Assembly (NCBI GenBank): GCA_025056255.1 | Contig: JANWVT010000004.1 | Coordinates: forward strand, 62,001 to 126,000 | From: Bernardetiaceae bacterium | GTDB taxonomy: Bacteria > Bacteroidota > Bacteroidia > Cytophagales > Thermoflexibacteraceae | Direction: 5' to 3' | Length of the DNA stretch: 64,000 bases | Shown: one piece after another, positions 1 through 64,000 of the stretch | Position numbering within the stretch: position 1 is the stretch's first letter | Layout: the number at the start of each line of letters is the position of its first letter | Notes under the pieces: model-generated | Told to the model about the DNA's origin: nothing | Databases searched by the model: none | The model's input: the letters and a program-made list of their open reading frames with translations, nothing else | Position numbers and translations under genes: made by a program

Positions 1-660
1 CTTATTTGGCTACCAGAACTGATGAATGCCAGTGCAGCCAATTCCATCCTGAAAATATTGGAAGAGCCGCCCGAAAAAACAATCTTCTTGTTAGTAGCCC
101 AACAAATAGAGCAGGTATTGCCAACTATTTTATCACGCACGCAATTAGTCAGTGTTAGACCTTATACCGATGCAGAGTTAGTAGCTACTTTAACACAACA
201 CTACAAACTACCCTCAGAAAAAGCGCATCAAACAGCATTATTGGCAAATGGCAACCTCAATCAAGCACTACGCCTGTTAGAAGCTGCCGAACAAACGGGG
301 CAGCATGCTTTTCGCCATTGGATGCGCCTGTGTGTTAAGCCCGACATAACAGCACTCATTAAAGAAGCAGACCGTTTTGCAACATTAGACAAAGAGTCGC
401 AAAAAGGGGTTTTACAATATGGGCTCACTATTTTGCGCGAAACCTTGACTTTTCAGTATGTAGGCGAAGAGCAAACACGACTGATGCCAGAAGCTATGGA
501 ATTTGTTCAGCAATTTTCAAAGGTTATCAACGAAAGAAACCTTGTGGCGTTGAGCAGTATTTTTAATCGGACATATTATGAGATTGAACGCAATGCCAAT
601 CCGCGCATGGCGTTCCTAAGCCTTTCATTAAGAATAGGCAACTTGTTGAAAATGAAATGA
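1..660 (+). CDS. holB: DNA polymerase III subunit delta' (partial, 3' end)
   Basis: This is the clamp-loader subunit delta' of the replicative polymerase, cut by the window start; the frame is open from base 1. The first visible residues contain the AAA+ sensor-1 region NASAANSILKILEEPP, followed by the SRT motif (ILSRTQ) that clamp-loader subunits place at the subunit interface. The remaining ~180 residues are the lid and helical collar, which are poorly conserved in the family. The Walker A region must lie upstream of the window. The gene ends in TGA at 658-660. The motif match is strong; the tau/gamma subunit (dnaX) is less likely because dnaX normally continues much further after this point. 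Confidence 0.88.
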   Translation, partial: LIWLPELMNASAANSILKILEEPPEKTIFLLVAQQIEQVLPTILSRTQLVSVRPYTDAELVATLTQHYKLPSEKAHQTALLANGNLNQALRLLEAAEQTGQHAFRHWMRLCVKPDITALIKEADRFATLDKESQKGVLQYGLTILRETLTFQYVGEEQTRLMPEAMEFVQQFSKVINERNLVALSSIFNRTYYEIERNANPRMAFLSLSLRIGNLLKMK

Positions 661-1638
661 TTGCATTATGCAGACACCCAATCCGATATGCAACATAGCG
701 GTTAACTACTTAATGGAGGACAACAAGGGTGGCGCGCCTCTTTTTGTCGGCTTTGTTAGGCAAGGAAATAGTTGAGTTGCAGTTGTAGCCGCAAGAGATT
801 AGCACGGACTTTGGTAGCAAGAGGCATGAGCGTTTAGCACTGCCCTAACGTGCTATTAGTTAGGTTTTTCAACTCGGGTTTGCAAGGAGCAGCCAATCAT
901 CATCGAATTGTAAAAAGCCAAGAACAATACGATTCGTTTGCAGTCATACGTGGGCAAGCCATACACGAATGCAGCATTATTTCGTTGGGTTATGGGTTGC
1001 TAGGGTCGGCTATACAAGGCAAGCATACCGATGCGTTCATTTTAGGAAGGGCTTATAGGGATATTCAGATATGCCTGTTTCAAAGTTGGAGCTACCGGTT
1101 TGCGACAATCACAGCGGGGAGGTTGTAGGCACGAAGGGAGAATTTGTGCCGTCGTTGTTTCACGAGGGGTTAATTGTTAATATTGCTGCATGGAGCCGTC
1201 GTCGTTGGAACGAGTTGGATATTGAGCATATTTGACCGAGAGTAGAAGACGAGAGCCCTCATTTGTAAATTGAGGAAAAATTTCCTGAGCGGTATCGCCC
1301 TACGACTCGTTGTTTGCGGTCTGCAGCACAGAGCAAGGAAAGGCGAACCAAGAGGATAATTGGGGTTGAACATGATGAGTTTAAGCAGTAGAAAAGCGAG
1401 CAGCAGAGGGGCAAAAGCAGAGGCAGCAAGCCGGTTAGGATTGCTAAGCAGCAAGTAGAGCAAGAGCCTCTGGAGCGACTTCAGTTACAAGCGACTTTGG
1501 TGAAGTTGCTGCATGGTCGGGCAAACAGTTTGTCCAGACAACAGCCGCCTGACAGGCTTGCCCGTAGTTGGGCAAGTTTTGAGCTTTTGAAAAAAACAAA
1601 TGTGATTTACATCGGTTATTAGCCATAAAATACGCACT
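661..1638. other. Gene-poor stretch of about 1 kb, no supported gene
   Basis: No reading frame here looks like a real gene. Three open frames of 60-97 codons exist (850-1128 plus, 1170-1463 minus, 1444-1626 minus), but they have odd composition and no recognisable motif. A 54-codon ATG frame at 1071-1235 (plus) has a somewhat protein-like C-terminal half (contains SRRRWNELDIEHI), and a ~70-codon frame without ATG runs into 1620 (contains LERLQLQATLVKLLHG). These could be fragments of a decayed gene in different frames, but I cannot name it. No tRNA, rnpB or tmRNA signature was seen. Confidence 0.5.
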
Positions 1639-2418
1639 ATGTCAAACGAAACAGTTGCCAATTATGCCACCCAAACTTCCTTTCGGCAGCAAGTCAAATC
1701 AGGGAAAGGGGTATGGATTGCCATGCTGATTATTGCCTTGTGGTCACTGGTGATGGTTTATGCCGTAGGTTTTCATCAGCTCGATTTCTACTCACCCATT
1801 ACCTATATACTGTTTTTACTGTTGACACACCTGTACACAGGACTATTTATCACTGCTCATGATGCAATGCACGGGGTGGTTTCCACCAACAGAAAACTCA
1901 ATGAATGGATTGGACGGATTTGCTGTATCTTGTTTTCATTCAATTTCTATGATAACCTGAACAGAAAGCACCACTTGCATCACCGTTTTGTAGGAACAGA
2001 CCAAGACCCAGACTATCATGGGGGCAACTTCTGGGTTTGGTATGTTCACTTTGCTAAGCAATACATCAACATCTGGCAAATTTTGCTGATGGCAATTAGT
2101 TACAACTTGTTAAAGTTGGCATTGCCAATGGAAAACCTAATTGTTTTTTGGATGTTGCCTGCTGTACTCTCAACGCTGCAACTGTTTTATTTTGGTACTT
2201 ATTTGCCACACATGGGCGAGCATGCGCCGGAAAATATCCACAAATCGCGTAGCCAAAAAATGAATCACTGGTGGGCATTTATCAGTTGTTATTTTTTCGG
2301 ATATCACTATGAACATCACAATCGTCCTGGCACGCCTTGGTGGCTATTGCACAAAGAAAAGGAACTAAGTCAGCTATGCGTATTGCCGAACAATATCAAC
2401 TCACCGAAGAAGACGTGA
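1639..2418 (+). CDS. crtW: Beta-carotene ketolase, CrtW type (fatty-acid-hydroxylase superfamily)
   Basis: CrtW adds 4-keto groups to beta-ionone rings of carotenoids (echinenone, canthaxanthin, astaxanthin), using a membrane di-iron centre. The 259-residue product matches the family length. The histidine boxes are visible in order: HDAMHG (74-79), HHLHH (111-115) with DPDYH (123-127), YFGTYLPH (194-201) and FGYHYEHH (220-227), the last followed by RPGTPWW, a CrtW-typical ending. Hydrophobic segments lie around residues 25-45, 53-72, 138-160 and 168-195. No other carotenoid gene (crtB, crtI, crtY, crtZ) is nearby, so the rest of the pathway must lie elsewhere. The 3' end overlaps the DUF2805 gene by 43 bases. 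A generic fatty acid desaturase is the alternative, but the YFGTYLPH box favours the ketolase. Confidence 0.85.
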   Translation: MSNETVANYATQTSFRQQVKSGKGVWIAMLIIALWSLVMVYAVGFHQLDFYSPITYILFLLLTHLYTGLFITAHDAMHGVVSTNRKLNEWIGRICCILFSFNFYDNLNRKHHLHHRFVGTDQDPDYHGGNFWVWYVHFAKQYINIWQILLMAISYNLLKLALPMENLIVFWMLPAVLSTLQLFYFGTYLPHMGEHAPENIHKSRSQKMNHWWAFISCYFFGYHYEHHNRPGTPWWLLHKEKELSQLCVLPNNINSPKKT

Positions 2419-2666
2419 GCCGCATCATAGAAATGGCTTGGGAAGACCGGACACCTTTCGAGGCAATCTTAGCTCAATTTGGGCTACCTGAAAAAGATGT
2501 AATCAAGCTAATGCGGCAGGAAATGAAACTTTCTTCATGGAAAATGTGGCGGGCACGTGTGCAAGGCAGAGCTACTAAGCATGCTGCTAAGTCCCCTGAT
2601 ACTGGATTTCGACACCGCTGCAGTCGCCAGCGAGCTATTTCATTCAACAAAATTAGTAAACGATGA
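2376..2666 (+). CDS. DUF2805 / TIGR03643 family small protein
   Basis: This is a 96-residue protein of unknown function in a family common in Bacteroidota and some Proteobacteria. The conserved core is visible as SRIIEMAWEDRTPFE followed by FGLPEKDVIKLMRQEM and SSWKMWRARVQGR, which reads like a small helix-turn-helix (inference). The tail after residue ~65 is basic. I chose ATG 2376, where the family similarity begins, instead of the longer frame starting at 2337. The gene starts inside the end of crtW (43-base overlap), and its TGA overlaps the ATG of the site-2 protease gene, so the three genes are probably co-translated. Confidence 0.8.
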   Translation: MRIAEQYQLTEEDVSRIIEMAWEDRTPFEAILAQFGLPEKDVIKLMRQEMKLSSWKMWRARVQGRATKHAAKSPDTGFRHRCSRQRAISFNKISKR

Positions 2667-3802
2667 GCCTTCCTCCTCGAACCCGTCGTTATTTGCTTCA
2701 CCTATTGTTGTTTGTGCTAACTTTTGTTTGCACTACGTTGGCAGGTGCAGAATGGATGTTTGGCAACTCATTCTTATATGCGGCGCAACCTATGGGTTGG
2801 TATCATTTCTGGAAAGGAATGACCTTCTCGCTACCTTTTTTGGGCATCTTAACAGTACACGAGTTTGGGCATTATTTTACTGCTAAAAAATACCGCTTGC
2901 GAGTAAGTTTGCCCTACTATATTCCTATGTGGCTAGGTTTTTTAGGATTGCCCACTTCCATAGGTACGTTAGGAGCTTTTATTCGCATTCGCAGCCGCAT
3001 CCGCAGTGCAAAAGTGTTTTTCGATGTAGGAATTGCCGGTCCGTTAGCTGGTTTTGTCATTGCACTAGGTGTACTTTGGTATGGCTTTGCCAACCTCCCG
3101 CCAATAGACTACATTTTTACTATTCACCCCGAATACAGACAGTTTGGGGTGCGGTTTTACGAACAAGCATATAAAAACCTTCCGCCGGGTAGTAATATTG
3201 TTTTAGGCAGTAATTTGCTTTTCGAGTTTTTCAAAAATTATGTGGCAGACCCTGAACGAATTCCACCGCCACAAGAAATGATGCACTATCCTTGGCTACT
3301 GGCGGGGTATTTGGCACTATTTTTTACGGCTTTGAATCTAATCCCTATTGGGCAGTTAGATGGTGGACATATTCTCTATGGGCTGATTGGTAGCAAGGCA
3401 CATCGTCCTGTTTCGCTTGCCTTGTTTTGGATATTTATTTTCTATGCTGGTTTGGGCATTATTACGCCCAACGATGCGCCCGAGGATTTGGCAACCTCGT
3501 TGCCTTTTTATTTGCTGTATTTGTACTGGGTATTTGGCAAAACCACCAACAATAAACTGACCGTGTTGTTACTGGCTGTGAGCGTTTTTGGGGCACAATT
3601 TGTTACCAATTTCTTTTTTCCAGACTGGAAAGGTTATCAGGGTTGGTTGGTATTTGGCTTTTTGCTAGGGCGCGTACTGGGCATTTATCATCCACAGGCT
3701 GCTGACGAAACACCGCTCAGTACCGGTAGGAAACTACTGGGATGGATTGCCCTACTGGTGTTTGTATTGTGTTTTTCGCCACAGCCGTTTCTTATTGAGT
3801 AG
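2663..3802 (+). CDS. Site-2 protease family membrane metalloprotease (peptidase M50)
   Basis: This 379-residue polytopic membrane protease belongs to the S2P/RseP/SpoIVFB superfamily, which cuts substrates within the membrane. The zinc-binding HEFGH is at residues 66-70 and the second motif, NLIPIGQLDGGH, is at 225-236 (the Asp is the third ligand). A GTLGAFIRIRSRI stretch near residue 101 is typical of the class found in cyanobacteria, plants (EGY-like) and Bacteroidota. No PDZ domain is visible, so it is not a classical RseP. Its start overlaps the DUF2805 stop in the form ATGA. Its last 11 bases overlap the convergent TIGR01777 gene. The substrate is unknown; an anti-sigma factor or membrane regulator is inferred only from the family. 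Confidence 0.88.
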   Translation: MSLPPRTRRYLLHLLLFVLTFVCTTLAGAEWMFGNSFLYAAQPMGWYHFWKGMTFSLPFLGILTVHEFGHYFTAKKYRLRVSLPYYIPMWLGFLGLPTSIGTLGAFIRIRSRIRSAKVFFDVGIAGPLAGFVIALGVLWYGFANLPPIDYIFTIHPEYRQFGVRFYEQAYKNLPPGSNIVLGSNLLFEFFKNYVADPERIPPPQEMMHYPWLLAGYLALFFTALNLIPIGQLDGGHILYGLIGSKAHRPVSLALFWIFIFYAGLGIITPNDAPEDLATSLPFYLLYLYWVFGKTTNNKLTVLLLAVSVFGAQFVTNFFFPDWKGYQGWLVFGFLLGRVLGIYHPQAADETPLSTGRKLLGWIALLVFVLCFSPQPFLIE

Positions 3803-4721
3803 CGCCGGTTGCCTCAGCAGATAGCAAATGTTGCAAAGCCGTCTCCAAATAAGGGTAGCGAAATGTAAATCCAGCTTGTTCTACTTTCTGACTGCTTACT
3901 TTGTTGCCGCCCAGTACCATGTTACCCATTTCGCCAAACAATAGTTTAATGGCAAATGCTGGTACGTGAAGCGGTAAAATGGGACGCTTCAAAATTTTAC
4001 CGACCGTTTTAATAACCGTTTCGTTAGTAGCGGGATGAGGAGCTACGGCATTGTAAGCACCTATTACCAAAGGATTTTCCATTGCCCAAATAAACATGCG
4101 GCAAAGGTCTTCTACATGAATCCATGACATCCATTGCTTACCGCTGCCGAGGGGAGCACCCGCATATAGGCGCACCGGTTGTACTAGTTTAGGTAAAGCA
4201 CCTCCTTTGCTACTAAGGACAATACCGATGCGCAACTTCACTACTCGAATGCCTATTTTAGCAATCAAGTCAGTTTCGGCTTCCCATGCTTGTACCACAC
4301 GAGCTAGGAAATCTTGCCCTGCGGGAGCATTTTCGGCAAGGAGGCGCTCGCCGGTGTCTAGTCCATACAAGCCAATAGCGCTTGCAGCAATTACTGCTTG
4401 TACGCGGTGTGGCAACTGACGCAATGCCCGAGTAAGCAAAGCAGTAGAATGGGTGCGACTTTCCAAAATTTCCTGTTTGCGGGCAGCAGTCCAAGGTTTA
4501 TCTGCCACGCCAGCACCTGCTAAGTGAATAATGTAGTCTGTTTCGGCAAGTGCTTCGGGGTCTATATAGCCTTTGCTAATGTCCCAAGAAAATTTTCTAA
4601 CGGGGCTGCTGTTGCCTGTAGCCCTGCCCAACCAGCATACTTGGTAGCCCTTAGCTATTAGCATGTCGGTTAGTTGGCGACCTATCATTCCACTACCCCC
4701 AGTAATGAGAACCTTTTGCAT
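3792..4721 (-). CDS. TIGR01777 family NAD(P)-dependent epimerase-like protein (SDR, YfcH type)
   Basis: This is an extended short-chain dehydrogenase/reductase of the TIGR01777 (YfcH/SulA-like) family, 309 residues long with the chosen start. The N-terminal Rossmann motif is ITGGSGMIG (6-14), and a typical SGTG-like region and the HLAGAGVADKPW stretch follow. The C-terminal part corresponds to DUF1731, with MVLGGNKVSSQK. The substrate is unknown for the whole family. I chose the second ATG (4721) because the Rossmann strand begins directly after it; ATG 4739 would add six residues. A strong terminator lies immediately upstream and belongs to the preceding M1 peptidase gene, so this gene has its own promoter or relies on read-through. 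Confidence 0.85.
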   Translation of the reverse strand: MQKVLITGGSGMIGRQLTDMLIAKGYQVCWLGRATGNSSPVRKFSWDISKGYIDPEALAETDYIIHLAGAGVADKPWTAARKQEILESRTHSTALLTRALRQLPHRVQAVIAASAIGLYGLDTGERLLAENAPAGQDFLARVVQAWEAETDLIAKIGIRVVKLRIGIVLSSKGGALPKLVQPVRLYAGAPLGSGKQWMSWIHVEDLCRMFIWAMENPLVIGAYNAVAPHPATNETVIKTVGKILKRPILPLHVPAFAIKLLFGEMGNMVLGGNKVSSQKVEQAGFTFRYPYLETALQHLLSAEATGATQ

Positions 4722-4739
4722 AAGATTGACGAAGAACAA

Positions 4740-4773
4740 AACAACCTTACAGAATCGTCTCTGTAAGGTTGTT
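4740..4773 (-). terminator. Rho-independent terminator after the M1 peptidase gene
   Basis: This is a perfect 14-bp inverted repeat (4740-4753 with 4760-4773) with a 6-base loop. On the minus strand it is followed by a T-rich run (TTTGTTCTTC). It lies 27 bases after the stop of the M1 peptidase gene and 19 bases before the next gene start. Confidence 0.85.
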
Positions 4774-4799
4774 AAACGATTGTTTATATTTTTTGTTAA

Positions 4800-7202
4800 C
4801 TATTCATTACCGCCATTAGGATTGGCATTTTCGCGACGAGCACGTTGCATAGGATTCTCTCCGCCACTAGTTGCGCCTCGTCCCATCTGACGTTGTTTGA
4901 AGATTTCAAACCGAGAAGGCTGGCTTTTTCTTGGGAAGAAATTGTTTTCCATGTTAATGTCAGCTGTTTCTTGGTAAGGGTCTAAATAAATTTGTTTAAT
5001 ACGCTTGTCGGTTTTAAAGATTTTGCTTACTTCTTTATCATTTTTGCGCCATATTTCGGCAGGAATGCGATGCAATTCGCGACTGCCGTCTTCAAATTCA
5101 AACTCGAGGATAACAGGCATGACCAGTTCGCCGTAATTTTTTAGGTCAATCTGATAGAAGAAATTTTTGCTTTCAATCATTTTCTTCTCATCGTCACCTA
5201 AGGATGCTAAGTATCGCTGATAGTTTTCTCTATCGGTTTTAGTAACAGCAAAGGGGTCGTAGGTGTTGTAGAAGTCGTTAAGAGCGGGGTTGAGCTCGGT
5301 AGCTGTTTGCTTAATCTCGGTGCGGTTGCGGATAATGCCGATATCTTCGCGTTCTCCACCCATTGCGCGTGCTTTTGCAATCGGTTTTTCAATTTCGGGA
5401 TTGCCTGTGGACGGAACTGCTTCTATCACATTTTCAATAGCAATGTCGCAATAGTCGGTGGTGTAAAACCATCCGCGCCAGAACCAATCTAAGTCGATAC
5501 CGGAGGCGTCTTCCATGGTGCGGAAAAAGTCGGCTGGAGTAGGGTGCTTAAATGCCCAGCGGCGTGCATATTCTTTGAAGGCGTAGTCGAACAGTTCCCG
5601 CCCCATAATGGTTTCGCGCAAAATGTTTAGTCCGGTAGCAGCTTTGGCGTAGGCGTTAGCTCCCAAATTTTGTATAGATTCGGAGTTAGTCATGATGGGT
5701 TCCAAAGTGTTGGGGTCTGCCTTCATGTAGTCGGTAATATAGCGGGCAGGTCCACGACGCGATGGATAGTTGCGCTCCCACTCTTGTTCGGCAAGGTATT
5801 GAACAAAAGTATTTAAGCCCTCGTCCATCCATGTCCATTGGCGTTCGTCGGAGTTGATAATCATGGGGAAGAAGTTATGCCCTACTTCGTGGATAATCAC
5901 GCTAATCATGCCGTATTTGATGCGCTCGGAGTAGGTACCATCTTTTTCTGGACGCCCATAGTTAAAACAAATCATGGGGTATTCCATACCATTTTCTGCA
6001 TCTACAGAAATAGCTACCGGATAGGGGTAGTCGATAGTGTATTTAGAATACACGCGTAAGGTATGTGCCACTACTTCGGTAGAGTACTGTCCCCACAACG
6101 GATTGCCTTCCTTAGGATAGTAAGACATTGCCATCACTGTACGCCCCCCAATATTGACGCCCATAGCGTCCCAAATGAATTTTCGAGAGCTTGTCCATGC
6201 GAAGTCGCGCACGTTTTGGGCGTAGTAAATCCATGTTTTGGTGCCTGTTGCCCGATTTTTTTCACGTGCAACAGCTTCGTCTTGTGTGGCAATCACAACA
6301 GGTTTGCTAGCAGTTTTGGCTTGCTCCCAGCGGCGCAGCTGTTCGGGAGTGAGTACTTGGGCGTAGTTTTGACACTCGCCTGTTGCTCCTACAATATGGT
6401 CTGCTGGAACGGTAATGGCTACCTTGTAGTTACCAAAGGGTAAAGTAAATTCACCTTGTCCTAAAAATTGCTTGTGTTGCCAGCCGTTGTAGTCGTCGTA
6501 CACAGCCATGCGCGGAAACCATTGTGTAATGGCGTAAATCCAGTTGCCATCTTCAGGGAAGAAATCTGCTCCGCCGCGTGAGCCAGCACGTAAAGCGGGA
6601 TTTTTGCGGTCATTAATGTTGTAGTTCCAACCAATGGCTAACTTAAAGTTTTCGCCTTTGCGTAAAGGGCGCGGCAGCTCTACGCGCATCATAGTTTTTA
6701 CAATGGTGTAGGGCAAAGGGCGATTGGTACTTGCGTCGCGAACGTATTGTATTTTATGCCCGCCATCGAAGCTTCGGTCAAACTGTGCGTTCAGCTCACT
6801 GCTGCTCATGCGTTCTTCTATTTTGCCGGTGGCTGTTTTGTAAGTGTCCGACTCTTTGTCTAAAATGTTTTGGTCTAACTGCAGCCACAGATAGATGAGG
6901 GGGTCGGGTGAGTTGTTGAAATAGGTGATGACTTCATCGCCACTAATGCGTTGCTTCTCATCGTCTAAACGCACTTTAATGTCGTAGTCGGCACGTTGCT
7001 GCCAATAGTTATAGCCGGGTGCACCTGATGCGGTACGATAGGAGTTGGGGGTGGGTAGCAATGTACCCAGTTGAGCAAATTTTTCGGCTGCCCTATTGAT
7101 GTAGTCAGCTTTGCGAGGTGTTTGTGCAGTAGCATTCCAAGATATCACTGCCAAAAAGCCAAGGGCAAGTGTCCTGTTGAGTAGGTAGAACAGTTTATTC
7201 AT
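4800..7202 (-). CDS. Secreted M1 family zinc metallopeptidase
   Basis: This 800-residue exported aminopeptidase-like protein has a signal peptide ending near SWNATAQ (residue ~27). The M1 N-terminal beta domain occupies roughly residues 60-290. The catalytic domain shows GMEYP (415-419), the counterpart of the GxMEN substrate-anchor motif, and HEVGH (438-442), with the third zinc ligand Glu461 in WMDEGLNTF. The tail after residue ~770 is rich in Arg, Gly and Asn and looks disordered. Long M1 proteins of this kind are common in Bacteroidota and are inferred to degrade peptides in the periplasm or outside the cell. No clear type IX C-terminal signal is seen. It lies 20 bases downstream of the HupE/UreJ-like gene, so the two are probably co-transcribed, ending at the terminator at 4740-4773. 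Confidence 0.9.
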   Translation of the reverse strand: MNKLFYLLNRTLALGFLAVISWNATAQTPRKADYINRAAEKFAQLGTLLPTPNSYRTASGAPGYNYWQQRADYDIKVRLDDEKQRISGDEVITYFNNSPDPLIYLWLQLDQNILDKESDTYKTATGKIEERMSSSELNAQFDRSFDGGHKIQYVRDASTNRPLPYTIVKTMMRVELPRPLRKGENFKLAIGWNYNINDRKNPALRAGSRGGADFFPEDGNWIYAITQWFPRMAVYDDYNGWQHKQFLGQGEFTLPFGNYKVAITVPADHIVGATGECQNYAQVLTPEQLRRWEQAKTASKPVVIATQDEAVAREKNRATGTKTWIYYAQNVRDFAWTSSRKFIWDAMGVNIGGRTVMAMSYYPKEGNPLWGQYSTEVVAHTLRVYSKYTIDYPYPVAISVDAENGMEYPMICFNYGRPEKDGTYSERIKYGMISVIIHEVGHNFFPMIINSDERQWTWMDEGLNTFVQYLAEQEWERNYPSRRGPARYITDYMKADPNTLEPIMTNSESIQNLGANAYAKAATGLNILRETIMGRELFDYAFKEYARRWAFKHPTPADFFRTMEDASGIDLDWFWRGWFYTTDYCDIAIENVIEAVPSTGNPEIEKPIAKARAMGGEREDIGIIRNRTEIKQTATELNPALNDFYNTYDPFAVTKTDRENYQRYLASLGDDEKKMIESKNFFYQIDLKNYGELVMPVILEFEFEDGSRELHRIPAEIWRKNDKEVSKIFKTDKRIKQIYLDPYQETADINMENNFFPRKSQPSRFEIFKQRQMGRGATSGGENPMQRARRENANPNGGNE

Positions 7203-7222
7203 AAACAGCTACAAGAATTGTG

Positions 7223-7813
7223 TCAAAAAATCCAAGTTTTTTGTATTAGTGTGATTGATATGCCTAAAACCATTCCTGAGATGATAAGATTCCATTCACG
7301 TTGTTTTACATGCAGAAAGTTAGTGATTATGCCGGAGAGTAACAAGATAATCAACACAATTGCCAGCTGACCTATTTCCAACCCCAAGTTAAAAGCCAGT
7401 AAAGGCACTACAATGTTTTCTTCCTTGCCCAACATGCTGCGCAAAAAATTGGAAAAGCCCAGCCCGTGTATCAAGCCAAATATGGCAGCTGTGAGGTATC
7501 GGAACGCCATGGGTTGTGGCTTAGCCGTCCTGTTGTTCACTGGGGAAAAAAAATTGAACAGACACGTAACAACAATTGTGATAGGTATGAGAAACTCTAT
7601 TACCTCAGTGGAAAAAGCAATTATTTTCAAGGTGGCTAATGCCAAGGTAAGTGAATGACCTAATGTAAAGGCAGTAACTAGAATCAGAATTTTTTTCCAA
7701 TCTGAGAATTGATAGATAGCACAAAGGGCAGTGATGAACAAAATGTGGTCGTATGCGCCCAAGTCGGAAATGTGCCTGAATCCTTCAATGAGATAAAGCT
7801 GAAAATCAGACAT
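7223..7813 (-). CDS. HupE/UreJ family integral membrane protein
   Basis: This 196-residue protein has about six hydrophobic segments. The N-terminal half carries the family pattern HISDLGAYDHILF and, further on, AFTLGHSLTLALA; the second half has GLIHGLGFSNFL. Such His-containing transmembrane motifs are seen in HupE/UreJ proteins, some of which are nickel or cobalt permeases. No hydrogenase or urease gene is in the window, so the metal role is only an inference from the family. It is the first gene of a probable two-gene unit with the M1 peptidase. A TACATTTG box lies 38-45 bases upstream of the start (7851-7858 read on the minus strand). Confidence 0.78.
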   Translation of the reverse strand: MSDFQLYLIEGFRHISDLGAYDHILFITALCAIYQFSDWKKILILVTAFTLGHSLTLALATLKIIAFSTEVIEFLIPITIVVTCLFNFFSPVNNRTAKPQPMAFRYLTAAIFGLIHGLGFSNFLRSMLGKEENIVVPLLAFNLGLEIGQLAIVLIILLLSGIITNFLHVKQREWNLIISGMVLGISITLIQKTWIF

Positions 7814-7850
7814 GCAATTAATTTTTGATGGAACTTTGATGTGCTTTTCA

Positions 7851-7858
7851 CAAATGTA
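7851..7858 (-). promoter_or_regulatory. Candidate Bacteroidota -7 box for the HupE-like gene
   Basis: On the minus strand the sequence is TACATTTG, a full match to the Bacteroidota -7 consensus TAnnTTTG. It lies 38 bases upstream of the start codon. No good TTTG -33 element was seen at the expected distance, so confidence is low. Confidence 0.3.
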
Positions 7859-8028
7859 TGCTGATATTCTTAAAATAATTAGGTGTGTGTTAGCAGGGAA
7901 AACCCAACAAAATATCTTTTCCAGAACTGTTTGAATATGTGTCGGTAGGTAGCTGGGGCATTAGGGTGCTTGTTTAGCAGTGTGTTATTTTGTGCAGCTT
8001 ATCAGAAAAGCACAGCACTTTTTTATGC

Positions 8029-8074
8029 CGTTGCACGCGCCGTTGCACGCGCCGTTGCACGCGCCGTTGCAAGC
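8029..8074. repeat. 12-bp GC-rich tandem repeat, about 3.8 copies
   Basis: The unit CGTTGCACGCGC occurs three times in perfect tandem (8029-8040, 8041-8052, 8053-8064), followed by a partial fourth copy, CGTTGCAAGC. It is much more GC-rich than its surroundings. Read on the minus strand the core is GCAACGGCG, which also forms the tandem repeat near 18382-18426. Confidence 0.85.
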
Positions 8075-8235
8075 ATCCTCCTTTTGCGCACTCAATGAGC
8101 AACCATTTTCCACTTATGAATATACGCGCAACGGATAACGGTAAAAAATCACATCTTGCCCATTTGGTAATCCTGTTTATGAATTTTGTCGTTGTTTGTG
8201 TGCTTTCGAACAACAACTTGGTGCGTGTAAGTTGC

Positions 8236-8832
8236 TCAAAGCAGTATTTGTTGCAATAGTTCTTCAAAAGGCAAGGCTTTGCGGTAGAGTTGGTCTTGGT
8301 AGTAATGCGCCATGAGCCTAATAAAGCTTGGCTTATCATCAATTTGAATATGTTCAATGATGACGTTGCCATAACGCTGGTCGCAGGGTTGTACTGCCCC
8401 GTTCTCTATCCGTAAATCAATTGGTGGCTTGAGGTAGTGTTTTTCAATAGTTTCTGAGTAGTTAGAACGGGCGAATATGCGTCGGTCTGAAGTGTACAGT
8501 CTGTAGCCTATTTGGAGGGTTTGTTCTTTAAGGTGGTCAAAGAAAAACTGGAATTCCTGTTTGCCAATTTGGGGATGATAAGTTAGAGCAATGCCATTGC
8601 TTCCTTGTGTTTTAAGGATGTGAACCTCCAATTCGGCGACTTGTTTTTGTTTTTTCAATTGCCATGCTTCCCATACTTGATAGGCAAGCTTGCGATGTGC
8701 TCCGCTGTTTTGCCACAGCAGAATTTGGTTGCGGTATGCGGGGCTTCTCACCAATGCCTCCTCAATCACTGGCAGGTGTTCGGGGAGGCGTTTGGGAAAT
8801 AACTGTTCCAGTATTTTATCAAAAAACGACAT
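8236..8832 (-). CDS. Hypothetical cytosolic protein
   Basis: This 198-residue protein has no signal peptide, membrane segment or motif I recognise. The sequence starts MSFFDKILEQLFPKRLP and ends with KALPFEELLQQILL, with mixed alpha/beta composition and several aromatic-rich stretches (QFFFDHL, RLYTSD). I chose the ATG at 8832, which falls four bases after the stop of the HMA gene; the longer frame (to 8955) would read through the His-codon-rich end of that gene in another frame and gives a low-complexity Thr stretch. It is probably the last gene of an mpl-HMA-unknown unit. Confidence 0.7.
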   Translation of the reverse strand: MSFFDKILEQLFPKRLPEHLPVIEEALVRSPAYRNQILLWQNSGAHRKLAYQVWEAWQLKKQKQVAELEVHILKTQGSNGIALTYHPQIGKQEFQFFFDHLKEQTLQIGYRLYTSDRRIFARSNYSETIEKHYLKPPIDLRIENGAVQPCDQRYGNVIIEHIQIDDKPSFIRLMAHYYQDQLYRKALPFEELLQQILL

Positions 8833-8836
8833 GTGT

Positions 8837-9220
8837 TTAGTGCTTGTGCTTGCTGTGGTCGTGGTCGTGTTGGTGGTGTCCGTTTTTCTTACAGCAGTCG
8901 GGCAGTTTTTTGTAGGCTTTTTCATTAGCTGGCACGTTGTCAGCGTCGTAACCAATATTTGCTAAGGCATTTCTCAAAGCCTCGGGAGAGGTTTTTCCTT
9001 TCTTGTAAACCACTGTAAGTGTGTGGTCGTCCAAATTAAGCACTGCCGACTTTACGCCTTTTTCCAGACTCATTCCTTTTTCAATGCGTTTTTTACACAT
9101 TTCGCACTGGGCAGAGGTTTTAATAGTAACGGTTTCGGTATCAGCTTGTGCTTGTACAGCATTGTTGGCAACTGTCAGAATGACGAGTGCAGCGAGCAGG
9201 GCAGCAATCAATTTGTTCAT
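8837..9220 (-). CDS. Exported heavy-metal-associated (HMA) domain protein with His-rich tail
   Basis: This 127-residue protein has a signal peptide (MNKLIAALLAALVILTVANNAVQAQA) and one ferredoxin-like HMA domain of roughly 70 residues. The metal site is CEMC (Cys39, Cys42), preceded by TIKTSAQ. The family binds Cu(I) or other soft metals. The tail adds a CC pair (109-110) and a run rich in His and Asp (HHQHDHDH), which probably binds metal too. I chose the ATG at 9220 because it opens the signal peptide. It lies 71 bases after mpl and 4 bases before the next gene. No copper ATPase or CopZ partner is adjacent, so a periplasmic metal-buffer role is an inference. Confidence 0.85.
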   Translation of the reverse strand: MNKLIAALLAALVILTVANNAVQAQADTETVTIKTSAQCEMCKKRIEKGMSLEKGVKSAVLNLDDHTLTVVYKKGKTSPEALRNALANIGYDADNVPANEKAYKKLPDCCKKNGHHQHDHDHSKHKH

Positions 9221-9291
9221 GTTCTTGTGATTTGTTTTATTGATTTGCATTGATAACAATGGAAGAGTGTTTTTGTGTTCAGCTATTGCCA

Positions 9292-10662
9292 CTATTTTTC
9301 TAACACGTTTGCTGTGAGCTGAGCTAAATCAATTTGGTCAAAGGTGCCGGAGCTCATCAATAGCAAGTTTTTATTTTGCCATTGCTGAGCGAGTAAATAT
9401 CGACAGAGGTCGGAGCCGTTGGTAAATACGCGCAAGTTGGGGTGGTCGAAACACTCCTGAATGGTAAGCTCATCAATGGGTTCCATGCGTTTAATTTCCA
9501 GCGTTTTGGGGCTGTAGCAAACAATAGCCTCGTCTGCTGCCTGCATAGTATGTTTGTATTGTGGCAAAAAGTGCTTGCTTAGGCTGCTGTATGTATGCAG
9601 CTCTGCACAAGCTACTAATTTGCGATGCGGAAACTGTTCTTTCAGTGCTCTAATGGTAGCTTCAATTTTGGAGGGTGCATGGGCAAAGTCGCGATAAACA
9701 GTTGTGTGTGCATTTTGTCCGAGTAATTCCATGCGTTTGGCAGCACCTTTGAAGCTTTGGATAGCCTCATAAAACTTTTTATCGCTAATACCCAAGCGGT
9801 TGCAGATAATTTTTGCCCCGCTGATATTCTGCATGTTGTGCTTGCCAAACACTGCAACAGGAACTTTACCATGGTGAGGGGTGTGCAACAGTGTTTTGCC
9901 GTCGCATATTTCATGCTTGTGTGTACCATACGCAATTAGGTTCACATCGCTGCGCATCTGGTTAGACGTGCTAACAATAGTGGCAAGGTCGTCTTCTTCG
10001 CAGTAAATCAATGTACCGGCTTTGGGGGTTTGTACGGCGAATTGCTCAAATTGGCGAACGTAGTCATCAAATACTGGGTACACATTGATATGGTCCCAAG
10101 CAATTCCAGTAATGAGCCCGATATGGTGCTTGTAGTGGAGAAACTTGGGGACAAGGTCAATAGGAGAGGACAGATACTCATCGCCTTCAATAATGATAAC
10201 TGGTGCATCTTCGGTCAGGCGGACGGTACTTTCGAAGCCCGGCACCATAGCACCCACCATATAATCAAACTTTTTGTTATGAAAGTTGAGTACGTGCATC
10301 ACCATAGCAGTGGTAGTAGTCTTACCATGGCTGCCGGCAATTACTACGCGTTCTTTGTGGCGGCTTTGTTGATAAACATATTCAGGATAGGAATACACTT
10401 TAATGCCGAGCTGTTGTGCGCGAAGCAACTCAGGATTGTCTTTTCGGGCGTGCATTCCTAATATAACGGCATCTAAGTCGGGCGTAATTTTTTCAGGAAA
10501 CCAACCCTCTTGAGGTGGTAAAATACCGTATGCTGCCAGTCTGCTGCGCGAAGGTTCGTAAATTTCATCGTCTGAACCACTTACTTGATAACCTTTCAAT
10601 TTGAGGGCAACTGCCAAATTGTGCATCACGCTGCCACCGATAGCCGTAAAGTGTATTTTCAT
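9292..10662 (-). CDS. mpl: UDP-N-acetylmuramate:L-Ala-gamma-D-Glu-meso-DAP ligase (Mpl)
   Basis: Mpl recycles cell-wall tripeptide by joining it to UDP-MurNAc with ATP. The 456-residue product is the family length. The N-terminal Rossmann-like start is MKIHFTAIGG, the ATP-binding P-loop GSHGKTTTT is at 110-118, and the Mur-ligase central domain carries EGDEY and the HINVYP stretch. The C-terminal domain has FAHAPSK, which suggests the Mpl subgroup over MurC. A MurC assignment is the main alternative, but murC normally sits in the dcw cluster, which is absent here. It appears to be the first gene of an operon with the HMA protein and the unknown gene. A TATTTTTG box is present on the minus strand at 10682-10689. 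Confidence 0.88.
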   Translation of the reverse strand: MKIHFTAIGGSVMHNLAVALKLKGYQVSGSDDEIYEPSRSRLAAYGILPPQEGWFPEKITPDLDAVILGMHARKDNPELLRAQQLGIKVYSYPEYVYQQSRHKERVVIAGSHGKTTTTAMVMHVLNFHNKKFDYMVGAMVPGFESTVRLTEDAPVIIIEGDEYLSSPIDLVPKFLHYKHHIGLITGIAWDHINVYPVFDDYVRQFEQFAVQTPKAGTLIYCEEDDLATIVSTSNQMRSDVNLIAYGTHKHEICDGKTLLHTPHHGKVPVAVFGKHNMQNISGAKIICNRLGISDKKFYEAIQSFKGAAKRMELLGQNAHTTVYRDFAHAPSKIEATIRALKEQFPHRKLVACAELHTYSSLSKHFLPQYKHTMQAADEAIVCYSPKTLEIKRMEPIDELTIQECFDHPNLRVFTNGSDLCRYLLAQQWQNKNLLLMSSGTFDQIDLAQLTANVLEK

Positions 10663-10681
10663 GCAAAAATATTCAAGGCTT

Positions 10682-10689
10682 CAAAAATA
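10682..10689 (-). promoter_or_regulatory. Candidate -7 box upstream of mpl
   Basis: On the minus strand the sequence reads TATTTTTG, matching TAnnTTTG, 20 bases before the mpl start. No clear -33 element was seen. It sits in the 63-base divergent gap between mpl and dnaB. Confidence 0.3.
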
Positions 10690-10725
10690 GCGTTTTAGTG
10701 CGTATATTTCATGTAATTTTACGGT

Positions 10726-12306
10726 ATGAAGGATGATAAACCCACCGTTAGAAAATCGAAGCGGGCTGCGTCTGCTACCGATATTGCCTTGTTGGGCACG
10801 GGCAAACTACCTCCGCAAGCAGTTGAGTTAGAAGAAGCAGTGTTGGGAGCATTGATGTTGGAACGCAACGCATTAACCGAAGTAATTGAAATTTTACAAC
10901 CAGCTGCTTTCTACAAAGAAGCACACCAAGCCATTTATAAGGCTATTTTGGCACTTTTTAATAAGTCTGAACCGATAGATTTACTCACGGTGGTCAATCA
11001 GTTGCGCAGCGAAGGAACTTTGGAACTTGCCGGGGGCACTTCTTATGTAACCTTGCTCACAACCAAAGTAAACTCAGCAGCAAACATTGTTTACCATGCC
11101 CGCATCATTGCTGAGCAGTATATGAAACGCGAGATGATTAGCATTGCGGGGCGCGTTTTGCAAGAGGCTTTTGAAGATACTACCGATGTGTTTGAACTAA
11201 TAGACCAAACTGAAAATGCTATTTTTAGCTTGGCAGAAATCAATATCCGCCGCAACTACCAAGATATGCGCAGTATTATGGGCAGTGCCTTGCGCGAGCT
11301 TGAAGCTAAAAAAGCACATAAAGACGGCTTGACGGGCGTTCCAAGTGGTTTTGCTGCCTTAGACCGCATCACGTCGGGTTGGCAAAAGTCGGATTTGATT
11401 ATCTTAGCAGCCCGACCGGGCATGGGCAAAACAGCTTTTGTGTTGTCGGCACTGCGCAATGCTGCCGTAGATTTTGGCAAGCCAGTAGCTATTTTTTCAT
11501 TGGAAATGTCCTCCGTGCAATTAGTCAATCGCTTAATTTCTGCAGAGGCAGAATTAGAAAGCCAAAAGTTGAAAACAGGTAAACTGGCTGACTATGAGTG
11601 GGAGCAAATTGTACATAAAACTACCCGACTGAGTGCTGCGCCTATTTTCATAGATGATACCCCTGCCCTCACCGTATTAGAACTCCGCGCCAAAGCACGC
11701 CGCCTCAAATCGCAACACGATATCCAACTGCTCATTATTGACTATCTACAACTGATGAGTGGCGACGGAACTAAAAATACGGGCGGCAATCGCGAGCAAG
11801 AAATAGCTTCTATCTCTCGCTCTCTCAAACAATTAGCCAAAGAACTGGACATACCCGTGATTGCACTTTCGCAGCTAAGCCGCGCTGTGGAAACACGTGG
11901 TGGAGACAAACGCCCCCAGCTTTCTGACTTGCGCGAATCGGGCGCCATTGAACAAGATGCCGACATGGTCATTTTCCTGTATCGCCCCGAGTACTACGGC
12001 ATCACTGAAGATGCCGACGGCAAGCCCACCAAAGATTTAGGAGAAGTGATTATTGCCAAAAACCGCAATGGCTCGCTGGAAAGCGTTTGGTTGAAATTTC
12101 AGGGTCGCTACACCAAGTTTACAGATTTAGATGGAGCAGAATTCGGCTCTTTTGCAAGCAACTATCAACTTCAACAGGCGGGCAGCGGAACCTATGGCTT
12201 GGCAATGGGGCAGTATCGCACCCAAGAGTTTGGTAACAGCCCTATCGGTAGTACGCTCAGCAGTAAAGCCAACGATATGCCCCCACCTGATGATGTGCCG
12301 TTTTAA
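10726..12306 (+). CDS. dnaB: Replicative DNA helicase DnaB
   Basis: This is the hexameric 5'-3' fork helicase, 526 residues. The N-terminal helical domain begins around PPQAVELEEAVLGALML (29-45). The RecA-like C-terminal domain has the Walker A motif GMGKT (232-236), the SLEMS motif, a Walker B region LLIIDYLQLM and the typical DLRESGAIEQDADMVIFLYRPEYY. No intein interrupts it, although DnaB is a common intein site. The C-terminus carries an acidic and proline-rich tail (MPPPDDVPF) usual in Bacteroidota DnaB and SSB-like proteins. It is transcribed divergently from mpl and is followed after 35 bases by the methyltransferase gene. Confidence 0.97.
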   Translation: MKDDKPTVRKSKRAASATDIALLGTGKLPPQAVELEEAVLGALMLERNALTEVIEILQPAAFYKEAHQAIYKAILALFNKSEPIDLLTVVNQLRSEGTLELAGGTSYVTLLTTKVNSAANIVYHARIIAEQYMKREMISIAGRVLQEAFEDTTDVFELIDQTENAIFSLAEINIRRNYQDMRSIMGSALRELEAKKAHKDGLTGVPSGFAALDRITSGWQKSDLIILAARPGMGKTAFVLSALRNAAVDFGKPVAIFSLEMSSVQLVNRLISAEAELESQKLKTGKLADYEWEQIVHKTTRLSAAPIFIDDTPALTVLELRAKARRLKSQHDIQLLIIDYLQLMSGDGTKNTGGNREQEIASISRSLKQLAKELDIPVIALSQLSRAVETRGGDKRPQLSDLRESGAIEQDADMVIFLYRPEYYGITEDADGKPTKDLGEVIIAKNRNGSLESVWLKFQGRYTKFTDLDGAEFGSFASNYQLQQAGSGTYGLAMGQYRTQEFGNSPIGSTLSSKANDMPPPDDVPF

Positions 12307-12341
12307 ATACATTTGGCGTTTCGCCATATGGCAAGTAGCAT

Positions 12342-13007
12342 ATGCAAATCAAAAAATGGCTCAGCTATTTACTACCCCTGCAAGATAGGGTCTATCACTC
12401 GCCCGTCAATGGAAGGTTGGAAATTAATTGGCAACATGGGCGGCGGGTGCTAGACTCAGCCGTGAGCAATTATTCCTATGGCTCGCTACAACGCATCTTG
12501 CAGCGAGGACTAGAAGAGGCAAATTTCCAACCCACAGCACAAAGTGTACTTGTATTGGGTTTGGGGGGTGGCTCGCTAATAGAAACACTGCGAAACCGAT
12601 TTGCCTACCAACATCTGATAACCTGCGTAGAAATAGACCCTTCCATGATTCAAATAGCGAAGGAGGTTTTTCAAATTGAACGCTTTGCGCCCATAGAAAT
12701 AGTTTGCGAAGATGCTGCTACTTATGTGTTCGGTTCGAAGCACTGCTTTGACTGGGTGATAGTGGATATTTTCATTGGCGACAGCATCCCAGCCTGTTTT
12801 ACACATCCCCATTTTTTAAGCCAGCTGATTCGGGTGTTGTCGGCAACAGGTACACTACTTTTTAATACTATGCATCATACGCTTCCCTCTGAGCAGCTCT
12901 TGGCTATGGCTTCTTATTTGCAGACAAAAGGGTTGGCTACGCGCATTTTGCACCGAATAGAAAACACGAACAATGTATTGCTGGCAACAAAGCAAACACA
13001 AGCATGA
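12342..13007 (+). CDS. Spermidine-synthase-like (SpeE fold) methyltransferase
   Basis: This 221-residue protein has the Rossmann core of the spermidine synthase family. The nucleotide-binding glycine motif is VLGLGGGSL (71-79), the acidic end of strand beta2 is CVEIDPSMIQIA, and a later DWVIVDIF matches the SpeE family. It is shorter than true spermidine synthases (~280) and lacks the N-terminal beta-sheet domain, so polyamine synthesis is doubtful; many such short homologues in Bacteroidota are annotated only as methyltransferases. It follows dnaB by 35 bases, and its stop overlaps the next ATG (ATGATAG). Confidence 0.8.
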   Translation: MQIKKWLSYLLPLQDRVYHSPVNGRLEINWQHGRRVLDSAVSNYSYGSLQRILQRGLEEANFQPTAQSVLVLGLGGGSLIETLRNRFAYQHLITCVEIDPSMIQIAKEVFQIERFAPIEIVCEDAATYVFGSKHCFDWVIVDIFIGDSIPACFTHPHFLSQLIRVLSATGTLLFNTMHHTLPSEQLLAMASYLQTKGLATRILHRIENTNNVLLATKQTQA

Positions 13008-13897
13008 TAGCAACAAAACAAATAAAGATAATTGGGCTGATTCTGATAGCAAGTTATATTGCAACCACGCAAGCCCAAATACCGCAAGATTTGTCGGGCA
13101 AATGGGTAGGGTTTATTACACAAAAGGGCAGCGATGTTGCTGAGCAATATTATTTTGAACTAAATCTCAATGCTCAGCAAGCTGGGAAATGGTCGGGTTC
13201 TTCCTTTTCATTCGCCAAGCAAAAAGGGGGCAGGCGCTATATATTGCGTTTGGCACTAGAAGCTACTTTATCAAACGATACCTTGATTTTTCAAGAAATC
13301 CGTGAATTGGAATACGTTAATGAAATTAGCCCCAAAAATATTGCCTCTTCTTATTGTTTTAAACGCGGCAGATTGCATTGGGCTGTGGGCAACGACGGCA
13401 AAGGCGTGTGGCATGGTAACTGGGAGGGTACTGTTGCAAAAAGCGGGACGGCTTGCAACCCCGGCATGATTGAACTGCGCCGTTTCGAGCCCTCGCCTAA
13501 CGAAGTAGAAGACTCACTCATTACCATAAAAAACGGTAGAATTACCGGTTTGCTGAACCGGCAGGTTAAGGCGGGGCATCAGTTATTTTTTACAGGTACA
13601 CAACTAACGCTCAAAATATTTGATGAAGGCAAAGAAGATGGCGACGTGATTTCTTTGCTGTACAATAATCGCTGGATTCTCAGAAATTATAAACTTAAAA
13701 ATGAACCGCGTATTATCAAAGTACAGGCTTCGCCCACACAACTCAACAATTTTCTCATTTGCTATGCCGAAAACGTGGGAAAACAACCGCCCTGCACCAC
13801 AGCTGTCATTGTTTCAGATAGCAAAAAGGAGAAAAAAGTGATTTTGAATGCCGACCTCGAAACCTGCGACATTGTTTATTTTGAAATAGATAACTAG
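13004..13897 (+). CDS. Secreted protein of unknown function with a Bacteroidota beta-rich C-terminal domain
   Basis: This 297-residue protein starts with a signal peptide (IIGLILIASYIATTQAQ, cleavage near residue 25). The N-terminal part begins LSGKWVGFI and is beta-rich, resembling a lipocalin-like start, with a WHGNWEGT stretch near residue 145. The C-terminal ~90 residues contain LKIFDEGKEDGDVISLLYN, a sequence pattern I have seen repeatedly at the end of exported Bacteroidota proteins (beta sandwich, function unknown). No catalytic motif is recognised. Its ATG overlaps the stop of the SpeE-like gene, so it is probably co-translated, though no functional link is evident. Confidence 0.8.
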   Translation: MIATKQIKIIGLILIASYIATTQAQIPQDLSGKWVGFITQKGSDVAEQYYFELNLNAQQAGKWSGSSFSFAKQKGGRRYILRLALEATLSNDTLIFQEIRELEYVNEISPKNIASSYCFKRGRLHWAVGNDGKGVWHGNWEGTVAKSGTACNPGMIELRRFEPSPNEVEDSLITIKNGRITGLLNRQVKAGHQLFFTGTQLTLKIFDEGKEDGDVISLLYNNRWILRNYKLKNEPRIIKVQASPTQLNNFLICYAENVGKQPPCTTAVIVSDSKKEKKVILNADLETCDIVYFEIDN

Positions 13898-14235
13898 CCC
13901 ATGCACGCTATGCAATCAAACGTTTGAAAAGTGTTACTTGCACGCCGCTGTATTATGCAGCCGTTGTTTGCCTGGTAAGGAACGACTAACCAATGTACTT
14001 GTATCTGTCAATTCCGTCGTCCTGTTTAAAGCCAGCCTCTATGCTATTGAAGGTAGCTGTTGTTTGCGTCTCCACGAACAATTACAGAGAGACACGCACA
14101 ACAGCATAGCATCAAAAACTCGTCAGGCTTTTTCCAATTCAATTTTGCATGCAGCCTAAGGCGATTGTCGGGGCAATAAGGAGGACTAACTGACGACGGG
14201 ATAAACTATGCTCCCACCTTGCCAAAGGTAGTATG
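13898..14235. other. Intergenic gap with a Cys-rich open frame of doubtful status
   Basis: Between convergent genes, one plus-strand frame (open from about 13892 to 14159, with a TTG but no ATG start) encodes a Cys pattern C-x2-C-x14-C-x2-C, read as CTLCNQ and later CSRCLPG. This could be a zinc ribbon or the remnant of one. No start codon with a convincing context exists, and the remainder of the frame has no recognisable features. No terminator or RNA was seen in the gap. Confidence 0.35.
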
Positions 14236-15996
14236 TTAAGTGTACATTTCTTCAATGTAGTTGGCGTATTTCTGGTGAATCACTTTGCGTTTAAGCTTGA
14301 GTGTAGGAGTGAGCTCTCCTGAGTCAATGCCCCAAGGTTTAGACAAAAGCCGAAACTTTTTTACTTTTTCCCACTGTCCAAAATGGGCATTGTAATGTTC
14401 AATTTCTTCTTCAAACTTAGCAATCACGCGCGGATGTTTCACCATTTCGTCATCGTTAGAATAAGGGATTTCCATTGCTTGGCACCAGTTGCGCAAGTTT
14501 TCAAAGGAAGGAACAATCAGCGCAGAGGGGAAGTTGCGTCCTTCGCCAACAACAATAATCTGCTCAATAAATAGCGATTCTTTGAATTTATTTTCCATCA
14601 CTTGTGGGGCAATGTACTTTCCGCCTGAGGTTTTAAACATTTCTTTTTTGCGGTCAGTAATTTTTAAATACTTGCCCTCTACTAGTTCGCCTACATCGCC
14701 GGTGTGGAACCAGCCATCTTTTAATACTTCTGCTGTCAGTTCGGGCTGTTTGTAGTAGCCCATCATCACATTGTCGCCTTTGCATAGGATTTCGCCGTCT
14801 TCGGCAATTTTCACCTGTACCCCGTCAATTACTTTGCCTACGCAACCGATTCTCACTTCTGAGGGAATAGCAGGAGTAGAGGAGATAACCGGAGAGGTTT
14901 CGGTAAGCCCATAGCCCTCGCAGATAGGGATGCCGGCTGCCCAGAATACACGTGCTAAGCGAGGCTGCAGCGCTGCTGCTCCTGATTGAATAGATTTGAT
15001 GTTGCCCCCCAGAGCCGCCTTCCACTTACTAAAAATTAATTTTCGTGCAATGCTCAGTTGCATATTGTAGGCAAGCCCCATGTCTTTGGCTGGGTCATAT
15101 TTGAGTCCTAAATCCAATGCCCAGAAAAACAATTTGCGTTTAGTGCCTGTTAGTTCTAACCCTTTGGAAACAATTTTGTCATACACTTTTTCCAACAGGC
15201 GGGGCACCGTATTGAATGTATCTGGTTTTACTTCTTGCAAGTTAGCAGCAATGCTGTCCATGTTTTCGGCATAATAAATGGAAATGCCTTTGTACACGTA
15301 CACGTACGAGCCGGTTCGCTCATAAATGTGGCATAAAGGCAAAAAGCTTAGTGCTTTGGAGTTGCCATTAGGAATGTGTGTGAAGGTTTTTGTTACAGAA
15401 AGTGTATTGCTGACCACGTTTTTATGGCTAAGCATCACGCCCTTCGGACGACCGGTAGTTCCTGAGGTATAAATCAGCGTTAGCAAGTCTGTTTCTTTGA
15501 CAGCGGCTTTATGCGGCTCCAATTGGCTCACATCCTCTCCTTTTGCTATGGCTTCCAATTCTTTCCAATGGGCTACGTCGGGTAGTTTGTCAAAACTGTA
15601 GATGGCGTAAATATCCATTCCTTCGGTAGCTTGTTTTACTTTTTCGTAGAGTGCGCGGTCTGATACAAACACCACTTTTACCCCCGCATCGTTGAAAATA
15701 TATCGGTAATCTTCAACAGTAATAGTAGGGTACATAGGTACGCTGACAGCCCCAATTTGCTGGATACCAAAATCTACTAAGTTCCACTCTGGACGATTGG
15801 GTGAGATAATGGCTACTTTATCATCTTTTCGGATACCCAGTTTTAAAAGTCCTATGCTAAGGCGGTTGGCTATGTCGATAACATCTTGGGTGCTATATTT
15901 TACCCATTGTCCATTTTCCTTGCCAGCAAGAGCATCGGTTTTAGGATAATGTTTTTGTTGATAGTAAAGAAAGTCAAATGCGCGTTTCAGTTCCAT
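14236..15996 (-). CDS. Long-chain acyl-CoA synthetase (AMP-forming, FadD15-like)
   Basis: This 586-residue adenylate-forming enzyme activates fatty acids to acyl-CoA using ATP. The AMP-binding P-loop LIYTSGTTGRPKG is at 174-186, the fatty-acyl core motif YGLTETSPVIS is present, and the hinge TGDVGELVEGKYLKITDRKKEMFKT follows; a C-terminal catalytic lysine lies in LKLKRKV. The length and the long C-terminal extension place it in the FACL/FadD15 group found in many Bacteroidota. It is a single gene with no beta-oxidation partners nearby, and is likely involved in lipid turnover or recycling. Confidence 0.93.
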   Translation of the reverse strand: MELKRAFDFLYYQQKHYPKTDALAGKENGQWVKYSTQDVIDIANRLSIGLLKLGIRKDDKVAIISPNRPEWNLVDFGIQQIGAVSVPMYPTITVEDYRYIFNDAGVKVVFVSDRALYEKVKQATEGMDIYAIYSFDKLPDVAHWKELEAIAKGEDVSQLEPHKAAVKETDLLTLIYTSGTTGRPKGVMLSHKNVVSNTLSVTKTFTHIPNGNSKALSFLPLCHIYERTGSYVYVYKGISIYYAENMDSIAANLQEVKPDTFNTVPRLLEKVYDKIVSKGLELTGTKRKLFFWALDLGLKYDPAKDMGLAYNMQLSIARKLIFSKWKAALGGNIKSIQSGAAALQPRLARVFWAAGIPICEGYGLTETSPVISSTPAIPSEVRIGCVGKVIDGVQVKIAEDGEILCKGDNVMMGYYKQPELTAEVLKDGWFHTGDVGELVEGKYLKITDRKKEMFKTSGGKYIAPQVMENKFKESLFIEQIIVVGEGRNFPSALIVPSFENLRNWCQAMEIPYSNDDEMVKHPRVIAKFEEEIEHYNAHFGQWEKVKKFRLLSKPWGIDSGELTPTLKLKRKVIHQKYANYIEEMYT

Positions 15997-16252
15997 ATTT
16001 ACAGTGATTGATAGGTTAAGCGCTTAAAGATAGAAGATTGGCGTGCGAAAGACAACAAAGAGACAATATCTAACAAACAGATTTGTCTTTTGAGGAAAAT
16101 CCACATAAATTTAAGGCAAAAGGCTTTTTTGGATTTCACAGCCATATTTCTTAAAATTGTACGCCAAAAAATTCAGAATAGAACGTAAAACTGATTTATT
16201 TTGCGTCCATGCTCAAACATCCTAATGAATTAACCTAATCTTACTTAAACCT

Positions 16253-18184
16253 ATGAAACAAAAAGTGAACTATGTAGGTTTTGCGATTGCGCTTGGTTTG
16301 CTGGTGGGCACGCAGTCATATGCCCAACGTCAAATCACCAACCGCATTACAGACAGAATCTACAAGGCAGACGTGCAGCCTGCTCGCGAGCGCATGCCCA
16401 ACATTATTAACACGCTCCTCCACGACGAATATTCGCCTGCCATCAGCGCAGACGGACGCACGCTGGTGTATCAATCTAATCGGGGCGGCAAAACATGGGA
16501 ATATTATCGCCTGTGGGAAGCTAAACGCGACACCGTGACCGGTTTTTGGTTGGAGCCTAAACCAATAGAATCTATCAATAGCAAAGCCGCTGATGGTGAT
16601 TTTATTGGAGGTCCTTCTTTGTCTTATGACGGGAACACCCTGTATTTCTTTGCTAAATTGGGCGGCGGCAATGAAGATATTTACATGGCACAGCGCGGTG
16701 CCAATGGAGAGTGGGGCGAGCCCGTTCCTGTTCCGGGGGCTGTTAATACAGGCGATTATGAAGGATTTCCTTCTATTTCTTCCGACGGACAGCGCCTGTA
16801 CTTTGTTCGCAAAGGTGAAAAGCAAGGCAATGCACAGTGCTATAAGTTAATGGTTGCTAAGCGCAACTTAGACGGCTCGTGGGGAGCCGGCGAAGAATTA
16901 CCTGCTCCCGTAAATGGTGGCTGTGACAAGCACATTCGCATTTTGCCCGATAACGAGTCTGTTTTCTTCTCTACTACTCGCCGTGGCGGTAGCCCTAAAA
17001 AATCTAATGACTTCGACTTATACTATGCGCACTTGAAGCCGGGCAATACTTGGGGCGAACCTATTCCCGCCGATATCGTGCCTTTGGTGAAAAACAATCT
17101 GTATTCTTATCAACCCGACCTGTTAGTGTCAGTTGCTCCTCATGATGAGCCGCATGTATTGGCTTATTTCACAGCCTACATGGGTGCCTCTTATGAACTG
17201 TTTACTACTCCTTTGCCCGAAGGATTTAAGCCGAAGCGCATCTGCCAATTTGTAGGCACCATAGTAGATGCAGCTACTGGAAATCCGTTGGATGTAGTAG
17301 TAAAAGTAGACAATGAAACTCGCTCTTCTTTAAGCTACTCTATGAAGAGCAAAGACGGTAAAATTCAAACCGTACTGACCGAGGGCAACAAATACAAAAT
17401 GACCATCGAGTTAGAAGACTATGAACCAATTGTAAAAGAAATTGACTATACCAACGGCATCAATTCCTGCTGCTGCGCTACTTTCCAAATGAAGCGTTTA
17501 GGCGTGAAAGCTACTGTGGCTGTTGTAGATGGTCTGACTCGTGAAGCCATTGAAAACGGTGTAGTAGGTATTAAGCCGAACGATGCTTCCAAAGGAAAAG
17601 TTACTGGTCAAAAGAAAATCGGACCTGGCAAATATGAGGCTATGTTAGTCCCCGGCACTACCTATTGTGCAGAGGGTACTGCCGACCAATACATTCCTGC
17701 TACTATTACACTGGATTTGACTAATAAGCAAGCTGGCGACACCATCAACCGCGAAATCTTGCTCTATGACCTTTCAAAAATTGCATTTGACAATATCAAC
17801 TTTGCCACTGCTCGCCCACGCAATATGACTCCAAGAGAGCTTTCTGCCTCACTGTTGCCTAAATCTATCCAAGAGTTAGACAAAGTGGTGAAGTTCATGC
17901 AAGACTATCCGCAGGTTAACATCAGCATTGAAGGTCATACCGACTACCGCGGCAATGATAACTACAACCAAGGTTTGTCTGAACGTCGTGTAGCTGCCGC
18001 CAGACAGTACCTCATCAGCAAGGGTATAGCTGCAAGCCGCATCCAAACCAAGGGCTTCGGAGAGTCTTCTCCATTAGTGCCTAACGAAGTGAACGGCAAG
18101 CCTAACCAAGCCAATATGGCTCTGAACCGCCGCGTAGAGTTCAAAGTGGTTCAGAAAGGTGCTGACGGTCAGCGTTGCAACTAA
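16253..18184 (+). CDS. OmpA-family outer-membrane protein with PD40 propeller repeats
   Basis: This 643-residue exported protein has a signal peptide ending near SYAQRQ (residue ~25). Residues ~55-330 hold WD40-like/PD40 beta-propeller repeats, visible as SADGRTLVYQSN, SYDGNTLYFFA and SSDGQRLYFV. Residues ~335-415 form a carboxypeptidase-regulatory-like domain (GTIVDAATGNPLDV). The C-terminal OmpA domain has IEGHTDYRGNDNYN, the NxxLSxxRA-like NQGLSERRV and FGESSP, which bind peptidoglycan. This order resembles PorE/PG1058-type proteins linked to type IX secretion, but the N-terminal TPR repeats of PorE are missing, so the equivalence is uncertain. It stands alone and ends at a clear terminator. 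Confidence 0.87.
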   Translation: MKQKVNYVGFAIALGLLVGTQSYAQRQITNRITDRIYKADVQPARERMPNIINTLLHDEYSPAISADGRTLVYQSNRGGKTWEYYRLWEAKRDTVTGFWLEPKPIESINSKAADGDFIGGPSLSYDGNTLYFFAKLGGGNEDIYMAQRGANGEWGEPVPVPGAVNTGDYEGFPSISSDGQRLYFVRKGEKQGNAQCYKLMVAKRNLDGSWGAGEELPAPVNGGCDKHIRILPDNESVFFSTTRRGGSPKKSNDFDLYYAHLKPGNTWGEPIPADIVPLVKNNLYSYQPDLLVSVAPHDEPHVLAYFTAYMGASYELFTTPLPEGFKPKRICQFVGTIVDAATGNPLDVVVKVDNETRSSLSYSMKSKDGKIQTVLTEGNKYKMTIELEDYEPIVKEIDYTNGINSCCCATFQMKRLGVKATVAVVDGLTREAIENGVVGIKPNDASKGKVTGQKKIGPGKYEAMLVPGTTYCAEGTADQYIPATITLDLTNKQAGDTINREILLYDLSKIAFDNINFATARPRNMTPRELSASLLPKSIQELDKVVKFMQDYPQVNISIEGHTDYRGNDNYNQGLSERRVAAARQYLISKGIAASRIQTKGFGESSPLVPNEVNGKPNQANMALNRRVEFKVVQKGADGQRCN

Positions 18185-18205
18185 TTCTTACATGAATATT
18201 ATACC

Positions 18206-18234
18206 AAAGGCTGCCCTAAAAAGGCAGCCTTTTT
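18206..18234 (+). terminator. Rho-independent terminator after the OmpA/PD40 gene
   Basis: A 10-bp perfect stem (18206-18215 with 18223-18232) with a 7-base loop and a run of T residues begins 21 bases after the stop codon. Confidence 0.88.
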
Positions 18235-18381
18235 AATTAAATTGAGCTGAATGATGTGCTTCTCCATTGCAAAAGTGTATGAAAGCTGTTTGCATCAGAT
18301 AGAATTGACAGGAATAAGTTCAGCATTGTCCAATTGCTATTTGTGGGGCACGAACAACAGCAATGTGCTTGGCAGCGTAAA

Positions 18382-18426
18382 GACACAAGTAACGGCGACG
18401 TGCAACGGCGACGCGCAACGGCGACG
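18382..18426. repeat. 13-bp GC-rich tandem repeat, about 3 copies
   Basis: Copies of CGGCGACGTGCAA and CGGCGACGCGCAA follow one another, preceded by GTAA and ended by CGGCGACGTAA. The shared core GCAACGGCG is the same as in the minus-strand reading of the repeat at 8029-8074. The repeat lies in the gap between the convergent OmpA/PD40 and uvrB genes, well past the terminator. Confidence 0.75.
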
Positions 18427-18467
18427 TAAATCTTATAAATACATACAACTTGTGTTTTAGGTAGCTA

Positions 18468-20507
18468 TTACGACTTCTCCAATTCCTCCTTTCGCTTTTT
18501 GAGTGCCATTAGTTCGTCGCGTAGGCGGGCTGCTTCTATAAAATCTAACTCTCGGGCAGCTTTTTCCATGCTCTTTTGTGTTTGCACGATAAGTTTTTCC
18601 AAACCCTCAGCATCCATTAGGGCTATAATGGGCTCTGCTGCAATGCTGGCAGCAACATCATCTTCGGGTTCTATGTAGAAGTTTCTAGTCTGCTTTTTAG
18701 AGTCGGCTACTTGGGTTTGCTTCATAATAGCTTCTACCGACTTGCTTACTGTCTTAGGAATGATACCATGCGCTTGGTTGTATGCTTGCTGGATACTTCT
18801 TCTGCGATTGGTCTCGTCTATGGCTTGTTGCATAGACTCTGTGATGGTGTCGGCATACATAATTACTTTGCCCTCTGCGTTGCGAGCAGCCCTACCAATG
18901 GTTTGAATGAGCGAGCGTTGGTTTCGCAAAAAACCTTCCTTGTCTGCATCCATAATAGCAACTAAGGACACTTCGGGTAAATCAAGACCTTCCCGCAACA
19001 AGTTAACTCCCACTAGTACATCAAAAATGCCTAAGCGCAGCTCGCGCAAAATTTCTACTCGGTCAAGAGCTTTTACCTCTGAGTGAATATAGCGGGTTTT
19101 AATACCCATACGACTCAGATAGGCAGTGAGTTCCTCTGCCATGCGCTTGGTGAGGGTGGTTACTAGTACGCGCCCCCCGCGTTTGGTATGGTCATCTATT
19201 TCTTCGAGCAAATCATCAATCTGGTTTTGGCAGGGGCGGACGCTAATTTCTGGGTCTAACAAGCCTGTAGGTCTGATGATTTGTTCCACTACAACACCTT
19301 CGCAAATGGTAAGTTCATATTCGCCGGGAGTGGCACTTACATAAATAACTTGGTTAATTTTCTCTTCAAACTCGTTAAAAGTCAGTGGGCGGTTGTCTAA
19401 TGCAGAAGGCAGCCTAAAACCATAGTCCACTAAGGTAATTTTACGCGAGCGGTCGCCTCCCCACATAGCCCGAATTTGTGGTACGGTTACATGGCTTTCA
19501 TCTATTACCATCAGATAGTCGTCTGGGAAGTAATCTAATAGGCAGAAAGGAGGAGCACCGGGTGGTCGTCGGTCAAAATAGCGGGAGTAGTTCTCAATAC
19601 CAGAGCAATAACCCAACTCTCGCATCATCTCCAAATCAAATTCAGTGCGTTCTTGAATGCGCTTGGCTTCTATGTATTTATGCTGGGCTTCAAAAAATTT
19701 AATTTGAGCTACTAAGTCGTCCTGAATTTCTTTAATAGCCGTTTGCAACAGGTCTTTGCCGGTAACAAACAAGTTAGCTGGGAAGATAGTAATGGTAGTC
19801 TCATCTGATATTTTGCTACCGCTTTTGGGGTGAATGCGCTGAATAGCTTCTATTTCGTCGCCCCAAAACAGAATGCGATAAGCAAAATCTGCATAGGCAG
19901 GGAAAATATCTACGGTGTCGCCTTTCACTCGGAAAGTGCCGTGTGTAAACTGGGCTTCTGTACGATTGTAAAGAATATCGACCAACTGAAACAAGAGCCG
20001 GTTACGAGAAATAGTGGCTCCTCTCGTAAGTTGGATGAGATGTTTTTTAAATTCATAAGGGTTCCCAATACCATAAATACAAGAAACTGACGCTACTACA
20101 ATCACATCCCTTCTGCCCGACATCAGAGCAGAGGTAGCGCTTAGCCTTAGCTTTTCTATTTCTTGGTTGACAGACAAATCTTTTTCTATGTAAGTATTCG
20201 AGGCAGGTATATAAGCTTCGGGTTGGTAGTAGTCATAATAGGATATGAAGTATTCTACTGCATTGTTGGGAAAGAATTGCTTGAGCTCGCCATATAGTTG
20301 CGCTGCCAGTGTTTTGTTGTGGCTAAGCACCAAAGTGGGGCGATTGGTTTGGGCAATTACGTTAGCAATAGTAAAGGTTTTACCTGAGCCAGTAACGCCC
20401 AGTAAAATTTGTGCCTTTTCACCTGTTTGAATACCTTGTACCAATTTGGCAATTGCCTGAGGCTGGTCTCCGGTAGGTTCGTAGTCCGATTTAAGTTGAA
20501 ATTCCAT
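18468..20507 (-). CDS. uvrB: Excinuclease ABC subunit B
   Basis: UvrB is the damage-verifying helicase of nucleotide excision repair, working with UvrA and UvrC. The 679-residue product has the Walker A motif GVTGSGKT (37-44), the beta-hairpin region [12 protein letters not shown], the helicase DEAD-like motif VIDESHV, the C-terminal helicase region ([14 protein letters not shown] and QTIGRAARN) and a final UVR domain ([18 protein letters not shown]) that contacts UvrC. All domains are complete. It is a single transcription unit; its stop lies beside the tandem-repeat gap, and the next gene upstream is divergent. Confidence 0.98.
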
Positions 20508-20622
20508 AGCAGAAGTTAAAAGTTTTGATGTTTTTCAAGCTGAAATCTTTGGGATTAAAAATTATTTTATAGATTTGCTGACAACTCTACAACAGAAAAT
20601 TAAGCAAAAGCGAAGGCAAAAC

Positions 20623-20653
20623 TTTCAAATTACCGTTGCTGTGCTTAGTTTTG
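20623..20653 (+). promoter_or_regulatory. Candidate Bacteroidota promoter for the beta-barrel gene
   Basis: The -7 box TAGTTTTG (20646-20653) matches TAnnTTTG. A TTTC element (20623-20626, one mismatch to TTTG) lies 19 bases upstream of it, the usual spacing. The start codon is 43 bases downstream. The identification rests on pattern matching only. Confidence 0.42.
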
Positions 20654-20696
20654 TGTAAAATTGCAATTAATAAACTTAAGAAAACACTTACAATCC

Positions 20697-21473
20697 ATGA
20701 AAAACGGTTTGAAAAAAGTTACTCTGTTGGCAGCCCTTGCCGTTGGCGCTTTTACCTTCGGCGCTCATGCCCAGAACGGTTCTGAACCCGCAAAGGAAAC
20801 CAGTTTTATTGTAGGGGTACGTACCGGTGTTAATGTGAACGATTTTTCTGTGTCCGGCACAACCAAATCAACTACCTCTCTGGCAGGTGCTCAGGCTACA
20901 GCATTTGCTATGTACAACTTTAACAGCTGGGTAGGTGTATCATTGGAAGCCGGCTTTTCTCAAAGCGGTGCCGCTCGTTTCTCTCCGGATGCAGGCACTA
21001 ATGTTGGTCAGCCGGGAACTTTTAACTCTGCTACAGGTAACCTGAATGACTATCGGTTGAGCAACGTGCAGGCTAACTTACTGTCATACTTCAAACTGCC
21101 TGTGCTTTCTGTTTACGAGCCAAGAGTGTTTATTGGTCCTTCTTTCGATTTCAACGTACATGCCACTAATAATGTAGAAGGATATCGCTTTGGTGTTCCT
21201 ACTAAGTATCGCGTAGATGCTACCAACCAGTTTAAGGCTATGGATATTGGCATGATTGTAGGTGCTGGCGTAGACTTTGACCTCAAGTGGGCTACTCTTT
21301 TCTTAGATGCTCGCTATCGCCATGGCTTCTCCGATATCAACAATGCCTATGGTCAGTCTGCAAACTGGATTGGTGCACCTAATGGAGCGTTTGGATTTCC
21401 TCTTAGCCTCGGCAACCAAGACATTCGCACTCGCGGTTTGAGCTTCCAAGTTGGTTTAGGTTTCAAACTCTAA
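20697..21473 (+). CDS. Outer-membrane beta-barrel protein (PorT/OMP_b-brl family)
   Basis: This 258-residue protein has a signal peptide (VTLLAALAVGAFTFGAHAQ, cleavage around residue 26) followed by alternating hydrophobic/polar strands typical of small outer-membrane barrels: TSFIVGVRTGVNV, WVGVSLEAGF, LLSYFKLPVLSVY, and a final strand ending in LSFQVGLGFKL with the C-terminal hydrophobic residue expected for barrel assembly. I chose the ATG at 20697, which starts the signal peptide; the upstream ATG at 20661 lies within the promoter leader. Function is unknown; the family is large in Bacteroidota. It is likely monocistronic, with a promoter at 20623-20653 and a terminator at 21500. Confidence 0.82.
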   Translation: MKNGLKKVTLLAALAVGAFTFGAHAQNGSEPAKETSFIVGVRTGVNVNDFSVSGTTKSTTSLAGAQATAFAMYNFNSWVGVSLEAGFSQSGAARFSPDAGTNVGQPGTFNSATGNLNDYRLSNVQANLLSYFKLPVLSVYEPRVFIGPSFDFNVHATNNVEGYRFGVPTKYRVDATNQFKAMDIGMIVGAGVDFDLKWATLFLDARYRHGFSDINNAYGQSANWIGAPNGAFGFPLSLGNQDIRTRGLSFQVGLGFKL

Positions 21474-21499
21474 TCAAAATATCATACTTGCAAATAATG

Positions 21500-21526
21500 G
21501 GGATTGGCTTAGTCAATCCCTTTTTT
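21500..21526 (+). terminator. Rho-independent terminator after the beta-barrel gene
   Basis: A 7-bp stem GGGATTG (21500-21506) with CAATCCC (21514-21520) is followed by six T residues, 26 bases after the stop codon. Confidence 0.8.
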
Positions 21527-21548
21527 GTTTGTTTAAAAGGATTCTTAG

Positions 21549-22208
21549 ATGGGGATAATACCTACATGGAAAGCCAATGCAAAGCATTGGATTGATGCAA
21601 TTGAACAAAATAAAATCATCAGCCGTCAATTAGCTACTAATCGGGCGATAGTAGAGGAGGTGTTACTATTGCAGCCTCGTTCTGTGCTTGATATGGGTTG
21701 TGGCGAAGGGTGGCTCGTGAGAACATTGGCAACTCATCAGATTCAGGCGAGCGGAGTAGATGCTGTGCCGGCATTTATTGAATACGCAAGACAAAAAGGA
21801 ACAGAACAATATTGGGTAGCTTCTTATGAAGATATTTTGGCAGGAGCCTTAGCAGACCATTTTTTTGATGTGATTACTTTTAACTTTTCTCTGTTTGAAC
21901 AACAAATAACCGAGCAATTGTTGGCTTACACTCCCCAGATGCTTTGCTCGAAAGGGTGTGTTATTATTCAAACCTTGCACCCATTCAATCTTCCTGCTGA
22001 TGCACCTTACGTGAGCCATTGGGAGCAAGACAATTGGCAAGGACTAAATGACTTTTCCGAGACACATGCTTGGTATTTTCGCACCATTAGTGATTGGGTA
22101 GCACTAATTGTATCGAGCGGTTTTCGATTGATAAAAATACGCGAGCCCTTGCATCCGTCGTCTATGCGTCCGCTTTCTTTCTTGTTAGTAGGTGAAAAAA
22201 TTACCTAA
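21549..22208 (+). CDS. Class I SAM-dependent methyltransferase
   Basis: This 219-residue protein has a Rossmann methyltransferase core: motif I VLDMGCGEGWL at about residues 41-51, an acidic residue ending beta2 (SGVDAVPAF), and FDVITFNFSLFE as the motif near beta4. The later part contains IIQTLHPFNLP, found in small-molecule and ubiquinone-type methyltransferases. The substrate cannot be deduced. It is the first gene of a tight set with osmC and the VOC dioxygenase (34-base gap to the osmC start), so a role in detoxifying small molecules is a loose inference. It starts 23 bases after the preceding terminator. Confidence 0.82.
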   Translation: MGIIPTWKANAKHWIDAIEQNKIISRQLATNRAIVEEVLLLQPRSVLDMGCGEGWLVRTLATHQIQASGVDAVPAFIEYARQKGTEQYWVASYEDILAGALADHFFDVITFNFSLFEQQITEQLLAYTPQMLCSKGCVIIQTLHPFNLPADAPYVSHWEQDNWQGLNDFSETHAWYFRTISDWVALIVSSGFRLIKIREPLHPSSMRPLSFLLVGEKIT

Positions 22209-22242
22209 ACAGTTTAGATTTAACAACGAAAATATTGATTAC

Positions 22243-22638
22243 ATGGAAAAAGTAACCTTGCGCATTGGACGCGAACACTATCGCACTGAACTGAGCAACG
22301 GGAAAAATACTATTATTGCCGATGAACCCCCTGCATTGGGTGGCACAGACTTGGGATTAAGTCCCGGAGAGTTGTTTATAGGCTCATTAGGAGCATGTAC
22401 GGGCATTACTTTGCGCATGTATGCCGACCGAAAGGGTTGGGATTTGGAAGAAATCAAAGTATCGCTCAGTTATGACTACGATAAAGAAGCTGGTAAAAGT
22501 CTGATTAATCGCAAAATAGAACTAATTGGCAGCTTAGATGAAGACCAACGCACACGTTTATTACAGATTGCCAATGCCTGTCCGATTCATAAAACTTTAC
22601 AAAATCCAATCGAAATTATCACACAACTTGTACCATGA
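22243..22638 (+). CDS. OsmC/Ohr family peroxide-stress protein
   Basis: OsmC-family proteins reduce organic hydroperoxides with two cysteines. This 131-residue product shows the first Cys at residue 52 (SLGACTGITLRMYA) and the second at 113 (NACPIHKTL), and the conserved Glu in SPGELFIGSL. It is closest in style to the YhfA-like OsmC subgroup with the CPIHKTL ending. I chose ATG 22243 over the GTG at 22192 because family similarity begins there. Its stop overlaps the VOC gene in the form ATGA, indicating translational coupling. Confidence 0.88.
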   Translation: MEKVTLRIGREHYRTELSNGKNTIIADEPPALGGTDLGLSPGELFIGSLGACTGITLRMYADRKGWDLEEIKVSLSYDYDKEAGKSLINRKIELIGSLDEDQRTRLLQIANACPIHKTLQNPIEIITQLVP

Positions 22639-23582
22639 CATTTCCTCAAGTGCTTGGCTTGCACCATGTTACGGCAATTGCTTCTAATGCACAGCGCAAC
22701 TATGACTTCTACACGCAAATTTTGGGGTTGCGCTTAGTGAAAAAAACAGTCAATTTTGACGACCCTTTTACTTACCATTTTTACTATGGCAACTACTATG
22801 CTGCACCCGGCACTATCTTGACTTTCTTTCCGTGGACTCATATCAGTAAAGGGCGACGTGGAGTTGGCATGGCAACCGAAGTGGGTTTATCAGTTCCAGA
22901 GGGAAGCCTTGGTTTTTGGAAAAACCGATTGCAGCAGGCAGGCGTTATTGTAAATTCGCCTGCTACTAAGTTTGGAGAAGAATATTTAACCGCCCTAGAC
23001 CCCGATGGGCTCAAACTGGAACTGACTGTTGCCAAAAATGTGGCGCGCGACACTCGTTTGCCCTTTGAAACATCAGAAATAGATGCTACTAAGGCAATTT
23101 GTGGCTTCCATCATACCACTTTGACACTCAGCAATATACAGCCCACGGCTGAGGTGTTAACCGACATATTAGGGTATCGTTTAACTGAACAGGATGTTAA
23201 CCGTTATCGCTTCGTTACCGACACTGTTACAGAGGCTGCTATTATTGACCTAGTAGAAGCACCGGGCGAAGCTTCGGGAGTGGTGGCAGGTGGTAGTGTG
23301 CACCATATAGCTTTTCGCGTGCAAGATGATGCAGCAGAAATGGCGCTGCGTGAGAAAATAGTGGCTAAAGGTTTTCACGTTACCCCACCTATTGACCGGA
23401 TGTATTTTCATTCATTGTATTTTCGCGAGCCGGGCGGGGTTTTGTTTGAAATAGCCACCGATGTTCCGGGTTTTACTATAGATGAACCGCTAGAATCCTT
23501 AGGGACAACCTTGAAATTGCCGCCTCAATATGAGCCTCGCCGGACACAAATAGAAGCCGCATTGCCTCGGCTAATTGTGTAA
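22635..23582 (+). CDS. Ring-cleaving dioxygenase, VOC (glyoxalase) superfamily, MhqO-like
   Basis: This 315-residue protein has two VOC modules. The first starts GLHHVTAIASNAQRNYDFYTQILGLRLVKKTVNFD, and the second has GFHHTTLTLSN, HHIAFRV and LYFREPGGVLFEIAT. These give the metal ligands His, His and Glu of extradiol-type enzymes. The MhqO group acts on hydroquinones in thiol and electrophile stress. It is translationally coupled to OsmC (ATGA overlap), which supports a role in oxidative or quinone stress, though the real substrate is unknown. Confidence 0.87.
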   Translation: MTFPQVLGLHHVTAIASNAQRNYDFYTQILGLRLVKKTVNFDDPFTYHFYYGNYYAAPGTILTFFPWTHISKGRRGVGMATEVGLSVPEGSLGFWKNRLQQAGVIVNSPATKFGEEYLTALDPDGLKLELTVAKNVARDTRLPFETSEIDATKAICGFHHTTLTLSNIQPTAEVLTDILGYRLTEQDVNRYRFVTDTVTEAAIIDLVEAPGEASGVVAGGSVHHIAFRVQDDAAEMALREKIVAKGFHVTPPIDRMYFHSLYFREPGGVLFEIATDVPGFTIDEPLESLGTTLKLPPQYEPRRTQIEAALPRLIV

Positions 23583-23587
23583 GTGAG

Positions 23588-24559
23588 CTATGCAAGCAAA
23601 TGAGGAGCTTCTACAAGTTGATTGCCTTGAGGTGTGTGAAGTGCATAGGTAAAGCCTTTTTGCAAGCCGTACGCTCCTGTTTGTCCTTGCAGGTTGAGTG
23701 CTATAAAACCAACTTGTATTTCTTTGTAGTGAGGATTTTTCTGGATAAGGCGTTCTAAGGCAAGTTTACAGGCTTGTTCAGGGGTGTTTCCTTGCCGCAT
23801 AAGCTCAACAATTAGGTGGGAGGCGGCAATGCGTACAATTGCTTCGCCGAGTCCAGTAGCAGTAGCAGCCCCTACGTCGCCATCTACAAAAAGCCCAGCC
23901 CCTATAATAGGAGAGTCGCCTACGCGTCCGTGCATTTTATAAGCTAGCCCACTGGTAGTGCAAGCCCCCGCCACATGTCCGGCTGTGTCTAGTGCCAGCA
24001 TGCCAATAGTATCGTGGTTTTCTGCATTGATTGTAGGCTTGTATGTTTTTGTTGCTAGCCATTGCTCCCAAGCAGCTTTGGCTTGTGGAGTTAACAGATT
24101 TTCTTTTTTAAATCCCTGCTCGAGGGCAAACTGCAGCGCCCCTTCCCCTACAAGCATCCAGTGAGGGGTTTTTTCCATGACCAATCGGGCTACCGAAATA
24201 GGGTGCATAATGTGCTCTAACGCTGCTACTGCACCGCACCGGCTGTCGTGTGCCATGATGGCTGCATCTAAGGTTACCCGTCCATCACGGTCGGGCAGTC
24301 CGCCGTATCCTACGCTATCTACCTGCGGGTCGGCTTCTGAAACGCGCACCCCTGTTTCTACGGCATCTAAGGCAGTACCGTTACTGCTTAGTACTTTCCA
24401 TGCTGCTGCATTGGCAGCCAGTCCATGATTCCAAGTAGCTATCACAACTGGCTTCATACTTTCGGCGTATTGGGAAGGCTTTTCCTGTTTACAGCCTACT
24501 CCCAAGGCAAAACTGCTTAGAGCAGTTAATTGTAAAAAATTGCGACGGCGCATGGGCAA
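23588..24559 (-). CDS. N(4)-(beta-N-acetylglucosaminyl)-L-asparaginase (Ntn hydrolase), Tat-exported
   Basis: This aspartylglucosaminidase-type enzyme splits the GlcNAc-Asn bond of glycoasparagine. It is made as a precursor that cuts itself before a nucleophilic Thr. The 323-residue sequence has a twin-arginine export signal (RRRNFLQLTAL), and the conserved HDTIGML places the catalytic Thr at 184. The second-subunit signature GRVGDSPIIGAGLFVD and the glycine-rich ATATGLGE follow. The signal suggests it acts in the periplasm. The first ATG at 24559 is followed by another at 24553; either is possible. It is convergent with the VOC gene and has no operon partner in the same direction. Confidence 0.9.
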   Translation of the reverse strand: MPMRRRNFLQLTALSSFALGVGCKQEKPSQYAESMKPVVIATWNHGLAANAAAWKVLSSNGTALDAVETGVRVSEADPQVDSVGYGGLPDRDGRVTLDAAIMAHDSRCGAVAALEHIMHPISVARLVMEKTPHWMLVGEGALQFALEQGFKKENLLTPQAKAAWEQWLATKTYKPTINAENHDTIGMLALDTAGHVAGACTTSGLAYKMHGRVGDSPIIGAGLFVDGDVGAATATGLGEAIVRIAASHLIVELMRQGNTPEQACKLALERLIQKNPHYKEIQVGFIALNLQGQTGAYGLQKGFTYALHTPQGNQLVEAPHLLA

Positions 24560-24582
24560 TTATTTTATGCCAAAATAAGTAT

Positions 24583-25128
24583 TTATTGCCAATTGTTGTT
24601 CATGATGCGTACGCGACTTTTCCCCGGTTTTATTTTAAAAGTTTTCCACTTGAATAGTTTCATAGGCTGTGAAATTGCCAAAAAAGAGCCCCCAATTATG
24701 GCAGATTCTCGTTGGTCGTAAAATCGGGTTGGAATAAGGTCTGCCACAGCAGCGGCTAATAAAAAACCACAACCCACAAAAACGGCTTGCTTTGCCAGCA
24801 TAGGAATGTGCCGCCTTGGGAAGTAAAATACCTGAAACTGATTTAAAGGAACAGCCTGTTTGCTTTGCAGTAAATAAATGGCAGTATCTTTCTCCCAAAT
24901 TTCTCCGATGTAGTCGCGTATTTTGCTTTTTTCTCCGGCTAATTTAAAGTAAATTTCACTTCCTTCGGGCAGGCGAATGCGTTTGAGTCCGTAGCGGTCG
25001 AGCATTACGTATTTGCCTGAGATAGTTCCGAGCTTTTGGGCAGCCAAAGGTAGCCTTGTCCCTATGAATGTTGAGAGCAGAACAATGCACCACGTCAGGT
25101 GTTTAATGAGTTGTAAACGGTTCATCAT
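24583..25128 (-). CDS. Hypothetical protein with one or two membrane segments
   Basis: This 181-residue protein starts with a signal-like hydrophobic segment (TWCIVLLSTFIGTRLPLAAQ) and has a second hydrophobic stretch around residues 117-135 (AVFVGCGFLLAAAVADLI). The central part, with EGSEIYFKLAGEKSKIRDYIGEI, looks like a beta-rich soluble domain. No family is recognised. I chose the first of two adjacent ATGs (25128, alternative 25125) because the longer frame to 25218 would overlap the divergent lectin gene start. It is separated from the asparaginase gene by 23 bases and could share its transcript. Confidence 0.6.
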   Translation of the reverse strand: MMNRLQLIKHLTWCIVLLSTFIGTRLPLAAQKLGTISGKYVMLDRYGLKRIRLPEGSEIYFKLAGEKSKIRDYIGEIWEKDTAIYLLQSKQAVPLNQFQVFYFPRRHIPMLAKQAVFVGCGFLLAAAVADLIPTRFYDQRESAIIGGSFLAISQPMKLFKWKTFKIKPGKSRVRIMNNNWQ

Positions 25129-25158
25129 GTTCAAAAATACAGAAAACCCGATAAGGCT

Positions 25159-25860
25159 ATGCGAAAACTCCTCTTCATTTTCTTTTATACTGGCATAGCA
25201 GCACTTGCTCAGGCACAATATACGCTAATAGGAGACGCTGCTTATATGAAAAACGACTGTATCCAACTCACCCCTGACGTGGCATATAGCGAAGGCATTG
25301 CGTATTATAACACTCGCCTCAACTTACAAAATTTTTTTCAGGTAGACTTCGACATCTACCTTGGAGATAAAGAAGAAGGAGCAGATGGTATTACCTTTGT
25401 CATCCACAACGACAAGCGGGGCTTTGAAGCATTCGGTACTTGGGGAGAGTGTATGGGCTATGGTAGGTGGAGTAAGTATTACCGAGCAGGTGCCTACATC
25501 GCTCCCTCGATTGCCATCGAGTTTGATACCTACCAAAACTGGCGGCAGAATGACCCGCCGCATGACCACGTAGCCTATTTAGAAGACGGAACCAACTATC
25601 ATGACACTTATTGGCACAACAACAACCCGAGCTTTAATTTGGAAGATGACATGTTGCACAGTTTTAGCTTTCGTTGGGAGCCCGATAAGCAGCGCATAAC
25701 AGTTTGGTTAGATGGTGAAATAGTGTATCAAGGAGTGAGAGACCTCATTTATGCTGTTTTTGGTGGGGAAACCCGTGTTATTTGGGGCTTTACTGCCTCT
25801 ACTGGCAGAGCCAGCAATCTGCAATATTTCTGCCTGAGAAATTTGGCGTTGAAAGAGTAG
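25159..25860 (+). CDS. Secreted L-type (legume-like) lectin domain protein
   Basis: This 233-residue protein has a signal peptide (LLFIFFYTGIAALAQAQ) followed by a single L-type lectin beta-sandwich, the fold of legume lectins and ERGIC-53. Visible hallmarks are FQVDFDIYLGDKEEGADGITFVIHN, with the metal-site Asp of ADGI, then YIAPSIAIEFDTYQN and a HDHVA-type loop. The metal-binding Asp/Asn constellation seems intact (EFDTYQNWRQND followed by DHVA). It presumably binds glycans outside the cell, but no carbohydrate is implied by the sequence. No PEP-CTERM or type IX signal is attached, so the protein may be soluble in the periplasm or released. It is divergent from the hypothetical gene. Confidence 0.85.
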   Translation: MRKLLFIFFYTGIAALAQAQYTLIGDAAYMKNDCIQLTPDVAYSEGIAYYNTRLNLQNFFQVDFDIYLGDKEEGADGITFVIHNDKRGFEAFGTWGECMGYGRWSKYYRAGAYIAPSIAIEFDTYQNWRQNDPPHDHVAYLEDGTNYHDTYWHNNNPSFNLEDDMLHSFSFRWEPDKQRITVWLDGEIVYQGVRDLIYAVFGGETRVIWGFTASTGRASNLQYFCLRNLALKE

Positions 25861-25885
25861 TTTTTTTATTGATTCATTGTGTTAA

Positions 25886-26635
25886 ACACAACATGAACCC
25901 AATGGCATTGTGCGCCTTGCAAATGATGAGCCATATGCTATTGCGTGGAACTGCCGTTGCAATTTGGTAGAAACCAACAGAGCCGCCACCGATGCGCCAC
26001 TAAGCGCGAAGGCTTTGCGCTCCAATTTCCCGAACAGCTACTTTGATGCGGCTATTTTCCCCGAAAATCACCGAACATTCGGCTATGTGCCTGCCCGACA
26101 GCCCGACTTTGCAGCCGATGCGCTACGTGCGGCACAGGTAGCCATTGCCCGACAAAGACAGTATGCAGACCTGGTAAACCAAGTGCATACGCCTGTTGCT
26201 TTCAGCTATCAAACAGGCGGATACGCTACGGCGCATCCTGAGCATCATAGGAAAGACTTTACAGAAAATGCCGCCGCCTCAAAGCTGTTGGCAGAAAACG
26301 GCTACATTGTCCAGATTAACAGGCATGTAGAAGGTAAAAAAACTGAATTGACGATAAACGGCGCAATATCAGACCTGAAAAAGCCTGATAAAGTAGGACC
26401 GGCGGGAATTAAAAACGGGTTTGCAAGTGCGCAGGAACAAAAAATACATCATGTCGTGATTGCTATTCAAAAAATGGATGCATTAGAAATAATGTGCGGA
26501 CTAAGAAATGGATTTACATTTAGCAAAAAAATAGAATAGGTGCTATTAATTGTAGGAAACAAAGTTGTGCCAATTACAAGAGGCGATTACGAGAGTGGGT
26601 GCATTCTCAAAAGACTTTCCGACAACGATATTTAA
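25886..26635 (+). pseudogene. Fragment of a phage minor-head (SPP1 gp7/Mu F-like) protein fused to a CdiA-type toxin domain
   Basis: An open frame starts just after a stop at 25883 with no ATG and a weak GTG at 25910. Its first residues read ANDEPYAIAWNCRCNLVET, the NCRC zinc-like ending of phage minor head proteins of the SPP1 gp7/Mu F type. After a linker, the segment FTENAAASKLLAENGYIVQIN, TELTINGAISDLKKP and HHVVIAIQKM resembles the C-terminal tRNA-nuclease domain of CdiA and related phage PBECR toxins. A TAG (26537-26539) interrupts the frame, but the same frame continues with VLLIVGNKVVPITRGDY to a TAA at 26633-26635, which is what the end of such domains looks like. The head gene's N-terminal ~300 residues are missing. 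I infer a 5'-truncated, amber-interrupted remnant of a prophage or transferred module. The toxin-family link comes from pattern memory and needs a profile search. Confidence 0.6.
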
Positions 26636-26738
26636 AAATAAGGGCGAAGTATAGGAGACCGCAGCCTTCCTAACTGGCTTTCGCTGCATCCAGGCTATGA
26701 AGCAGGCATAGCAGCGTGGCATTAACCTCACTAAAAGA

Positions 26739-27905
26739 TTAATGATATACAAATTCTCCGTAAGAGCTGCGGATAGTTACCTGCGATTTTTCAGCAGCTT
26801 CTACCCGTCCGATAATTTGTGCCTCAACTCCAAATGCTTGTGCAATTTGGATAACCGTTTCGGCGAATTGTTCGGGTAGATACAACTCCATGCGGTGCCC
26901 CATGTTGAACACGCGATACATTTCGCGCCAATCTGTACCGCTCTCTTGTTGAATGAGGCGAAAAAGTGGCGGACATGCAAATAAGTTATCTTTGATGATG
27001 TGTAGTCGGTCGATGAAATGTAGCACTTTGGTTTGTCCCCCGCCGCTGCAATGTACCATACCGTTGATGTGCGGGTGCAGTTCGGCAAGTACTTGGCGGA
27101 TAATGGGCGCATAGGTGCGGGTAGGGGAGAGCACCAGTTGTCCAATATTTACGGGCAAATCCTCAAAGCGTTCGGTAAGGCTGCGGCTGCCGCTGTAAAT
27201 CAGGTCGGCAGGGACTTGCGGGTCGTAGCTTTCGGGGTATCTTTCAGCCAGTAGTTTATGGAAAACATCGTGGCGGGCAGAGGTGAGTCCATTGCTGCCT
27301 ATGCCGCCATTGTAGCGGTCTTCATAGGTTGCCTGACCAAAAGAGGCAAGCCCGACAATAACATCGCCTGCTTGAATACGGTCGTTGCTAATGACCGCAC
27401 TGCGTTTGATGCGAGCTACAACGGTACTGTCCACAATAACGGTGCGTACCAAATCGCCTACATCTGCTGTTTCGCCGCCTGTGCTGTAAATGCCGATGCC
27501 GTGGCTGCGCAACATTTCCAATACCTCTTCTGTGCCATTGATGATAGCAGCAATCACTTCGCCCGGTACGAGATACTTATTTCTGCCGATGGTAGAGGAA
27601 AGTAAGATGTTATCCGTAGCCCCTACGCAAAGCAGGTCATCTAAATTCATCACAATGGCATCTTGGGCGATACCTTTCCATACAGAAAGGTCGCCTGTTT
27701 CGCGCCAATATACGTAAGCAAGCGACGATTTAGTACCTGCTCCGTCGGCGTGCATGACGTTGCACCATGCGGGGTCGCCTCCTAACCAGTCGGGAATGAT
27801 TTTGCAAAAAGCCTTTGGATAGAGACCTTTGTCTATTTGCTTGATAGCGTTGTGCACGTCTTCCTTTGCGGAAGAAACACCGCGCATGGCGTAACGGTCT
27901 TGCAT
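26739..27905 (-). CDS. purM: Phosphoribosylformylglycinamidine cyclo-ligase (PurM)
   Basis: PurM makes 5-aminoimidazole ribonucleotide in purine synthesis. The 388-residue product is of the longer Bacteroidota type. ATP-binding features are the ADGAGTKSSLAY stretch (~residue 53), followed by DDLLCVGATDNIL, GGETADVGD and NGLTSARHDVF. A C-terminal SGGGQTKVLHF region corresponds to the HITGGG motif of typical PurM in altered form. The gene lies 10 bases after yebC and is the last of a leftward run; beyond it is the phage-like remnant. A general AIR-synthase-related protein is the alternative, but the motif order fits PurM. Confidence 0.9.
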   Translation of the reverse strand: MQDRYAMRGVSSAKEDVHNAIKQIDKGLYPKAFCKIIPDWLGGDPAWCNVMHADGAGTKSSLAYVYWRETGDLSVWKGIAQDAIVMNLDDLLCVGATDNILLSSTIGRNKYLVPGEVIAAIINGTEEVLEMLRSHGIGIYSTGGETADVGDLVRTVIVDSTVVARIKRSAVISNDRIQAGDVIVGLASFGQATYEDRYNGGIGSNGLTSARHDVFHKLLAERYPESYDPQVPADLIYSGSRSLTERFEDLPVNIGQLVLSPTRTYAPIIRQVLAELHPHINGMVHCSGGGQTKVLHFIDRLHIIKDNLFACPPLFRLIQQESGTDWREMYRVFNMGHRMELYLPEQFAETVIQIAQAFGVEAQIIGRVEAAEKSQVTIRSSYGEFVYH

Positions 27906-27915
27906 AGAGAAGTGT

Positions 27916-28623
27916 TTATTTCATGTTGTGGAACACCGCAGTTACGTCGTCTTCTTGCTCAAACTTGTCTATCAGCTCTAAAACTTCTTCTGCCTGCTCA
28001 TCGGTAACCTCTGCATAAGAAGTTGGAATGCGCTGCAGTTCTGCTTTTAGAATAGGAATCTGGCGCTCTTCTAATGCTTTTTGCATGGCTCCGAAGTCTG
28101 CAAATGAAGTTTGAACAATGATTTTGCCCTCGTGTTCGTATATTTCCTCAGCACCGAAATCAATGAGCTCTAACTCCAACTCTTCCAAATTCAGCCCTGC
28201 AGGATTGAGTTCAAAAACGCCTTTGCGCTGGAAGATGAAATCCAACGAGCCTGTTTTGCCCAACGAACCACCTGAGCGGTTGAAGTGCATCCGTACCATT
28301 GCTACTGTGCGGGTAGGGTTGTCAGTAGCAGTTTCCACCACAATAGCTACTCCGTGGGGACCGTAACCTTCATATACTACCTCTTCAAAGTTGCCTTCTT
28401 CTTTGGAAGAAGCGCGCTTGATAGCTGCTTCTATCCTGTCTTTGGGCATATTGGCGTTTTTAGCATTCTGAATGATGAGGCGCAGCTTGGTATTCAGTTC
28501 AGGGTCAGGTCCGCCAGCTTTTACTGCCATGGCTATTTCACGCCCATAGCGCGTAAATGTTTTTGACATCCAGTCCCAGCGCTTTTCCTTTCTGCTTCTG
28601 CGGGCTTCAAATGCTCTTCCCAT
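27916..28623 (-). CDS. yebC: YebC/PmpR family protein (TACO1 homologue)
   Basis: This 235-residue protein begins MGRAFEARRSRKEKRWDWMSKTFTRYGREI and has the family's conserved AVKAGGPDPELNTKLR, NAKNANMPKDRIEAAIKRA and YEGYGPHGVAIVVE stretches. Members act as transcriptional regulators or relieve ribosome stalling at proline runs. The length and the sequence throughout are as in the family. It lies between the Rpn-type gene (87-base gap) and purM (10-base gap). Confidence 0.95.
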   Translation of the reverse strand: MGRAFEARRSRKEKRWDWMSKTFTRYGREIAMAVKAGGPDPELNTKLRLIIQNAKNANMPKDRIEAAIKRASSKEEGNFEEVVYEGYGPHGVAIVVETATDNPTRTVAMVRMHFNRSGGSLGKTGSLDFIFQRKGVFELNPAGLNLEELELELIDFGAEEIYEHEGKIIVQTSFADFGAMQKALEERQIPILKAELQRIPTSYAEVTDEQAEEVLELIDKFEQEDDVTAVFHNMK

Positions 28624-28710
28624 GATGCTTACTGATTTTTTTGGTATGGAGGTTTGTCTATGAATGGGTTTTTAACGCTGTCAATTCTATCGCAAAAATA
28701 ATTCAAAAGA

Positions 28711-29541
28711 CTAGTGCTTGCTCAACAGTTCAATTTCTGCTTGGGTAAGTCCGGTTACTTCGCTGATTTGCGTAGGGCTAAACCCTTTAGCAAGCATCCG
28801 GCGGGCAATAGCTATTCTCTCTTGTTCACGCCCTTCTTCGCGAGCAGTGTCGAGGCTATTTTTCACGTCGCGGTAGTAGCGGAGGCTGTCCTCATAGGCT
28901 TGTCGCTCCTGAGGGTCGAATTTGGCAATTTCAGCTGCCTCAAAAAGTCGGTCAAAAATTTTTTCTTGCAGTCGCTGTGGTCTGTTCTGAAACTCTGCCA
29001 AGTGTCGCAATAGGTAGAACCATTTGTCTTCCAGTGTTTCCAGTTCTTCTTCGTTTTTTCGGAAGTTGGGCATCTGCAAGTACAGGAAGGTGAGTTTGTT
29101 GTAGAAAACAGTCTTTTTGTCTGTATCCATCAACTTAACCTGTACTTTTACTTTGTCTCGGTCTTCGTCGTCAAAGCAAAAGTCCAGCACGGCAACAGTG
29201 TAAACGGCTTTGAGTTCGTAGTTCCAGTCGCCTTGCTGGGCTTGTTGCTGAATAGGGAAGGTAGCGTAGAATAGGGTTCTGTCTTTGAAAAATGACTGTT
29301 TAGCTTTTTGGAGTGCTACGATAAACTTCTCGCCGCGCTCGTTTTCGCAATATAGGTCGTAGATGACTTTTCGGTCGAGGTCTGTTTGCCCAAGGTGTTC
29401 GGTTCGTAGGTAATTGATGGTGCTAATCTGATTGTCAGGCAGAATTTGGTTGAGGAAACTGATGAGCAAGTCTTTATTTTGTTCATTGCCAAACAGTTTC
29501 TTAAAACCAAAGTCAGTAAACGGATTCAGATAGCGTGCCAT
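28711..29541 (-). CDS. Rpn/PD-(D/E)XK nuclease family putative transposase, active-site Glu replaced
   Basis: This 276-residue protein belongs to the Rpn/RpnC-like family (recombination-promoting nuclease, PD-(D/E)XK nuclease family transposase). The start NPFTDFGFKKLFG is typical. The nuclease core reads KVIYDLYCENERGEKFIVALQKAKQ: Asp62 is in place, but where family members usually have E-M-Q, this one has A-L-Q, so the catalytic Glu is Ala76 (codon at 29314-29316). The C-terminus has ARRMLAKGFSPTQISEVTGLTQAEIELL, a repeated Rpn motif. It lies 12 bases after glyS, so it is transcribed with housekeeping genes. It may be an inactive copy. Confidence 0.85.
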   Translation of the reverse strand: MARYLNPFTDFGFKKLFGNEQNKDLLISFLNQILPDNQISTINYLRTEHLGQTDLDRKVIYDLYCENERGEKFIVALQKAKQSFFKDRTLFYATFPIQQQAQQGDWNYELKAVYTVAVLDFCFDDEDRDKVKVQVKLMDTDKKTVFYNKLTFLYLQMPNFRKNEEELETLEDKWFYLLRHLAEFQNRPQRLQEKIFDRLFEAAEIAKFDPQERQAYEDSLRYYRDVKNSLDTAREEGREQERIAIARRMLAKGFSPTQISEVTGLTQAEIELLSKH

Positions 29542-29553
29542 AGCAGAGAGGGC

Positions 29554-31020
29554 TTACAGTTTTTCAAACACACGGGCAAAAGATACAGCGTAACCGATTT
29601 CGTCGCGTAAGGCGGCAATAGGCACACGGCGCTGCAAGGCTGTGTCGCGGTCGCGAATGGTTACGGTGTCATCTTCCAATGTTTGGTGGTCAACAGCAAT
29701 GCAGAACGGCGTGCCAATCAAATCCTGACGGGTATATCGCTTGCCGATGCTGTCTTTTTCTTCGTACACTACGCGAAAATCCATTTTTAAGTCTTTGTAA
29801 ATTTTTTCAGCTTTTTCGGGCAAGCCATCTTTCTTGGTGAGTGGGAAGATAGCTGCTTTCACGGGCGCAATAGCAGGATGTAGTTTCAGGAAAGTTCGCT
29901 CTTTTTGGTTTTCGCCTTCGCCTGTTACTTCTTCGGTATAGGCGTTGCACAAGTGCATCAGGAAGATGCGGTCGGCGCCTACTGAGGTTTCAACTACATA
30001 AGGGATGTAGTTCTGATTGATTTCTGTGTCGAAATATTGCTGTTTCTTTTTGGAAAGCTCTTGGTGGTTGCGCAAATCAAAGTCGGTGCGGCTGTGGATG
30101 CCTTCAATTTCTTTAAATCCAAACGGGAACTCGAACTCGATATCTAAGGCGGCATTAGCATAATGTGCCAGTTTTTCATGGTCGTGATATTGCAACTTGC
30201 TTGCAGGAATGCCCAGCGCTTGATGCCATTTCATGCGCATTTCTTTCCAGAAGTTGTACCACTCCATTTCTGTGCCCGGACGCACGAAAAACTGCATTTC
30301 CATTTGCTCAAATTCGCGCATGCGAAAAATGAATTGGCGAGCTACAATTTCGTTGCGAAAGGCTTTGCCAATTTGAGCAATGCCAAACGGGATTTTCATG
30401 CGTCCTGTTTTTTGGACGTTTAAGAAATTGACAAAAATGCCTTGTGCAGTTTCTGGGCGCAAGTAAATCGTATTGGCTTCATCGGCTACCGAGCCAATCT
30501 GAGTAGAAAACATGAGGTTAAATTGGCGCACTTCTGTCCAGTTGGCAGTGCCAGAGATAGGGCATCGGATGTTTTCTTGGGTGATAAGTTGGTGCAGCCC
30601 TTCTAAATTTTCGGCAGCCAGTAGCTGGTTCATTGCTTCTAAAATGGCTTTGGCTTTGTCAGTTTTGCCCTCAGTTGTGAGTTGTTCGGCATAGTTTTCA
30701 ATCAGGTGGTCAACTCTGTAACGCTTTTTGGAGTCTTTATTATCAATCATAGGGTCGTTGAAGCTGGCTACATGCCCCGAAGCCACCCAAGTGTTAGGGT
30801 GCATGAAAATAGCCGCATCAATTCCCACGATATTTTCATGAATTTGGGTCATGGTTTTCCACCATAGCTGTTTGAGGTTGTTTTTGAGCTCTACGCCATT
30901 CTGCCCGTAGTCGTAAACAGCCTGCAAACCGTCGTAAATTTCACTAGAAGGAAAAACAAACCCGTATTCTTTGGCGTGTGCAATAATTTTTGGAAAAACG
31001 CCTGCGTTTTCTATCGACAT
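29554..31020 (-). CDS. glyS: Glycine--tRNA ligase (dimeric, class II)
   Basis: This is the single-chain alpha2-type glycyl-tRNA synthetase used by Bacteroidota, 488 residues. Class II motif 2 is near FRNEIVARQFIFRMREFEQMEMQFF, and motif 3 is seen as VVETSVGADRIFLMHL. The N-terminal GVFPKIIAHAKEYGFVFPSSEIYDGLQ and the anticodon-binding domain (APVKAAIFPLTKKDGLPEKA and IAVDHQTLEDDTVTIRDRD) are complete. It lies 78 bases from the cysteine desulfurase gene upstream and 12 bases from the Rpn gene downstream. Confidence 0.97.
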   Translation of the reverse strand: MSIENAGVFPKIIAHAKEYGFVFPSSEIYDGLQAVYDYGQNGVELKNNLKQLWWKTMTQIHENIVGIDAAIFMHPNTWVASGHVASFNDPMIDNKDSKKRYRVDHLIENYAEQLTTEGKTDKAKAILEAMNQLLAAENLEGLHQLITQENIRCPISGTANWTEVRQFNLMFSTQIGSVADEANTIYLRPETAQGIFVNFLNVQKTGRMKIPFGIAQIGKAFRNEIVARQFIFRMREFEQMEMQFFVRPGTEMEWYNFWKEMRMKWHQALGIPASKLQYHDHEKLAHYANAALDIEFEFPFGFKEIEGIHSRTDFDLRNHQELSKKKQQYFDTEINQNYIPYVVETSVGADRIFLMHLCNAYTEEVTGEGENQKERTFLKLHPAIAPVKAAIFPLTKKDGLPEKAEKIYKDLKMDFRVVYEEKDSIGKRYTRQDLIGTPFCIAVDHQTLEDDTVTIRDRDTALQRRVPIAALRDEIGYAVSFARVFEKL

Positions 31021-31098
31021 ATTGTTTTTCAGCCTGTAAATGAGTTGTTGCTTGATTTTCAGGCGGCAAAGTTAGCAGAAAAATGTAGGATTCGATTT

Positions 31099-32241
31099 TT
31101 AGGCAGTTTGCATTTGGAAAATTTCTACCAACTTGGCAATGGTATAGTCTATCTCTTCTTTGGTATTGTACTTGCTAAATGAAAAGCGAACGTTGCCTCT
31201 GCCAGCAGTATGAGGTAGAGCAGCCAATACATGCGAGCCAATGCTGCTTCCACTGGAACAAGCACTGCCGCCTGAGGCAGAGATGCGGTGAATATCTAAA
31301 TTGAATAGCAACATGTCGTTTATTTCCGAAGGAGGGAAACTCACGTTGAGCACCGTATAGAGGCTGTTGTTTAAGTCGCCAGAAGCACCATTGAAGCGGA
31401 TATCTTCAAAATAGGTTTTGAGTCGCTCTATCATATAGCCTTTTAACGTGCGGATGTAGGCAGCGTGCGTTTCTAATTGTTGGTAGGCAATTTCTATGGC
31501 TTTTGCCATGCCTATAATGCCGTATACATTCTCCGTTCCGCCACGCATGTTGCGCTCTTGTGCTCCTCCGGTAACGAAGGGGTGAATTTTTTTGTCGTTG
31601 CGCACATAGAGAAATCCTACCCCTTTGGGTCCGTGAAATTTGTGAGGGGCGCCTACAATGCTGTGCACTTTCACTTTTTGTAGGTCAATCCGATAGTGCC
31701 CAACGGTTTGCACCGTATCGGAATGAAAAAATGCGCCGTACTGCTCGCACAGTTCGCCTACGGTTTCAATGGGCAGTATGTTGCCGATTTCGTTGTTGCC
31801 GTGCATGAGCGAAACAAGGCTGTTGGGATGTTTGCTAAGCAGTTCTTCTAAGTGGTTTAAGTCTATGTTGCCTTGCTCGTCGTGTTGTACAAAACTCAAA
31901 CGGATAATTTGTTTGTGTGCAAGCTCTTCTAAGGTATGCAGTACTGCATGGTGCTCCAACCGGCTAGTGATGGCATGCCGGATACCATGTGTGTGAATGG
32001 CACAGCGGATAGCCGTGTTATCCGACTCGGTGCCGCCTGAGGTAAAAAATATTTCGGAAGGAGAGGTGTTGAACGTGGCAGCAATTTTTTTGCGTGCTTG
32101 CTCTATTGCAGCGCGTACTTTGCTGCCGTGTGAATGAATAGAGGACGGATTGCCAAAATGCTCGAGCATGAAAGGTGCCATGGCATCGAACACTTCGCGG
32201 TCTAAGGGAGTAGTGGCGGCATTATCTAAGTACACACGCAT
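31099..32241 (-). CDS. Cysteine desulfurase (IscS/NifS family)
   Basis: This PLP enzyme takes sulfur from cysteine for iron-sulfur clusters, tRNA thiolation and thiamine. The 380-residue sequence has the aminotransferase V core: YLDNAATTPLD (start), FFTSGGTESDN, the PLP lysine in HKFHGPKG (Lys201), and the catalytic Cys in SGGSACSSGS (Cys328). The group with a short Cys loop (IscS type I) fits the GSACSSG pattern. There is no suf/isc operon near it; it lies between glmM (12-base gap) and glyS (78-base gap), suggesting a general sulfur donor. I cannot decide between IscS and NifS naming. Confidence 0.93.
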   Translation of the reverse strand: MRVYLDNAATTPLDREVFDAMAPFMLEHFGNPSSIHSHGSKVRAAIEQARKKIAATFNTSPSEIFFTSGGTESDNTAIRCAIHTHGIRHAITSRLEHHAVLHTLEELAHKQIIRLSFVQHDEQGNIDLNHLEELLSKHPNSLVSLMHGNNEIGNILPIETVGELCEQYGAFFHSDTVQTVGHYRIDLQKVKVHSIVGAPHKFHGPKGVGFLYVRNDKKIHPFVTGGAQERNMRGGTENVYGIIGMAKAIEIAYQQLETHAAYIRTLKGYMIERLKTYFEDIRFNGASGDLNNSLYTVLNVSFPPSEINDMLLFNLDIHRISASGGSACSSGSSIGSHVLAALPHTAGRGNVRFSFSKYNTKEEIDYTIAKLVEIFQMQTA

Positions 32242-32253
32242 GGCTTTGGGTAT

Positions 32254-33651
32254 TTAGTTAGGCTTATAGGTGATAAATTCTTTGATGTCGCTGATGATTT
32301 TATTGGCAAGGAAGTCAGCAGTGGCTTGTGATTCAGACTCGGCATAAATGCGGATAATGGGCTCGGTGTTAGATTTTCGCAAGTGCACCCACTCTCGGTC
32401 GAACTCAATTTTGACCCCGTCAATCAGGTTGAGGGGTTGCTTGCTGTAGCGTTGTTGTATTTTGGCAAGCACGTCATCCACGTCAATGCCGTTTGTCAGC
32501 TCAATTTTGTTTTTAGAAATGTAGTAGTTAGGATAGGTTGCTCGCAGCATTTTGGCTGATTTGCCAAACTTTGCCAAATGGGTCAGAAATAGGGCAATAC
32601 CTACAAGCGCATCTCTGCCATAGTGCAGAGCAGGATAGATAACCCCGCCATTTCCTTCGCCGCCAATGATGGCGTTGTGTTGTTTCATGGCAGCTACTAC
32701 GTTCACCTCGCCTACGGCTGATGCAAAATACTGCCCGCCGCGCTTTTGGGTGATATCGCATAAAGCGCGAGTAGAAGATAAGTTAGAGACTGTATTGCCG
32801 CCTCCATTTTGCTGCAATACGTAGTCGGCTATGGCTACTAATGTATATTCTTCGCCAAAAGGCGAGCCATCTTCGCAAATGAACGCTAAGCGGTCTACGT
32901 CGGGGTCCACTACAATGCCCAAGTCATAGTTTCCGGCTTGTAGTTTAGCGCAAATGTGGGTCAGGTGCTCCGGCAGCGGCTCGGGATTATGCGGAAACAG
33001 TCCATTGGGTTCGCAGTATAGTTTTTCTATTTTTTGAACACCCAAAGCTTCTAACAACATAGGCACCGCAATGCCTCCTGTGGAGTTGACTCCATCTACT
33101 ACAATTTCAAAATTTGCATTTGCAATAGCCGCCCTATCTACTAAGGGCAGCGCCAAAATTTTGTTAATGTGCTTTTGCAAATAGGTGTTGTTTTGTGAAT
33201 AGCTACCTAAACTGCCGGCTCGGGCATATTCAATTTGGTTGCTGTCGGCTATGGCGAGCACCTGAGCGCCTTCTTGCTCAGAAATAAACTCTCCTTTTTT
33301 GTTGAGTAACTTTAGGGCATTCCAGTTGCTGGGGTTATGGCTGGCTGTAATGATAATGCCCCCTGCTGCTTGCTCTTCCTGAACGGCAATTTCTACTGTG
33401 GGAGTAGTAGAAAGCCCTATATCTACTACGTTTAGTCCTACGCTTTGCAGGGTGGCGGTTACTAAGCGGCTAATGACTTCTCCGGTTGTACGAGCATCTC
33501 TTCCTACCACTACTTTGTGTTGTGAGGAGCGCTCTATCACCCAAGTGCCAAAAGCAGCTGTAAACCGTACTACATCTTGCGGCGTTAAGGACTTGCCCGG
33601 TTTGCCACCTACTACCCCTCTGATTCCTGATATAGACTTAATGAGTGCCAA
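32254..33651 (-). CDS. glmM: Phosphoglucosamine mutase (alpha-D-phosphohexomutase family)
   Basis: This enzyme converts glucosamine-6-P to glucosamine-1-P for cell wall precursor synthesis. The 465-residue protein starts IKSISGIRGVVGG and has the phosphoserine loop ITASHNPSNWNALK (Ser104), the Mg-binding DPDVDR, the sugar-specificity loop GGEGNGGVIYP and the C-terminal phosphate-binding RKSNTEPIIRIYAE. The GEGNGG loop suits GlmM-like enzymes; broader phosphomannomutase activity cannot be excluded. It lies 12 bases before the cysteine desulfurase gene and 83 bases after the uncharacterised gene upstream. Confidence 0.88.
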   Translation of the reverse strand: MALIKSISGIRGVVGGKPGKSLTPQDVVRFTAAFGTWVIERSSQHKVVVGRDARTTGEVISRLVTATLQSVGLNVVDIGLSTTPTVEIAVQEEQAAGGIIITASHNPSNWNALKLLNKKGEFISEQEGAQVLAIADSNQIEYARAGSLGSYSQNNTYLQKHINKILALPLVDRAAIANANFEIVVDGVNSTGGIAVPMLLEALGVQKIEKLYCEPNGLFPHNPEPLPEHLTHICAKLQAGNYDLGIVVDPDVDRLAFICEDGSPFGEEYTLVAIADYVLQQNGGGNTVSNLSSTRALCDITQKRGGQYFASAVGEVNVVAAMKQHNAIIGGEGNGGVIYPALHYGRDALVGIALFLTHLAKFGKSAKMLRATYPNYYISKNKIELTNGIDVDDVLAKIQQRYSKQPLNLIDGVKIEFDREWVHLRKSNTEPIIRIYAESESQATADFLANKIISDIKEFITYKPN

Positions 33652-33734
33652 GGTTATTTTCTGAGTTTAGTCCACAAAGTTATCGGTTTTTGTGTTGGAA
33701 TTGGGCAGAGTTTTTGGTAAATAGGTGAGTTTTT

Positions 33735-35222
33735 TTACAATGGAGGGGGTTCTTCAAATTCTGGCAAGGCGTCTATAGCACGAGGGGCATCTAAGAAAAA
33801 GCCGCCTTTGATACGGTCGCAAGGATAGCCAAACAGGCATTTTTCTTTAATGAGGCGTGCCACTTCGTCTGGTACCATTTTTTCCCAACCTTCTTCTGCA
33901 TGTTGAATCATTTTTAACACATGGTCGGAAATAATGTGCAAAATGCTGAGGTTAGCATTTTTAATGTCGCGGATGCGTTGGTTGGCTATTAAGTGGGCAA
34001 ACAGGTAGCGTTGTGATTCGGCAAGTTCAAAATTTTCACAAGTTCGCAGCACTTTGGTATCCTGATGCAGGAAAGGGTAGACATAAAGCCTTACATTTTT
34101 CTTAAAAAGCGTGCTGAAAGCTTCTAAAATACCGCCCGGCAGGTTTTCGTATAGTTTTTCATCAAAAATGGTTTGCAAATTGTAAATGCCTAAAATCACG
34201 CCTATCTGCTGTTTGGTTTGAGTGGCTAAGTAGCCTACTAGCCGGTGGTAGCGTTGGTAGTTAGAAATGAGGACGGTGAGTCCCTGCGAGCAAAGTATAT
34301 CCACGCGGTCGAGAAAGTCTTTCTCATCAATATCGGGGTCGGCGGCTTTGAGGTCTTGCAGGGTTAGTTCGGCTATTCGCAGCGTATTGTCGGGTTGCAC
34401 ACCCGGTTCATGGGTAAACATTTGATAGCCAGTTTCAAGCATATCCATATTGACGTGGGTCAGCGGGCGGAATCTGCCGCGCAACACCAGTACATTTTTT
34501 TTGTAAAATGCTTCTGAAGCCTGCAATACGTTGCCATCTGGACCGAAAAGTGCCGCTTCGGTCAATCCGTGTTGTACTAATTGCAGGCTCAGTAGCCGAT
34601 TGTCTACGTGTTTGAAATTAGGACCTGTTAGTCGGAACATGTCTACTTCGATGCGGTCGCGGTTCAAATTGTCCATGAGCGACTTTATCATGGCTTCTGG
34701 GTCGTCGTGCAGATAGAAGCAAGCATACAGCAGGTTGACGCCAATAATTCCCAAGGCTTGTTGTTGTAGCAGGGTATCGTTGTCGTACATTTTAACGTGC
34801 ATCACTGCATCGTTAGGGGTGCTGCGCGGTGCAAGCTGAAAGCGCACGCCTACCCAACCATGCCCTTGGTTGCTCTTTTGGTAGTTGAGTGTTTCTACAG
34901 TGTTAGCAAATACAAAAAAATTGGTGTGTTCGCCACGTTTTTTATCTAAGCGCTCTACTAACAGATTATATTCATGTGCAAACATCTTCAACAGGCGCGG
35001 TTCACAAACATAGCGTTTGTCTTCTCCATAAATGGCATTGCTGAAGGTCATGTCATAGGCAGACATGGTTTTGGCAATCGTTCCCGATGCACCACCGGCT
35101 TTGAAGAATATGGAGGCAACTTCTTGCCCTGCTCCAATTTCGGCAAAAGAACCATATATTCGTTTGTCTAAGTTGATTTTCAGGGCTTTTTGGCGCGTAC
35201 CCAACAACGACTCGTCTATCAT
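33735..35222 (-). CDS. Conserved uncharacterised cytosolic protein (often mislabelled TonB-dependent receptor)
   Basis: This 495-residue protein lacks a signal peptide and membrane segments. The N-terminus reads MIDESLLGTRQKALKINLDKRIYGSFAEIGAGQEV, followed by GGASGTIAKTMSAYDMTFSNAIYG. Homologues with this opening exist in many bacteria, where they have been given unrelated names, including TonB-dependent receptor, which the absence of any barrel contradicts. The alternating alpha/beta pattern, with several GxxGxxG-poor Rossmann-like strands (QQALGIIGVNLLYACFYL), hints at a nucleotide-binding fold, but no motif is recognised. It opens the leftward run that continues with glmM, 83 bases away. 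A conserved core with no known function makes it a good target for study. Confidence 0.82.
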   Translation of the reverse strand: MIDESLLGTRQKALKINLDKRIYGSFAEIGAGQEVASIFFKAGGASGTIAKTMSAYDMTFSNAIYGEDKRYVCEPRLLKMFAHEYNLLVERLDKKRGEHTNFFVFANTVETLNYQKSNQGHGWVGVRFQLAPRSTPNDAVMHVKMYDNDTLLQQQALGIIGVNLLYACFYLHDDPEAMIKSLMDNLNRDRIEVDMFRLTGPNFKHVDNRLLSLQLVQHGLTEAALFGPDGNVLQASEAFYKKNVLVLRGRFRPLTHVNMDMLETGYQMFTHEPGVQPDNTLRIAELTLQDLKAADPDIDEKDFLDRVDILCSQGLTVLISNYQRYHRLVGYLATQTKQQIGVILGIYNLQTIFDEKLYENLPGGILEAFSTLFKKNVRLYVYPFLHQDTKVLRTCENFELAESQRYLFAHLIANQRIRDIKNANLSILHIISDHVLKMIQHAEEGWEKMVPDEVARLIKEKCLFGYPCDRIKGGFFLDAPRAIDALPEFEEPPPL

Positions 35223-35270
35223 GTGACCTTAGTTAAGCTTAAATAAACAGTCAATAGTGCTGTGTTTCAG

Positions 35271-35302
35271 TTGCAATACAGTTGCAAAAAAAGGTAAATT
35301 TG
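35271..35302 (+). promoter_or_regulatory. Candidate Bacteroidota promoter upstream of the MbnP gene
   Basis: A TTG (35271-35273) followed after 21 bases by TAAATTTG (35295-35302), a full match to TAnnTTTG, has the right spacing. The start codon is 114 bases further on, so the leader would be long. The identification is by pattern only. Confidence 0.38.
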
Positions 35303-35416
35303 TGTTTCATATTTTCGGCTTAAAGTTACGCTCTTTTCACGAGATAGCTGGCTGAACCTACGTCTTTTACAGCTTGTTTTAATGATAACGCGTGCTATAC
35401 AAAACCATTGTCAGAC

Positions 35417-36154
35417 ATGAAAACAAAATTGTGGGTACTGCTTGCAGCCATATCAGTTGTGTCTGGATGCAACACCCCTGAACCTGCCAAAAGTGGCAAA
35501 ATGACGTTAAACCTTTCTATCCACTACGATGGACAGCCTTTAATATTAGCAGATAAGCAATATCGCAATGCTAATGGCGACGTGTTTACCATAGAGCGAT
35601 TTCAGTTCTATTTAAGCAACGTAAAGTTCAGAAATTCAGTAACACGCGATTCTTTTGCTGTGCCTAATAGCTATCACTTAGTTGTTCGAAAAGAAAATAC
35701 GCACTTGTTCGATTTACCCTTTGAAGTGCCAGCAGGTAAATACGACCTGTTGGAATTTGCCGTAGGGGTAGACCCTAAGCGCAATCTTTCTACAGACCAA
35801 GTAGGCGATTTAGACCCCTCTAACAACATGGCTTGGGACTGGAATACTGGCTATAAGTTCGTGTTATTAGAAGGCAGATTGTTCCCGCCTGCTGGCAATC
35901 CGCGCGGGCTGGTTTTTCACATCGGCGGAAATGAAAACTACCGTGTGATTCGCTTGCCACTGAATACTATTGTCGATACACAAAATCATGCTCAACACAA
36001 TATTGCTGTCAACGTAGAAGTATCGGCTATGTTCAATGCGCCCCACGTGATTAACCTAAATCGGCAAAGTACAGTGATGATGGGACCTATTGCCTCTCAA
36101 GTAGCCGATAATTATGCAGCTAACATGTTTAGCATTCGCTCAGTAAGCCCTTGA
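35417..36154 (+). CDS. MbnP-like copper-protein family lipoprotein
   Basis: This 245-residue protein belongs to the MbnP-like family (PF20243 in my memory), exported proteins that in methanotrophs are linked to methanobactin copper handling and pair with MbnH cytochromes. The N-terminus is a lipoprotein signal (ISVVSGCN). The conserved features are LNLSIHYDGQPL, IERFQFYLSNVKF, AWDWNTGYKFVLLEG and HIGG near the middle. I chose ATG 35417; the TTG at 35408 is the only longer start. No MbnH or TonB partner is adjacent, so any copper role is family inference. The next gene downstream starts 300 bases later. Confidence 0.82.
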   Translation: MKTKLWVLLAAISVVSGCNTPEPAKSGKMTLNLSIHYDGQPLILADKQYRNANGDVFTIERFQFYLSNVKFRNSVTRDSFAVPNSYHLVVRKENTHLFDLPFEVPAGKYDLLEFAVGVDPKRNLSTDQVGDLDPSNNMAWDWNTGYKFVLLEGRLFPPAGNPRGLVFHIGGNENYRVIRLPLNTIVDTQNHAQHNIAVNVEVSAMFNAPHVINLNRQSTVMMGPIASQVADNYAANMFSIRSVSP

Positions 36155-36454
36155 TAATGCCATTGATGCAATAAGAGAATCATTTAAAACACATTCCTCC
36201 TTGCCTGTTGCCTCTGCTATTGCTTGCATCTTCTATTGCGCAGGACATGTGGCATTGATTACCGCTAACCCAGTAGTAGGACAACAGGCAAACGCTTGGA
36301 AAAGCGCCAAACAAAGACCTGCTTTCTCGGGAAGCTCTACTTTTATTTTTTGGCTTGTAAACAGCTGATTTGCATAACAGTTAGAAATGGTTTGCGTTTG
36401 TTCGAAAGCCCTTTGCAAACTTTTTCGTATTTTTTCCTGCTTCAATTTTTAAAA
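36155..36454. other. Intergenic gap of 300 bases, no gene recognised
   Basis: No start codon with supportable coding sequence is seen here. The long frame extending upstream of the NMT1-like gene (to 36296) has no similarity. A TTTTATTTTT...TGTAAA.AGCTGATT segment at 36341-36370 recurs downstream of that gene (see the repeat entry). No riboswitch, including the TPP type, was recognised. Confidence 0.5.
36341..36370. repeat. Imperfect direct repeat flanking the NMT1-like gene, left copy
   Basis: TTTTATTTTT followed by TTGTAAACAGCTGATT occurs here; a similar stretch with TGTAAATAGCTGATT is at 37457-37484 on the same strand. The two copies flank the 36455-37339 gene. They may be chance AT-rich matches, but the GTAAA.AGCTGATT core is shared without gaps. 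Confidence 0.4.
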
Positions 36455-37339
36455 ATGACTACAATTAAACTTGCTCTGGACTGGTTTATTAATAGTTTGC
36501 ACATAGGCATTATTGTTGCGCAGGAGAAAAATTGGTTAACAGATTCAGCTATTAAGCTTTCACTGGTAAGCCCTCAGGAAGACCACTACGCTACCGACAC
36601 ATTCCAAAAACTTGTTAATGGAAAAGTAGATATAGCCATTTGTCCACCGGAACAATTGATAGAGGCTTATCGGCACAACAATAGGGAGTGTGTGGCAATT
36701 GCTTCTTTGTTACAACCTCGAGCAACAGGATTTGCTATCCGCCCCAATGTTCAGCCTGTTTACGCTGCTCTTGAGCTTCCTTATGAGTCTTATATTGTAC
36801 AACAGGTATCTAAGCATGTTAAAATAGCTGATCCACAGGTGCAAATTGTTCCCAAATTAGATACTTGGGAAGCATTTAAAAGTGGGCAAGCTAGTATGTG
36901 CTGGATATTTCAACCGTGGGAAGGAGCCGAAATGGAAACCAATGCCATATCCGGAGAGTATATTTCACTTCATCAGGCGGGAGTTCCCTATCCGAATTGT
37001 CCACTGCTAGTGTGCAAAAGAAACTGGGCGCATAACAATCGTTCGCTTATTCGAACATTTTTACATGCTGTTGGAGCAGGCTTTGGGTTTGCCCGAGATC
37101 ATATTCGCGAAGCTATACACATCTTGAAACTGCATATCCCACAGCGGGTTGAGTTTCATGATAAAATGCTCTTCAAGGCAATGGTAGCTACCAATCAGGT
37201 GAGCTTAGACATGTTTGAGCGCTGGGGCATTCTTCAAGTATCTCTCTTTCGGCAATATATCGGCTGGTTAAAAGAAAATGCTGCACTCCAATTACCAATA
37301 AATCCTGAGGAAATGCTCACTAATGAGTTTTTAGAGTAA
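36455..37339 (+). CDS. NMT1/THI5-like periplasmic-binding-fold protein without a signal peptide
   Basis: This 294-residue protein begins TTIKLALDWFINSLHIGIIVAQEKNW and has the SsuA/THI5-like binding-protein fold: KLVNGKVDIAICPPEQLI is the substrate-sensing region. ABC binding proteins of this family need an export signal, which is missing here, and there is no ABC permease or ATPase nearby. The yeast THI5 CCCFC motif is not present, so an HMP-phosphate synthase role is not supported. A cytosolic sensor or enzyme role is inferred. I chose ATG 36455, where the family similarity starts. The gene stands alone in a gap-rich region. Confidence 0.75.
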   Translation: MTTIKLALDWFINSLHIGIIVAQEKNWLTDSAIKLSLVSPQEDHYATDTFQKLVNGKVDIAICPPEQLIEAYRHNNRECVAIASLLQPRATGFAIRPNVQPVYAALELPYESYIVQQVSKHVKIADPQVQIVPKLDTWEAFKSGQASMCWIFQPWEGAEMETNAISGEYISLHQAGVPYPNCPLLVCKRNWAHNNRSLIRTFLHAVGAGFGFARDHIREAIHILKLHIPQRVEFHDKMLFKAMVATNQVSLDMFERWGILQVSLFRQYIGWLKENAALQLPINPEEMLTNEFLE

Positions 37340-37456
37340 GCTTTCACCAAACAATATTGTTAGCGTAACAGATAGCTAACGTGTAACAAGCACACACTAT
37401 CCTTCCATTCATGGCTAAAAAATACAACTAACAAGCTTTTTCTATGAATCCTTGCT

Positions 37457-37484
37457 TTTTATTTTTATCTGTAAATAGCTGATT
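37457..37484. repeat. Imperfect direct repeat flanking the NMT1-like gene, right copy
   Basis: This is the partner of 36341-36370: TTTTATTTTT followed by TGTAAATAGCTGATT. It lies 118 bases downstream of the gene stop and just outside the end of the convergent TPR gene. Confidence 0.4.
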
Positions 37485-37504
37485 GCCAAATAAATTATCT
37501 GGTG

Positions 37505-38281
37505 TTATTTAGTTTTCGTCAAACAGAGTGTTTGTTTGATAAAAAGCCAGAACTCTTTGCGCAAGGCTGCATTGGTAAGGGTGCGCCACATCATTTGCAG
37601 AGTTTGAGCTATTCTGTTGGGGTGATGTTTTGTATTAGGTTCAGCTGGTTGCCTATTGTCGACAGTTCTAGAAGAAGTGCTGGGCTGTGTAGTATCTGCT
37701 TGCTGGTGAGGTATGTTGTCAGTATTTTCTGCTGGCTTAGGCGGTATATTTTTGAAGGTATAGCCTATTTTTTTAGCTAGTTCGTCTGCACGAATAAATT
37801 TCTTTTTAGCCGCTTCTTGGTAACCGAGCTTTTCTTCCAACAATCCCAAATTATTAAGCACTATCGCATCATCAGGGTCTAACTCTAAGGCACGCCGGTA
37901 GTCTTCAATAGCACCGTGTAAGTCGCCCAAGGCATCTTTAACAAAGGCGCGGCTGGCATATCGGTAAGGATTGTGGGGGTCTAGCTCCTGAGCGAGGTTC
38001 ATAGCTGCCAGCGACTCTTCTTTTCTGTTCTGGTGAAATAACACAACTCCTCTTTCGCTGATGATGTGGGCGTTGTATGGCTCGATAGATAGTGCCTGCT
38101 CGTAGTAGTGCATAGCCAGCTCGAAGTGTTGTTGCAAAAAGTGGTTGTAGCCCAAGTGATATAAAGCTGGAACAAAGCGGCTTTCTTGGCGCAAAATAGC
38201 TTCAAACACTTCTATAGCCGCCGCATAGTTGCCGTTGCGACTGTGCAAAATGCCCACCTCTAACTGCTCGTTCAATTCCAT
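37505..38281 (-). CDS. Tetratricopeptide repeat (TPR) protein
   Basis: This 258-residue protein has several TPR units visible as AAIEVFEAILRQESRFVPALYHLGYN, LAMHYYEQALSIEPYNAHI, EESLAAMNLAQELDPHNPYRY and GAIEDYRRALELDPDDAIVLNNLG, roughly residues 15-160. The C-terminal part is Pro/Thr/Ser-rich (AENTDNIPHQQADTTQPSTS) and probably disordered. There is no signal peptide or transmembrane segment, so it is a cytosolic adaptor of unknown partner. It is divergent from the next gene (38417). Confidence 0.82.
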   Translation of the reverse strand: MELNEQLEVGILHSRNGNYAAAIEVFEAILRQESRFVPALYHLGYNHFLQQHFELAMHYYEQALSIEPYNAHIISERGVVLFHQNRKEESLAAMNLAQELDPHNPYRYASRAFVKDALGDLHGAIEDYRRALELDPDDAIVLNNLGLLEEKLGYQEAAKKKFIRADELAKKIGYTFKNIPPKPAENTDNIPHQQADTTQPSTSSRTVDNRQPAEPNTKHHPNRIAQTLQMMWRTLTNAALRKEFWLFIKQTLCLTKTK

Positions 38282-38416
38282 TGCTCACTAAATTTTTTAA
38301 CACAAACGCTTGCCGGTACATTTTGTTTGGCAAACAAAGGTACAACAAAAGATTTTTTCAGCTCTTATCGTTTTTGTACCTTTATATGATGATTCAGGCT
38401 TTTACTTGCTAACCAA

Positions 38417-38884
38417 ATGTTGAAAATGATGACTATGAACAAGGATATATTGCTACAAATAGCAGGCATTACGCTTACACGGCTCCCTCACCCGCCTTGT
38501 TTGAAAATCACTTATGAAGGTTATAATACCGATGAAGAATTTATAGAATTTCATCAAAAATTATACGAGCTTTACAAGAATTTGCAGAAAAGTGAGAAAA
38601 ATATTTTTTTTCTGTCTGATTTTCGCCATGCAGAAGCTATTTCGCTGACAGCCGTTGAGTGGTTTAACCAAGAAATGATTCCGCTATATGCCACTTCTGG
38701 GCGATTTCGCGGCGCGCTGATTGCTCCTCTCGACCCTTTCAGCCGTTTTAGCATGGAAGAGTATTTACAAGGCGCTATCCGAGCTGTGATGCAAATGCCT
38801 AATGCCCACTTGGTAGATGCTCGCCAAAAAGTATTCGCCAATGAAGCTGATGCTTTGGCATGGCTTGAAAAGCAAATAATTTGA
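38417..38884 (+). CDS. STAS-like / SpoIIAA-like small protein
   Basis: This 155-residue protein is small and cytosolic. The sequence ITLTRLPHPPCLKITYEGYNTDEEFIEF and the end ADALAWLEKQII resemble STAS/SpoIIAA-like domains, which are often signalling or lipid-binding. The start could be any of several clustered ATGs (38417, 38426, 38429, 38435). A second protein with a similar shape lies at 56985-57365. The gene precedes rlmN by about 70 bases, depending on the rlmN start. The family assignment is weak, so this is close to a hypothetical protein. Confidence 0.55.
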   Translation: MLKMMTMNKDILLQIAGITLTRLPHPPCLKITYEGYNTDEEFIEFHQKLYELYKNLQKSEKNIFFLSDFRHAEAISLTAVEWFNQEMIPLYATSGRFRGALIAPLDPFSRFSMEEYLQGAIRAVMQMPNAHLVDARQKVFANEADALAWLEKQII

Positions 38885-38954
38885 CAATCAGCATATTATA
38901 ACAATTGCTTGTCTGCTGTAAATGTGCGAACTTTGCAGCAGTAAAGCTGCTGCC

Positions 38955-40049
38955 ATGGTCAAAATGCCGCCTTCTAATCATTCTCATTCGGTTGCTGTTG
39001 TTAAGAAAGACTTGCGAAAAATTACTTTATCCGATTTGCAGGCATTCATGGCTGCCTGTGGGCAACCTGCTTTTCGTGCCAAACAAATACACGAATGGCT
39101 TTGGAAAAAATCTGTTACCGATATTGCAGCCATGACCAATTTGCCCCTTTCTTTGCGCGAGCAGTTGGCAGCTCAATTCGAGGTTCGTCCAGTTAGCATA
39201 GCCCAACAGCAAACAAGCCACGATGGCACTATCAAACTTGGCTTGCGCCTCCACGACCAACACTTAGTAGAAGGTGTGCTCATTCCTACCGAAACGCGTA
39301 TGACCGCTTGTGTTTCTTCGCAAGTAGGCTGTTCACTCACCTGTAAATTTTGTGCTACTGGTTATATGGAGCGGGTGCGCAATTTAGATGCAGCTGAAAT
39401 TTATGACCAAGTAGTAATTATTGACCGCTTAGCTAAGCAACGCTACCAAAAGCCTTTAACCAACATTGTGTATATGGGCATGGGCGAACCTTTGCTCAAC
39501 TATGCCAACGTGTTAGAGTCCATTCGCCTTATCACTTCACCAGCAGGATTAGGATGGTCGCCCAAAAGAATTACTGTATCAACGGCAGGCATTGCCAAAA
39601 TGATTCGCAAGTTGGGCGACGATAAAGTTAAGTTTAACTTGGCTTTATCGCTCCATGCGGCTAACGACCAAAAGCGCAATCAAATTATGCCCATCAATGA
39701 AAGCAATAGCCTTGTAGCTTTGCGCGATGCCCTGAAATATTTTTATGCCCAAACCAAAGGCGAAATTACGTTCGAGTACATCGTATTTTACAAATTCAAC
39801 GATACGTTGCAAGACGCCGAAGAACTTTACCGCTTTACTAAGCATGTGCCTGTTAAGGTCAATATCATCGAATATAATCCTATTTCTGAGGCGCAATATG
39901 CCAATACCGACCCTGCTACGTTAGATAAATTTGCCGCTTATTTAGCGGAACGAGGCGTAGTAGTCAATATACGCCGCAGCAGAGGCAAAGACATTGATGC
40001 GGCTTGTGGACAATTGGCTATCAGAAATCAATCGCAATTAGAAGCCTAA
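38955..40049 (+). CDS. rlmN: 23S rRNA (adenine2503-C2)-methyltransferase
   Basis: RlmN is a radical-SAM enzyme that methylates A2503 of 23S rRNA (and A37 of some tRNAs). The radical-SAM cysteines are Cys126, Cys130 and Cys133 (GCSLTCKFC), and the two other essential cysteines correspond to Cys119 (TACVSSQV) and Cys351 (DAACGQLA). The N-terminal helical domain begins near KITLSDLQAFM. I use ATG 38955; an ATG at 38922 would add 11 residues and one at 38964 would remove three, so the start is open. The last 12 bases overlap the convergent DUF5686 gene. Confidence 0.95.
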   Translation: MVKMPPSNHSHSVAVVKKDLRKITLSDLQAFMAACGQPAFRAKQIHEWLWKKSVTDIAAMTNLPLSLREQLAAQFEVRPVSIAQQQTSHDGTIKLGLRLHDQHLVEGVLIPTETRMTACVSSQVGCSLTCKFCATGYMERVRNLDAAEIYDQVVIIDRLAKQRYQKPLTNIVYMGMGEPLLNYANVLESIRLITSPAGLGWSPKRITVSTAGIAKMIRKLGDDKVKFNLALSLHAANDQKRNQIMPINESNSLVALRDALKYFYAQTKGEITFEYIVFYKFNDTLQDAEELYRFTKHVPVKVNIIEYNPISEAQYANTDPATLDKFAAYLAERGVVVNIRRSRGKDIDAACGQLAIRNQSQLEA

Positions 40050-42650
40050 CCCCACTCGGAAAAAATTGCCCATAGCTTTTTTTTCTTGAAAAGTAATAAT
40101 GTAATCAACCCGCAAAATTTTAAATATTTTTTCAATGCCAACAGTCAGCTCGGCATATGCGGGCAATTGCTCTGTGTGAAGCACGTGCAAACCGAGTACC
40201 TCTTGCCAACGCAATTTTTTCAATAGCGGAATTTTGTTGAAAATAAATCCATTGAAGTGGTGCTCGGCATGCCCTTCCACAAAGAAGCCAGAGGTGCTGT
40301 ATTGGTAGTAGGGCAGTGCGCGAAAACTTTGTAGTATTGCCGGATTAAAGATAGTTTGGGTAGTGTTGAAATGTTTCAAATCCATCAATTCCACCCTTTT
40401 GGCATTTAGAAAAGTACCTGTTGAAAAATCGTATTCCATACTGCCCAGCATACCCAAGTTGAGATTGTCTTCTACCGAAAGGCTAATAAAATCGAAGTTT
40501 ACATCAGCCATGCCTTTTCGATAGGTAAGAGTAAAAACAGGATATTGCGAGCCCAAAAAAATTCGTCGGTTAGGAAAGCTTCTGTACTGGCTACCGGGCT
40601 GATAGCGCATCCTTATTCCTGTAAGGAAAGCATTATGTGCTTCAAAAGCAGGAAGGTCTTTAAAAGGGTCTAAGGGGTTATTGCTGGTATACGCGCGTGC
40701 GGGAATATCGCGACGCAAAAAAGTGGGCAAAGTTTCGGCATTGGTTAGCGGGCTGCGGCGTTCCCAACGAACTGAGACTAATATGTTTAATCCGCGTGCT
40801 ATCTGCGCTCCGCTTTGTATAAGTGCATACGATTTTTCGTATAATTTCATGAAGTTTTCTTCTTGCAAAAGCGTGTAAATGGTGTTGTGCAACACTGGAA
40901 TAGCATCTGGGTTGAATTGTGCTGCCTTGTTGCCTGCTTCGGCTAATAAGTAAAGTCGGTTGATGGCATTGAAACGATGCGAAATGCCTGCACTGCCATA
41001 GGGACGTTGCAGGGTAAATCCATAGTGCAAGTTTCCGAAAATGGCGGTGTTGCGCGTGCGGGCACTATCGTAGCGATTCATTTGCAAGTTTAAGTCCAAT
41101 GCCCAGCCTTCTACAGTGTTGAACTGGATGCCATTAATAGGAGCAGAGATGTCGAAATTGAGCCGACTAACCGATTTGTTGTACCGATAGCCGCTGATGA
41201 TGTTTATGGGCTTGAATTTGTTGCGAATGCTATCTACCGAGTCTTTATAAGCCACCGATTCGGTTACTTGTCTGATGCTATCTTTGAGCAAGTAATCCGA
41301 ACGTTCTTCTTCCGTTAAAGGGATAGGGCGAACTTGTGCCCAGTAATTTGAGTCGGCAGTGTTAGCTTCTCTCTCTACCCGAATAAGTTCGCCTTTGAAA
41401 AAGTTTTTGTCGTAAGGTTTATCGAGCGATTGGGAAATAACAGCAGTATCGGCTGTGGGGGTTTTTAGGGAGGGTACAGCGGTTTTTTTTCGTGCTACAG
41501 CGGTTTTTTTGGGTGCTGCTTGACGCGGTTGCTGTTTAGCATTTTCGGCAGCAGGTTTTGGTGTAGCTTGCGAGTAATACTTGGAAGGTAACACATAATT
41601 AGAAAAAACACCTGTATAACTTCCTGAGAATCGAAGTTTAATACCTAACAACTCAATTCCGCCACTACCTTCAATAACCTGTGAACCTAACATCCACACT
41701 TGTTCACTCACTGGGATATATTGTTGGCGAACGCGTACCGTATCAACAAAGTCTATGCCGGCGTCTTTGGTAATGTATAGGTCGGTGCTGTGGATACGCC
41801 AAGTGCTGTCTTGAATGTAGATGTAACCACTAAAGAGCGGTGCCCCTTTTGCGCGTGGAATAACCTGTATTTTGTTGATAGTCAGTCCTTTGTCTTTATA
41901 TTCGCCAACGTATTTGAACCGGTAATGCAACATGGAAGTAGCCGCAATTGGGGAGATGAAGTTGCGCTCGCCAATGCTTTCCATGGAGTTTTCATAAAAG
42001 TTGAAACGGAAAGCCATTGCACTGTTCCAGCTGAATCCGCGATTGTTGCCACTGACTTTGGAAGCAATCATCACTTCTTTTTCTTTGTTAGGTGCTTCGA
42101 AGTAATAGCGCGAAAGCGATTCGGAGAGGTAAATGATGCCGGAGCGGTTTTTATCTAATCCGGGCAAAATAATGTCGCGTCCTAATATTTTTTTAGGAGC
42201 ATTGATAATGCGCTGCAAGCCTTTAATGTACACTTGACACTCAAACCTGTCTACCTGATGGAGGTAAAACTTGCGATTGCGCTGGGCTGCCCGAATAATG
42301 GCATAGGCGGGGTCTTCATCTTTGCTGCTTACTTCTATTTCTTTAAGGACTACCGGTTGGGGCTGCATCTGAACGTTGAGCGTAAGGGTTTGACCTTTGC
42401 GCAGTTCTACTTCACGGGTTTCAGTTTGATAGCCTAAATAGCGGAAAACAATGCGTTTTTTGCCTTCTCTAACTTCCAGAAAATACTCTCCTTCGGTATT
42501 GGTGGTGGTACCATTGGAAGTGCCTTCTTCAAAAACGGTTAGGTAGGGGAGGGGCTGATTTTGCTCATCTACTACGCGTCCGCGAATTTTTTGTGCTACC
42601 CCCTCTAACGTCCAAAGACTGAGCAGCAACACTATAAACAGTTTTTTCAT
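40038..42650 (-). CDS. DUF5686 and carboxypeptidase-regulatory-like domain outer-membrane protein
   Basis: This 870-residue protein has a signal peptide (LFIVLLLSLWTLEGVAQ), an N-terminal carboxypeptidase-regulatory-like beta domain (IRGRVVDEQNQPLPYLTV and VFRYLGYQTETREV, ~20-105) and a long C-terminal part of alternating beta strands ending in GNFFRVGLGF, typical of an outer-membrane barrel of the DUF5686 family. The segment PAYAIIRAAQRNRKFYLHQVDRFE near residue 113 is the family signature. Members are common in Bacteroidota with no defined function. A low-complexity Ala/Lys/Pro-rich stretch lies around residues 365-395. It is monocistronic, on the strand opposite to rlmN. Confidence 0.88.
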   Translation of the reverse strand: MKKLFIVLLLSLWTLEGVAQKIRGRVVDEQNQPLPYLTVFEEGTSNGTTTNTEGEYFLEVREGKKRIVFRYLGYQTETREVELRKGQTLTLNVQMQPQPVVLKEIEVSSKDEDPAYAIIRAAQRNRKFYLHQVDRFECQVYIKGLQRIINAPKKILGRDIILPGLDKNRSGIIYLSESLSRYYFEAPNKEKEVMIASKVSGNNRGFSWNSAMAFRFNFYENSMESIGERNFISPIAATSMLHYRFKYVGEYKDKGLTINKIQVIPRAKGAPLFSGYIYIQDSTWRIHSTDLYITKDAGIDFVDTVRVRQQYIPVSEQVWMLGSQVIEGSGGIELLGIKLRFSGSYTGVFSNYVLPSKYYSQATPKPAAENAKQQPRQAAPKKTAVARKKTAVPSLKTPTADTAVISQSLDKPYDKNFFKGELIRVEREANTADSNYWAQVRPIPLTEEERSDYLLKDSIRQVTESVAYKDSVDSIRNKFKPINIISGYRYNKSVSRLNFDISAPINGIQFNTVEGWALDLNLQMNRYDSARTRNTAIFGNLHYGFTLQRPYGSAGISHRFNAINRLYLLAEAGNKAAQFNPDAIPVLHNTIYTLLQEENFMKLYEKSYALIQSGAQIARGLNILVSVRWERRSPLTNAETLPTFLRRDIPARAYTSNNPLDPFKDLPAFEAHNAFLTGIRMRYQPGSQYRSFPNRRIFLGSQYPVFTLTYRKGMADVNFDFISLSVEDNLNLGMLGSMEYDFSTGTFLNAKRVELMDLKHFNTTQTIFNPAILQSFRALPYYQYSTSGFFVEGHAEHHFNGFIFNKIPLLKKLRWQEVLGLHVLHTEQLPAYAELTVGIEKIFKILRVDYIITFQEKKAMGNFFRVGLGF

Positions 42651-42964
42651 TATGAACAGGCATCTACCGTTGTGTAAACTATTAGTGCTTCAAAGATGTT
42701 GAATCGCACTGAAAAGTGGTTTGCACCACAAGAATAATTTTTTAAGGCGGGTTTGTACTTGGCACAATGCGGAGCCTTATTGAGCAGATTGTTTTTTATG
42801 CTGTTGTTCTTTGCAAACAACCTCTGTGTAGGGTACAAGGGGTTAGGGTGCTGCTTCCATCTGCCGAGTATAAAAAGCAAGACCTTGCAAGATGCCGCAT
42901 TTGCAAGGTCTTTGTTGTGGTATTAACGGGTTTGCAGTCTGCTTACTTGCAAAGAAAGCGCGTT
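42651..42964. other. Intergenic gap of 314 bases holding the metK terminator
   Basis: The only feature seen is the strong terminator at 42871-42912. A 76-codon minus frame at 42650-42880 and a plus frame from 42767 overlap known genes or the terminator and have no coding character. Confidence 0.6.
42871..42912 (-). terminator. Rho-independent terminator of the ettA-lipoprotein-metK operon
   Basis: A perfect 12-bp stem AAGACCTTGCAA (42879-42890 with 42901-42912) with a 10-base loop is followed on the minus strand by GCTTTTTATA. It lies 53 bases downstream of the metK stop. Confidence 0.85.
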
Positions 42965-44242
42965 TTACAGTTTGAAAACTTCTTGAAGTTGTTTGACGTA
43001 GTCGAGTTTTTCCCATCCGAAGAACTGCACATGGTGCAATTGCCGGCGCCTGATTTCTTCTTTGGTGCCGTTTTCCTCTTTGAGTTCTACGCGGAAGGTT
43101 TCTATTTGTTTTTCGAATGGCTCGCGTCCCATGTGTCCGTAGGCGGCAGTGGGCGAAAAAATTGGATTTTTGAGCCCGAAGCGTTCAATAATAGCACGCG
43201 GACGCAAGTCGAACATTTCTGTTACCACGTCGGCTATTTGTGAGTCGCTCAGACCAGTTTTAGCAGTACCATAAGTATTAACATTTACTGAAACTGGTCG
43301 GGCTACGCCAATGGCATATGCTACTTGCACCAGTGCCTCGTCGGCTACGCCTGCTGCTACTAAGTTTTTAGCGATGTGGCGGGCTGCATAGGCAGCACTT
43401 CTGTCCACCTTAGAGGCATCTTTGCCTGAAAAAGCACCACCGCCGTGTGCTCCCTTGCCCCCGTAGGTGTCTACAATAATTTTGCGACCCGTAAGTCCAG
43501 CGTCGCCGTGCGGTCCGCCAATCACAAACTTGCCAGTTGGATTAATGTGGAAGATGGTGTTTTTATCAATTAATTCGGGAGGAATAACGCGTGGTATCAA
43601 AATGTTGATAATGTCTTCTTTGATTTTTTGGAGCATGGCAGTTTCACTGGCAAACTCATCGTGTTGCGTAGAGAGTACGATGGTGTGGATGCGCTTAGGT
43701 TTGCCGTTGCTGTCGTATTCTATGGTAACTTGTGCTTTGGAGTCGGGGCGCAAATAGGGCATTAGGTGGAGCTCGTTTTTACGGATGTTGGCGAGTTCTT
43801 TCATCAATTGATGCGAATAAGCCAATGCCATTGGCATGTAGTGGGCTGTTTCTTTGGTAGCGTAGCCAAACATCATACCTTGGTCGCCAGCGCCTTGTTC
43901 CTTATGAGTAGCTTGGTCTTCGTCTACGCCGCGCGCAATATCGGGTGACTGGCTGTGCAGGGTAACAATTACGCCACAAGACTCAGCATCGAAACGATAC
44001 TGGTCTTTGGTGTAGCCAATGCGACGGATAGTTTCACGCACCACATCGGGAATTTCTACATACGCCTTTGTCGTTACTTCGCCGGCTACTACTACTAAGC
44101 CGGTGGTTACCAAAGTTTCACAAGCTACACGCGAATCAGGGTCTTGCGTGAGCATGGCGTCTAATACAGCATCAGATATTTGATCTGCAATTTTGTCAGG
44201 ATGTCCCTCTGAAACAGACTCCGAAGTAAACAAATAAGCCAT
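42965..44242 (-). CDS. metK: S-adenosylmethionine synthetase
   Basis: MetK makes S-adenosylmethionine from methionine and ATP. The 425-residue product has the family start [27 protein letters not shown], the P-loop-like [12 protein letters not shown], the glycine-rich [28 protein letters not shown] and the C-terminal [10 protein letters not shown]. It is complete. The gap from the lipoprotein stop is 16 bases, so it is in the ettA operon. No SAM riboswitch was seen upstream of the operon. It supplies the methyl donor for the many methyltransferases in the window (UbiE and others). Confidence 0.98.
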
Positions 44243-44258
44243 TTTTGAAACGAATCGA

Positions 44259-44927
44259 TTAAAATTTGAACTTGATAGTATTTGCCGGAGAGGTTCTCCC
44301 CTCCATAATGTCTAATAGCGGTACACGGTAATAAAAAGTCTTATTGTTGTCTTGTAACTCCCCGTTGGGGTTGCTGAACGAGCGAATTTTGCCTGTTTGA
44401 GGACGTACCACACACACATATGCTGCTCCTTGCAAAAGGGTTTGCATTTGGGCAGCTCCTTCGGGCGTACTTCGCAGCACTGCTAAGTCGGCAAGGGCAC
44501 TGATGGGTGTGCGCTCTGTGCGGCTCAATTCTTTTTTCTTAAAAGTAAATATGTTGGTACCATTCAACTCGGCTTGTTCTTGCGACTGATTAAGTGCTGC
44601 ATTCAGAGCTTCTATGTGCTGAAAATCGAAACGCATGCCAAATACGTATTGCTCATGGTCATTAATTGCCTGTACGTTCTGGATGCCTTGGATTTGTGCG
44701 AGCCGTTCTGTGCCTTTGGCAAAGGCTGAGTCTATCTGAGCAAAAGAGGTGCGGTCTTTAGCCATTTGCATGCTCATAGCCATGTCTATCAGGCTTTTGC
44801 TACGGCTCATATCTAACAGAAAGACGTAGTTGCCGCTTCCTTGCTTGCTGATAGTAATTTCTTCCCGAATTTCAAAGCAAGACAGGCACATGCAAGCAAC
44901 TAATAAGAGCAGTAGGCTCCGAACCAT
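44259..44927 (-). CDS. Putative lipoprotein of unknown function
   Basis: This 222-residue protein has a lipoprotein-type signal ([17 protein letters not shown], Cys at residue 17), followed by [25 protein letters not shown] recall this opening from Bacteroidota exported proteins of unknown function, but I cannot give a family name. The remainder is mixed alpha/beta with no motif. I chose the ATG at 44927 to fit the signal; the frame extends to 44951. It lies 30 bases after ettA and 16 bases before metK, in the same operon. Confidence 0.72.
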
Positions 44928-44957
44928 GCAAAACTGAAGTGAGGCACACATAATCAG

Positions 44958-46622
44958 TTATTTGACCAATTTTTTGTAGCGAATGCGCTTAGGTTCTACG
45001 TAGCCTTCTTGTTTGCGACGAAACTCTTCATAGTCGGAGAAGTTGCCTTCGAAAAAGCGCACTTTGGAGTCGCCCTCAAATGCTAAGATATGTGTAGCTA
45101 CGCGGTCTAAAAACCACCGGTCGTGAGAGATGATAACTGCACAGCCGGCAAAGTTTTCTAACCCCTCTTCTAAGGCGCGGAGTGTGTTCACGTCCAAATC
45201 GTTAGTGGGTTCGTCGAGCAGCAAAAGGTTGGCATCTTGTTTTAGGGTCATGGCTAAATGTACGCGGTTGCGTTCGCCGCCGGAGAGTTGCCCTACTTTT
45301 TTCTGCTGGTCTGCACCGTTAAAATTAAAGCGGCTAACATAGGCGCGCGAGTTGATTTCTCTGCCGCCAACCAGCATAATTTCCTGCCCACCTGAAATGG
45401 TTTCCCACACGGTTTTGTTGGGGTCTAAGTTGTCATGGGTTTGGTCTACATAAGCCCAGCGCACAGTTTCGCCAATTTCAAATGTGCCGCTGTCGGGTTT
45501 TTCAATGCCTGTAATGAGTTTAAACAGGGTGGTCTTTCCTGCTCCGTTTGGACCTATCACCCCCACAATACCGCCTTGTGGCAGCGAAAAAGAGAGATTT
45601 TCGAATAAGAGTTTGTCGCCATAGGCTTTGGAAACGTTGTGTGCTTCAATCACTTTAGCCCCTAAGCGAGGACCGGGCGGAATGTATATTTCGAGTTTTT
45701 CTTCTTTCTGCTTGGTTTCTTCGCTCAGCATGCTTTCATAGGCATTCAAGCGCGCTTTTTGTTTTGCCTGACGGGCTTTGGGTGCCATGCGTACCCACTC
45801 TAACTCGCGTTGTAGGGTACGTTGGCGTTTGCTCTCCTGCTTTTCTTCTAATGCCAAGCGGTTTTGTTTTTGTTCTAACCACGAAGAGTAGTTGCCTTTC
45901 CAAGGGATGCCTTCGCCGCGGTCTAATTCCAGAATCCAACCCGCTACGTTGTCCAGAAAGTAGCGGTCGTGTGTAACGGCAATTACTGTTCCTTTATATT
46001 GCTTGAGGTGCTGCTCTAACCAATGTACCGATTCAGCATCTAAGTGGTTGGTAGGTTCGTCGAGTAGCAATACGTCTGGCTGTTGTAAAAGTAAGCGGCA
46101 CAGGGCTACGCGGCGTTTTTCCCCTCCCGAAAGGTGAGCAATGAGCGCATCTTCGGGCGGACAGCGGAGCGCATCCATAGCGCGCGCTAACTTATTGTCC
46201 AAGTTCCATGCATCGCAGGCTTCCAATTTTTCTTGGATAACCGCTTGACGCGCTAATAGCTTATCGAAATCTGCATCGGGTTCGGCAAACTTTTCGCCAA
46301 TAGCTTCGAATTCGCGCAGTAAATCTACAATTTCCTGTACTCCTTCTTCTACTACTTGACGTACTGTTTTGGTAGGGTCCAGTTGAGGTTCTTGCTCTAA
46401 CAGCCCCACTGTATAACCGGGAGAAAAGACTACCTCGCCCGAATAATTTTTATCTATACCGGCAATAATGCGCAACAAAGATGATTTGCCCGAACCGTTA
46501 AGCCCCAGCACACCAATTTTTGCGCCATAAAAAAACGAAAGATATATATTTTTGAGCACTTGCTTGGAAGGAGGGTAAACTTTACTCACCCCTGCCATAG
46601 AGAAAATAACGGTTTCGCTCAT
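44958..46622 (-). CDS. ettA: Energy-dependent translational throttle protein EttA (ABC-F)
   Basis: EttA is an ABC-F ATPase that binds the ribosomal E site. The 554-residue product has two ABC domains: the first with Walker A GLNGSGKSS and signature LSGGEKRR, the second with GPNGAGKTT and LSGGERNR, plus LLLDEPTNHLD and LLLDEPTNDLD. The linker between domains carries the MAPKARQAKQKARLNAYE arm of the EttA subfamily. The start at MSETVIFSMAG (46622) is the standard ABC-F opening; the frame open to 46751 is not used. It is the first gene of the operon with the lipoprotein and metK, and is divergent from the PAS protein. Confidence 0.93.
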   Translation of the reverse strand: MSETVIFSMAGVSKVYPPSKQVLKNIYLSFFYGAKIGVLGLNGSGKSSLLRIIAGIDKNYSGEVVFSPGYTVGLLEQEPQLDPTKTVRQVVEEGVQEIVDLLREFEAIGEKFAEPDADFDKLLARQAVIQEKLEACDAWNLDNKLARAMDALRCPPEDALIAHLSGGEKRRVALCRLLLQQPDVLLLDEPTNHLDAESVHWLEQHLKQYKGTVIAVTHDRYFLDNVAGWILELDRGEGIPWKGNYSSWLEQKQNRLALEEKQESKRQRTLQRELEWVRMAPKARQAKQKARLNAYESMLSEETKQKEEKLEIYIPPGPRLGAKVIEAHNVSKAYGDKLLFENLSFSLPQGGIVGVIGPNGAGKTTLFKLITGIEKPDSGTFEIGETVRWAYVDQTHDNLDPNKTVWETISGGQEIMLVGGREINSRAYVSRFNFNGADQQKKVGQLSGGERNRVHLAMTLKQDANLLLLDEPTNDLDVNTLRALEEGLENFAGCAVIISHDRWFLDRVATHILAFEGDSKVRFFEGNFSDYEEFRRKQEGYVEPKRIRYKKLVK

Positions 46623-46753
46623 ATACAGCTGCGCATTTAAATCCAAGGATTTTTCCGTGCGATAGGCAAAAACAGCGCAAATATGCAAAATAAAATCTGT
46701 ATTATTGTTGTATGCGGGCAATTCAAGCCTCTTAAAACGTATTTGCAACAACC

Positions 46754-48616
46754 ATGCTATTGGGCGACACTACTGCGCAAACAGTGTTTAATCATCCTTT
46801 TATTGGCAACATTCTACTCGACTGCCAAATGCGGGTGCTCTCGTACAATGAGTTAGCTGCAAAAACCATTCAGCATTTTTTTGGATTGTCTATTGCCGAA
46901 GGCTCTTCTTTTCTGCGCTATGCTTCCACAGAGGACCAACGCAAGCGCATGATACTCAACTTTCAACAGGCGCTACAAGGGGACCCCGTTCAGTTTGAAG
47001 TTGACCTTACCGATAGCAGTGGAAATTGTTACCGGTTTGCGAGCATGTATGTGCCCATTAAAAACCAAGCAGGAGAGGTGCATCAGGTGCTTTTTTCAGC
47101 GTACGATGTGAATGAGATGCGCCAACAATCACAACTTATTGAACAGCAAAGGCAAGAGCTGGTAAAACTGGAAAGTATTTTTAAGGCGCTGTTTGAACAT
47201 CACTCCCATGCCAATTTGTTGCTATCGCCCGAAGGGCAGCTATTGGCTATTAATGCCCGTTCAGCAGTGCTATTGAAAAAATTTAATCTTCCCCCTCTGC
47301 AGCCTAAAGACCATTTTTTTAATGCGATAAACCACTCGCCCTTAGAGTCGCTTAAACCACTCATTCAACAAGTCATTGCAGAAAAAGTTTTCATAGAGCA
47401 AGAAAAAGATCTGTTTGGCGACGACAAAAAAAATTACTGGATACACCTTTGTCTTGTGCCTATTTTGTACCCCGACGGCAGTTTGTTGGGGGTATTTGTG
47501 CAAATGAAAGACATTAATCATCAGAAAAAAGCCGAAGAGCTGATGCAAAGGCAACAAGAACGCCTTCGCCAATCGGAAGGTCAGCTAAGGGCTATGTTCG
47601 ACAACTCTTCGGACGTTAACATATTGGTAGGAGCCGACTATCGCATCATTTCCTTTAACAAGCGTGCGGTTGATATCATGCTGGAGCAACTGCAAAAGCG
47701 CTTGCTGCCGGGTTTAGACATCCGCACTTTTGTGCTAAGTGAACGGCAAACTGTTTTTGAACAACATTTCCAAGCTGCACTTCGCGGGCAATACATCAGT
47801 TTAGAGGTTGAAATACCTAACTACAAGGGCGAACGAAACTGGTACCGATTTACGTATACGCCTGTTATCGACCGCTTGGGTACTACTTCTGGCGTCATCA
47901 TTAATGCTATTAATATCAACGAGCGCAAGCGCAATGAAGAAAAAATACTGAGGCAAAACGAACAAATCAAAAAATTTGCTTTTCTCACTGCTCATAGGCT
48001 TCGCGCACCCGTAGCAAGTATCTTGGGCTTGCTCAACATTTATGATATGGATGGCGCCAACATGAGCCACCGAGAAGTATTAGAGCTTATGCATCGTATC
48101 CGAACAGCCACCGAAGAGCTCAACTATGCCATTAGTGAAATGAATCGTTCATTGGAACCGTTCCAAGCCGACAGTATTACAGCGCAGCAAGCCTCTGATG
48201 TTTCGGTGATTAATGATACCGCACATCCTTTGTCGGTAATGCTGATAGACGACGACCCTATTGTAAACATGGTCAGCAAAACGTTGTTGCAGCGCAACTA
48301 TCCGGGCATTGTAGTGCATGCTTTCCTAAAAGCCGAAGAAGCACTGCAATTTCTTAAAACGACCAAAGAACAGCCATCATTAATTCTGTTAGATATTATT
48401 ATGCCTCATATGAATGGCTGGCAGTTCCTACAAGCCTTTGAACAACTGCCTCATCGACCGCCCGTATTCATGCTTTCTTCTTCGCTGCGCCAGTCTGACC
48501 GCGAGGAAGCTCAAAAACATCCTACTGTTGTTGATTTTATTGCCAAGCCCATTGATTCAGAAAAAATAAAAGGCATACTAAAATTTTTAAAGGCTTCAAA
48601 ACAGCCTTTGCCGTAA
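46754..48616 (+). CDS. PAS-PAS-PAS-DHp-receiver protein without an ATPase domain
   Basis: This 620-residue cytosolic signalling protein has three PAS-like domains (about 1-135, 140-275, 276-397), each ending in a conserved PAC-like stretch. A two-helix segment at 398-473 (KFAFLTAHRLRAPVASILGLL) has the H-box pattern of a histidine kinase dimerisation domain (His414). No HATPase (CA) domain follows: after EMNRSLEPF the sequence reaches the receiver domain (LSVMLIDDDPIVN, phospho-acceptor Asp547 in LLDIIMPHMNGW, then FIAKPID). It is either a phosphorelay protein that receives phosphate from another kinase or a degenerate kinase. No GGDEF, HTH or other output domain is present. Its ATG lies 131 bases from the divergent ettA start, leaving a shared regulatory region. 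Confidence 0.85.
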   Translation: MLLGDTTAQTVFNHPFIGNILLDCQMRVLSYNELAAKTIQHFFGLSIAEGSSFLRYASTEDQRKRMILNFQQALQGDPVQFEVDLTDSSGNCYRFASMYVPIKNQAGEVHQVLFSAYDVNEMRQQSQLIEQQRQELVKLESIFKALFEHHSHANLLLSPEGQLLAINARSAVLLKKFNLPPLQPKDHFFNAINHSPLESLKPLIQQVIAEKVFIEQEKDLFGDDKKNYWIHLCLVPILYPDGSLLGVFVQMKDINHQKKAEELMQRQQERLRQSEGQLRAMFDNSSDVNILVGADYRIISFNKRAVDIMLEQLQKRLLPGLDIRTFVLSERQTVFEQHFQAALRGQYISLEVEIPNYKGERNWYRFTYTPVIDRLGTTSGVIINAININERKRNEEKILRQNEQIKKFAFLTAHRLRAPVASILGLLNIYDMDGANMSHREVLELMHRIRTATEELNYAISEMNRSLEPFQADSITAQQASDVSVINDTAHPLSVMLIDDDPIVNMVSKTLLQRNYPGIVVHAFLKAEEALQFLKTTKEQPSLILLDIIMPHMNGWQFLQAFEQLPHRPPVFMLSSSLRQSDREEAQKHPTVVDFIAKPIDSEKIKGILKFLKASKQPLP

Positions 48617-48621
48617 ATTTG
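48614..48621 (+). promoter_or_regulatory. Candidate -7 box upstream of lpdA
   Basis: TAAATTTG matches TAnnTTTG and overlaps the stop codon of the PAS gene, 26 bases before the lpdA start. A clear -33 element was not found. Confidence 0.28.
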
Positions 48622-48647
48622 CAAACGCTTCACCAAACTCTTTTCTC

Positions 48648-50054
48648 ATGAATACAAAATATGATGTTGTGATAATCGGTTCCGGACCGGGAGGCTATGT
48701 AGCTGCCATTCGTGCAGCACAACTCGGTATGAAAACCGCTATTATTGAAAAATACAGCACACTGGGTGGCACTTGCTTAAATGTGGGCTGTATTCCTTCT
48801 AAAGCCATGCTCGACTCGTCGGAACATTTTCATAATGCGCTGCATCACTTCAAAACCCATGGTATCCAAATAAGCGATCTGAAAGTCAATTTAGAACAAA
48901 TGATTCAACGCAAACGCGAAGTGGTGAGCAAAACTTGTGAAGGGGTAGCGTTTTTAATGAAAAAAAATAAAGTAGATGTTTACCACGGCGTAGGATCGTT
49001 TGAAAGCCGTCATCAAATAAAAGTAACCGCTGCCGATGGCAACATACAACTGTTAAATACCGACAAAGTGATTATTGCTACTGGCTCAAAACCCATCATT
49101 TTACCGGGCATTCCCTTCGACAAAAAGCGATTTATTACTTCTACCGAAGCCTTAGAACTCAAAGAAATTCCCAAACATCTTATCATTATTGGCGGAGGGG
49201 TTATTGGCATGGAAATCGGTTCTATCTACGGGCGAATGGGTGCAAAAGTAACCGTAGTAGAATACACTGACTCGCTCATTCCCACCATGGACCGCACACT
49301 GGGAAAAGAGTTGCAAAAGGTACTTGCTAAGTTGGGCTTTGCCTTTCACTTTAAACACAAAGTAACTGGCGGACATCTGGAAGGCGAAGAGGTAGTACTA
49401 ACGGCTGAAAATGATAAAGGCGAAACGGTTACTTTCCGAGGCGACTACTGCTTGCTGGCTACCGGACGCCGTCCTTATACCGAAGGATTGGGGTTAGATA
49501 AAGTAGGCGTAAAATTAGACAGCCGCGGCAGAATAGAAGTAAACGAACACTTGGAAACCAATATACCCGGCATTTATGCCATTGGTGACGTAATTCGCGG
49601 ACAGATGTTAGCACACAAAGCCGAAGAAGAAGGTGTGCTGGTAGCAGAAATCATGGCGGGACAAAAGCCACACATCAACTATCTGCTCATCCCCGGTGTA
49701 GTGTATACTTGGCCAGAAGTAGCTGGCGTGGGCTATACCGAAGAAGAATTAAAAAATGCTGGTAGAAAATACAAGGTGGGCTCCTTCCCTTTTAAAGCCT
49801 TAGGCCGTGCACGTGCAAGCATGGATACCGATGGTTTGGTAAAAGTACTTGCCGATGCACAAACCGATGAGATTTTGGGTGTGCACATTATTGGTGCCCG
49901 AGCTGCCGACATGATTATGGAAGCCGTAGTAGCTATGGAATACCGCGCCTCGGCAGAAGATATCGCCCGTATGAGTCATGCGCATCCTACTTTTAGTGAA
50001 GCTATGAAAGAAGCCTGCTTAGCCGCTACAGAAAACCGCGCTTTGCATATCTGA
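48648..50054 (+). CDS. lpdA: Dihydrolipoyl dehydrogenase (E3)
   Basis: This FAD/NAD enzyme reoxidises lipoamide for 2-oxoacid dehydrogenase complexes and the glycine cleavage system. The 468-residue product has GSGPGGYVAAIRAAQLG (FAD), the redox disulfide GGTCLNVGCIP (Cys43/Cys48), the NAD motif GGGVIGMEIGSIYGRMG, the second FAD-binding IYAIGDV, and the C-terminal His-Glu dyad in SHAHPTFSEAMKEA. It is complete. The fused E1 at the end of the window could be one of its partners. Confidence 0.97.
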   Translation: MNTKYDVVIIGSGPGGYVAAIRAAQLGMKTAIIEKYSTLGGTCLNVGCIPSKAMLDSSEHFHNALHHFKTHGIQISDLKVNLEQMIQRKREVVSKTCEGVAFLMKKNKVDVYHGVGSFESRHQIKVTAADGNIQLLNTDKVIIATGSKPIILPGIPFDKKRFITSTEALELKEIPKHLIIIGGGVIGMEIGSIYGRMGAKVTVVEYTDSLIPTMDRTLGKELQKVLAKLGFAFHFKHKVTGGHLEGEEVVLTAENDKGETVTFRGDYCLLATGRRPYTEGLGLDKVGVKLDSRGRIEVNEHLETNIPGIYAIGDVIRGQMLAHKAEEEGVLVAEIMAGQKPHINYLLIPGVVYTWPEVAGVGYTEEELKNAGRKYKVGSFPFKALGRARASMDTDGLVKVLADAQTDEILGVHIIGARAADMIMEAVVAMEYRASAEDIARMSHAHPTFSEAMKEACLAATENRALHI

Positions 50055-50555
50055 TGCCTTCCCCGACAGATTTTTACTGTCGGAAAACAGAAGGTGAGAT
50101 ACTAATGTGTAGCATCATTGCTGCCAGTAAGCCCCAATGGCAACAGCTAAGTATACTTGCTGTAAGCAGTATTTTTAAACCAAGCACAGAAACCTCGGTG
50201 TGGAAAAACTTTCGACACAGGTATATGCATATGGACAGGCGTGCAATAAGCGCGCTCTGTCCGCTGTGCTATGGTGTTTGTTCTTAAAGGGTTATTCGGT
50301 GAGGACACGAATAATAGCGATGAAGATAAATAACAGCAACCAGCAGCGGCGATGTGTGGTAAAAGACAAGATGGCAGGATGGACAGGATACTAATTGCGT
50401 TGTTGCGTGTTTTCACAAGTGCACAAATATCAAATTGGGTTGTTTGTGAGCATGTGAACAGAGGCAGCAGATTTTGAAATAACCGTCCACGCCGCTTCTC
50501 CGTTCATCAAGTTTGCCTTCATCGAGACGAACCTGACAAGTATCTAGTTGCCAAA
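50055..50555. other. Intergenic gap of 500 bases, no gene recognised
   Basis: A short hairpin (CCGACAG, 50063-50069, with CTGTCGG, 50077-50083) lies just after the lpdA stop, but no T run follows it on the plus strand, so it is a poor terminator. The two open frames (50054-50287 plus, 50147-50416 minus) have no family resemblance. A segment CAGCAGCGGCGATG (50340-50355) resembles the short GC-rich repeats only faintly. Confidence 0.5.
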
Positions 50556-51794
50556 TTATTCAAATCGCAAAGACTCTATGGGGTCCAATTTGGAGGCTTT
50601 AAAGGCTGGATAATAGCCAGATATAATGCCAACTGCTATGCACACTACCAGCGCTACTGCCATCCACACCCAAGGAACAATAAATCCTCCCGATTCTACT
50701 AACACGGCAACCAAATTGCCAATGAGGATACCCAGGACAATGCCAACCAGCCCACCAATAATGCAAATTACGATGGCTTCTATGAGAAACTGCTCACGAA
50801 TGCGCTGCGGAGTTGCCCCGAGGGCTTTGCGAATCCCAATTTCGCGGGTTCGCTCTGTTACCGAAACCAGCATAATATTCATTAGCCCAATGGAAGCTCC
50901 TAACAGTGTGATAAGCCCAATACCAAAACCGCCAATTCGAAGTCGGTCGCTGATGCTGTTGAGGGCTTCCTGTGCTGTTTCATTTTTTTCAATCAAGAAC
51001 GATTCAGGCTTGCCCAGCGGGTCGCGCCGGATCAGTCGGAAGCGTCCCGTGGCTTCACCCATCAGATATTCCAAATCGGCGGGGTTGCGCACAATACAAG
51101 TAGCCCTGTAGTATAGCCTGCGTCCATTGGCAAGTGCTACGGCTTTTTCAAAAGGAATCAGCACGTTGCGATTCAGCCCGCCACCGCCCCCAAAGCCACC
51201 CTTATCTTTCAGTACACCAATCACGCGGAACTGATTGCCCAGTAGCAAAATAGGCTGATTAAGGGCTTTTTCAGCATTTGTAAACAGCATTTGGGCTACT
51301 TCGTTGCCAATAATAGCCACAGGAACACCATTGCGCAACTCTACGGTAGAAAAGTTGCGCCCATGTTCCAAGTCGCCGCCTACTGTTGCCAGATAGTTCT
51401 CATCTACGCCAATCACCGATATGTTGGGGTTGGTCTTTTGCGAACCATTCTTGACTTCGGCTGTTCCGCTGAGTGTTGTTTGCAAAGCTACCGGTGCGAT
51501 TTCTTCGAATCGGCGTTTGAAGGTAGTGATTTCTTCATAAGAAATAGGTTCTGCTTGCGTGGTATTAACCCCCATTTGTTGCCTGCGGCGGCGGTCTAAG
51601 TCACTGATGTTAAAGGTGTTGGCACCTAAGTCTGCCAGTCCTTCTGAAACCGAGTTTTGAATAGCATCTATGGCAGTAAGAATACCTACCAATGCCGTAA
51701 TGCCAATAGCAATAATGGCGGCTGTTAGCGAAGTTCTTAACAAATTATCGCGAATGGCTTTAATAGCTTCGCGAACATTTTCGGTAAAAATCAT
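50556..51794 (-). CDS. MacB-type ABC transporter permease (FtsX family)
   Basis: This 412-residue membrane protein has four transmembrane segments in the MacB/FtsX order: the first at [20 protein letters not shown] (~30), a long periplasmic MacB_PCD domain ([34 protein letters not shown]), and three more near the C-terminus, including [17 protein letters not shown] and [35 protein letters not shown], the typical ending. I chose ATG 51794 ([20 protein letters not shown]); the frame to 51863 would run toward ubiE. No ATP-binding protein or outer-membrane partner is beside it, so the exported substrate is unknown. Confidence 0.88.
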
Positions 51795-51870
51795 CTTATA
51801 AAAAAGCGATAGGCAAATATAAAGGATGTTCCCAGAGTTTGCATGTAACTTTGTAGCTTTCAACAGATGT

Positions 51871-52605
51871 ATGACCGTAGTGCCATATAAGAACAGACCA
51901 GAGAGTAAAAAAACTCAGGTGGCAGATATGTTTGACAATATCTCGCCCCGATACGATTTGCTCAACCGCCTGCTCAGCGGAGGAGTTGATATTTACTGGC
52001 GCAAGAGAGCCGTTGGCAAGCTAGCGCCAGCTCGCCCAAAACTGATACTGGATATTGCTACCGGAACGGCAGAACTTGCCATAGAAGCACTTTCGCTCCA
52101 GCCTGAAAAAGTTATTGGGGTAGATATCTCAGAAGGCATGCTCGCTTTTGGTAGGCAGAAACTTGCTAAAATGGGCTTACAGGGCAAAATAGAACTGCAA
52201 AAAGGCGATTCGGAAGCTCTTGCGTTTGCAGATAATACTTTTGATGCAGCAATGGTAGCCTTTGGTGTGCGAAATTTTGAAAACTTAGATAAAGGACTGG
52301 CAGATATTTACCGCGTACTCAAACCGGGTGGCATGCTCGTCGTGTTGGAATTTTCACAGCCATCGGTGTTTCCCATTAAGCAGTTGTACAATTTTTACTC
52401 TCGATACATATTGCCACGCATTGGAAAGGCTATTTCCAAAGACGCGGCTGCTTATGACTATTTACCTGAATCGGTGCGAGAATTTCCTTACGGAGCAGTA
52501 TTTTTGCAGCACATGCACAAGGCAGGATTTGCTGAAACCCAATGCGAACCCCTCACCTTCGGCATCTGTTCTATCTATACGGGCAAAAAATCAACTATCT
52601 TGTAA
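51871..52605 (+). CDS. ubiE: Demethylmenaquinone/ubiquinone methyltransferase
   Basis: UbiE/MenG methylates demethylmenaquinone, the last step of menaquinone synthesis; Bacteroidota use menaquinone. The 244-residue product has the UbiE signature [24 protein letters not shown], motif [17 protein letters not shown] and the typical VVLEFSQP and GAVFLQHM. I chose ATG 51871 because it precedes the family start; an in-frame ATG at 51826 would add 15 residues and overlap the ABC permease promoter region. It is followed by porT, 54 bases away, a neighbour pair I recall from other Bacteroidota. Confidence 0.93.
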
Positions 52606-52659
52606 GATTATGGCATGAATTTTTACACTTGCTTAACGTAGCTTATTTGTTCTGAATTC

Positions 52660-53385
52660 ATGCAATTTTTAGCGATTGGAATAGTGCTGCTCATGATGCT
52701 GTTTGCTCATGAGGGGGCGGCGCAACAAAGAAAGCGCAACAATACAGGATACGGACGTAGCAAAAACATGCCCACTTACGACGAGCGCGTATTGCGCTAC
52801 GGGTTTCAACTGGGGCTGCATCAGTCGCGATTTAATGTTAGCCACTCCGACTTCTTTGCCAGTGGCAAAGATACCACCACTGCCGTATTTCCGAGGTGGT
52901 CGCCCGGCTTTATGCTAGGGCTTATCACCAGTTTCCGGTTGGGAAATGAATTGTGGAACTTGCGGTTGGTGCCTAACGTGTCGTTTTATGAGCGCAGTAT
53001 TGAGTACCAGTACCGGAACAACCCAGCCAACGTACACAACGAAATTTTTGAAAATACAATGGTTGAATTTCCCGTGCTGCTCAAATATAAGTCAGTGCGG
53101 CGCGGAAACCATCGAATGTACATGATAGGAGGGCTTTCTGCCAACTTTAAAGTGGCAGGTAAAAAAGAACGCCTCAACGATTTGCAGCTGCAAACCATCA
53201 ATCAAAATGTGGAAATTTGCTACGGAGTGGGCTGGGACTTGTACTTTGAGTTTTTCAAATTTGCACCAGAGTTGCGCTTCTCACATGGTATTCCCAACTT
53301 GCTGATTAAGAATGGCAATCGCGTTTCTGCCAGCTTAGACCGCGTTACCACTCATCGCGTAGCTCTCATTCTCAATTTTGAGTAA
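52660..53385 (+). CDS. porT: PorT/SprT-like outer-membrane barrel of the type IX secretion system
   Basis: PorT is needed for type IX secretion of proteins with C-terminal signals and for gliding in some species. This 241-residue product has a signal peptide (AIGIVLLMMLFAHEGAAQQ), then strands such as RYGFQLGLHQSRFNV and FMLGLITSFRLG, and a closing strand ending in HRVALILNFE, typical of an outer-membrane barrel. The assignment to PorT rather than a generic barrel rests on the N-terminal YDERVLRYGFQLG pattern and on the place next to ubiE. It is transcribed in the same direction as ubiE with a 54-base gap. Confidence 0.72.
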   Translation: MQFLAIGIVLLMMLFAHEGAAQQRKRNNTGYGRSKNMPTYDERVLRYGFQLGLHQSRFNVSHSDFFASGKDTTTAVFPRWSPGFMLGLITSFRLGNELWNLRLVPNVSFYERSIEYQYRNNPANVHNEIFENTMVEFPVLLKYKSVRRGNHRMYMIGGLSANFKVAGKKERLNDLQLQTINQNVEICYGVGWDLYFEFFKFAPELRFSHGIPNLLIKNGNRVSASLDRVTTHRVALILNFE

Positions 53386-53742
53386 TAAGTCACTTGCAAG
53401 CCATGCAATTAAACAAGTCGACGATGCTTACTCGTCGCCATTACCCGTGCCGTAGCACGTTGTTGCTGTGTAACTTGTCGTAATTGCTCTTGTTGTGTGT
53501 AAGGAAACGCACTACGGCAGGTTTTTTTGCATTGACTTGTGTTCGGTCGTAGGCATACCAAATAGCTATGCTTCTTTGAAAAGCGCAAGATAAGAGCATA
53601 TTCACTGCCATGCATCGTTGCAGTTAGAGAAAAATTGCTGTACAATTGGCAATTGCAGCAAGTGCACAAAACCAAGCCACTGCTCAGCTTGTACAAAAGG
53701 TTCTGACACTATTATGCGTATTTCAATTGTGCTTGTAACGGG
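53386..53742. other. Intergenic gap of 357 bases, no gene recognised
   Basis: The only open frame (53409-53696 minus) has no coding character. On the minus strand near 53430-53460 the sequence GGTAATGGCGACGAGTAA resembles, imperfectly, the unit of the tandem repeat at 18382-18426. No terminator was recognised for porT or for the convergent lipoprotein gene. Confidence 0.45.
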
Positions 53743-54135
53743 TTATTGCTTGCGCAGTTCGAGCACTTGAACCTGATTGGCGCCGTCGGTAGCCTTCCAA
53801 ACCTGCAATTTTTTCTTGTTTTCTATGAACAACCATGTTTTAGCCAAATCAGAACCTTTGCTGTCTATGGTAACGTAGGTATCGGTGGCTGTCCAGCGGA
53901 AGGGAATTTTGTCTTCTTTGGCTACGCCTAATATATTGTAATTGAGGTTTTTGATGCCTTTCCCATTGTTGCGGAAAGTGATAGTGCCAATATTGGACAA
54001 GGTGAAACCCGATTGCCCAGCAGTGTTTACCTCATATTTCTGAATACTCCAAGTACCTGCAAGGCGATGTGAGCAGGAACTTGCTAGCATTAGCCAACAA
54101 ATAGCAACCATTACTTTTGATATATTTTTCATCAT
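53743..54135 (-). CDS. Small lipocalin-like lipoprotein
   Basis: This 130-residue protein has a lipoprotein signal (ISKVMVAICWLMLASSCS, Cys near residue 20) followed by HRLAGTWSIQKYEV, the start of a lipocalin-like beta-barrel, and short strands such as GTITFRNNGKGI and DTYVTIDSKG. Such small secreted proteins are common in Bacteroidota with unknown ligand. The start is at one of two adjacent ATGs (54135 or 54132). It is in the same direction as the P-type ATPase gene upstream (58-base gap), without evidence of a shared role. Confidence 0.72.
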   Translation of the reverse strand: MMKNISKVMVAICWLMLASSCSHRLAGTWSIQKYEVNTAGQSGFTLSNIGTITFRNNGKGIKNLNYNILGVAKEDKIPFRWTATDTYVTIDSKGSDLAKTWLFIENKKKLQVWKATDGANQVQVLELRKQ

Positions 54136-54193
54136 ACCTGTTTTAAAAGTTTGATTACTTGAAGAAAATATCAATAACCTTGCCATATGTTGT

Positions 54194-56878
54194 TCAAAAT
54201 AGTCGGTATCGAATTAGTTTGTAGAGCTCTCCCATCCATAGAACGCCTGAGGCGGCACCAACTAATGTGATAAATTCCATGAAAGAAATTGGTTGAAAGT
54301 GAAACATTTGTGCTAGTAGCGGTATTTCTATAATAGCAACTTGAACTAAAATAGAAAATATTGTGGCTACGTTGATGTATCGATTGGTAAACAAACCGAT
54401 TTGAAAAATGGAAAGTTGTAGCGAACGCATGTTATAGACATTATAAAGCTGGCAAAAAGCCATTACAATAAAAGCGCCAGAGCGTGCTTTGTCAATACCT
54501 GCTGGCAGAAACCAACTGAAAGCAACTAAAGTTAAGGTGGTCATCAGTCCAGCATTAATAATTAAGAAAGGAATTGCTTCACTTGTGAGAATGTTTTCTT
54601 TCGGATTGATTGGTTTTTGGCTGAGTATATCGCCGTGCCCGCGTTCAGTAGCCAATGAAATGTCTCCAACGCCGTCAGTAACCAAATTGAGCCATAGTAT
54701 TTGGGTAGCAGTAAGTGGAATTGGTAGACCCGATAGTATGGATATTATGAGAGTGATAATTTCGGCAAAATTGGTGGTAAGCAAGTAAAAACTGGTTTGT
54801 CGTGCATTGGTGAATACGATTCTGCCTTCTTCCACTGCACTGACAATAGTAGAAAAGTTATCGTCTGCCAGCACTACTTTGGCAGCATCGCGGGCTACAT
54901 CCGTTCCCATCACACCCATGGCTACACCTACATCGGCGCGTTTGAGAGCGGGGGCATCGTTTACCCCGTCGCCTGTCATGGCAATCAGTTCGCCGCCTGC
55001 TTGCAATTTTTCGGCGATGCGCAACTTCATTGCAGGGGTTAGCCTTGCAAACACGTTGGTAGTATGTACAACCTGCTCAAACTCTTTCTCATCTAGGGTA
55101 AGCAGCTGCTGTTCGGTGAGGGCAAGGGTTTGGTGTTGTTCGGTAGTGTCTATGATACCGGTGGCACGAGCAATGGCAATGGCAGTATTGATGTGGTCGC
55201 CAGTTGCCATAATAACGCGGATGCCGGCGCGTTTGCAAGCAGCTACTGCGTTGCGAACATCGGGGCGAGGAGGGTCTATCATGCCCACTATTCCGGCAAA
55301 AATCAAATCGGACAGATGTTGCTCGGCAATATGGGTGGTATTGTCTGGTTCATTGCGCCAAGCAAGTGCAATCACGCGCATAGCTTGCAGCGACCACTCG
55401 TCCATCCGGTGTTTTAATTGATGTGCCCATTCATCAGTCATAGGTAAGACGCCTTCTGGGGTGGCTATGTAGGCTGACTTAGCAAGTACTTTTTCTGGTG
55501 CTCCTACCACGAGCAGTTGTCTTTGTCCTTTTGTAGACACCAGCGTTGCGCGCATTTTTAGGTTAGAATTGAACGGCAGGTCATCTATTTTGCTAATGGA
55601 AGTGTCTTGTTTGGGGAAAAAACCGCCTTTGCGTGCCAGTGCCAACAATGCTCCTTCGGTAGGATCGCCCACTAAACGATAAGTGTCTTTTTCTTTGTTG
55701 TGTTGAATGTCTGAGTTATTACTCCAACCGCAAATGGTCAGCAGTTGGCTAAGCGTAGGAATTTCCTTAGGGTCAATTATAGTTTCATCGTGCATAAAGT
55801 TGCCAACTGGCGACCAGCCTTCGCCTGTAATATCCCATTCGGGCATATTAGGAACAAACACCTTGCGTACAGTAAGCGTATTTTGCGTGAGCGTACCTGT
55901 TTTATCGGTAATGATGGTAGTAACTGCTCCCAGTGTTTCGGTTGCCGTAAACTCGCGAACAATCGCGTTGCGCTTTGCCATGCGATTGGCACCAATGGCA
56001 AGCACGATGGCAAGTACAGCCGGTAACCCAGCCGGAATGGAGGATACCATGGCAGCAATGGCAACTAACAAAACTTCGTCTAATGAGCCCTGCCGGTAGA
56101 AATAAGCAATACTAAAAAGTAAGCCGGCATTAACCACAGCAAGAACTGCCATCTGTTGGGCAAGAGCATCGGTTTTTTGTTGAAAATTGGTTTTGGTCGG
56201 TTTAATAGTGCTTAGCGAGAGTGCAATTTCGCCAATAGCAGTATTAACTCCCGTTCCTGTAACAACTGCCAGTGCATAGCCGCCTGCTACGAAAGTGCCT
56301 TTGTAGAGCATGTTGCGGCAGTCTGCCATAGGGGTATCAGCGGGCAAGCTTGCTACTGTTTTTTGCACAGGCACCGACTCGCCCGTTAGCGACGCTTCTA
56401 TGGTGCGTAGGTTTTTAGCTTCAATCAGTCGCGCATCGGCAGGTATGCTGTCTCCTTCTTCCACTACAATAATATCGCCCGGTACGAGTTCACGGGCAGG
56501 CAGTGTTACTTTTTCGCCGTTGCGCAACGCCTTAGCTTGTGGTACAAGCATTGTTTTAAGCAAAGCTACGGCGTTTTCGGCACGCATTTCTTGTGCAAAG
56601 CCAATGCTTGCATTAATAATAATCACCGCCAAAATAACATACATATCTGCCTCATGTCCAGTAGCCCAAGAGATAGCTGCTGCACCGAATAATACAAATA
56701 CAAGCAAACTTTTAAACTGCTTGAGGAAAATTAGCGTCCAGTGTTGCTTTCCTGCTTCGGGAATTTCGTTGTAACCATATTGCACCCTGCGGGCTACTAC
56801 CTCTTGGTCAGAAAGACCATTGCGACAAGTCCCCAGTTGTCGTAGAACCTCATCGGGCGAAAATTGATGATATTTCAT
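54194..56878 (-). CDS. P-type cation-transporting ATPase (Ca2+ / SERCA-like, P2 group)
   Basis: This is an 894-residue ion pump. It has the N-terminal cation_ATPase_N domain (QFSPDEVLRQLGTCRNGLSDQEV), the actuator TGES motif, the phosphorylation site DKTGTLTQN (Asp325), GDGVNDAPALKRADVGVAMG, and ten or so membrane segments. TM6 has NLVTDGVGD, as in Ca2+ pumps. TM4 reads SIPAGLPAV instead of the P-E-G-L-P that holds a Ca2+-binding Glu in SERCA; the replaced residue is Ala283 (codon at 56030-56032). Transport of Ca2+ is therefore not assured; a changed ion or stoichiometry is possible. I start at ATG 56878, because the frame open to 56914 adds nothing conserved. Confidence 0.9.
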   Translation of the reverse strand: MKYHQFSPDEVLRQLGTCRNGLSDQEVVARRVQYGYNEIPEAGKQHWTLIFLKQFKSLLVFVLFGAAAISWATGHEADMYVILAVIIINASIGFAQEMRAENAVALLKTMLVPQAKALRNGEKVTLPARELVPGDIIVVEEGDSIPADARLIEAKNLRTIEASLTGESVPVQKTVASLPADTPMADCRNMLYKGTFVAGGYALAVVTGTGVNTAIGEIALSLSTIKPTKTNFQQKTDALAQQMAVLAVVNAGLLFSIAYFYRQGSLDEVLLVAIAAMVSSIPAGLPAVLAIVLAIGANRMAKRNAIVREFTATETLGAVTTIITDKTGTLTQNTLTVRKVFVPNMPEWDITGEGWSPVGNFMHDETIIDPKEIPTLSQLLTICGWSNNSDIQHNKEKDTYRLVGDPTEGALLALARKGGFFPKQDTSISKIDDLPFNSNLKMRATLVSTKGQRQLLVVGAPEKVLAKSAYIATPEGVLPMTDEWAHQLKHRMDEWSLQAMRVIALAWRNEPDNTTHIAEQHLSDLIFAGIVGMIDPPRPDVRNAVAACKRAGIRVIMATGDHINTAIAIARATGIIDTTEQHQTLALTEQQLLTLDEKEFEQVVHTTNVFARLTPAMKLRIAEKLQAGGELIAMTGDGVNDAPALKRADVGVAMGVMGTDVARDAAKVVLADDNFSTIVSAVEEGRIVFTNARQTSFYLLTTNFAEIITLIISILSGLPIPLTATQILWLNLVTDGVGDISLATERGHGDILSQKPINPKENILTSEAIPFLIINAGLMTTLTLVAFSWFLPAGIDKARSGAFIVMAFCQLYNVYNMRSLQLSIFQIGLFTNRYINVATIFSILVQVAIIEIPLLAQMFHFQPISFMEFITLVGAASGVLWMGELYKLIRYRLF

Positions 56879-56984
56879 ATGAAGTTTGGCTGTTTGGCTG
56901 AATAAAATAGCCAAACTTTTGTAAAGTCTAAGAAAAAAAACTATCTTCCAAGACTACACATTGCTAATGCATACCCAGATAGTT

Positions 56985-57365
56985 ATGAAATACAGCCGAT
57001 TTATTATTTATGAAGAGGTGGAAATACTCTACACCGACCTGAGCAATGCTACTCCGCAACAAGGGATAGAAGGACTGCGGCAACTGAGGGAAAACTGCAA
57101 GGTTCGCCCTGCAAAATCGGTACTAAGTCTGCTCAACGTGGCTAACGCCCGCTATAACAGCGAGCTAATCGCTTATGCCAAAGAAATGTCGCGCGATAAC
57201 AAGCCTCATATCTTAGCCTCTTCTATATGCGGCTTCAACGATCTGACCAAACTCATGCTGAACTCTATTTTACTGTTTTCTGGTAGGCGCGATATCAAAC
57301 TGTTCAATACTGTCGAAGAAAGCCTCAATTGGCTTTTGCAGCAATACCGGCAAGCCAATGTGTAG
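56985..57365 (+). CDS. STAS-like small protein
   Basis: This 126-residue cytosolic protein starts MKYSRFIIYEEVEILYTDLSNATPQQGIEGLRQL and ends in VEESLNWLLQQYR. The alternating short beta strands and helices and the final helix resemble SpoIIAA/STAS-like proteins, as in the 38417-38884 product, but no phosphorylation Ser is clearly placed. I chose ATG 56985; ATG 56967 and TTG 56961 are alternatives. The function is unknown. It is divergent from the P-type ATPase. Confidence 0.5.
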   Translation: MKYSRFIIYEEVEILYTDLSNATPQQGIEGLRQLRENCKVRPAKSVLSLLNVANARYNSELIAYAKEMSRDNKPHILASSICGFNDLTKLMLNSILLFSGRRDIKLFNTVEESLNWLLQQYRQANV

Positions 57366-57420
57366 TGTAGGCATGCCTTCTAAATTTGCAGCCTGTCAGC
57401 AGTAGGGCAAAAGTTTTATA

Positions 57421-57428
57421 TAAATTTG
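57421..57428 (+). promoter_or_regulatory. Candidate -7 box for the FKBP gene
   Basis: TAAATTTG matches TAnnTTTG, 17 bases before the start codon. A second TAAATTTG at 57381-57388 lies upstream. Neither has a clear -33 element at the standard distance. Confidence 0.32.
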
Positions 57429-57444
57429 CCCAAAAATAACAGAC

Positions 57445-58125
57445 ATGAAAAAAATTGCGCTGCTAACTGCTGCCTGTACGTTTTTGTTATTTGTTGCCAA
57501 AGCACAAGACAATTGCCATACATGCTTGCCTAAGCAGGCAACTTCTGCCAATTATTGCCATACTTCCACTGCTTTCAACGGGCTGTGCGCACAGTTCAAA
57601 GAAAAACAAGACTTTTTTCTGTTGCTCAACGGTAAAACAGCCCGCAAAGTCAAAGTAGGCAAAGCTAACGATACAGCCTATTTGCTGAGCATTGCCAACG
57701 ATAAAAACCTGAAAATCACTGCTGCTGAAATCTTGTTTATTCAACAAGCCCTGCAAAGTTGGTCAGTGGTGGAGCGCCGTTTGGGCTTTGCGATGCAGCC
57801 AAGCGGATTAGGTATCAAAATCATCCAAGAAGGCACAGGCGAACTGCCTCCTAATGGCAAAAATGTGATTGTGCATTACACCGGCTATTTGGAAGACGGT
57901 TCTAAATTTGACAGCTCAGTGGACAGAGGGCAGCCTTTCTCATTCACCTTAGGAGCTGGGCAGGTTATCAAAGGTTGGGACGAAGGTATTGCCAAACTGA
58001 AAATAGGTACTAAGGCAGTATTGCTCATTCCTGCTCACTTGGGCTATGGCAGCCGAGGTGCCGGTGGTGTAATTCCCCCAAATGCTACGCTGTTTTTTGA
58101 AGTAGAACTGCTGGGAGTAGAGTAA
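57445..58125 (+). CDS. FKBP-type peptidyl-prolyl cis-trans isomerase, exported
   Basis: This 226-residue protein has a signal peptide ([18 protein letters not shown]). The N-terminal part (~20-115) is a Cys-containing helical region ([18 protein letters not shown]), and the C-terminal FKBP domain starts at about residue 122 ([14 protein letters not shown]) with [30 protein letters not shown] and [30 protein letters not shown], which give the aromatic active-site residues. It probably folds proteins in the periplasm. The four Cys residues near the N-terminus (CHTC and nearby) might form a disulfide or metal site (inference). Confidence 0.93.
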
Positions 58126-58208
58126 AATTGGAATGTGGATGGTGGAGGGCGGAATGCGAAAAACTCTAAACTCCGCAATCATAAAATCGTTAATTCAAAA
58201 TTAGTTTC

Positions 58209-59264
58209 ATGTTTGAGGAAATTACGGGTGCGACACCAAAATCATTGGGATACAGTTTTCCGGCAGAGTGGGCAAAACATCGCGCTACTTGGTTGAGTTG
58301 GCCTCATAAACAAGCCTCTTGGCCCGGAAAAATACATACCATATATCCTGTTTATGCTGAATTTGTCAAAGCAATTGCCACAGGCGAACAGGTACACATT
58401 AATGTAGCCGATGAGGCAATGAAGCAGTTTGCTTTGCAGCATTTGCAAGCGGTAGGTGCTGACCTTTCAGCTATCCATTTTCATTTTTTCCCGACCAATG
58501 ACGCTTGGTGCAGAGACCATGGTCCAGCTTTTGTTATTAACCCCAAAGCAGCAGCGCGAAAAGCAGTAGTAAAATGGAACTACAACGCGTGGGGCGAAAA
58601 ATATCCCCCTCACGACTTGGACAATGAAATACCCGTGCACATCGCTCGCTACCTGCAAGTGCCCTTGTTTCGCCCCGGTATTGTGATGGAAGGCGGTGCA
58701 GTAGACTTCAACGGCGAAGGAACAGTGCTCACCACTACCTCCTGTCTGCTCAACCCAAACCGCAATCCACACCTTTCACAAGCCCAGATAGAACAATACT
58801 TAGCAGACTATTACGGTATTGAACAAGTGCTTTGGTTAGGCGATGGTATCGTTGGCGATGATACCGACGGGCACGTGGATGATATCACGCGCTTTGTCAA
58901 TGCGCATACTGTTGTAACGGTGGTAGAACATAATAAGTCCGATGAAAACTATGTGCCGTTGCAAGAAAACCTCAAAGCACTGCAAACCATGCGCCTGCTA
59001 AATGGCAAACAGTTAGACATTGTAGAGTTGCCCATGCCCGATGCAGTCGTTTATGAAGACATGCGCCTGCCTGCTTCTTATGCCAACTTCTATATTGCTA
59101 ACTCGGTAGTAGCAGTGCCAACCTTCCGTTGCGACAAGGATGAGCAAGCATTGGAAATTTTGCAAAAGTGCTTCCCTGACCGCCGTGTCATTGGACTGGA
59201 CTGCACCGATATTGTTTGGGGGTTGGGAACATTTCATTGCCTAAGCCAGCAAGAACCGGAGTAA
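58209..59264 (+). CDS. aguA: Agmatine deiminase
   Basis: This enzyme turns agmatine into N-carbamoylputrescine plus ammonia in the arginine-to-putrescine route. The 351-residue product has the family start EWAKHRATWLSWPHKQASWPG, the substrate-binding NDAWCRDHGPAF, GIVMEGGAVDFNGEGTVLTT, DDTDGHVDDITRFV and the catalytic Cys344 in GTFHCLSQQ near the C-terminus. The protein lies alone; the N-carbamoylputrescine amidase (aguB) partner is not in the window, so putrescine formation would need a distant gene. Confidence 0.95.
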   Translation: MFEEITGATPKSLGYSFPAEWAKHRATWLSWPHKQASWPGKIHTIYPVYAEFVKAIATGEQVHINVADEAMKQFALQHLQAVGADLSAIHFHFFPTNDAWCRDHGPAFVINPKAAARKAVVKWNYNAWGEKYPPHDLDNEIPVHIARYLQVPLFRPGIVMEGGAVDFNGEGTVLTTTSCLLNPNRNPHLSQAQIEQYLADYYGIEQVLWLGDGIVGDDTDGHVDDITRFVNAHTVVTVVEHNKSDENYVPLQENLKALQTMRLLNGKQLDIVELPMPDAVVYEDMRLPASYANFYIANSVVAVPTFRCDKDEQALEILQKCFPDRRVIGLDCTDIVWGLGTFHCLSQQEPE

Positions 59265-59374
59265 CAAAATTTTGGGTTGTTGAAGTGCGGCTTCACATGG
59301 ATCATTTGCAGTTGGGCTTTATTTGACCAACTTATTTGCTTTTTTTATACTTGAACAAGTTTTTAATATCAGCC

Positions 59375-60316
59375 ATGAGCCATCCTGCCCTTTCGGTTGT
59401 GATTCCCGTTTACAATGAGTCGTTGAACATACAGCCGCTCTACGAACGCCTTTCTGCCGTTGTGCGCAGTTTGCAACTTACTCATGAATTTATTTTCATC
59501 AACGATGGCAGCCGCGACAATACGCTGGAATTGGTACGACAGTTGGCAGCCGCCCATCCTGAGGTGAAATATATTGACCTAAGCCGCAACTTCGGACATC
59601 AGATAGCTGTTAGTGCAGGTATAGATGCAGCTCGCGGCGATGCGGTGGTCATCATAGATGCCGACTTGCAAGACCCCCCCGAACTCATCGGTGAGATGTA
59701 CGCCAAAATGAAAGAGGGCTATGAAGTAGTGTATGCTAAGCGGCGGCGGCGCAAAGGCGAAAGTTTTATGAAATTGCTTACGGCGCGGGTTTTTTACCGC
59801 ATTTTGGCAGCTATTACTACCATCAGTATTCCGGTAGATACAGGCGATTTTCGCATCATAGACAAAAAAGTGGTGGAAGCACTGCGCCAAATGCCCGAAA
59901 CCAACAAGTTCCTGCGCGGGCAGATTTCTTGGATTGGCTATCGGCAAACCTATATTGAATACGACCGCGCCGAACGCCATGCCGGCAAAACCGGTTACAC
60001 GTATCGCAAAATGTTGCGCTTTGCCTTAGACGGCATCACAGCATTTTCCAACTTCCCTATCAAAGTTGTTACTATTGTGGGCTTCATAGTATCATTTGTT
60101 GCCTTCCTGTTTGCTTGTATTTCGCTTTACATTCGCTATTTCACCAATCTGCCTGTGGAAAGAGGTTGGACGTCTATCATCATAGCTATTCTTTTTTTGG
60201 GAGGCGTGCAGTTAGTTAGCATTGGTATTTTGGGGGAATATATCAGCCGAATTAATACCGATACCAAGCGGCGCCCTCTGTATTTCATCAGAGAATCGAA
60301 TATAGGCACAAAGTAA
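59375..60316 (+). CDS. GT2 glycosyltransferase with two C-terminal membrane segments (DPM1/GtrB-like)
   Basis: This 313-residue enzyme probably moves a sugar from a nucleotide donor to a polyprenyl phosphate. The GT-A start is SVVIPVYNESLNIQPLYERL. The metal-binding region is DADLQDPPELI, and TGDFRIIDKKVVEAL follows. Two hydrophobic segments at the C-terminus (VVTIVGFIVSFVAFLFACISL and IIIAILFLGGVQLVSIGILG) match the GtrB/ArnC-like membrane anchors. The ending RRPLYFIRES is also typical. I chose ATG 59375; the upstream ATG at 59336 lies before the conserved start. The acceptor polymer is unknown. Confidence 0.9.
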   Translation: MSHPALSVVIPVYNESLNIQPLYERLSAVVRSLQLTHEFIFINDGSRDNTLELVRQLAAAHPEVKYIDLSRNFGHQIAVSAGIDAARGDAVVIIDADLQDPPELIGEMYAKMKEGYEVVYAKRRRRKGESFMKLLTARVFYRILAAITTISIPVDTGDFRIIDKKVVEALRQMPETNKFLRGQISWIGYRQTYIEYDRAERHAGKTGYTYRKMLRFALDGITAFSNFPIKVVTIVGFIVSFVAFLFACISLYIRYFTNLPVERGWTSIIIAILFLGGVQLVSIGILGEYISRINTDTKRRPLYFIRESNIGTK

Positions 60317-60435
60317 CACCTGCCATTGCATACGATTATGTCTTTTTTTTCGTTCTTTGCAGCAGAATGGCAAAAAACTTGTGAAAACTTTGCAGGTAGT
60401 AACTCCAAATCTGCCGAATCTAAAAGTAAATTGTT

Positions 60436-61704
60436 ATGAATAAAGGCTTTCGCACGATAGTAAACCTTGGCTTAGCTGCCTTCTTGGCGCTTTCCATTGT
60501 CGCTTGCAGCAAGAATAAGAAACCAACTAGTATAGATCCCGGAAAGGAATCTACTACAACAGGTTTGAAGTACGGCTCTGCCAGTGGCAAAAACAAAAAC
60601 AATGAGTTCGCTCTTCGCAAATTCAAGGGGCAGCCCGATGGTCCTAACTTAGTGTATATCGAGGGCGGGCGTCACATTTTAGGTGCGTTAGAAGAAGATG
60701 TGTTGGGTGCACGCGACAACATAGAGCGCACTGTTACAGTAGCTTCTTTCTACATGGATGAAACCGAAGTAGCTAATGTTCACTGGTTAGAATATTTGCA
60801 CTACGTGCGCGACTCCGGCGAACAATATTACCAAGACGCCCTGCCCGACACAACCGTGTGGGCTGCTGAACTTGCATTCAATGACCCCTACATTGACCAC
60901 TACTTACGCTATCCCGGTTTCCGTTTCTTCCCTGTCGTAGGGGTTTCTTGGCGTCAGGCAGTAAACTATTGTGTGTGGCGTACCGAAGCGGTCAATCGCG
61001 GTTTAGCTATGAAAAACGGCAACAAACAGGAGAAAGCCCAAGCTAAAGCTGGCGAAAGAATTCCACTGGAAAGCGGTGTGGTATTACCCGGGTATCGCCT
61101 TCCTACAGAGGCAGAATGGGAGTTTGCAGCCAAAGGTTTGATAGGTACGCAATACTTAGACGAAATGCAAGACTACAACCGAATCTACCCATGGGACGGA
61201 CACTCGCTGCGAAACCCCTATGGTAGGCAAATGGGTGAGTTTCTTGCTAACTTTAAGCGTGGGCGTGGCGACTATGCCGGTATTGCAGGTAAACTCAACG
61301 ACGGTGCCATGATTACCGAATGGATTTATGCCTATCCCCCCAATGACTACGGACTTTACAACATGGCAGGAAATGTAAATGAATGGGTAGAAGATGTGTA
61401 TCGTCCGCTTTCTTTTGAAGATGTAAGCGATTTGAACCCCGTTCGTACCGATGGCAAAGGCTTAAAACTGGCAGGAGGAGGTAACCGTCCTAAAGACGTA
61501 GAATATTTAGACCCTGCTAAAAACTACGATAAAGCCAACTTCATCAGCATGATTGACAACCAAGTGCGCGTGTATAAAGGTGGTTCTTGGAAAGACGTTG
61601 CCTATTGGCTGGCAATAGGTACGCGCCGCTATTTAGCCGAAGATTCTGCTACTGCCACCATTGGCTTCCGTTGTGCTATGATTCGTGCCGGCGGCAATCA
61701 CTGA
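60436..61704 (+). CDS. gldJ: Gliding-motility / type IX secretion lipoprotein GldJ
   Basis: GldJ is a SUMF1-fold lipoprotein required for gliding and for stability of GldK-type components in Bacteroidota. The 422-residue product has a lipoprotein signal (LAAFLALSIVACSK, Cys24). The formylglycine-generating-enzyme-like domain starts near residue 74 (LVYIEGGRHILGALEEDV) with FYMDETEVANVHWLEYLHYVRDSGE, RLPTEAEWEFAAKGLIGTQY, NMAGNVNEWVEDVYRP and the closing TRRYLAEDSATATIGFRC. The VTVASFYMDETE pattern is characteristic for GldJ/GldK. GldK is the alternative; the IEGG and DVLGARDNIERTVTV order favours GldJ. It is a single gene, with a terminator after it. Confidence 0.8.
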   Translation: MNKGFRTIVNLGLAAFLALSIVACSKNKKPTSIDPGKESTTTGLKYGSASGKNKNNEFALRKFKGQPDGPNLVYIEGGRHILGALEEDVLGARDNIERTVTVASFYMDETEVANVHWLEYLHYVRDSGEQYYQDALPDTTVWAAELAFNDPYIDHYLRYPGFRFFPVVGVSWRQAVNYCVWRTEAVNRGLAMKNGNKQEKAQAKAGERIPLESGVVLPGYRLPTEAEWEFAAKGLIGTQYLDEMQDYNRIYPWDGHSLRNPYGRQMGEFLANFKRGRGDYAGIAGKLNDGAMITEWIYAYPPNDYGLYNMAGNVNEWVEDVYRPLSFEDVSDLNPVRTDGKGLKLAGGGNRPKDVEYLDPAKNYDKANFISMIDNQVRVYKGGSWKDVAYWLAIGTRRYLAEDSATATIGFRCAMIRAGGNH

Positions 61705-61731
61705 TTATCATAACACCTTAGCAAAAGAAGA

Positions 61732-61763
61732 GTCATTCCGCAGCGGAATGGCTTTTCTTTTTT
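61732..61763 (+). terminator. Rho-independent terminator after gldJ
   Basis: A 9-bp stem GTCATTCCG (61732-61740) with CGGAATGGC (61744-61752), which includes one G-T pair and a 3-base loop, is followed by a T-rich run TTTTCTTTTTT (61753-61763). Confidence 0.83.
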
Positions 61764-61800
61764 ATGTGCTTCTTTTGCGATAACTTTTGTGTAACCGGCT

Positions 61801-62736
61801 ATGAGTAAAAATGTGTTGATAATAGATGAAATGCATCCATCTTTGACCAACCTGTTGCAGCAAGCAGGATTCAATACCAATTATGCCCCTCAGATTACCC
61901 GCGCCGAAATATTAGCCATATTACCCGCCTATCATGTCTTGATAGTGCGCTCTAAAACGCCAATAGATGCTGAGCTAATTCATCGGGCAGCCGCCTTGCA
62001 AGTAGTGGCACGTGCTGGTGCTGGTACCGACCAAATAGACATAGCAGCGCTGCAAGCGCGCAATATTGCCCTGATTAATGCCCCCGAAGGCAATCGGGAC
62101 GCCGTAGGCGAGCATGCCGTAGGCATGCTGTTAGCATTGATGAACAAATTGCTCCAAGCCGACTGCCAAGTGCGTCAAAAAATTTGGGACAGAGAAGCAA
62201 ATCGCGGTTATGAACTCATGAACAAAACCGTAGGCATCATTGGATACGGCAATACAGGACAGGCTTTTGCACAAAAACTTAGCGGCTTTGGTTGTCGCGT
62301 GTTGGCATACGATAAGTACAAAAGTGGTTTTTCGGATACATACGCTGCCGAAGCTACCTTAGAACAATTGTGGGCAGAGGCAGAGATACTGAGTTTGCAC
62401 ATACCGCTCACGGCTGAAACGCGTGGCTGGGTAAATGAATCTTTTTTTGACAAATTTATTCATCCGGTTTGGTTCATCAACACTGCTCGGGGCGAAATTG
62501 CACCCTTAGCCGCCATTCGGGCAGCTCTGCAATCAGGCAAGCTGCGTGGGGCTTGTTTAGATGTATTGGAGCAAGAAAAATTAGACCAACTCACACCCGC
62601 ACAAGCAGCCGATTTCGAGTGGCTAACCCAGCAAAACAACGTGTTGTTTTCGCCCCACGTAGCTGGATGGACCTATGAGTCTTATGAGCGCATCAATCGT
62701 GTATTAGTAGAAAAACTCGTGCGCCTTACCGGATAA
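61801..62736 (+). CDS. D-2-hydroxyacid dehydrogenase (SerA-like, NAD-binding)
   Basis: This 311-residue NAD-dependent oxidoreductase of the D-isomer 2-hydroxyacid family has the Rossmann motif VGIIGYGNTGQAFAQKL at about residue 142. The catalytic Arg is in INTARGEIAPL and the His in FSPHVAGWTYES, with the intermediate Glu in the SGKLRGACLDVLEQEK region. It lacks a C-terminal ACT domain, so a phosphoglycerate dehydrogenase of the short form or an undefined hydroxyacid enzyme is possible. No serB/serC neighbours are present. It begins 96 bases after gldJ, separated by a terminator. Confidence 0.85.
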   Translation: MSKNVLIIDEMHPSLTNLLQQAGFNTNYAPQITRAEILAILPAYHVLIVRSKTPIDAELIHRAAALQVVARAGAGTDQIDIAALQARNIALINAPEGNRDAVGEHAVGMLLALMNKLLQADCQVRQKIWDREANRGYELMNKTVGIIGYGNTGQAFAQKLSGFGCRVLAYDKYKSGFSDTYAAEATLEQLWAEAEILSLHIPLTAETRGWVNESFFDKFIHPVWFINTARGEIAPLAAIRAALQSGKLRGACLDVLEQEKLDQLTPAQAADFEWLTQQNNVLFSPHVAGWTYESYERINRVLVEKLVRLTG

Positions 62737-62780
62737 AATCTCTATTTTTGTGTAGTAATTAAACCGCATACCTAATCAGC

Positions 62781-64000
62781 ATGGCACAAACCCAAGTTTC
62801 TACTGCTCACTTTTCCCTAACACGCGAAGAGGTGCTGAATGACTATCGCATTGCTTGTGAAAGCCGTCATGCGAGCTTGATGGGGCGCAAAGAAGTGTTC
62901 ATGGGAAAAGCCAAGTTTGGCATTTTTGGCGACGGAAAAGAAGTTGCCCAAATTGCCATGGCTAAAGCCTTTCGCAAAGGCGATTTTCGTGCCGGTTACT
63001 ATCGCGACCAAACCTTCATGTTTGCCTTAGGCGCACTTACTTTGGAGCAATACTTTGCCCAGCTATATGCCCATGCCGATGTAGAGGCAGAACCAGCTAC
63101 TGGTGGGCGCTGCATGAACGCTCACTTTGCCACCCGCAGTTTAGACAACAATGGCAAATGGAAAAATCTTGTAGAACAGTACAACTCTTCTGCCGATATT
63201 TCCTGCACCGCTGGACAGATGCCCCGATTGGTTGGTTTAGCTTATGCCTCTAAGCTATATCGGCACAACCCACAGCTCTCCCACCTAACTAACTTTTCCA
63301 TACAAGGCAACGAAGTAGCCTTTGGAACCATTGGCAATGCCTCTACCTCCGAAGGCTTATTTTTTGAAGCCGTCAATGCAGCCGGAGTACTGCAGATACC
63401 TATGGTTATATCTGTATGGGACGATGGCTATGGTATTTCTGTGCCACAGGAGTACCACACTACCAAGGGCGATATTTACAAGGTGCTCATTGGCTTTCAG
63501 CGAACCGAGTCTGAGCCCGGCTTTGAACTATTTCAAGTAAAAGGCTGGCAATACGACGAATTATGCCAAGTATATCAGCAAGCAGCTGCCATTGCGCGAT
63601 ACGAACATGTTCCTTGCCTAATTCATGTTACAGAAATGACACAGCCACAAGGGCATTCTACTTCTGGCTCGCATGAACGCTATAAATCGAAAGAGCGCCT
63701 CGCTTGGGAAGCCGAGTATGACTGCATTAGGCAAATGGGTAAGTGGATGGTAGCTAATGGCTATGCAACCGTTGAAGAGTTGGAAGAAATAGACCGCCAA
63801 GCCAAACAGCGCGCTTTGGAAGCTAAAAATAGGGCATGGACCGCCTTTGTGAATTCCATGAAAGATGACCAGCAAGAAGTGCTGCGCTTGTTGGCAGAAG
63901 CAGCTGATACTTGTGCCGATGAAGCAGTGAAAGAAGAGTTGCTCATGGTGCGTTCTGAATATCAGCGCACTATTCATCCGCAGCACTTAGATGCGATGAA
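62781..64000 (+). CDS. 2-oxoacid dehydrogenase E1 component (alpha part of a probable alpha-beta fusion; partial)
   Basis: This is the thiamine-diphosphate E1 of a branched-chain or similar 2-oxoacid dehydrogenase, cut by the window end (406 codons visible). The frame is open from the ATG at 62781. Visible parts are RKEVFMGKAKFGIFGDGKEV near the N-terminus, GYYRDQTFMFALG, GGRCMNAHFATR, and the diphosphate region GNASTSEGLFFEAVNAAGVLQIPMVISVWDDGYGIS, where the usual GDG is GNA. The sequence ends in an alpha-chain-like helix rich in Glu and Ala. In Bacteroidota the alpha and beta parts of this enzyme are commonly fused in one ~650-residue chain, so the beta part should follow. It would work with E2 and lpdA (48648). 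Confidence 0.88.
   Translation, partial: MAQTQVSTAHFSLTREEVLNDYRIACESRHASLMGRKEVFMGKAKFGIFGDGKEVAQIAMAKAFRKGDFRAGYYRDQTFMFALGALTLEQYFAQLYAHADVEAEPATGGRCMNAHFATRSLDNNGKWKNLVEQYNSSADISCTAGQMPRLVGLAYASKLYRHNPQLSHLTNFSIQGNEVAFGTIGNASTSEGLFFEAVNAAGVLQIPMVISVWDDGYGISVPQEYHTTKGDIYKVLIGFQRTESEPGFELFQVKGWQYDELCQVYQQAAAIARYEHVPCLIHVTEMTQPQGHSTSGSHERYKSKERLAWEAEYDCIRQMGKWMVANGYATVEELEEIDRQAKQRALEAKNRAWTAFVNSMKDDQQEVLRLLAEAADTCADEAVKEELLMVRSEYQRTIHPQHLDAM

Follow-up and report, generated by a model that had tools for sequence, protein, structure and literature searches.

A PAS-PAS-PAS-DHp-Receiver Protein without an ATPase Domain from a Bernardetiaceae Bacterium: a Possible Phosphotransfer Module of the Histidine Kinase Type

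The Gene and Its Neighborhood

The window considered here, i.e., the whole stretch of 64,000 nucleotides that was analysed, encodes a 620-aa protein that combines three PAS domains, a histidine kinase-type DHp helical hairpin and a receiver domain, and lacks HATPase (Table 1). Genes in its neighborhood were identified by Pfam. As stated in a preliminary description of the locus, the gene is divergent from ettA, the likely ATG of which is at 46622, leaving 131 bp between the two coding regions. The same gene occurs in three other species of the genus (51–63% identity), in each case adjoining a divergent ettA; the dihydrolipoyl-dehydrogenase gene located 3' of the window gene is also found at this position in two of these congeners, the examined stretch of the third ending inside the receiver. 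The proximity of ettA probably means nothing, as it was seen only within the genus. Neither a kinase gene nor a second receiver gene adjoins the gene in the window. Between metK and ettA (44259–44951, reverse strand) lies a gene for a 230-aa protein with a lipoprotein-like start and no Pfam match.

Table 1. Features of the gene for the PAS-PAS-PAS-DHp-receiver protein (positions refer to the window).
Feature	Position	Strand	Remarks
Whole gene, PAS-PAS-PAS-DHp-REC without HATPase	46754..48616	+	620 aa, ATG start; three congeners with the same architecture
PAS 1 (residues ~11–120)	46784..47113	+	One of three PAS_4 stretches; PAS_3 at 53–112; borders approximate
PAS 2 (residues ~140–258)	47171..47527	+	PAS_4 and sensory_box, three stretches each; borders approximate
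PAS 3 (residues ~277–393)	47582..47932	+	PAS_4 282–393; sensory_box 272–397
DHp helical hairpin (residues 399–470), motif FLTAHRLRAPVASILGL	47948..48163	+	Sub-threshold HisKA; 15-domain alignment; two helices in AF2 model
His414, predicted phosphoacceptor	47993..47995	+	Invariant in both alignments examined
Linker (residues 471–493), HATPase position of a hybrid kinase	48164..48232	+	Low model confidence, no regular fold
Receiver domain (residues 494–613)	48233..48592	+	Response_reg, 69 bits
Asp547, predicted receiver phosphoacceptor	48392..48394	+	Invariant in the alignment covering the receiver

Domain Organization

The domain search that the preliminary description had proposed as a check bears out its account of three PAS domains and a DHp segment joined directly to a receiver. 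Pfam detects PAS_4 in three stretches of the protein (72 bits) and Response_reg at residues 495–608 (69 bits), and the HisKA profile matches residues 413–448 with 13.3 bits, under the cut-off of 26.9 bits; in two relatives (L052 and L035) HisKA is over the cut-off. No HATPase family was matched by the protein at E ≤ 1 in Pfam, in agreement with NCBIfam, and the gap of about 22 residues between hairpin and receiver leaves no room for such a domain. The possibility of a divergent HATPase fold in residues 474–495 can be discarded, the segment being too short and matching no profile. Lacking HATPase, the protein is predicted to be unable to act as an autokinase. An HPt identity of the hairpin was considered and rejected, since Hpt (PF01627) has no Pfam match in the protein; a search of the genome for Hpt was also blank at this gene.

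The residues expected of phosphotransfer are in place, including the two that the preliminary description had pointed out. His414 lies within FLTAHRLRAP, with Arg at H+1 and Ala at H+4, and the phosphorylation set of the receiver is complete (D499/D500, D547, S575, K598). Within the genus, the receiver is the most conserved part (78% mean identity; 63% invariant columns) and the linker the least conserved (14% invariant columns, vs. 51% in the DHp); among the PAS domains the second one varies most. A single-sequence AlphaFold2 model of residues 385–620, another of the proposed checks, shows a pair of long helices that is joined to an alpha/beta receiver by a linker of low confidence (mean pLDDT 59, mostly 62–83 in the hairpin block).

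A Class of DHp Proteins without HATPase

The protein belongs to a large class that is represented both in its order and in the phylum. Its own genome has 33 HisKA matches, 28 of which are accompanied by HATPase 136–166 bp downstream and five, the window gene included, are not. The other four HATPase-less proteins (L031:2421-4073, L033:1191-2966, L034:970-2532, and L035:2160-3893) have TPR-DHp, TPR-membrane-DHp, membrane-GAF-DHp and PASx4-DHp architectures, respectively, with membrane segments read from the sequence; in all of them the DHp is C-terminal, whereas in the window protein it is followed by a receiver. An alignment of 15 diverse HATPase-less DHp domains shows invariant H, R(+3), and P(+5), and the model built from it finds matches in 90 of the 118 genomes of the order, several per genome. 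PAS-DHp-REC genes without HATPase are present in two other genera of the family (L026, L028), and the class extends to other classes of the phylum. When genome contigs were scanned with the window protein as single query only two weak matches were obtained, both to the receiver part, and the viral contigs searched likewise gave receiver matches only.

The loci examined comprised 88 matching places from the order plus controls from the same genome, and DHp matches above 50 bits were counted. Eighty-five of these 98 matches are in ORFs without HATPase and 13 in ORFs with it, a ratio that is not a census, since the ranking behind the sample favored resemblance to HATPase-less DHp domains. All 98 have the His, though the search model itself favors this residue. 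The His is followed by 50–93 residues in the other HATPase-less ORFs, by 206 in the window protein (receiver included) and by 205–218 in those bearing HATPase. The phylogeny of HATPase-less relatives, also suggested as a check, was inferred for 133 DHp domains, with only 70 columns and many open forks: the HATPase label changes 3 times on this tree vs. about 27 times for shuffled labels, and on this basis loss of the ATPase domain looks old rather than repeated.

The residue that follows the His differs in composition between the two kinds of DHp. Of the domains with HATPase, 29 of 30 have N, D, or E at H+1, as compared with 32 of 103 of those without it (Fisher p ~3e-11, a merely indicative value as the sequences are related); the remaining HATPase-less domains have K, V, I, Q, L, R, and others at this position, and Glu occupies it in 26 of 94 HATPase-less members. 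In autokinases the residue after the His serves as the general base, so a relaxed H+1 next to a conserved His is the pattern that a phosphate carrier would show.

Receiver Partners and Operons

The DHp-receiver pair occurs in two forms. It is fused in the window genus and in L026, L028, L052 (PAS-PAS-DHp-REC), L053, and L232, and it is encoded by adjacent genes in L064, L133, L186, L234, L235, L238, and L246; in L064, L133, L234, L235, L238, and L246 a short receiver gene comes directly after the HATPase-less DHp gene. The fusion is the rarer variant, and it is one packaging of a pair that is also found as two adjacent genes. In the broad sample, only 2 of about 84 HATPase-less loci have an adjoining downstream receiver. 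One locus (L053:1111-2118) encodes a 336-aa REC-DHp-REC protein that has neither HATPase nor PAS and would be a minimal single-chain relay element.

A recurrent operon consists of an HATPase kinase, a receiver of ~145 aa, a receiver-PAS-DHp protein of ~340 aa without HATPase, and a receiver of ~134 aa. Among 20 loci, which were found with the receiver-PAS-DHp protein as query and without using the receiver of the window protein, the upstream kinase is present in all, the intervening receiver in 18 and the directly downstream receiver in 12. The DHp of the operon kinase is of a different type (SHDLxEPLR), and the kinase is separated from the DHp gene by its own receiver. This gene order is also found, in full or in large part, outside the order (L233, L236, L239, L248, L250). 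In these loci and in L212-L231 the operon has the appearance of a full phosphorelay that lacks an HPt domain.

When 81 receivers were placed on a tree, the nine fused ones and the 18 encoded downstream all fell into one group of 30 (support 99); some of these loci had been found with an alignment that included the window's receiver, which favors the grouping, and the 12 downstream receivers of the operons had not. Kinase-side receivers (support 98) and N-terminal receivers (support 99) form separate groups. Two orphan receivers of the same genome also fall within the group of 30 (C30:228891 and C14:79097, in L039:862-1293 and L044); judging from this placement, they are candidate partners of HATPase-less DHp proteins.

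Relation to Known Systems

HATPase-less HisKA proteins are already on record from archaea, and the bacterial fusion with a C-terminal receiver is a variant of this kind. A census of 2018 describes “HisKA, no HATPase” proteins, which are non-enzymatic and HK-like, as well as receiver-PAS-HisKA proteins; it suggests that they may serve as phosphoacceptors, in phosphotransfer or as phosphatases, and states that such proteins are mostly misannotated as histidine kinases and that no response regulator of the receiver-PAS-HisKA class had been studied (PMC5847659). The P2CS label for HisKA proteins without HATPase is “possible incomplete histidine kinase”. Archaeal and bacterial proteins share sensor domains (PAS/GAF in the former, three PAS in the window protein), a HisKA-like domain with a conserved His and the absence of HATPase. 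Besides the receiver-PAS-HisKA forms, the archaeal list includes a ribbon-helix-helix-HisKA-REC protein of Lokiarchaeum (PMC5847659). In contrast to the archaeal proteins, the HisKA-like domain of the window protein is not C-terminal, the receiver being placed C-terminal to PAS-DHp, and the bacterial class, unlike that of the archaeal report, has recurrent operons and adjacent receivers that suggest its wiring. Within the literature searched, which covered few subscription journals, neither the bacterial class nor its receivers nor the operon of four genes was found to have been described.

Among systems with known phosphate flow, Sphingomonas PhyT carries phosphate from SdrG to PhyR through a DHp with a degenerate ATPase domain (PMC5898713), and ChpT, which is incapable of autophosphorylation, and Spo0B likewise relay phosphate (PMC3433190). 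The DHp of PhyT/PhyP is kinase-derived, as is that of the window protein, and relays phosphate between receivers (PMC5898713); in PhyP, too, the phosphoacceptor His is directly followed by Arg (HRxxN). However, PhyT and PhyP keep their degenerate ATPase domain, while the window protein, like the rest of its class, has none and carries a fused receiver. Spo0B and ChpT are dimers of His-bearing helical hairpins that act between two receivers (PMC3433190), a state that the predicted hairpin of the window protein may also adopt. The HPt domain (PF01627), a His carrier between receivers, is a functional analogue only, the hairpin of the window protein being of the kinase type. The C-terminal atypical Bergerat fold of ChpT, which is also present in Spo0B, is absent from the window protein, and PAS sensors and a fused receiver are found only in the latter. 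Hybrid histidine kinases (HisKA-HATPase-REC) have the same PAS-DHp-...-REC order; unlike them, the window protein has no HATPase and hence no ATP-driven autophosphorylation, and its receiver is of a class that is otherwise frequently encoded by a gene of its own, following an HATPase-less DHp gene.

If members of the class are sensor-gated phosphotransferases, counts of kinases in these bacteria may be too high, and one branch of phosphorelay signaling would have been overlooked. The fusion and the conserved operon make the flow of phosphate in this class directly accessible to experiment.

Proposed Mechanism and Alternatives

We consider that the window protein is probably, with a likelihood of about 60%, a non-kinase phosphotransfer module in which a kinase-derived DHp without ATPase is fused to the receiver with which it exchanges phosphate. 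The DHp hairpin would dimerize into a four-helix bundle with two His414 residues, a separate kinase would make the phosphate, and this would enter at a receiver or at His414 and be passed between His414 and Asp547. The signal would then be carried on by the phosphorylated receiver or by another receiver of this class that is encoded in the genome as a single domain, and the three PAS domains may gate the exchange via a coiled coil into DHp helix 1. In a His-Asp-His-Asp relay, the fused protein would combine the two final steps in a single chain. The relay wiring assumed for it is taken from relatives whose N-terminus is unlike that of the window protein. By analogy, the best reading of this step is that of a PAS-gated equivalent of the Spo0B/ChpT/PhyT step of a phosphorelay. 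Of the three roles named in the preliminary description, acceptance of phosphate from another kinase and exchange within the protein fit best, given the invariant His, the complete receiver and the grouping of the fused receivers with those beside HATPase-less DHp genes, many of which are part of kinase-receiver-DHp-receiver operons; the third, a phosphate sink, has little support in view of the residues at H+4 (see below).

A broader proposal, somewhat short of even odds, is that the phylum uses a large separate class of phosphotransferases, derived from kinase DHp domains by complete loss of the ATPase, read by dedicated single-domain receivers and wired in the order kinase, receiver, sensor-DHp, receiver; in the window protein the two final steps would be fused into one sensor-gated relay element.

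The main rival is trans-phosphorylation by a partner kinase, in which the protein would dimerize with a complete histidine kinase, receive phosphate at His414 directly from the ATPase of this partner and pass it on to Asp547; it would then be an adaptor through which a particular signal reaches a kinase shared with others. The DHp type of greatest similarity (SHNLR/SHNIR) does occur in HATPase-bearing kinases of the same genome and of relatives, and the His and the receiver of the window protein are intact. However, ATP-driven phosphorylation requires the H+1 residue, and HATPase-less members are relaxed at this position, which is Arg in the window protein, and the kinase of the conserved operons has another DHp type and its own receiver in between. 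This alternative is regarded as unlikely, albeit the strongest of those considered.

Less probable still is that the DHp acts as a phosphatase or phosphate sink that strips its own or other receivers of phosphate under PAS control. HisKA-type domains can be phosphatases, a role suggested for the archaeal HATPase-less proteins (PMC5847659), and PhyP has been proposed to be a PhyR phosphatase (PMC5898713). The composition of H+4 argues mildly against this role in the present class: the position is R, A, G, K, or S in 82 of 85 HATPase-less members and Ala in the window protein, a weak test as HATPase-bearing relatives also lack Thr/Asn. These two residues are the ones found at H+4 in HisKA phosphatases, and a sink or phosphatase is poorly supported for this reason.

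A purely structural role, with the hairpin as dimerization element of a PAS-controlled dimeric receiver and no histidine chemistry, is similarly improbable. Dimerization and protein binding have been put forward as the function of HATPase-less receiver-PAS-HisKA proteins in archaea (PMC5847659) and one paralogue has His replaced by Leu (L169), but the His is otherwise kept across a large, old class whose other parts diverge.

Finally, the idea that an assembly error removed the ATPase part, or that an ordinary hybrid kinase was truncated recently, has nothing in its favor beyond the unusual domain order and is refuted, as three separately assembled congeners carry the same gene (four genomes of the genus in all, with the same neighbors), the architecture recurs in the two other genera of the family and the few label changes on the DHp tree argue against a recent loss.

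The locus of the paralogue mentioned above contains two HATPase-less DHp genes, one of which has the His-to-Leu replacement (SLEVRGP) and may be a natural control.
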